IMG/VR virus record: IMGVR_UViG_3300008050_000290
Span: 1 to 25,001 of that record
DNA length: 25,001 nucleotides
Strand: one strand, 5' to 3'
Source: a virus
How positions within the stretch are numbered: the stretch's first letter is position 1; each line of letters starts with the position of its first letter. This document shows, in pieces, positions 1 through 25,001 of the stretch. The position numbers and the translations under genes were made by a program. The notes under the pieces were generated by a model, which saw only the letters and a list, made by a program, of their open reading frames with translations, did no database searches and was not told the origin of the DNA.

Positions 1-231
1 GTAAGAGATAGGATAACAGAGCCTTACTATACTTATCGTTATTGTCTTAACATTAGAGATATTAAGTCTGTAAGAGATAGGATAACAGGTTCTTATTATA
101 CGTACCTATATTGCAAGTATATCAAAGATATTAAGTCTGTAAGAGATAGGATTACAGATTCTTATGATGCTTACCTGTATTGCAAGTATGTCAAAGATAT
201 TAAGTCTGTAAGAGAGAGGATAAAAAAATGA
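1..231 (+). CDS. C-terminal part of a 23-residue-repeat protein (cut by window edge)
   Basis: An open frame runs from base 1 to a TGA at 229-231, giving the last 76 residues of a protein whose start lies outside the window. It consists almost entirely of three complete 23-residue units (bases 19-87, 88-156, 157-225). Each has a Tyr-rich half ending in YC and a charged half built on DIKSVRDRIT. The same unit makes up most of the next gene, so this is a tandem paralogue. Its stop codon overlaps the ATG of that gene (ATGA), which suggests translational coupling. I do not recognise a named family. Similar Tyr-rich tandem repeats occur in other phage proteins as far as I recall, and an alpha-helical repeat fold is an inference. 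Function unknown. Confidence 0.8.
   Translation, partial: VRDRITEPYYTYRYCLNIRDIKSVRDRITGSYYTYLYCKYIKDIKSVRDRITDSYDAYLYCKYVKDIKSVRERIKK
19..225 (+). repeat. Three in-frame 69-bp coding repeats
   Basis: Three consecutive 69-bp units encode 23-residue repeats. A further 18 bases of a preceding unit are visible at the window edge. The units keep codon-level similarity, for example the repeated stretch ATTAAGTCTGTAAGAGA, which suggests recent expansion rather than ancient repeats held only by protein selection. Confidence 0.9.
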
Positions 232-824
232 AAAGAATAGAAACAGTTGAAGAGCTGTACCAAACAGCACAAGAAAAAGGAGCTTGTGAAGAGGGTCTAG
301 AATGGCTTAAGCAACAAACGTCTCTAGAGTGTCTGAACACTCAAGAAAGTATTGGGTTAGGATATGGAAAATGGTGTAGTGAAAATATACCAGAAGTGCA
401 TCATGTCTTCAAGAAAGTAGATGCCAGTCTGTTAGATTCTTATTCTGCTTATGATTATTGTCTTAATATTAGAGATATTAAGGCTGTAAGAGATAGGATA
501 ACAGAGCCTTACTATACTTATCGTTATTGTCTTAACATTAGAGATATTAAGTCTGTAAGAGATAGGATTACAGGCTCTTATTATGCTTACCTGTATTGCA
601 AGTATATCAAAGATATTAAGTCTGTAAGAGATAAGATTACAGATTCCGAGGATGCTTATTTATATTGTCGACATATCAAAGATATTAAGTCTGTTAGGGA
701 TGAGATTACAGATTCCGACTATGCTTTTTTATATTGCCATGAGATTGAAGACAAAGAAGAGATAAGAGATAGGATTACAGACCATCAATTATTAGGAAAA
801 TTAAAAATAAAACAAAAGGATTAA
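228..824 (+). CDS. Five-unit Tyr/Cys-rich repeat protein, function unknown
   Basis: A 198-residue protein with a unique N-terminal region (about residues 1-69) containing several Cys and Trp residues. Five exact 23-residue units follow (residues 70-184), then a short Lys-rich tail. Each unit carries a Tyr-rich stretch such as AYLYC followed by a basic/acidic stretch such as DIKSVRD. The alternation suggests two short helices per unit stacking into a solenoid, which is inference. The start is supported by AGAGAGGA seven bases upstream and by the ATGA overlap with the previous paralogue. It sits first in front of a resolvase, a nuclease and a helicase in the same operon, so a role in early infection is possible but unproven. 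No signal peptide or membrane segment is visible. Confidence 0.85.
   Translation: MKRIETVEELYQTAQEKGACEEGLEWLKQQTSLECLNTQESIGLGYGKWCSENIPEVHHVFKKVDASLLDSYSAYDYCLNIRDIKAVRDRITEPYYTYRYCLNIRDIKSVRDRITGSYYAYLYCKYIKDIKSVRDKITDSEDAYLYCRHIKDIKSVRDEITDSDYAFLYCHEIEDKEEIRDRITDHQLLGKLKIKQKD
435..779 (+). repeat. Five in-frame 69-bp coding repeats
   Basis: Five consecutive 69-bp units starting at 435, 504, 573, 642 and 711. Bases 486-568 are identical to bases 1-83 of the upstream gene, 83 of 83 positions. The last unit (711-779) is the most diverged and reads EIEDKEEIRDRIT in place of the usual DIKSVRD core. Confidence 0.9.
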
Positions 825-827
825 AAA

Positions 828-1259
828 ATGAAATTATTAGCAATAGACACTGGTATATCTGGAGGCATTGCAACTCGTGATTCTAATGGTATCATAACTT
901 GTTACAATATGCCTAGCACATTAGGGGACATAGTAGAATTATTACGAGGAATTAAATTGGATTGTAATAAAGCAATCGTTGAAAAAGCAGGGCAACATAG
1001 ACAAGGCAATAGTGCAAGTTCAAGCGTTAAGTTTGCAAATCATTTTGGGCAAATTGAAGCTATATTATATTGCTTAGGGTATGAGACTGAATACATATCC
1101 CCCCAAAAATGGATGAAGAAATTAGGGACTCTCCCAAAGGACAGAGCAAAAAGGAAACGTGCTATAAAAGAAATAGTTCAAAAAAAATACCCTTATCTAC
1201 GTATAACACTAAAGACAGCAGACGCAATTGCATTATTATCAATAACAAAGGATATATAA
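828..1259 (+). CDS. RuvC-like Holliday junction resolvase (RNase H fold)
   Basis: A 143-residue protein, close to the size of small phage and bacterial RuvC-type enzymes, which resolve branched DNA during replication, recombination or packaging. It opens with LLAIDTGISGGIA, the first beta strand of the RNase H fold with the catalytic Asp at residue 7. The second acidic residue is Glu52 in AIVEKAGQ. SPQKWMKKLG (residues 91-100) matches the conserved stretch before the C-terminal helix, and TADAIALL supplies Asp132. AAAAGGA precedes the ATG. It sits three bases after the repeat gene and before a Cas4-like nuclease, giving a DNA-processing context. The assignment to RuvC-like enzymes is firm. 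Whether it cuts four-way junctions or other branched DNA cannot be told from sequence. Confidence 0.85.
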   Translation: MKLLAIDTGISGGIATRDSNGIITCYNMPSTLGDIVELLRGIKLDCNKAIVEKAGQHRQGNSASSSVKFANHFGQIEAILYCLGYETEYISPQKWMKKLGTLPKDRAKRKRAIKEIVQKKYPYLRITLKTADAIALLSITKDI

Positions 1260-1262
1260 ATC

Positions 1263-1952
1263 ATGGAATTAAATACACACACAGATAATTATTTAGGTGA
1301 ATTAATGTTGAATACATGGAGCAATGATAGTCCACCCCGAAAATATCTAGGTGGTTCAGAAATAGGGCATGTATGCATTAGATACCTTTGGTTAAAATAT
1401 CATGGGTATTTTAGGGAGAATTTCAAAGGCAGAATATTACGTTTGTTTAATAGGGGACATCGTGAAGAGGATGTATTTATAAGTGAATTAAGGAAGCTAG
1501 GCGTTGATGTTGTTGGTGAGCAGTACGAAGTTACTGCATGTAATGGTAAATTCAAAGGGCATATTGATGGTGTTGGATTGAATATTCCTAACCAGACAAA
1601 ACCACACCTATTAGAGTTTAAAACAATGAATACAAGCAACTTCAAAGACTTACAAAAAAAAGGAGTTAAAGCATCAAAGCCGCAATACTATGCACAAATG
1701 CAAGTTTACATGTATCTATGTAAGTTAGACAGGGCTTTTTTTATAGCTGTGAATAAGAATAATGATGAAATCTATACTACAAGAGTAAAGTTGAAGAAAA
1801 GAGAAGCAAAAGACCTATTAGAACGAGCAAATATGATAATTAATTCTAGTATTGCTCCAGAGAAAATCTGCAACAAGCCTACTTACTATATATGCGTTAT
1901 GTGTTCAGCATTTGATGTTTGCCACGATTTCGATGATAGTATACCATTTTAG
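1263..1952 (+). CDS. Cas4/RecB-like PD-(D/E)XK nuclease with a four-Cys cluster
   Basis: A 229-residue protein with the PD-(D/E)XK nuclease pattern: RGH at residues 64-66, HID with Asp102, LLEFKT with Glu118 and Lys120, and the Q-x-x-x-Y type motif around QMQVYMYL (147-152). One Cys near the N terminus (Cys38) and a C-terminal group (Cys203, Cys211, Cys214, Cys220) match the layout of iron-sulfur nucleases of the Cas4/AddB type, where one N-terminal and three C-terminal cysteines hold a 4Fe-4S cluster. Such phage proteins are exonucleases thought to produce single-stranded ends for recombination. No cas1, cas2 or CRISPR array is visible, so a CRISPR role is not supported. AAAGGATAT lies upstream of the ATG. 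It forms a module with the adjacent resolvase and helicase. Confidence 0.85.
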   Translation: MELNTHTDNYLGELMLNTWSNDSPPRKYLGGSEIGHVCIRYLWLKYHGYFRENFKGRILRLFNRGHREEDVFISELRKLGVDVVGEQYEVTACNGKFKGHIDGVGLNIPNQTKPHLLEFKTMNTSNFKDLQKKGVKASKPQYYAQMQVYMYLCKLDRAFFIAVNKNNDEIYTTRVKLKKREAKDLLERANMIINSSIAPEKICNKPTYYICVMCSAFDVCHDFDDSIPF

Positions 1953-1965
1953 AGGAGATTAAAAG

Positions 1966-3498
1966 ATGAAAACACCATACCCATATCAAAAAGAATGCTT
2001 AGATGCTATATGGTATAACATTAAGGAGCATGTGCTTGTTTCGCTGCCAACTGGTACAGGGAAAAGCCTTGTTCAGGCTTATTTCATAAAAGATGCTTTA
2101 AAATATCAAGACACTAAAATAGTAGTAGCAGTACCAAGCAAAGAGCTAGTCCAGCAGAATTATGATGAACTAAAAGAAAACTTTCCTGAAGTTAATGCTA
2201 GCATATATTGTGCTGGACTTAAAAATAAAGATGCTACAGGTGATGTAGTTATAGGTACAATTCACTCACTTATTAACGCAGATTTTGACAAAATTGACAT
2301 TGTTATTATAGATGAGGTACACTTACTGCCACACAGGCAAGAGGGTAGATACCATGATTTTTTGGCTTTTTATCCTAATGCAAGAGTAGTAGGACTTACA
2401 GCTACACCGTACAGGCTTTCTGGAGGTTACTTGTATGATAATAATGAGATTTTCACAACTTTGCATTATGAAGCTAAAATTAAAGACATGATTAAACAGA
2501 ACTACTTATCTCCTGTCATTAGCTCTGGAGCTAAAAAAGAGATAGATACTAGCAACATAAAAAAAACAGCAGGAGAATACAATAAAAAATCATTAGAAGA
2601 AGCATTTATAACGCAAGATGTTACTAGTTTTGCTGTTCAAGATTTCACCTATAAAGCTATGAATAGAAAACATATTTTAATTTTCGCTTGTGGGATTGAA
2701 CATGCTAACCTCATCTATAAAATACTCTCTAATTCAGAAGTTCTAACTGGCAAGAGTAAGGATAGAGAAGAGATAATCCAAAGATTCAAAGATGGAAAAA
2801 CTCGTTACTTAATTAATGTAGGTGTTCTAACTACAGGTTTTAATTTCCCAGCATTAGATTGCATAGTTTTACTGCGTTCTACATTGTCAACATCATTGTT
2901 TATTCAGATGGTTGGTCGTGGAACGAGAATTTTTCCAAACAAAGATAATTGTCTGTTGCTTGATTATGGCAAAAATGTTGAAACACATGGTACTATTGAC
3001 AATGTTTTCCCTATAATAATGGGTGCAAGAAAAAGCAAAAGAGCGTGGAAATGTGATGTTTGTTCAACGCACAATCCATACACAACGCTTGAATGTTCAC
3101 AGTGTGACTTCGTTCGCGAAAAGATAGAAAGGAATTCTGCAGGCAACATAGAAGCGTTTTGTTACAACGGTGAAGTCATCAGTGGCAGAGACGAAGTACA
3201 AGCCATAGATGTGGTCAGCATGAGGTGTTTTAAGCACATCAGTAGAGCAGGCAATGATTGCATCAAGGTTAGCTACAAAACTAACAATATTGCAGGTGAT
3301 GTTATCAATGAATACATCTTTCCAGAAGGTAATGGAATGTTAAGGAATCGTTTTAAAGAGTTTTGTGTTTTGCATGGCATTATGCCAACATCAGATACAG
3401 ACCAGTTTTTTGAAATAAAAGATGAACTCATCACGCCTAAAGTATTAATCTATAAGCGAGATGGTAATTTTAAAAATATTGTCGATAAATTATTTTGA
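1966..3498 (+). CDS. Superfamily 2 DEAD/DEAH helicase with C4 zinc ribbon
   Basis: A 510-residue ATP-dependent helicase. Motif I is PTGTGKS (residues 28-34), motif II is DEVH (116-119), motif III is TAT (145-147) and motif VI is QMVGRGTR (314-321), so both RecA-like lobes are complete. A four-cysteine zinc ribbon follows (Cys363, Cys366, Cys377, Cys380), then a C-terminal domain of about 120 residues typical of phage helicases of this build. By analogy with phage UvsW-like and RadD-like enzymes it probably unwinds branched or replication intermediates. This is inferred from family and neighbours. AGAGGAGA lies upstream of the start. It is the last gene of the + strand operon, and its stop lies inside the end of the convergent - strand gene. 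Confidence 0.9.
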   Translation: MKTPYPYQKECLDAIWYNIKEHVLVSLPTGTGKSLVQAYFIKDALKYQDTKIVVAVPSKELVQQNYDELKENFPEVNASIYCAGLKNKDATGDVVIGTIHSLINADFDKIDIVIIDEVHLLPHRQEGRYHDFLAFYPNARVVGLTATPYRLSGGYLYDNNEIFTTLHYEAKIKDMIKQNYLSPVISSGAKKEIDTSNIKKTAGEYNKKSLEEAFITQDVTSFAVQDFTYKAMNRKHILIFACGIEHANLIYKILSNSEVLTGKSKDREEIIQRFKDGKTRYLINVGVLTTGFNFPALDCIVLLRSTLSTSLFIQMVGRGTRIFPNKDNCLLLDYGKNVETHGTIDNVFPIIMGARKSKRAWKCDVCSTHNPYTTLECSQCDFVREKIERNSAGNIEAFCYNGEVISGRDEVQAIDVVSMRCFKHISRAGNDCIKVSYKTNNIAGDVINEYIFPEGNGMLRNRFKEFCVLHGIMPTSDTDQFFEIKDELITPKVLIYKRDGNFKNIVDKLF

Positions 3499-3903
3499 TT
3501 TATAACTGAAAGCTACTGCACCTAGAAACCTAACTGCCATATAATACTTATATGCTCTAGCACGTCTCAACCCCTTTAAAAACCATACGCTATTATTCTC
3601 TATTAGCGTATACATATTATCAAGCATTCTGCTGTCTGCAATAGAGCGAGTTTCATCATTACCACCTATATAATAATCATGGTCATGTGGTAAGCTAGAT
3701 GCACTAATATCTAAACCATAAACTGTATTTGGTATAAGCCAGTTATAGAAGTGACCATCAGCTCCTATTCCATTCCATATACGCTTCAAACTTGCTTGAC
3801 TTTCATTAACAAACTCAAAGGAATACTTTAATCCCATATCTCTACAGCAAGAACGCCAGTTTAATATCTCAAAGCGATTATTAAATGTCAAGTACTCTAC
3901 CAT
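3490..3903 (-). CDS. Small protein with phospholipase A2-like HDxxY motif
   Basis: A 137-residue protein whose centre carries YGLDISASSLPHDHDYYIGG. The HDxxY pattern (His73, Asp74, Tyr77) is the active-site signature of secreted and parvovirus phospholipases A2, and a glycine-containing stretch (NGIGADG, residues 44-50) precedes it where a calcium loop would be expected. A second conserved-looking stretch, IADSRMLDNM (88-97), follows. I recall related small phage proteins with the same order of motifs, but no proven function. It could act on host membranes during lysis or entry; this is inference. It has no signal peptide. Its start overlaps the stop of the 44-residue gene before it, and its end overlaps the helicase end by 9 bases. 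Confidence 0.55.
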   Translation of the reverse strand: MVEYLTFNNRFEILNWRSCCRDMGLKYSFEFVNESQASLKRIWNGIGADGHFYNWLIPNTVYGLDISASSLPHDHDYYIGGNDETRSIADSRMLDNMYTLIENNSVWFLKGLRRARAYKYYMAVRFLGAVAFSYKSK

Positions 3904-4031
3904 TTTTTTACTTCTTTCCCATATTTGTTATCAACAAAAAACTGCCCAACGCTTGGACGCATTAAAACATGTTCCCCAATTTTATATTCAATTTCCTTAA
4001 TTATCACATCTTTAATTATCTTGACTAACAC
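3897..4031 (-). CDS. 44-residue hypothetical protein, GTG start
   Basis: A short frame between the lipoprotein and the HDxxY gene, running from a GTG at 4031-4029 to TAG at 3899-3897. AGAGGTGG just upstream of the GTG is a good ribosome binding site, and it lies inside the end of the lipoprotein gene, which the new gene overlaps by 20 bases. The stop overlaps the ATG of the next gene, as elsewhere in this operon. The product is small, basic and soluble, with EYKIGEHVLMRPSVGQFFVD in its middle, which could be a single small beta fold. It may begin instead at the internal ATG (residue 24). Function unknown. Confidence 0.55.
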   Translation of the reverse strand: MLVKIIKDVIIKEIEYKIGEHVLMRPSVGQFFVDNKYGKEVKKW

Positions 4032-4329
4032 AATCCACCTCTAATTCTGTTTGAATTTTACCTTTACATTGCACCATATTAATATCACTGTAACGCTTGG
4101 ATACTTTTGCTTTTGCTTTAGGTGCAACAACAGCACCATCATGATTTATGTAACCCAAACGTATAGATGGACTTATTGATTCAGGCCTCCAATCAACTTC
4201 TAATCCTAATACACTCGTATGACTAGCATACGAATGAGTACAAGAAGAAAAATATAGCATGAGCAATAAGCATGCAATCATCATTATTAATATTTTCAGC
4301 ATTACTTTAAGTAAAACATTTTCTTTCAT
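4012..4329 (-). CDS. Probable small lipoprotein of the lysis/membrane region
   Basis: A 105-residue protein starting with Lys/Glu residues, then a long hydrophobic stretch (about residues 9-27) ending in FSSC, a slightly imperfect lipobox with Cys30 as the likely lipidated residue. The mature part contains VDWRPESISPSIRLGY, which suggests a short beta-rich domain. The frame is open further upstream, to 4368, but the ATG at 4329 has AGGGGGCGG in front of it, and its N terminus reads as a proper signal sequence, so I chose it. It follows a membrane-anchored coiled-coil protein and precedes a putative phospholipase, which suggests an envelope role such as outer spanin or surface exclusion. Neither is proven. 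Confidence 0.65.
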   Translation of the reverse strand: MKENVLLKVMLKILIMMIACLLLMLYFSSCTHSYASHTSVLGLEVDWRPESISPSIRLGYINHDGAVVAPKAKAKVSKRYSDINMVQCKGKIQTELEVDCVSQDN

Positions 4330-4339
4330 ATACCGCCCC

Positions 4340-4666
4340 CTACTTATGTATTCTATGCCACAGCTCAATTATCGCAAGCCCAATAATAGCTAACCATTTT
4401 AAGTCTACTTTTTTTTGTTTGCTATGCTCTAGTTCTTTTTTTTTTTCATTTTCACAAATTTTAGTGTGGTATTGAAGTTCCTTAACCGAATCCTTAATAC
4501 CAGCAATGCCATTACCATAGATTTCTTTATTTAACCTTGTTATGTTTTCATCAAATTTTCTAATACTATATTCAAGGCTAACAATAGTGCGAAGCGTTTT
4601 CTCCGCTATCTGCTCCTTGTTAGCACGTTCAATAAAATTTTCTAACTCTTTATTATCATAAATCAT
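4340..4666 (-). CDS. Coiled-coil protein with C-terminal membrane anchor
   Basis: A 108-residue protein. Residues 1-85 are strongly helical and charged, with heptad-like spacing, interrupted by GNGIAGIKDSV (51-61). Residues about 90-103 (WLAIIGLAIIELW) form a short hydrophobic segment near the C terminus, followed by basic residues. This architecture resembles haemolysin XhlA-type and other small phage membrane proteins of lysis cassettes, but the resemblance is structural only. Its ATG overlaps the end of the upstream gene by four bases, and the following lipoprotein gene begins ten bases downstream. An A11 run inside the gene encodes EKKKE. Role in lysis is an inference from position and topology. 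Confidence 0.65.
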   Translation of the reverse strand: MIYDNKELENFIERANKEQIAEKTLRTIVSLEYSIRKFDENITRLNKEIYGNGIAGIKDSVKELQYHTKICENEKKKELEHSKQKKVDLKWLAIIGLAIIELWHRIHK

Positions 4667-4968
4667 ACATCCAGCACCTCCCCACCAACGAATAATGGAT
4701 ATTCTAATATTTTAGAAATGATAACGATTGAGACTATTGTATATACATTTGTCTCATCAGTATCTAGTGTTAATTCAGAAATATTTTCCAGTTTTAACTT
4801 CATTGAACCTAAAACCTTAGAGTTGCCAAACAATGCAGTAGCATTAGCATAACCGTCCATTCTAACTAGTGCTACATCTAAGCTAGGATTAATATCAATG
4901 TGACTAACTACCCATGCTTCAGCGTCTACACCATAATCAGTTGTTATTAGTTTTTTTACATATTCCAT
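4663..4968 (-). CDS. 101-residue protein downstream of a tail-spike-like gene
   Basis: A soluble, beta-rich protein (EYVKKLITTDYGVDAEAWVV at the N terminus) that I cannot assign. The frame extends eight codons upstream, to 4992, into the previous gene, but the ATG at 4968 has AAGGAG six bases before it and is the better start. It follows the 530-residue tail protein by ten bases and precedes the lysis-like genes, so it may be a fibre-associated accessory or chaperone. No signal peptide is visible, and the hydrophobic stretch TIVSIVIISKI near the C terminus is too mixed to call a membrane segment. Confidence 0.7.
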   Translation of the reverse strand: MEYVKKLITTDYGVDAEAWVVSHIDINPSLDVALVRMDGYANATALFGNSKVLGSMKLKLENISELTLDTDETNVYTIVSIVIISKILEYPLFVGGEVLDV

Positions 4969-4978
4969 GTGTTTCTCC

Positions 4979-6571
4979 TTATGCCATTGCAATTATTAGG
5001 TTTTTAATATCTTTAACATCTTGACTATCAACTGCCGCACCCTCTGCGCCAATAAATAAAATATCTTCAAATGCCTGAGTTGGTGATAATTCAACTGATA
5101 CATCAGTGCCATTATAATCTGTATTTATTCTAGTTCCACTGTAATAATTAATACTATTTTCGATGCTTTCTGTTTCCCTAACAAATAATCTAGGTAATAA
5201 GACCTCCTCAACATAACCATTTGAATCTGACATTTTCTCTTCATATACCTGTACTTTTGCATTAGCAGTAATTTGATATTGATTAGATAAGTCAGTATCG
5301 ACAATAATATAATCAGATGCTGATTGAGTAGATACAATTGTAACAATCTCACCAACAGTATTATTATCATCATATATTCTAATAGTATCACCAGCTTCTA
5401 AATAAAACCATTCATATTCTGACAAGTCTACATGTACCCAGTTCTTATTAGCTTCTAATACACCAGAATCTACCATAAGTGGACAACTAGGTTTGAAAAA
5501 CTTAACTGTCCTACCTGATATCGGAGTACCTAATTCATCTTTAACTTGGGCTTTAAATGAATACAATGCTCTTACAGGTGAATTAGTTGAACTATCAGAA
5601 ACAGCCAGCCAGTCAACTTGTGCATCAATCAGAGTCAACTTACCTCTTAACCGCTTGAATGTATCGTAATTATCTGTTGCAATCAGATTGCGAATAACAA
5701 CATCTTGACCCGTATTAGGGTAGACTGATAGCCCTGTAGCATTCCCAAAAACGATAAGATTATTACAATATATTGGAGACCGCATCATCTCGAGTGAGTA
5801 AGCATTGTATACAGTCACCCCATCAAGGTGCATGTCATCAGAATTGAAGTGATGGTATGAACCACTTGGCCCGAGTATTTTGCAGCCGTACATGGACACA
5901 GTCGACAACGGTCTAAAGTCAATATCATTTCTGTTGCCAGTTAGTCCATGATTATCAAAAGTAGTATCATTAAAATCTATTTCTGAATTATCATTCGCCA
6001 AAGCCAATCCATTGGTCTGATATGGGTCATTACCATATCCTCCAACCCCTACGAAACGTAAAGTAGGACCACCTACACATTCATACGAACCATCAGGTTT
6101 TTGAAGTCTTACCCCAGTCCATATCAGCCCACCATCATAAGCAACAATTCCTCTACAATCCACAAAATTCATATCTTCTGCAATGATAGAAAATCCACCA
6201 GTTATACGTATAGTCTTAGTAGTCTCACATACACCTTGACCAATATTCAAGACATACCCCCACCCCTGTGCGATATCTTCGGCTACAACATCATCACTTT
6301 TATATGTTATACGATATACGCTAGTTGCATCAGGAGCTTCAGAAAAGTGCCCTAACACATCCCAATAATGAGCAGTATTGTCATAGTTAGCAATAACCTT
6401 TCTACTACCTGCTCCTGCACCTGATACTATCTCAAGCATCCTATGTGCATCACCAGCTTCTTGAGTTGCATTTACATCATATAATCGAGTGGTTGTACCA
6501 ATTGTGCTACTAGTTCCCTCTTTATACCACCCATCAACAATTATTATCGCACCATTATATGTAATTGACAT
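4979..6571 (-). CDS. Tail spike/receptor-binding-type protein with beta-helix and Ig-like domain
   Basis: A 530-residue protein. The N-terminal part (about 1-100) is beta-rich and may attach to the tail. The middle part (about 105-320) has the Asn/Asp/Gly-rich rungs of a parallel beta-helix. About residues 340-365 (YSFKAQVKDELGTPISGRTV) match the start of a carboxypeptidase-regulatory-like Ig fold, and beta-rich repeats follow. The C terminus ends in a short helical segment, DVKDIKNLIIAMA. Such proteins bind or cut host surface polysaccharide; no catalytic site was recognised, so enzymatic activity is open. AAGGAGGTAGTA before the ATG is a strong ribosome binding site. It is the last of the four genes in the fibre block. 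Confidence 0.75.
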   Translation of the reverse strand: MSITYNGAIIIVDGWYKEGTSSTIGTTTRLYDVNATQEAGDAHRMLEIVSGAGAGSRKVIANYDNTAHYWDVLGHFSEAPDATSVYRITYKSDDVVAEDIAQGWGYVLNIGQGVCETTKTIRITGGFSIIAEDMNFVDCRGIVAYDGGLIWTGVRLQKPDGSYECVGGPTLRFVGVGGYGNDPYQTNGLALANDNSEIDFNDTTFDNHGLTGNRNDIDFRPLSTVSMYGCKILGPSGSYHHFNSDDMHLDGVTVYNAYSLEMMRSPIYCNNLIVFGNATGLSVYPNTGQDVVIRNLIATDNYDTFKRLRGKLTLIDAQVDWLAVSDSSTNSPVRALYSFKAQVKDELGTPISGRTVKFFKPSCPLMVDSGVLEANKNWVHVDLSEYEWFYLEAGDTIRIYDDNNTVGEIVTIVSTQSASDYIIVDTDLSNQYQITANAKVQVYEEKMSDSNGYVEEVLLPRLFVRETESIENSINYYSGTRINTDYNGTDVSVELSPTQAFEDILFIGAEGAAVDSQDVKDIKNLIIAMA

Positions 6572-6581
6572 TACTACCTCC

Positions 6582-8897
6582 TTATGTCCAGTTAATTTCT
6601 GTTAATATGCCACTTGTATATGTCATTGTCTTAGTGCTAGTAGTACCATCAGACATTCTAGTGTAGACTACATCAGTTAACACTCCACTATTATAATTAA
6701 AGCCAGCAGTATAAAGCGTAGTACCACCACTAGTATCATTATAATCAATACTAGTTAATTCACTCCCTGTATAATTATACACCAGGTTAAGGATATTACT
6801 AGCAATGCCATGTTCAATTTCTTCGATTAAGGTTAAAGTGCCACCACCGCCTGAATTATCATCAACATAACCTTTAGTTGCTAAAGTATCATTGTCTGCA
6901 GTACCTGTAGCTAGGGCTGTTATTGTCTCACCATCAATAGTAAAACTAGTGCCTATAGCAAGATTAGTAAAGGTAACAGTGTTGTTTAAAGCATTATATG
7001 TTATTGTCGTTGTAACGGTTGACGTAGCATCAGGCAATACATCCAATCCTGCAAGAAAATCTTCTCCTAATGCCGTCATAATACTAGTATAATCATATGT
7101 AGCTACAAAATCTAAATTAGTATCATATTCATCGATACTATCATTACCTATATCAAACGTATACCACCCTGTAGGAATCTCCATTAGAGCGTAGCAGTTA
7201 ATACCACGTGATACCGTATGCACAGTAGACTTACTATAAGAATGCACGAAGTCACTATCATAAACATGGAAGTAATCTAAGAAGCTATCAATTAAATACC
7301 AGTTACCATCAGAACTATGCCTCATGCTAGATATCATTGAGTTAGGGTCAGTGAATTGAGTTGTTAAGTCTTTCGTGTCTACAACTGAACCATTAGTAGG
7401 GTCAATAACATGCACTATGCAATCACGCCCACCAAAATATAAATAACCATTATCTTCATTGTATTCAAGTGATTCTCCTCCAGATTCAATAGGAGCAACA
7501 TCTATATAGTATGGTGACCCCCCATTAAAGGTTTCTACTATAGACCAATCTGAAGTATCTATTGCATACAAGCGTCTACCATAACCACCATCATATATAT
7601 ACATAATCCCATCGGAAGCAATGCTAAAATCCCTGGGTCTACTATTCCCCCAGAAAATCTGCCCTGCTGAACCACCATTATAGATACTAATTAAGTCATG
7701 ACTTACACCGCTGTAGGTATGGTCATTATTAAATTCAAAGATTTTACCAGTATCATATCCACAACCCATAAATCCAGTTGAATATTCACCAGTCATCTTA
7801 ATTGAATCGGTGAACGTTTTCTCACCAGTAATAGTTTGATTAGTATATAAATCAATTGCGTTAGGTTTATCAATTAATTCAATTGTGCCATTACCAGCAT
7901 CGAATAATTCAATAAAAGTTTTATTTATGTTAGAAGTAATATTGCCTACTTGGATTCTCCCTGTCCACGCACATTTCCCTGCGAAAAGAACTCCGCTATG
8001 AGTAGGGTCTTCCAAAATAAATAAATCTCTTAAAACAGAAGTACTTGCCCCGTCTTGTACGAAACAAAACACTTCTGCAGAACTTGACTCAACATTTGGT
8101 TCGAATATACAATCTGTTACTACTGTTGCAGTATCAGAATGGATTAAGTGGTGTTCGTTTCCGTTACAATTCCCCGTAAAGAAACATTCCTTGACATGGG
8201 TGTATGAACCAGTGATATTAACACAACCTGCCGTTAAGGGGTGATTCCGCCTAAAGTTAAGGTTCTCTAGCACACAACTAGAACTAATTGTTACTAATCC
8301 TCCTAAAATACTAACCCTTCCAGAACCTATCATGCTAACTCTATCTGGCAATGAGACATTTTCATAAGTTGTGCAAGGAGCTAGTACTATCTGCCAGTTA
8401 AGTAAATGACTAGCATCATTACCACCAGTAGGCGACTCTATCCATATTACAGCGTTTGCTATTGTGTCTAAGGGTGAAGTAATAGCACCATTACCGCCAC
8501 TTGTTCCATTCACGTGGTCAACATAAACTTTCTGCATAGATACGGATAAACTTCCACTATGTTGTTCTACAGAACGCTTCATCAATGCAGGCGAGATACG
8601 TCTTACCGCTGATTCCGTTCCATCATCAATTTCGGCTTCTGTTGCTATTGCTAGTTCAACACCTAAAAACTTCCAATCAATTCCATCACTTTCGTATAGA
8701 CCTGCCTTTTTTTTAGTTCCTAGTACCCACGTTCCTTGAGTATTAAGAACTTTATAGACTTCATTAGGCACGGTGGACGCTAGTGGTAATCCTGCATAAT
8801 TATCAATTTCACCATCCCAACCTGTTCCACTACCACTAGAACCCCCAGCGTCTACTTCTCTTAATTTTCCAAGTATTTTGTCAAATTTTATAGCCAT
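6582..8897 (-). CDS. Tail fibre with beta-helix and apparent inserted beta-propeller
   Basis: A 771-residue mosaic fibre. Residues 30-80 contain DNYAGLP and GLYESDGIDWKFLG, motifs common in phage fibre shafts. Residues 125-345 begin with KVYVDHVNGTSGGNG and run as pectin-lyase-like beta-helix rungs. Residues 351-368 (YTNQTITGEKTFTDSIKM) match a frequent fibre linker. Residues about 420-625 have repeated blade-like units (GIMYIYDGGYGRRLYAIDT, NGYLYFGGRDCIVHVIDP, GNWYLIDSFLDYFHVYDS) resembling NHL/PQQ-type beta-propeller blades. The linker ATKGYVDD and a repetitive C-terminal domain (690-771) complete it. It is probably a trimeric host-recognition fibre. AGGAATTAAT precedes the start. Confidence 0.8.
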   Translation of the reverse strand: MAIKFDKILGKLREVDAGGSSGSGTGWDGEIDNYAGLPLASTVPNEVYKVLNTQGTWVLGTKKKAGLYESDGIDWKFLGVELAIATEAEIDDGTESAVRRISPALMKRSVEQHSGSLSVSMQKVYVDHVNGTSGGNGAITSPLDTIANAVIWIESPTGGNDASHLLNWQIVLAPCTTYENVSLPDRVSMIGSGRVSILGGLVTISSSCVLENLNFRRNHPLTAGCVNITGSYTHVKECFFTGNCNGNEHHLIHSDTATVVTDCIFEPNVESSSAEVFCFVQDGASTSVLRDLFILEDPTHSGVLFAGKCAWTGRIQVGNITSNINKTFIELFDAGNGTIELIDKPNAIDLYTNQTITGEKTFTDSIKMTGEYSTGFMGCGYDTGKIFEFNNDHTYSGVSHDLISIYNGGSAGQIFWGNSRPRDFSIASDGIMYIYDGGYGRRLYAIDTSDWSIVETFNGGSPYYIDVAPIESGGESLEYNEDNGYLYFGGRDCIVHVIDPTNGSVVDTKDLTTQFTDPNSMISSMRHSSDGNWYLIDSFLDYFHVYDSDFVHSYSKSTVHTVSRGINCYALMEIPTGWYTFDIGNDSIDEYDTNLDFVATYDYTSIMTALGEDFLAGLDVLPDATSTVTTTITYNALNNTVTFTNLAIGTSFTIDGETITALATGTADNDTLATKGYVDDNSGGGGTLTLIEEIEHGIASNILNLVYNYTGSELTSIDYNDTSGGTTLYTAGFNYNSGVLTDVVYTRMSDGTTSTKTMTYTSGILTEINWT

Positions 8898-8905
8898 ATT
8901 AATTC

Positions 8906-9151
8906 CTATTCATTAATAGATTGATAGACAGCAGACGCTCTTAATGCCCAAGTTGTGTAAGAATATTCAACTGTGGTAATATTCCCAACGACAGTTATGC
9001 GTTTAACAAATACCTCATCATCTCCACTCTCATATCTAATGTATGTAGTAGTTGAATTAGCCTCATCTACTTGGTATGGAGACAAGTTTTGATGTTCGAT
9101 ATTGTCTTGCCACTTTCTAACTCCATATTTTTGACTTAATTGATTCTTCAT
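8906..9151 (-). CDS. 81-residue fibre-cluster protein
   Basis: A small protein between two large fibre genes, with nine bases separating it from the upstream fibre gene and eight from the downstream one. GGGGGAGG immediately precedes the ATG. The sequence is beta-prone in its second half (FVKRITVVGNITTVEYSY). It may be a short fibre tip, a fibre-associated cap or a chaperone. I do not recognise a family. Confidence 0.75.
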   Translation of the reverse strand: MKNQLSQKYGVRKWQDNIEHQNLSPYQVDEANSTTTYIRYESGDDEVFVKRITVVGNITTVEYSYTTWALRASAVYQSINE

Positions 9152-9160
9152 GCCTCCCCC

Positions 9161-11620
9161 TTATACCGTTGTTCCACTTGCATTAACCCAATTTGTGCCA
9201 TTCCACCAAATAGGATAACCTAAAGTAACATCGAAATACTGATAACCTATAGCTGTAACTGTAGGTCTCTCACCTGTAATCCCATTGTCACCAACTTTAT
9301 ATTCTGATTTTCTATAATCAGCAGTAGCACTGCCTCCATAGCTTGCATAAGCCGACACTGGAGGAGTAAAATCTGTAGTTCTACCCTTAGTGCCTTCTAT
9401 AACCCTAAATTCATCAATTTGCCCTGTTCCGACGGCATTATGAAAGTAATAGAACCCCTCATACCCATAACCTAAGTAAGCACCATAAGAGACATTATTA
9501 ACTTGTGCAGATGACGAGTTACTTGTTTGCAGAATCCCATCTAAGAATAAATAAGAAGTTGTTGTTGAATGTTCGTATGTAAAATTAAAATGATGCCACC
9601 CTACAGCAGGTTTCCAAGCACCACCATTATTACCAGAATCCAAAGAAATAAAATATCCATTTTGATGTTGAATATATAAGCGTTCTGAATCAACTGATAC
9701 TTTTAAATTGTCTCCACTGCTGTTCCTTAACATTACTAAACCATATTGAGTAGAAGTTCCCATATTCTCATTAGGTATGTAGAACCAGAACTCTAAGCAA
9801 TAGTCTTTGTTATATACATTTAACTTTGCAGTTGTAGCAGTATTAACATACCCATTATTAGCACAAAGCAAACTACCTGTACCGAATTGCTTTTCAGCAG
9901 TATCTATTTCAGCGTCACCATTAGTTGTTACTGCAACTGGATTTTCAGAATCATCAGTAAATACGATATCACCATCTGTGCCATCAGCATGTATAAGTAG
10001 TAGTGTATCTGTATCATATCCACCAGCATCATAATATGCCACTACAGGGCATCCATCATCACTAGCAATTAATGTTGAACTTCCCTCGCTAGCTCTCACA
10101 GAACGTTCATTTAAGTCATTTAGAGCATTGCTTACATTTGTTCCAGTTACATCAGAATCATTAGTAATTTCAGAAGCGGAATAATCACCTGCCACTGCTA
10201 CAATATCTCCTGTTCTGCCATGAACTGAATCAACTACATTTGCTTCTGCATCACTAGGTAACGCCCCCAACTTGCTTTGTTCTGCATCTGTGAACGCATT
10301 AGTATTAGCATTAGATTCATATTTAATCTTAACATCAGAGGCAGTATAATCACTTGTTTCTAATTTGTTAACATCTAACTCATTAATAGCACCTTGTGTA
10401 TTAGCAGATGAGATATTCCCAGCAGGCACGTTGGTAATCTGTGAACCACTGTAATCATTAGCTTGTGCCACAACAGCACCAGTTCTGCCAAACACACTAT
10501 CAACTGCACCACCACCACCGCTTTGGACTTGTGGTTCATACTTCTGTGCAGTGTCATTCCAGACTAGCACATCACCATCATTAGGGGTAGCACTATCAAT
10601 GTCAGCATTATCTTTAATGGAGTTAGAATAATCTACATTATTAGTAAGTATAGTAGTTGCATTCTCATAACTCCAACCATCATAATGGCTTCTAGTTAAT
10701 TCATCCTCATCAGTTACATTAGCTGTAATAGTCATCTGTGAGTAGTACCAGGTTTCACCTAAGCCTAAATCTAAGTTAAGTAACAGCTTGTTAGTACCAT
10801 CCCATTCCCACGTAACAATCGGCATTACTTTTCCATTACTATAGACCCTAATATAAGATATATCATCATGATAGATATAACCTAACACATTCAATTCAAT
10901 ATATTCATGCCCGTCATACTTATCACCTGTTATTTGGATATTGAATATCTCTCCGCCCCAACTCTGTGGTAGTTCAGTATTAATCTGCATATACCTTGAG
11001 TTAGGTTCAGTATTCAACCAACCGCCTGCAGCTGGCACATGAATTGCCATAAAGTCTATATATTTAGTAGATAAATATAATTGATATCTAGCATCACCTT
11101 CTGCCTTAGTGTAATAGTTGCTTTCAGGTGGACTAGGTGGAGTTCCACCACTAGTATCAAGTAGGTTGTTGTAAATCTTGCAAGGGAATTGATATATCAA
11201 GTCTAAATTAGAGCTTGAATCCAGACCATTCAAGGCAAAGTTTATTCCTGCAACAACGCTCTCATCTGTGCCTAATGTAGCATTAAACTTAGTTGTGTAG
11301 CAATCTACTGGAATAGTAATGCTTGTATAAGTAGTAGTATTAATAACCTCTGTGCCTAAGGTAATACCTGTGTTAGTCAGGCAAATAGGGTCTGTGGTTC
11401 TATCCCAGTCATTATCTATACCTGCAACATAGTTAGTAATACTTGCGAAATCTGTATCAGCAATAGGTGTTCCATCTACATTTAGAGGATACAATACTAC
11501 ACTAACCTGTTCTCCATAAGTGAATACAGGATAGTAATTAGAACTCAAGACATTGTTATTAATATCTACTATTCTGGAGATTCCATTCTCCACCCTCAAA
11601 AACAATTTAATTTCTCTCAT
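9161..11620 (-). CDS. Tail fibre with LamG/concanavalin-like lectin domain
   Basis: An 819-residue fibre. The N-terminal ~160 residues form a beta-rich region that could attach it to the tail tip. A Pro-rich hinge and the fibre motif YYTKAEGDARY follow. Two copies of a shaft motif appear: VDSVFGRTGAVV and VDSVHGRTGDIV. Residues 534-755 form a LamG/concanavalin A-like domain (GYDTDTLLLIHADG at its start; LEFWFYIP, GWHHFNFTYE and YLFLDG inside; GQIDEFRVIEGT at its end). The C terminus carries YFDVTLGYPIWWNGTNWVNA, a common phage fibre end tag. Such fibres bind glycans on the host surface. AGGAGA lies seven bases before the ATG, and a promoter stands just upstream, so this gene can be expressed separately from the tail genes. 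Confidence 0.85.
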   Translation of the reverse strand: MREIKLFLRVENGISRIVDINNNVLSSNYYPVFTYGEQVSVVLYPLNVDGTPIADTDFASITNYVAGIDNDWDRTTDPICLTNTGITLGTEVINTTTYTSITIPVDCYTTKFNATLGTDESVVAGINFALNGLDSSSNLDLIYQFPCKIYNNLLDTSGGTPPSPPESNYYTKAEGDARYQLYLSTKYIDFMAIHVPAAGGWLNTEPNSRYMQINTELPQSWGGEIFNIQITGDKYDGHEYIELNVLGYIYHDDISYIRVYSNGKVMPIVTWEWDGTNKLLLNLDLGLGETWYYSQMTITANVTDEDELTRSHYDGWSYENATTILTNNVDYSNSIKDNADIDSATPNDGDVLVWNDTAQKYEPQVQSGGGGAVDSVFGRTGAVVAQANDYSGSQITNVPAGNISSANTQGAINELDVNKLETSDYTASDVKIKYESNANTNAFTDAEQSKLGALPSDAEANVVDSVHGRTGDIVAVAGDYSASEITNDSDVTGTNVSNALNDLNERSVRASEGSSTLIASDDGCPVVAYYDAGGYDTDTLLLIHADGTDGDIVFTDDSENPVAVTTNGDAEIDTAEKQFGTGSLLCANNGYVNTATTAKLNVYNKDYCLEFWFYIPNENMGTSTQYGLVMLRNSSGDNLKVSVDSERLYIQHQNGYFISLDSGNNGGAWKPAVGWHHFNFTYEHSTTTSYLFLDGILQTSNSSSAQVNNVSYGAYLGYGYEGFYYFHNAVGTGQIDEFRVIEGTKGRTTDFTPPVSAYASYGGSATADYRKSEYKVGDNGITGERPTVTAIGYQYFDVTLGYPIWWNGTNWVNASGTTV

Positions 11621-11650
11621 TTAAAGGTCTCCTATATTCGTGTCTCTATT

Positions 11651-11678
11651 AATATATCATGCTAACTTGATTTTTCAA
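11651..11678 (-). promoter_or_regulatory. Promoter for the fibre genes (P3)
   Basis: Read on the - strand, TTGAAA (11678-11673) is followed by 16 bases and TATATT (11656-11651), with TG two bases before the -10 hexamer (TGATATATT). It lies in the 65-base gap before the lectin fibre gene. The same arrangement occurs at 22744-22771 and 24911-24938, which argues against chance. Confidence 0.7.
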
Positions 11679-11680
11679 GT
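11665..11680. repeat. Dyad overlapping the -35 of P3
   Basis: The perfect inverted repeat ACTTGA-4 bases-TCAAGT contains the -35 hexamer of P3. It shares the 11-mer TTGAAAAATCA with the dyad at 22759-22777. On the + strand it is followed by GTTTTTT, so it could also act as a weak terminator in that direction, although no + strand gene is present here. Confidence 0.6.
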
Positions 11681-11685
11681 GTTTT

Positions 11686-12744
11686 TTATGGTAATTCAAA
11701 TTTATCTAAGTATGGTGAATAGTCTAATAATGAATAAATCATCTTAAATGGTATTATGCTATCAGACCTAACATCTTCATTTAATCCTAAACTATGATTA
11801 ATAAACGCTAAGTTTGGTTCATTCCAATATTCTATCCAATCACTTGAACTTAACCCAGTGTTTTCTAAAGGCCTATTGGTCCAATCAAACCAGTCAACTT
11901 GATAATACATATCTTCTTGATATGAGCTTTGATGATAATCAGCGTTATTGCTACTTGATAGAATAATAGTACCAGTATTATCGCAATGTGTATATTTACT
12001 GCAATAGTCACGGTTAGAGTATCTTTCCCAAGAATCATTAAGTTTGATTCTCATTGAAATAAACGCCCACTTTGTTTTTCCTAAACCATTCTTATACTTA
12101 CTACAAGAGCTTTGTAAGTAATCACGAGGAATACTATCAGAATATGGCATTGCAAGGAAGTTGGCTAGTGCCTCTGCATAAGTTAAATCTTCATTATAAT
12201 CTGATTCGTATGCTCTCTCTTGTAATTGAGAATATAATGGTTGAAAACCAAGCCTTTGTATATTACAAGGATATAGGAATCTATTAACCAGATTCAAATA
12301 GTTAAAACGCTCTTTCAACCACTCATAAGTAATAAATAATTCAAATTCACTTTGCCAACCTGGAATATCCAGCAATATCAAAGCCTTGTCATCTCTAAGC
12401 ATATATTCTTTATAATGTTCAGTAAAAGGAGATGTGTTTAGTTCTGTTATAATATCACTTAATTCTTTATCATCTCTAACCCAACCTAACTGATAAAGTC
12501 TGTCAGTTGCATCATAATAACTTCCTAAATTGCCAACTAATTCCCAACATCTAACGTTTAACACTTCATGTTCAGCACTAAAAAAAAGTGAATTATCTAG
12601 GCGTTTAAAACGGTGTTTATTAGCTTCAAAAGGATTATTTGGATAATAAGATAAGCCACGCTCATATCCTGCATACCTTAGTTCATCATAAGCATGATTA
12701 ATTGAATAAAGTTGTTTATTGCTATAATCATAATTCCAACTCAT
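11686..12744 (-). CDS. 352-residue tail-region protein, no recognised family
   Basis: An acidic, aromatic-rich protein (many Tyr, Trp, Asn and Ser) with no signal peptide, membrane segment or familiar motif. It starts at an ATG with AGGTAGGTTTAT upstream and overlaps the end of the preceding tail-tip gene by four bases. It stops 65 bases before the lectin fibre gene. Position between the tail-tip proteins and the fibres suggests a baseplate or tail-tip component, or an adaptor linking fibres to the tail. That is inference only. The alternating hydrophobic and polar pattern does not point to a fibrous shaft. Confidence 0.7.
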   Translation of the reverse strand: MSWNYDYSNKQLYSINHAYDELRYAGYERGLSYYPNNPFEANKHRFKRLDNSLFFSAEHEVLNVRCWELVGNLGSYYDATDRLYQLGWVRDDKELSDIITELNTSPFTEHYKEYMLRDDKALILLDIPGWQSEFELFITYEWLKERFNYLNLVNRFLYPCNIQRLGFQPLYSQLQERAYESDYNEDLTYAEALANFLAMPYSDSIPRDYLQSSCSKYKNGLGKTKWAFISMRIKLNDSWERYSNRDYCSKYTHCDNTGTIILSSSNNADYHQSSYQEDMYYQVDWFDWTNRPLENTGLSSSDWIEYWNEPNLAFINHSLGLNEDVRSDSIIPFKMIYSLLDYSPYLDKFELP

Positions 12745-13277
12745 ATAAACCTACCTGCAACCTGCAATACATCTTTAGCATATTGTTGTATTTTAGAAAC
12801 CTTACTGTCAAGACAATTAACATAAGCAATAGGGAATATCCACTTATCAACATCTAAGGCAAGAACACTTTGCGTTATGTATTCTGCAACATACGTCTCT
12901 TCAACATCATCCCAAGTGACTTGAACGCATATATAACAGTTGTCTGTTATTTCTATTTGAGTAGTATATATAGTTAAGGATTCATCCCCAATTATAACAA
13001 TATTTGCATGGTCTACCCCGTCAGTATCAGCTCCCAAAACCTTAATATTAGTATCATCAACTTTTATAACTTTCCAAGAGTGTGAAGATGAAGCAGGACT
13101 ACTTGCAACACTTCCACCATGCTTCTTAACGCACTTAAATGTGCTTCCACTAGCTAAGCGTTTAACTTTGATGCTTGGCGACCCCATAGGTGTAATAGAG
13201 TGCATATAATCTACTAACAGATTATGGTGTTTAGCTTCTATAGGTCTTCCTGCACTTACTTTTGGTGGTAGTTTCAT
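12741..13277 (-). CDS. Tail-tip/baseplate-type protein
   Basis: A 178-residue protein. It begins KLPPKVSAGRPIEAKHHNLL, matching a recurring N-terminal pattern in phage tail-region proteins (a short Pro/Gly segment and then a helix ending in a conserved Asn), and continues as a beta-rich domain. The ATG overlaps the stop of the upstream gene (ATGA), and the gene ends four bases into the next one. No enzyme motif is visible. A structural role at the tail tip is inferred from position after the tape measure. Confidence 0.65.
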   Translation of the reverse strand: MKLPPKVSAGRPIEAKHHNLLVDYMHSITPMGSPSIKVKRLASGSTFKCVKKHGGSVASSPASSSHSWKVIKVDDTNIKVLGADTDGVDHANIVIIGDESLTIYTTQIEITDNCYICVQVTWDDVEETYVAEYITQSVLALDVDKWIFPIAYVNCLDSKVSKIQQYAKDVLQVAGRFI

Positions 13278-14155
13278 TCTGCGTTTATCCCATTTGGATT
13301 TTTAGTTGGACTAGTAGATACATACTCATATAAATCATCATCCCACCCATATTCAGCATAAGTAAGTCCTAAAGTAACTTGCCACATCTTATCCACTAGT
13401 TGTATTGAGCCATCAGTAACAAGCCAACAATCATCATAATCGGGAAGCCCAAAAGTCTCTTTAGGATTCCATAACTTATTAATTTGTTTAAGGAAGTCTC
13501 CTGCACGCTTAGGCGTGTCAACAAACCCTGTACCCTGTACCACAGGAGCAGAATTAAGGAATGCTTCAATTTGTGGTTTAGTTCTAACCTTATACAATTC
13601 CCAAGCATAAGATGTTCCATCATCTGTAATAGGTGCAGGTGTTTCCTCTGCAAAACCATACTTATTCTCAAATGTTGCTGGATAATCAATAACACTCTCA
13701 CAGTTAAGCCACTGGTCATCTGCGGTGCTAGTTTGTGCATCTGTATCTGCATGTGCTTTAAGGTAATACATATCGTAATTCCAATTGCACAAATACCCCT
13801 TGTTTTTAAGCAATTCTTGCTCCATTACACCAGCAGTCATAGTCCATTGCATATCTGCATTATTAGGGTTTAAAACGCCTCCTACAATGCTATTATCAAC
13901 GTATGGCATCTTAGATACCATGGATACAGTTACCCAAGTTTGTGCTGGTGATGGTTTTATTCTAATTTCAGCAACAGTACATTTGTCATATTGTGGGAAG
14001 TTCTCATTATAATAGTTCTGTCCTACTTTAGGAATCTCTCCAATCATACTAATATGATACGTCCATGAAGTATTTACGGTCACACCATCTACACCAACCA
14101 TGTATTCAGGATAACCTTTATTCTCAAAAGGTTCAAAAGGTTCAGATAAACTCAT
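13274..14155 (-). CDS. Tail protein directly after the tape measure (distal-tail candidate)
   Basis: A 293-residue protein rich in Trp and Tyr, beta-rich with some helices. Its ATG overlaps the tape-measure stop (ATGA) and has GGGGGT upstream. In siphoviruses the gene just after the tape measure usually encodes the distal tail or a tail-tip protein, so this is the best candidate. I see no specific motif of the distal tail family and the assignment rests mainly on gene order. Confidence 0.6.
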   Translation of the reverse strand: MSLSEPFEPFENKGYPEYMVGVDGVTVNTSWTYHISMIGEIPKVGQNYYNENFPQYDKCTVAEIRIKPSPAQTWVTVSMVSKMPYVDNSIVGGVLNPNNADMQWTMTAGVMEQELLKNKGYLCNWNYDMYYLKAHADTDAQTSTADDQWLNCESVIDYPATFENKYGFAEETPAPITDDGTSYAWELYKVRTKPQIEAFLNSAPVVQGTGFVDTPKRAGDFLKQINKLWNPKETFGLPDYDDCWLVTDGSIQLVDKMWQVTLGLTYAEYGWDDDLYEYVSTSPTKNPNGINAE

Positions 14156-16302
14156 ACGTATACCCCCATTTGATTTTGCGTTTCTATCTTATCGTATATC
14201 TGCTTCAAAAGAGCATTTCTTTTCTTATCTAAATCTATACCCAGCTTTACCCCTGTAGTCCCAACAAATCCACCAATCCTAGACAAGGAATCACCCCTAA
14301 ACATGGATTTCTTTGTTAATTCTGCAATTCCAGATGATTGAGCATCTTTTATTTTATTCTCATATATACTTAAAGCATCACGTGTTGCCCTTTTACGCTC
14401 TTCCTCTGTAAGTGATTTTCCTTTTACTTTTTCCAAATCGTACAATTTCTTTTTGACAAGATATTCTTTTTCAGACATTTGCAACTTCTTCTTATTCCAA
14501 GTAGCTTCCTCTGACAAGAGGTCAAGCATATTCTTAAAGTTTTCAATCTTTAATTTATCTGCTTTTCTTTCTTTTTCTGTTCTAGTAATATCATCTTTTT
14601 TCTGCTTCATTTCACCTTTTAGCGCTCTCTCTTCATCAATCAATGCCTTTGCCTCTTTTAAAGCTTTAAGGTAGTCTTTTGAATGCTTTTCAACGCCAGC
14701 TGATATTAATTTCTTGCTCACTTTAGATAAGGCTTCATAATTATCTCTAACATCTGTGCCATACTTAGCTTCTGTTCTAAGCAAGGCAACATCCTTTTCT
14801 TTTGCACTAATGATGCTGTCAATATCTTCTTTTCTCTTTTTTATTGCGTCTTCACGTATTTTTATATTTAATTTTTCTGCATCATTTTTAGCTTTTATTG
14901 CCTTTATTTCTTTGTTTCTTATGTCTAATGATTTCAACTGTGACTTAATAAATTCACGAATAAATTCAACACTCTTAACCCTAACCATCAACATAGCTTC
15001 CTCGTAGATTTTACGTTCTCCGTCAGACTTAGCTGTACTATGTCTATATTCTAGTTCTGGTTGAACTCCTTGATGTAAGGCATTGACTTCTTTGAGTGAA
15101 CCAATAACCCTACCAAGATTAGTGTCAAATCTGGTGTAAGTATTAATCAACTCTTCACCAAAAACAGGCAAGGATTTCATACCAAGAAGTGTTGTGTCAA
15201 TTAATGACAAGCTATCTTCACCTAAAGCAACAAGTGGTTTTGTGATGGCACTACCCATCTCTGCACCTGCGTTTTTGATTTTAGCAGATAAAGCATCCCA
15301 TCTTGCACCCTCTTGCTCGAAGTACTTCTTGCTAGCTTCATTCATTGCACCTGTAGCTGTTGCAACATCATACAAATCTTGTTTAGCTTCCTTTGCTTTA
15401 CTGCCGACAAGTGCCATTGCACCAGTAATACCCCTTGTATTCTCAATAAGTTTAGAAAACACTTTATTGTCTCTACCAACCTCTTGATAAAGCCCTTGCA
15501 TAATATCTTGCAAACTTAAACCAGCAATGCTTGCTTGATTATAAGATTTAGCAACATTATTCAAGCGGTCAGATAATTCTGCACTAGGTTTTAATAATTT
15601 AGTTAGGATAGCTCTAATGTATGTAGAAGCGCTTTCGGTTGAAGCACCCTGTCTTGTCATTGTAGCTAATGAAGCGAGTGTAGATTCATAACTAATGCCA
15701 AGTTTAGCAGCCAAAGGTAAAAATTTACCTACTTGCCCACCAAGTTCTTCAAAGTGAGTTTTACCTTTTTTAATTGTCATAAAATACTTATCAGATATGC
15801 TTTCGGCATCAGAAACCGACATATTATAAGCATTAATAACAGTAGTAAGTGCATCAGATGAAGTCCTAACAGTAGAAACTCCTGCGAGTGATGCCCTTGT
15901 AGCAATATCCATAAAATCAGCAACACGTGATAATTCTATCTGTGCAGATATGGCTTCATAAGTACCATCAGTAACATCTGTTAATGATTTACCATACTTA
16001 CTAGATAAGGTGATAAGACTACCACCAAGTTTATCGATATTTGCAGATGTTGTGTCTGCTATAGTAGCTATTTCTCCCATAGCTTTAGAAAACTTCAATC
16101 CCAAACTAATGCTTTCGCTAAATGCTGATTGCAGTCCCTGAAGAACTTGGAAGCCTGCATACATGAATGCACCACGACCGAAAGAAGAAGCCATACTAAC
16201 CCCAAATCTCTTAGCACTTCTCTTCAAGTCATTTAGTTTAGCTTTCATTGCAGTTGTGTCAGCATCAAAAGTTGTTACTAATCTGTTCTTATAACTTGCC
16301 AT
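14152..16302 (-). CDS. Tape measure protein, TP901-type core
   Basis: A 716-residue protein that sets tail length and is ejected with the DNA. Residues ~60-340 match the TP901-type tape-measure core (for example TVINAYNMSVSDAESISDKY and LGISYESTLASLATM with the Gly-rich turns typical of the family). Residues ~440-640 form a long charged coiled coil. At the usual 1.5 Å per residue the tail would be roughly 105-110 nm, an estimate only. It starts at ATG 16302, inside the last 14 bases of the frameshifted chaperone product, with only a weak ribosome binding site, so coupling to that product's translation is likely. Confidence 0.9.
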   Translation of the reverse strand: MASYKNRLVTTFDADTTAMKAKLNDLKRSAKRFGVSMASSFGRGAFMYAGFQVLQGLQSAFSESISLGLKFSKAMGEIATIADTTSANIDKLGGSLITLSSKYGKSLTDVTDGTYEAISAQIELSRVADFMDIATRASLAGVSTVRTSSDALTTVINAYNMSVSDAESISDKYFMTIKKGKTHFEELGGQVGKFLPLAAKLGISYESTLASLATMTRQGASTESASTYIRAILTKLLKPSAELSDRLNNVAKSYNQASIAGLSLQDIMQGLYQEVGRDNKVFSKLIENTRGITGAMALVGSKAKEAKQDLYDVATATGAMNEASKKYFEQEGARWDALSAKIKNAGAEMGSAITKPLVALGEDSLSLIDTTLLGMKSLPVFGEELINTYTRFDTNLGRVIGSLKEVNALHQGVQPELEYRHSTAKSDGERKIYEEAMLMVRVKSVEFIREFIKSQLKSLDIRNKEIKAIKAKNDAEKLNIKIREDAIKKRKEDIDSIISAKEKDVALLRTEAKYGTDVRDNYEALSKVSKKLISAGVEKHSKDYLKALKEAKALIDEERALKGEMKQKKDDITRTEKERKADKLKIENFKNMLDLLSEEATWNKKKLQMSEKEYLVKKKLYDLEKVKGKSLTEEERKRATRDALSIYENKIKDAQSSGIAELTKKSMFRGDSLSRIGGFVGTTGVKLGIDLDKKRNALLKQIYDKIETQNQMGVYV

Positions 16303-16938
16303 TTCTCTTATCTTTCAGTTTTTGTAAGATTTTAGAGTAGTCTTTTTTGCGACCTACCCCCTCAACCCCTTGTTCTTTTCTCTGAAGTGCGAAATAAAAA
16401 CTAGCTTGAGTTAATGGCATCTCCCATAAGATATATTCGCTAGAACACCCTGTAGCTGGTGATATCACAGCAACTACTAAGGCTAACCATTCAGCGTCGA
16501 ACTCTCTTTTTTTTTTCCAGTACTAACACCCTCTACACCTATCATATCAGCCTCTGATGCCTTACCTGGCAGTAACTCAAACCCACTCAACGCCCATTGT
16601 AACGCTTGTTGAACCTTATGACTAGTCTCAATCAAATCAAAATTACCTAAACACTCACTCCAATCAAGAACATTATTAGTGAACGCAGTCTTTTTTCCAC
16701 CTGTTTTGATATCTGCTAATAGTGGTAAGCATTCTTTTTTGTTCGCCATTATATATAGAGCTTCCTCTGTGTCATATAATGATGCCTCCATCATCTCACC
16801 GAACACATAAGGACTACTAACAATCTCTAATAATGTAAGTGTAGCAGTAGTAGGAGGAGGAATTTCTATGCTATTAACATAGAAACTGCTCCCCAAGAAT
16901 GATATTGATTCACTGTCAATTTTTTGTTCTTCATTCAT
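16289..16938 (-). CDS. Tail assembly chaperone, G-T-like frameshift product
   Basis: Reading of the G-like gene slips back one base in the A10 run at 16516-16507 and continues in the -1 frame from AGA (16507-16505) to TAA (16291-16289). This adds 72 residues to the first 144, for about 216 in all. The extension begins REFDAEWLALVVAVISPATG and ends in a Lys-rich tail before the tape-measure start. Its Trp/Leu-rich helical beginning and its position are those of lambda gpGT, the frameshifted chaperone that recruits tail tube and tape measure. The -1 frame is open with no start codon of its own and would otherwise leave a 180-base gap. Strong inference from layout; not shown experimentally. Confidence 0.8.
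16483..16938 (-). CDS. Tail assembly chaperone, G-like unshifted product
   Basis: A 151-residue protein (the 0-frame product) directly before the tape measure and after the tube-type genes, the position of lambda gpG. The last ten codons read KKKESSTLNG, with KKK encoded by the A10 slip site and the final seven codons specific to the unshifted form. Most ribosomes would end here, giving the more abundant short chaperone; a minority would make the 216-residue form. The RBS AAAGGGG before the ATG contains the TATATT-like stretch, which I do not read as a promoter. No other family motif was recognised. Confidence 0.8.
   Translation of the reverse strand: MNEEQKIDSESISFLGSSFYVNSIEIPPPTTATLTLLEIVSSPYVFGEMMEASLYDTEEALYIMANKKECLPLLADIKTGGKKTAFTNNVLDWSECLGNFDLIETSHKVQQALQWALSGFELLPGKASEADMIGVEGVSTGKKKESSTLNG
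16507..16516 (-). promoter_or_regulatory. A10 slippery site for -1 frameshifting
   Basis: On the - strand the frame-0 codons are GGA AAA AAA AAA GAG. This provides an A-AAA-AAA heptamer on which two tRNAs can re-pair one base back. Slipping leads directly into a 72-codon open -1 frame. I see no obvious strong stem within the first ten bases after the site; a possible hairpin lies further downstream. Confidence 0.8.
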
Positions 16939-16969
16939 AATATACCCCTTTTTTTATTTAAATCACCAA

Positions 16970-17314
16970 TTAAGGATTAGTAGGAACACCTATAACAGTG
17001 TAACGTTTAAGCGTTAATCCTACGCTTCTAAATCCAGTATTAGTCTCATTATCAGTAACATTCATAATAGCAAAATTGTTAGCATCAATCAGTATAGTAT
17101 CACCTGCAACAGGAACAGAAGTCTCTGTATCGAATACATACTCACATGAGATGTCTGTTGATTCATTATACAATTCTTGAACAGCAACATTACCTTTTGC
17201 ATTTTGAGCAACTGCTTCATCAGTATTAAATGTTCTATTAAAATTCTGCAAAAGACCATAAGTCCCTTCTACCATTCCAGTCTCACCATCTACGCCAAAT
17301 GAATAAGTAGCCAT
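16970..17314 (-). CDS. Tail-tube-position protein (small beta-barrel, paralogue B)
   Basis: A 114-residue beta-rich protein directly before the tail chaperone, where the tail tube gene is expected in siphoviruses. It shares the motif VAGDTILIDANNFAIMNV with the neighbouring 108-residue gene and with the connector at 18738-19055. At this size it would be among the smallest tube proteins, so tube or joining protein is the fair call. AAAGGAGGTAGAA is a strong ribosome binding site. A 31-base gap separates it from the chaperone start. Confidence 0.6.
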   Translation of the reverse strand: MATYSFGVDGETGMVEGTYGLLQNFNRTFNTDEAVAQNAKGNVAVQELYNESTDISCEYVFDTETSVPVAGDTILIDANNFAIMNVTDNETNTGFRSVGLTLKRYTVIGVPTNP

Positions 17315-17329
17315 TTCTACCTCCTTTTA

Positions 17330-17656
17330 TTAATTATATACAACGAAATTCTCATCATCCATGCGTTGCAATGTGCAACTACCACGCTGATAATCACTTT
17401 TATTTTCTTCTGTCTCAACTGATAAAACCAAGAACTCAACAGCATCTATTGTAACAATATTACCTGCCGAAAGAATAGCACCTCCTGTAATAAGTAAAAA
17501 CTGATAACTTAATGACTTAGTTTTGGTGTAAGCTACTGTTTGAATGGCTTTACCTTGACTATCCCTAGCTGTTTCTACTTCAACTGCATCAGATGAATTT
17601 AAAGCTAAAAAAACACCTACAGCATTTTCTGTTGTTCTACCAAATTGTAAAGCCAT
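17330..17656 (-). CDS. Tail-tube/joining-type protein (small beta-barrel, paralogue A)
   Basis: A 108-residue protein related to the next gene: SAGNIVTIDAVEFLVLSV aligns with VAGDTILIDANNFAIMNV in the neighbour. Two similar small proteins next to each other in the tube position suggest a duplication, with one copy as tail tube and the other as a completion or joining protein. CAGGGGTAACAG precedes the ATG. There are only 3 bases to the upstream gene and 15 to the downstream one. Confidence 0.6.
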   Translation of the reverse strand: MALQFGRTTENAVGVFLALNSSDAVEVETARDSQGKAIQTVAYTKTKSLSYQFLLITGGAILSAGNIVTIDAVEFLVLSVETEENKSDYQRGSCTLQRMDDENFVVYN

Positions 17657-17659
17657 CTG

Positions 17660-18061
17660 TTACCCCTGATAATATATTGTTGTTATTGTTGTTAATACTT
17701 GATAATCATCGTTATATTCCTCTTGTACTTCTTCCATGACTATAGCATCAATTCCTAATTCAATAGGTAGAACTTCACTCATATCCTCAAGCAAATTCTG
17801 AATGTCATTATGGATATTCTCTAAGTCAAACTGTGATTCATCATCTTGAGTATATGTAACGCATGAAAAATACACCTTTGATGAGAATACAGTAGGTAGA
17901 TTCTCATAATAAATTGGCCTGTCAACCTTGATACTAATGCAAGGGAAAGCCTTTAAGTTACTGTTATCCCAATATCCAAACACTGGTGCAATAACAGTCT
18001 TATTTGTATCTATATAATTTATTAAGTTATTCTGTAATTTTTTTGTTACATTCTCTGCCAT
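17660..18061 (-). CDS. Tail terminator/completion-type protein
   Basis: A 133-residue protein with an N-terminal helix followed by a beta-rich region, and an acidic helical stretch (residues ~80-100). Size and position between the gp10-like protein and the tube-type genes match siphovirus tail terminators such as lambda gpU, which cap the tail before it joins the head. No signature residues were recognised; the assignment is by order. Its ATG lies within the end of the upstream gene, a 16-base overlap, after AAGGGTAAACA. Confidence 0.55.
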   Translation of the reverse strand: MAENVTKKLQNNLINYIDTNKTVIAPVFGYWDNSNLKAFPCISIKVDRPIYYENLPTVFSSKVYFSCVTYTQDDESQFDLENIHNDIQNLLEDMSEVLPIELGIDAIVMEEVQEEYNDDYQVLTTITTIYYQG

Positions 18062-18738
18062 TGTTTACCCTTATCTCGTTTAAGTATTGCATACTCTTTT
18101 CGCAATCTCCTATTCGTTGAAGCTAATGCACTCTGCCAAGCAGTATATCCATAAGTCTTAGATGTAATATCTTCAGTTTTATTCTTAATGACAATATGCT
18201 TTCTTGTGCCTAAGAAATTAACCCTAGTGTCATTTAACTTGCCTATAATAGAGCTTAATTTCCCCTTGTTCACTATGTTTCTATCAGCAGGCTTAATGAT
18301 ACGCCCTTTTACACTATAACCTATCTTAGATGACATCGCCCACCAGCCAGCTCTACCTGCTCCGTGATACTGCTTCTTCCTGTATCGTGCCAAACTACTT
18401 TTATCTCTCGACCATCTATAGATATAGGATTTCCCCTTTGGAGAACCACCACGAAACCCTTTCTCATCGTACTTACTGTCTGCATATCGTGGTCGTGATA
18501 TAGTAACCCTATAAACAGGCTTACTGCTTCTTCTACTGCCACCTTTACTAGGTTTAACAGTTTTTATCTTCCTGAACTTAGACTTACTTGTTGCTGTTTT
18601 TTTAACAGCACTTTGGTTGAAGTACAAAGCTCCAATACGTAAAATATCTTTTTGTTTTACTCCTAAGTCATGTTCAAATAGCTTAAACCTATCCCTAAGT
18701 TCTTCACCTACTAATCTAACATTGACTTTCTTACCCAT
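18046..18738 (-). CDS. HK97 gp10-like head-tail/tail completion protein (basic)
   Basis: A 230-residue very basic protein (many Lys and Arg), longer than the usual 120-160 residues of gp10-like proteins. It starts with the amphipathic VRLVGEELRDRFKLF and a helix LGVKQKDILRIGALYF, the usual N-terminal pattern of HK97 gp10 / minor tail proteins, and continues with a long Gly/Arg/Lys-rich middle (GGSRRSSKPVYRVTISRPRY). Position between the connector and the terminator fits. The start overlaps the previous stop by one base (TAATG). A DNA-contacting role is possible from the charge, which is inference. Confidence 0.6.
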   Translation of the reverse strand: MGKKVNVRLVGEELRDRFKLFEHDLGVKQKDILRIGALYFNQSAVKKTATSKSKFRKIKTVKPSKGGSRRSSKPVYRVTISRPRYADSKYDEKGFRGGSPKGKSYIYRWSRDKSSLARYRKKQYHGAGRAGWWAMSSKIGYSVKGRIIKPADRNIVNKGKLSSIIGKLNDTRVNFLGTRKHIVIKNKTEDITSKTYGYTAWQSALASTNRRLRKEYAILKRDKGKQWQRM

Positions 18739-19055
18739 TATATATACTTATCGCCTAAAGCTATCTTAATTGCTACATTAAAACTATCATATTCTGTGTT
18801 AATTACCCTGTATTCAATACCATCTACTGTAATCAAATCGCCTGCCACTGGAGCTGTAACACCCTCAAAATCTGCAACGTTCCCTATTACGCTGAACTTA
18901 TAACCATTGCTTAATCCATATTCAGAATAAACAATTTTTTCATTCAATACAGTTCTAGTGCCAATATAACTTATAGTATCATGAATAAATGTCATTGGCA
19001 TTTGGTCTAATAAGTTATTGAATGTTTCTGAAAAAGCTTCTAAATTTAAAGCCAT
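18738..19055 (-). CDS. Head-tail connector/stopper-type protein
   Basis: A 105-residue protein just after the capsid gene. The frame extends to 19091, but that ATG lies within the terminator stem; the ATG at 19055 has AAGGGA upstream and is the likely start. The C-terminal half carries VAGDLITVDGIEYRVINT, the same beta motif as in the two tube-type genes nearby. Position, size and motif suggest a lambda gpFII-like connector or stopper. Confidence 0.6.
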   Translation of the reverse strand: MALNLEAFSETFNNLLDQMPMTFIHDTISYIGTRTVLNEKIVYSEYGLSNGYKFSVIGNVADFEGVTAPVAGDLITVDGIEYRVINTEYDSFNVAIKIALGDKYI

Positions 19056-19069
19056 AATAATCCCTTTAT

Positions 19070-19127
19070 AAAAAACCTCCCCTTGCCTCATGCCAGAAAA
19101 AAGGGAAACACAAGAGGCAAGGAAAGG
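19070..19127 (-). terminator. Rho-independent terminator after the capsid gene
   Basis: On the - strand, CCTTTCCTTGCCTC (19127-19114) pairs with GAGGCAAGGGGAGG (19089-19076). The stem has 14 pairs, 12 Watson-Crick and two G·U, with a 24-base loop. Six T residues follow (19075-19070). It lies between the capsid gene and the connector gene and should reduce, but not abolish, tail gene transcription. Confidence 0.85.
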
Positions 19128-19144
19128 AAAATGAAATAAGAAAC

Positions 19145-20041
19145 TTAAGGTGTAGAGAAACCGTCTAGTAATACTTTAGCTCCACTGTTCAATATCTTAG
19201 GTTGATACCAAGCAGTACAGTCATAGTTATTCGTTTTATCTATATCAGAATAAAACGATTCTATCTCAAATGGTTGCTCTCCATCAGGTAAATAAACCAT
19301 AGTTCTACCAAGAACAGGGTCTAATTTGTGCGAGAACTCTGTTGCTTCTGGAACCTTAACTAATGCAATAGTATCAGCATGCCCTGTTACAGCCCAATGG
19401 TCATCATCACCAATAAGTAACTCATCAACACCAAACATCCCAGAAAGCATTGATTTTAATACAACAGGTTGCATTGATAATACATCAGAAGCATTCTCTA
19501 ACTTCCAGCCATTAAAAGCCATCTTAGAAGTAATTTCAGTTTGCTGGATAGTCCAACGGAAAGCAGAATAAGACATAACAAGAGTTAATTTACCTGCATA
19601 ACGTTTTACTTGTTTTCCAGCATCAAGAATACCATCTATAATAGCAGTAGATACATCAGTACCATCTCCATCAATAACAGTGCCAGCAATAGAATCTTCC
19701 ATAGCACGTAGAACAGAACGCTTAGAAGCTACAGCACCAAGTCTATCAACAATAGCAATTCCACCCATTTGTTTCTCTTCAGATTTAACAACGCCATAAC
19801 GTTGAATTGCTTCTGCAACTGTATAAGAAGCAGAAGAATCTGTTAATAATGTACGTGTAGGTGCAACACCTGCAACACGTCCTACTTGAGCTGCTGCATC
19901 AGCTGTAATAGTTTTATACAAGAATGTACCCGACTTTTCTGCAACATTCAATGTAGGCAGAACTTTTCCTCCAATATAAGATTCTGGAGCATTAACTTCA
20001 ATGGCCTCTAAATCTCTACGTCTTCCAGTGATAGTACTCAT
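19145..20041 (-). CDS. Major capsid protein (HK97-type fold)
   Basis: A 298-residue protein in the capsid position after protease and portal. PTLNVAEKSGTFLYKTITAD (residues ~29-48) resembles the N-arm/E-loop region of siphovirus capsid proteins. AIVDRLGAVASKRSVLRAME and LTLVMSYSAFRWT fit the spine helix and P-domain of such proteins, though motif recognition here is by general pattern. No separate decoration (gpD-like) gene lies between protease and capsid, which are two bases apart. GAGAGGAGAATAGT is the ribosome binding site and lies over the protease stop. It is followed by a strong terminator, in keeping with very high expression. Confidence 0.85.
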   Translation of the reverse strand: MSTITGRRRDLEAIEVNAPESYIGGKVLPTLNVAEKSGTFLYKTITADAAAQVGRVAGVAPTRTLLTDSSASYTVAEAIQRYGVVKSEEKQMGGIAIVDRLGAVASKRSVLRAMEDSIAGTVIDGDGTDVSTAIIDGILDAGKQVKRYAGKLTLVMSYSAFRWTIQQTEITSKMAFNGWKLENASDVLSMQPVVLKSMLSGMFGVDELLIGDDDHWAVTGHADTIALVKVPEATEFSHKLDPVLGRTMVYLPDGEQPFEIESFYSDIDKTNNYDCTAWYQPKILNSGAKVLLDGFSTP

Positions 20042-20042
20042 A

Positions 20043-20900
20043 CTATTCTCCTCTCATGTAATTTTCGTAAGCTTGTGGGTACTTAGTACGAGCTTCTACA
20101 TAGTCATTACTGCACTTATGTAGAGCATCTTTCCAGTTGTTTATTTCTGGTTCGACTGTGAATCCACCTGCCAACACTTTTTGTAATTTATTTTGATACT
20201 CTTCAACAGCATTATTCAATTTATCATTATCCGATTGCATTTTAGAAATGAGTTCATCTCTTTTCTCAACCTTAGAGTTAAGGTTAGAAATATCATCCGA
20301 ATATGATTCAATTTTATTTTGTAGTCCTGATATTGCTTCCATTGCCTTAAAGTCAGATTGAATGTTATCTAACTCAACACCTTCACCAATGAAATTGTCA
20401 ATAATCTCATCACATAAGCCAAGTGCTAATGCCTCATCTGCCGTAAAAACAGTCTCTTTATCCATGTAATCTTTGATTGCTTCAACATCAATTTTCATTT
20501 TATTTTTATAAATATCAACAATAGAATCTCTCATTTTGTCAAGTGTATCAGCTGTTTTTCTCAAATCATCTGCTTCACCACAACCAGATGAACAATGAGG
20601 ATTATGTATCATCATAAAAGAGTTTTTAAACATTTTAACCGTTTTACCTGCCATAGCTATAATAGACGCCATACTAGCCGCCATTCCCTCAATAACAACA
20701 GTAACATCCTTGTCAAGTGCTACTAGATTATTGTACATAGCTAAACCTTCAGTAATAGAACCTCCATTGGAATTAATCTTTAAAGTTACATCGCCCTCTA
20801 TTGAGTTAAATTCATTCATGAATGATGTATAATCAACATCTTCACCGATACTTCCATATATCCTAACCTCGTTACCCTTCATTGCGTACCACTTCTTCAT
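20043..20900 (-). CDS. ClpP-type prohead protease with scaffold-like coiled coil
   Basis: A 285-residue protein. Residues 1-170 show the ClpP/S49-like serine protease fold: INSNGGSITEGLAMYN (42-57), GMAASMAS (72-79) with Ser76 as nucleophile, MIHNP with His99, and KETVFTADEALALGLCDE with Asp147 as third triad member. Residues ~190-245 form a strong coiled coil, as in lambda C/Nu3 where protease and scaffold share one reading frame, so this protein may also serve as scaffold. The gene overlaps the portal by 29 bases; AAGGAGG precedes the ATG. It matures the prohead before packaging. Confidence 0.9.
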   Translation of the reverse strand: MKKWYAMKGNEVRIYGSIGEDVDYTSFMNEFNSIEGDVTLKINSNGGSITEGLAMYNNLVALDKDVTVVIEGMAASMASIIAMAGKTVKMFKNSFMMIHNPHCSSGCGEADDLRKTADTLDKMRDSIVDIYKNKMKIDVEAIKDYMDKETVFTADEALALGLCDEIIDNFIGEGVELDNIQSDFKAMEAISGLQNKIESYSDDISNLNSKVEKRDELISKMQSDNDKLNNAVEEYQNKLQKVLAGGFTVEPEINNWKDALHKCSNDYVEARTKYPQAYENYMRGE

Positions 20901-22377
20901 TTACAGCCTCCTTTTGGTTTAATATGTCTAATGGTAATTCATTATCTTTTATTATTTTATATTCTTTAGCTAGTTGCTTAACTTGGTCTTCCCAAGTAGC
21001 ACCTAATACCTTAGAATAAGTTTCTAAGCCAGCATCAAGAGCTTCCTTGTGTGCCTTAACCTCTTTAAGAGGGTCAACTTGAGGCATTTTAGGAAACTGC
21101 CAAGAAATCATTTCACCCCAATTTTTAGGTAAATATTGTATTTTCCTTTTTCTCATAGCCCAAGAAAGAACTCTTTCTGCAACCCAATCACACAACCTGC
21201 GTTCAATCCATTTTTGATTTTCATAAAAAGTAGCCCAAGCCAATAACATATCACCCCTAAAAGCAGTGTAACTACCTGCTGGTGTTAGTGTTGTGTAGGA
21301 CTTACTTAATCCCATACCTGCACCAGCACAAACTTGAACAAATTCAAAGAATTCTTTTGTATTTAAATTAGGCCTATTAAAATCAAGTATCTTGAAGTCT
21401 TCCTCTGGATTAAGGTATTCCATATAACCACCAGTCATAGATTCAAGGCTATCGTATGATTCTTGAGGTTCTGTATTTGTAACAGTATCCTCTTCTAATA
21501 TATCATCGGGAATATCCCCCCCCCTCATAATAACTTCTTCTTGAGCGTTCTTCTTAGTAACAACTCCTGCGAAAGATGATGCAACCTTAGCAGATTGCAA
21601 CTCCTTAGTTCTCATCTCGTATATATCTTCTAATTCAGACGAAGCAGTAATGATATCAGAAACACCACGTGTTTGATTGAACCTAAAAGGTCTTTTAAGT
21701 AGCTTTGCTACGTTTTTAGGCAAGATGGTTACATCGTCCCAATCTGCATACCCCATGCCATGTTGGCCTGTAACTACGTATGCCTTAACACGTCCCTTAG
21801 AGTCTGTAATAATTCCATTGTTCTGCACTAGTGGAATCTTTCTGCCAGCCTTAATTTCGAACCATCCATTTTCAACAGATTTAGCTTTCCAGTGTGCTTC
21901 GTTTATCATTACCAGTTGGTCAGATTCAAACCAAAGTAATTTTCCGTCATCCTCATCAAAATCATCAAAAACACAAAGGCAATCATGTTCCCTTTTTACA
22001 GCCGTAACAGCATTTTGAAGCATTTCGCACCAATGCATGTCATCTCTTGAATCACAATCCTTAGACCAAACAGAGTTAAAGTAATGTTCTACAGCTCTAT
22101 TTAATTCATTGTCATCAGAATTAAACTGTAATTTCCCCAAAGAACCAATAACATTTATCCTGAATTGATTCAACATTGACTTAGCCGTAGAGAAATTACG
22201 TTCTAAATCACGTCCAATATTAACAGCTTTAAGTCTATCATAATTCTTGAAACCATCGTCTTCATTTTCAAACTCAACAATAGCTTTACGGCGGTGCTTC
22301 TCATGTGCTGGATTAACTGCATCATAAGAGTTCTTATACTCTTTATCATTTTTCTTTTTTTTATTAAAAAATATCAT
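20872..22377 (-). CDS. Portal protein, lambda gpB family
   Basis: A 501-residue portal, which forms the dodecameric DNA channel at one capsid vertex. The sequence carries the lambda-family pattern: KNYDRLKAVNIGRDLERN near the N terminus, FNQTRGVSDIITASSELEDI in the middle, and a wing/clip region rich in Trp (WIERRLCDWVAERVLSWAMR). Length is typical of the family. It follows a gpW-like joiner by a four-base overlap and is followed by the prohead protease, as in lambda (W-B-C). The N-terminal FFNKKKKND is unusually basic. Confidence 0.9.
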   Translation of the reverse strand: MIFFNKKKKNDKEYKNSYDAVNPAHEKHRRKAIVEFENEDDGFKNYDRLKAVNIGRDLERNFSTAKSMLNQFRINVIGSLGKLQFNSDDNELNRAVEHYFNSVWSKDCDSRDDMHWCEMLQNAVTAVKREHDCLCVFDDFDEDDGKLLWFESDQLVMINEAHWKAKSVENGWFEIKAGRKIPLVQNNGIITDSKGRVKAYVVTGQHGMGYADWDDVTILPKNVAKLLKRPFRFNQTRGVSDIITASSELEDIYEMRTKELQSAKVASSFAGVVTKKNAQEEVIMRGGDIPDDILEEDTVTNTEPQESYDSLESMTGGYMEYLNPEEDFKILDFNRPNLNTKEFFEFVQVCAGAGMGLSKSYTTLTPAGSYTAFRGDMLLAWATFYENQKWIERRLCDWVAERVLSWAMRKRKIQYLPKNWGEMISWQFPKMPQVDPLKEVKAHKEALDAGLETYSKVLGATWEDQVKQLAKEYKIIKDNELPLDILNQKEAVNEEVVRNEG

Positions 22378-22583
22378 GAGAAATCCGGTTTGGTTCGAGT
22401 GTTAAAGTGATGCAATCGATAAATCTTACTTCTGATTCTATCGGCTTCTGCATTTAATTCTTTGAGTGTAGGATTGACAATCTTGTGCGAGTTGAATATT
22501 GTGTATTCTTGACCTGTCTTGTAGATTTCAATAATCTTAGATTCAACTGCTACAAGCTGTTCTTTTAGGGTTGTCAAACTCAT
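22374..22583 (-). CDS. gpW-like head-tail joining protein
   Basis: A 69-residue protein, the same length as lambda gpW (68 residues). Two helices flank a short beta hairpin: TTLKEQLVAVESKIIEIYKT, then TIFNSHKIVNPTLKEL, then AEADRIRSKIYRL. It lies between the terminase and the portal, as W does in lambda. gpW joins the portal to the tail-completing proteins. ATGA overlaps connect it to both its neighbours. Confidence 0.8.
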   Translation of the reverse strand: MSLTTLKEQLVAVESKIIEIYKTGQEYTIFNSHKIVNPTLKELNAEADRIRSKIYRLHHFNTRTKPDFS

Positions 22584-22720
22584 CTAGTTGCCCATTTCTG
22601 TTTGCACCCAGTGCATTCGTAGTACTTTAGAAGCCTATTTTTATGAGTTTCTATAGATTTCTTACCACATTTTATACATGGATTAGATATAACAACAATT
22701 TTTTTAGTGCTTTTTTTCAT
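22580..22720 (-). CDS. 46-residue zinc-ribbon protein with its own promoter
   Basis: A short gene between large terminase and gpW, starting at ATG 22720 with AGGAGAG upstream and stopping in the start codon of gpW (ATGA). It has two CxxC pairs: Cys15/Cys18 (NPCIKCGKK) and Cys36/Cys39 (YECTGCKQK), i.e. a zinc ribbon with basic flanks. A promoter stands 24 bases upstream, so it is the first gene of the head transcription unit. Zinc-ribbon proteins of this size include regulators such as Mu Com, which is only an analogy. Function unknown; RNA or DNA binding is plausible. Confidence 0.8.
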   Translation of the reverse strand: MKKSTKKIVVISNPCIKCGKKSIETHKNRLLKYYECTGCKQKWATR

Positions 22721-22730
22721 ATTTAAAACT

Positions 22731-22743
22731 CTCCTATAAGGAG
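22731..22743. repeat. Dyad next to the -10 of P2
   Basis: The inverted repeat CTCCT-ATA-AGGAG directly abuts the -10 hexamer at 22744-22749, spans the expected transcription start and partly covers the ribosome binding site of the zinc-ribbon gene. It could be an operator or a structure hiding that site. A comparable dyad lies after the -10 at 24899-24909. Confidence 0.55.
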
Positions 22744-22771
22744 AATATAGCACATCTTAATGATTTTTCAA
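22744..22771 (-). promoter_or_regulatory. Promoter for the head genes (P2)
   Basis: On the - strand, TTGAAA (22771-22766), 16 bases, TATATT (22749-22744), with TGC directly before the -10 (extended -10). It reads into the zinc-ribbon, gpW, portal, protease and capsid genes. The match in hexamers, spacing and TGN to P1 and P3 supports a real promoter class. Confidence 0.8.
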
Positions 22772-22777
22772 ATCATT
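22759..22777. repeat. Perfect 8-bp dyad overlapping the -35 of P2
   Basis: AATGATTTGAAAAATCATT (- strand) is a perfect inverted repeat with eight-base arms and a three-base centre. It lies directly after the terminase stop codon and covers the -35 hexamer. No T-run follows on the - strand, so it is not a terminator for the terminase transcript. It may be an operator. Confidence 0.7.
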
Positions 22778-24505
22778 TTACGAAGTATGTTTTATTTTTT
22801 TTCTACTTTTTTGTGCTTTTTTACTATTTTTACGTTTTATATTGGTAATTATGTATTCCTTAATAACCAAAAACATCTTCTCACAATCGAAAAAGTGGTC
22901 TTTCCTGCTAACAGAAGACCAGTTCTCATAAGCATCACCGTTCTTAACCTTAATATCTGGTTGAACATCTATTAGTTGATTAACATATACATCCTTAACG
23001 TCACTTGGTATATAAAAGTAATTACTTCCTTTAGCTTTGTGGTTGTACAAGTAATATAATAACTCATTCTGATATACTTTAGGGTTCGCAAGTATCAACT
23101 TACCAGAACTACTGCTTAACCTAAATCTAGCTTGCGTCCTAGAGTTACCCTTATATAAGTAAAGGCCTGCTTTATCTTTTACATAATCAACAATCTCTCG
23201 TGTTCTATGTCCACCACTATCTATAATACCTGCTGTAAGGTGTTCACCTGAATAGATATCATTCCAAACATCGGTTAATGCAGGAGTGGTTTTAGCAATG
23301 CCGTAATCTAATAAGTAGGTGTTATTATTAATATCAATACCCCTAACAATCCAATAAAAACAATCATCTTGAGTATCAACCGAAAGAAAACGATATAGTA
23401 TCTCATTATTAGCTGGATAAGTTGATACCTTATGGTTATATAATGCTTGCTTATGACCTGTCATCTTAGTTCTATTGGAAAATGGTAAACCACGCATGGA
23501 ATTATCAAAAAACATTTGACTTTGTAAATTACTGCTTTTTCCTGCTTTTAGTTGTGCATGAGCTATGTTCTCCCAGGAGAAATATTCCATAAGACAAGCA
23601 AAAGCACCCCACTGATAACCAACATGTTTATCTAAACGCTCTGGGTATCTGTGAATAAAGCCTCCTTTTTGGGTCATTTCGTATTTTCTGGTTTCATTAT
23701 GTTCATGTCCACATCTGGGACATATCAATCTAATGCTATCAATTTCTATACTATCATTTTCGTTCATCTCCCATTGGAGATTGTGAACGTCACAGCTTCT
23801 AATAGTTAATTCATTGCAACCATAACAACGCAAATGCCAGTAACCTTGACTGCTATCCAAAAATTCTTGCCATATCCTGCCTGTCTTTTTAGTTGGAGAG
23901 CATACCTTTGCAAGTATACTCTCACTGAATGAACGACCACGCTTCCTTAGGTCCTGTAAGTTATCAATCCTACCCTCAAAGCTAGCCCAGTCATCAACTT
24001 CATCAGCAACGCATATCTTAGCACTAACAGATGTAACCCTAGAGCCAGACCCCTGAAAGTAACTCTTGAAGTTCGCAAAGTTATAACAGTCTTTTCTAGT
24101 GGTCTTCGGCAATACTAATTCACTAGCTAAGTCTGGAATATTTTGCATTAATGGCTTAATCTTTTGACTATTTATCTCTTCGGCTTTATCATCTGATGTG
24201 TAGCAAATCAAGGATAAACAAGGCATATACTGGAAACTCCAAAGCAGAGGGATTAACCAACTTAATGTCTTTCCCGTCTGCTCTGGAGCTACCACTGTAA
24301 CTTCCCTCTTTTTGCCCCCTAAATCCCAAGAGTTAATAACATCACCTAAATAAGGCGTTAATCCTAAATCAAAGTTAGTCCTTTCAGATGTGACATCCTT
24401 AGAAAAGTTTATGTTTTCCAAGGCCCAATCAAGAGGCTTCTTGAACTTCTTAGGAATCGTCTGCTGGAGTATTAGCCTAGTTGTTTCAATGCTTTGTTTA
24501 TGCAT
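22778..24505 (-). CDS. terL: Large terminase subunit, lambda gpA type
   Basis: A 575-residue packaging motor. The N-terminal ATPase carries a deviant Walker A, APEQTGKT (residues 73-80), and Walker B around VADEVD (166-171). Two CxxC pairs (Cys227/Cys230 and Cys262/Cys265) form a zinc ribbon between the ATPase and the nuclease. The nuclease domain has SVDTQDD (Asp377), IIDSGG (Asp429) and DHFFDCEKM (Asp540) as acidic metal-binding candidates. This architecture is that of the GpA family; the C terminus is very basic (KKAQKSRKK). It overlaps the small subunit by 34 bases, indicating coupled translation. It cuts concatemers, probably at cos-like sites by analogy with lambda; that is inference. 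Confidence 0.92.
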   Translation of the reverse strand: MHKQSIETTRLILQQTIPKKFKKPLDWALENINFSKDVTSERTNFDLGLTPYLGDVINSWDLGGKKREVTVVAPEQTGKTLSWLIPLLWSFQYMPCLSLICYTSDDKAEEINSQKIKPLMQNIPDLASELVLPKTTRKDCYNFANFKSYFQGSGSRVTSVSAKICVADEVDDWASFEGRIDNLQDLRKRGRSFSESILAKVCSPTKKTGRIWQEFLDSSQGYWHLRCYGCNELTIRSCDVHNLQWEMNENDSIEIDSIRLICPRCGHEHNETRKYEMTQKGGFIHRYPERLDKHVGYQWGAFACLMEYFSWENIAHAQLKAGKSSNLQSQMFFDNSMRGLPFSNRTKMTGHKQALYNHKVSTYPANNEILYRFLSVDTQDDCFYWIVRGIDINNNTYLLDYGIAKTTPALTDVWNDIYSGEHLTAGIIDSGGHRTREIVDYVKDKAGLYLYKGNSRTQARFRLSSSSGKLILANPKVYQNELLYYLYNHKAKGSNYFYIPSDVKDVYVNQLIDVQPDIKVKNGDAYENWSSVSRKDHFFDCEKMFLVIKEYIITNIKRKNSKKAQKSRKKIKHTS

Positions 24506-24870
24506 TCTTTAATCCTGTTGTATTCTGCGTCTGTCATGCTTACTTTAGCTAACTCTTTGCGTAATGGAAGCAGTATGCTTGTAACAATTTCCATTACCTC
24601 ACCTTTAAACTCTTCTCTTATTTGGTCTTGTTTTTCTTTTATCTGCTGTTCAATTTTTTGTATTTCAACAGCCATTTTTTTATTCTTAAGAGCTTCATTG
24701 TCTAGTAGTTCTGTAGGTGCAGAATCAGATGGTTTACCTATGTACCAATTACCGTTTCTTTTGAACGATTCCAGGCTGCCACGTTGGCATCTTCGCTGGA
24801 CATTTGTTTCAGTATGAAAACTGCCATCTTTTTTAGGATTAGCCTTAATCCACTGCTTGATAGTAAGCAT
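24472..24870 (-). CDS. terS: Small terminase subunit, lambda gpNu1 type
   Basis: A 132-residue protein with an N-terminal winged helix-turn-helix region (LTIKQWIKANPKKDG, then ETNVQRRCQRGSL as recognition helix region, then NWYIGKP as wing), as in gpNu1, which binds cos DNA. Residues ~55-90 form a coiled coil (KNKKMAVEIQKIEQQIKEKQ), probably for dimerisation, and the C-terminal region would bind the large subunit. AAGGAGG lies seven bases before the ATG. It is the first gene after promoter P1. Confidence 0.85.
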   Translation of the reverse strand: MLTIKQWIKANPKKDGSFHTETNVQRRCQRGSLESFKRNGNWYIGKPSDSAPTELLDNEALKNKKMAVEIQKIEQQIKEKQDQIREEFKGEVMEIVTSILLPLRKELAKVSMTDAEYNRIKECINKALKQLG

Positions 24871-24898
24871 TTTAGCCTCCTTTTTTTCTGGTTAAATT

Positions 24899-24909
24899 CC
24901 CTGTGAGGG
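24899..24909. repeat. Dyad next to the -10 of P1
   Basis: CCCT-GTG-AGGG is an inverted repeat one base beyond the -10 hexamer (24911-24916) and spans the expected transcription start, as the dyad at 22731-22743 does for P2. The arms are short, so the support is modest. Confidence 0.4.
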
Positions 24910-24910
24910 T

Positions 24911-24938
24911 AATATAGCACACTTCTTTATTAATTCAA
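24911..24938 (-). promoter_or_regulatory. Promoter for the terminase genes (P1)
   Basis: On the - strand, TTGAAT (24938-24933), 16 bases, TATATT (24916-24911), with TGC before the -10. It lies 41 bases upstream of the small terminase ATG. Similar in sequence and spacing to P2 and P3. Confidence 0.75.
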
Positions 24939-25001
24939 ACAAAAAAGTTACGTTTCCCAAAATTCTTAAAATTTATTTTTATCATGAGGATGCCCCACCA
25001 C
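24939..25001. other. AT-rich upstream sequence at the window edge
   Basis: These 63 bases upstream of P1 hold no gene I can support. Three short - strand frames enter from outside the window and end here, so the tail of an upstream gene is possible. A packaging (cos-like) site would be expected near here by analogy with lambda but cannot be seen. Confidence 0.3.

Follow-up and report, generated by a model that had tools for sequence, protein, structure and literature searches.

In sigma70 promoters, a TGn motif can make up for weak -10 or -35 elements, and in Gram-positive promoters TRTG is preferred (PMC2613000). A distance of 16 bp between the two hexamers is within the usual range, and the average strength of promoters in a synthetic library was alike for 16-bp and 17-bp spacers (PMC8695583). 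Among phages, the P100-like Listeria phage CKA15 has mapped late start sites that carry TDTGCTATATTA and are devoid of a consensus -35 element (PMC12282133). Here we describe three sites, P1, P2 and P3, that precede putative late genes of an uncultured phage and share a -35 hexamer, a TGN and a -10 hexamer at the same spacing. They lie in three of four sizeable gaps between tightly packed structural genes and are near-identical sequences of the ordinary housekeeping sigma type, which makes it very probable that they are genuine, if conventional, signals for starting transcription of these genes.

Gene layout and non-coding space

The window analysed is the whole virus record of 25,001 bases. 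Genes run off its left end, so it probably represents only part of a larger genome. The putative late genes occupy the minus strand from terS (24870) down to 3490, and a short plus-strand block, with a helicase gene last, lies at the left end. The record is very compact: by our gene set, non-coding sequence totals only 453 bases, and just four gaps exceed 40 bp (11621-11685, 19056-19144, 22721-22777 and 24871-25001). As the record contains no gap that would house an early-gene promoter, it offers no means of showing that a promoter class is confined to late genes. The interval 3904-4011 is probably not a gap, as a 36-aa frame with a GTG start can be read there (3901-4010, minus strand), a probable gene missed by the 50-aa cut-off. 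The plus-strand open reading frame at 1-231, cut by the record end, specifies imperfect tandem repeats (DIKSVRDRI... with YCKYIK-like segments).

Profile matches back the portal, the Clp-type head protease and the tape measure, in addition to the large terminase subunit (Table 1). The 46-aa putative zinc ribbon, located between terL and a gpW-sized gene, has no significant family matches. For the fibre-like protein, the phrog_20787 match covers the C-terminal 41 residues, and the "lectin" label that the gene had been given was confirmed by neither Pfam nor PHROGs. Segments of this protein are found again in more than 200 viral contigs, a recurrence that suggests modular exchange of tail fibres.

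Table 1. Coordinates of the sites, repeats, genes and hairpin discussed in the text
Feature	Position	Strand	Details
P1, before terS	24911-24938	minus	TTGAATTAATAAAGAAGTGTGCTATATT; -35 TTGAAT 24938-24933, TGC 24919-24917, -10 TATATT 24916-24911
P2, before zinc-ribbon and head genes	22744-22771	minus	TTGAAAAATCATTAAGATGTGCTATATT; -35 TTGAAA 22771-22766, TGC, -10 TATATT 22749-22744
P3, before fibre gene	11651-11678	minus	TTGAAAAATCAAGTTAGCATGATATATT; -35 TTGAAA 11678-11673, TGA, -10 TATATT 11656-11651
Inverted repeat over P2 -35	22759-22777	minus	AATGATTTGAAAAATCATT; 8-bp arms, 3-base loop
Inverted repeat centred on predicted +1 of P2	22730-22744	minus	TCTCCTTATAGGAGA; right arm is the Shine-Dalgarno sequence
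Inverted repeat over P3 -35	11665-11680	minus	ACTTGAAAAATCAAGT
Putative terS, downstream of P1	24472-24870	minus	Position only, no family match
Large terminase subunit (TerL, GpA type)	22778-24505	minus	GpA_ATPase and GpA_nuclease matches
Putative zinc-ribbon gene, downstream of P2	22580-22720	minus	46 aa, CxxC-17-CxxC
Putative major capsid gene	19145-20041	minus	By position; 41%-identical counterpart at the same position in L138
Terminator-like 14-bp hairpin, then T run, in gap after putative major capsid gene	19056-19144	minus	-31.1 kcal/mol, z -4.1
Virion/fibre-like gene, downstream of P3	9161-11620	minus	819 aa; C-terminus matches phrog_20787, virion structural protein

The shared elements and their significance

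The original prediction had placed shared elements before terS, the zinc-ribbon gene and the fibre-like gene, and its coordinates proved exact, with all three sites on the minus strand. TATATT and TGN, said to be common to the three, are indeed seen in every one; the TGN directly abuts TATATT and the spacer is 16 bp throughout. Each site thus has the TG one base before the -10 hexamer, and A and T at the second and sixth positions of that hexamer, by which the extended -10 class is recognized. A -35-like hexamer 15-19 bp upstream, which is optional for the class, is present in all three at 16 bp, and the TRTG form is matched by P1 and P2 (two of three sites).

The full pattern, TTGAAW-13N-TGN-TATATT, has three occurrences in the 25,001 bp of the record, each in a gap longer than 50 bp and on the coding strand, which is where a whole-record scan had been expected to find it. 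None of 100 shuffles produced a match, and the record, genes included, holds no further sites with 0 or 1 mismatch. As this pattern was written from the sites themselves, we added a similarity test that presupposes no motif. The best ungapped alignment of the three gaps over 28 columns has 15 identical columns. Not one of 3,000 triples of dinucleotide-shuffled gaps attained this figure (a smaller run gave 1 of 300), nor did any of 5,000 coding triples chosen not to overlap. The consensus-driven pattern TTGANN-(15..19)-TGNTATANT occurs five times in the record vs 0.39 expected in shuffles, three of the five being P1, P2 and P3. When each gap is compared with its own shuffles, a -35/TG/-10 match as good arises in 0.2% (zinc-ribbon gap), 0.1% (fibre gap) and 4.2% (terS gap) of them.

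What distinguishes P1-P3 is their location in gaps together with their mutual identity, not their sigma70 score, which alone would not have singled them out. With a coarse matrix built from textbook percentages, P2 and P3 take ranks 7 and 8 among all positions of the window, and P1 comes at rank 52. Sigma70 matches of equal quality also occur inside genes, and the 15-kb late region contains 59 sigma70-like sites vs 60.7 in shuffles. A fourth candidate, the TATATT just before an ATG in the 16939-16969 gap, was rejected because it lacks a TG and its -35 is poor.

Among phage records, no relative was detected at the DNA level. Scans with the terminase, portal, protease and capsid proteins retrieved relatives of about 38-44% protein identity (maximum about 44%) on GC-richer contigs, and no site of the P1-P3 kind is present in L005/L006 in the gap that follows terL. 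In IMG/VR, TTGAAW-13N-TGTGCTATATT (the TGTGC form) was found in 50 stretches, mostly within genes, several sets of which represent the same coding sequence; the P2/P3-type pattern gave four matches in a scan of the whole collection, all in genes. Because the IMG/VR matches lie mostly within genes, a conserved cross-phage promoter class was dismissed. A search for the host by way of prophages returned a single 22%-identity match in a Telmatospirillum genome and was uninformative.

Probable recognition by the host polymerase and its alternatives

We consider it likely, from the arrangement of their elements, that P1, P2 and P3 are promoters of the -35/TGn/-10 type for the host housekeeping sigma factor (sigma70/sigmaA), whose holoenzyme should be capable of initiating at each of them. 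The -35 hexamer (TTGAAW), the extended -10 TG and the -10 hexamer (TATATT) would each contribute to recognition, with the TG offsetting a non-consensus -10, a -35 that matches at 5/6 (P2 and P3) or 4/6 (P1) positions, and a 16-bp spacer. RNA synthesis would begin about seven bases past TATATT, at approximately 24904 (P1), 22737 (P2) and 11644 (P3), giving leaders of about 34, 17 and 24 nt that carry the Shine-Dalgarno sequences AAGGAGG, AGGAG and AGGAG, respectively, each followed by ATG. Of the two options raised at the outset, a host sigma factor or the need for a phage activator, the former stands, given the ordinary sigma70/sigmaA fit, and the latter finds no backing; the scanned proteins include neither a sigma factor nor a known activator family.

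Several observations nonetheless speak for a phage-specific late class that depends on a phage activator or on a factor modifying sigma, for which the -35 palindromes might be the site of action. The mutual likeness of P1-P3 exceeds what sigma70 requires, TTGAAAAATCA is common to P2 and P3 and lies within inverted repeats, and the three gaps are richer in such repeats than expected, as only 0.35% of shuffles contain an equal number; for the similar -10 elements of phage CKA15, a sigma/anti-sigma switch has been proposed (PMC12282133). However, the -35 palindromes of P2 and P3, perfect as they are, differ in sequence and register, and the -35 of P1 is free of any palindrome; a common operator is therefore unsupported. 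A regulator family is likewise absent among the scanned proteins, though the record may be incomplete, and as all three sites carry a -35 an activator should be unnecessary. We thus regard dependence on such a factor as unlikely. Ogr-type activation, in which a phage P2-type late promoter is served by an Ogr/Delta zinc-finger activator, was rejected because the zinc-ribbon protein lacks family support (no Ogr/Delta-family match at cut-offs of E 0.1 in Pfam and 0.01 in PHROGs).

The dyads CCCTCACAGGG of P1 and TCTCCTTATAGGAGA of P2 are in the same register, both centred on the seventh base past TATATT, and this shared centre could betray a site with another role, such as an operator or a phage RNA polymerase promoter, in place of a sigma70 promoter. 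Yet P3 lacks this dyad, one arm of the P2 dyad is merely the Shine-Dalgarno sequence, the scanned proteins included no phage RNA polymerase, and the combined P1/P2 start-site dyad pattern was absent from a scan of the whole IMG/VR collection; we hold a role of this kind to be exceedingly improbable. It is also quite doubtful that the -35 palindromes of P2 and P3 and the +1 dyads of P1 and P2 would together serve as operators through which an undescribed phage regulator switches the three promoters in concert. Finally, the three sites could be non-promoters that resemble one another by chance in AT-rich gaps, considering that shuffles contain sigma70-like matches as often as the late region does and that the motif was defined only after the gaps had been seen. 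Against this, the observed similarity recurred in none of the shuffled or coding triples, and no in-gene copy with 0 or 1 mismatch exists, which makes coincidence a very improbable account.

Predicted transcripts and comparison with known systems

If P1, P2 and P3 are host sigma70/sigmaA promoters, as we favor, the late transcript would begin at P1, and P2 and P3 would supply extra head and fibre transcripts within the P1 transcript. The proposed division of the late genes into separate units holds in so far as promoter-like sites occur at the three gaps, but probably not in the sense of independent transcripts, since neither P2 nor P3 is preceded by a terminator. Their -35 elements start 6 and 7 bp, respectively, past the preceding stop codons, with no terminator-like element in between, so P2 and P3 probably give rise to nested transcripts, not to separate ones, and are best regarded as boosters inside a longer late transcript. 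The hairpin after the putative major capsid gene is the sole terminator-like one; its gap has no promoter, and the tail genes beyond it have none of P1-P3 shape. This hairpin may trim transcription into the tail genes.

For an uncultured phage, these predictions amount to a testable transcription map comprising three candidate late promoters and one terminator-like hairpin. They also present a clean case of promoters read from sequence alone, by comparing the gaps of a tightly packed genome. The three sites do not indicate a new mechanism.

A stable hairpin in the gap just after the capsid gene is also found in L138 and in the Roseobacter phages CRP-823 and CRP-406, which suggests a recurring, putative capsid-end terminator or mRNA-end structure. 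CRP-823 and CRP-406 differ from our record in that no promoter of P1-P3 shape was found in the stretches searched; the one near match, in CRP-406, is on the opposite strand from a gene region and its spacer measures 17 bp. Among promoters with mapped starts, the closest parallel is provided by the late promoters of CKA15, whose -10 part P1-P3 resemble to differing degrees: P1 fits TDTGCTATATTA in full (TGTGCTATATTA), P2 at 11 of 12 positions (TGTGCTATATTC) and P3 more poorly (CATGATATATTA). The CKA15 promoters lack a consensus -35, whereas TTGAAW is present in all three of our sites. A 49-kb stretch of P100 holds four TGNTATATT sites, of which three are in gaps upstream of genes; TTGAAW is absent 16 bp upstream of the P100 sites. 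With the sigma70/sigmaA extended -10 class (PMC2613000), P1-P3 share the TGN before the -10, a usable -35 and a spacer within 15-19 bp. In E. coli, spacers of at least 18 bp are more frequent among TGn promoters, whereas those of P1-P3 are all 16 bp, a departure that does not set the three sites fundamentally apart from this class.
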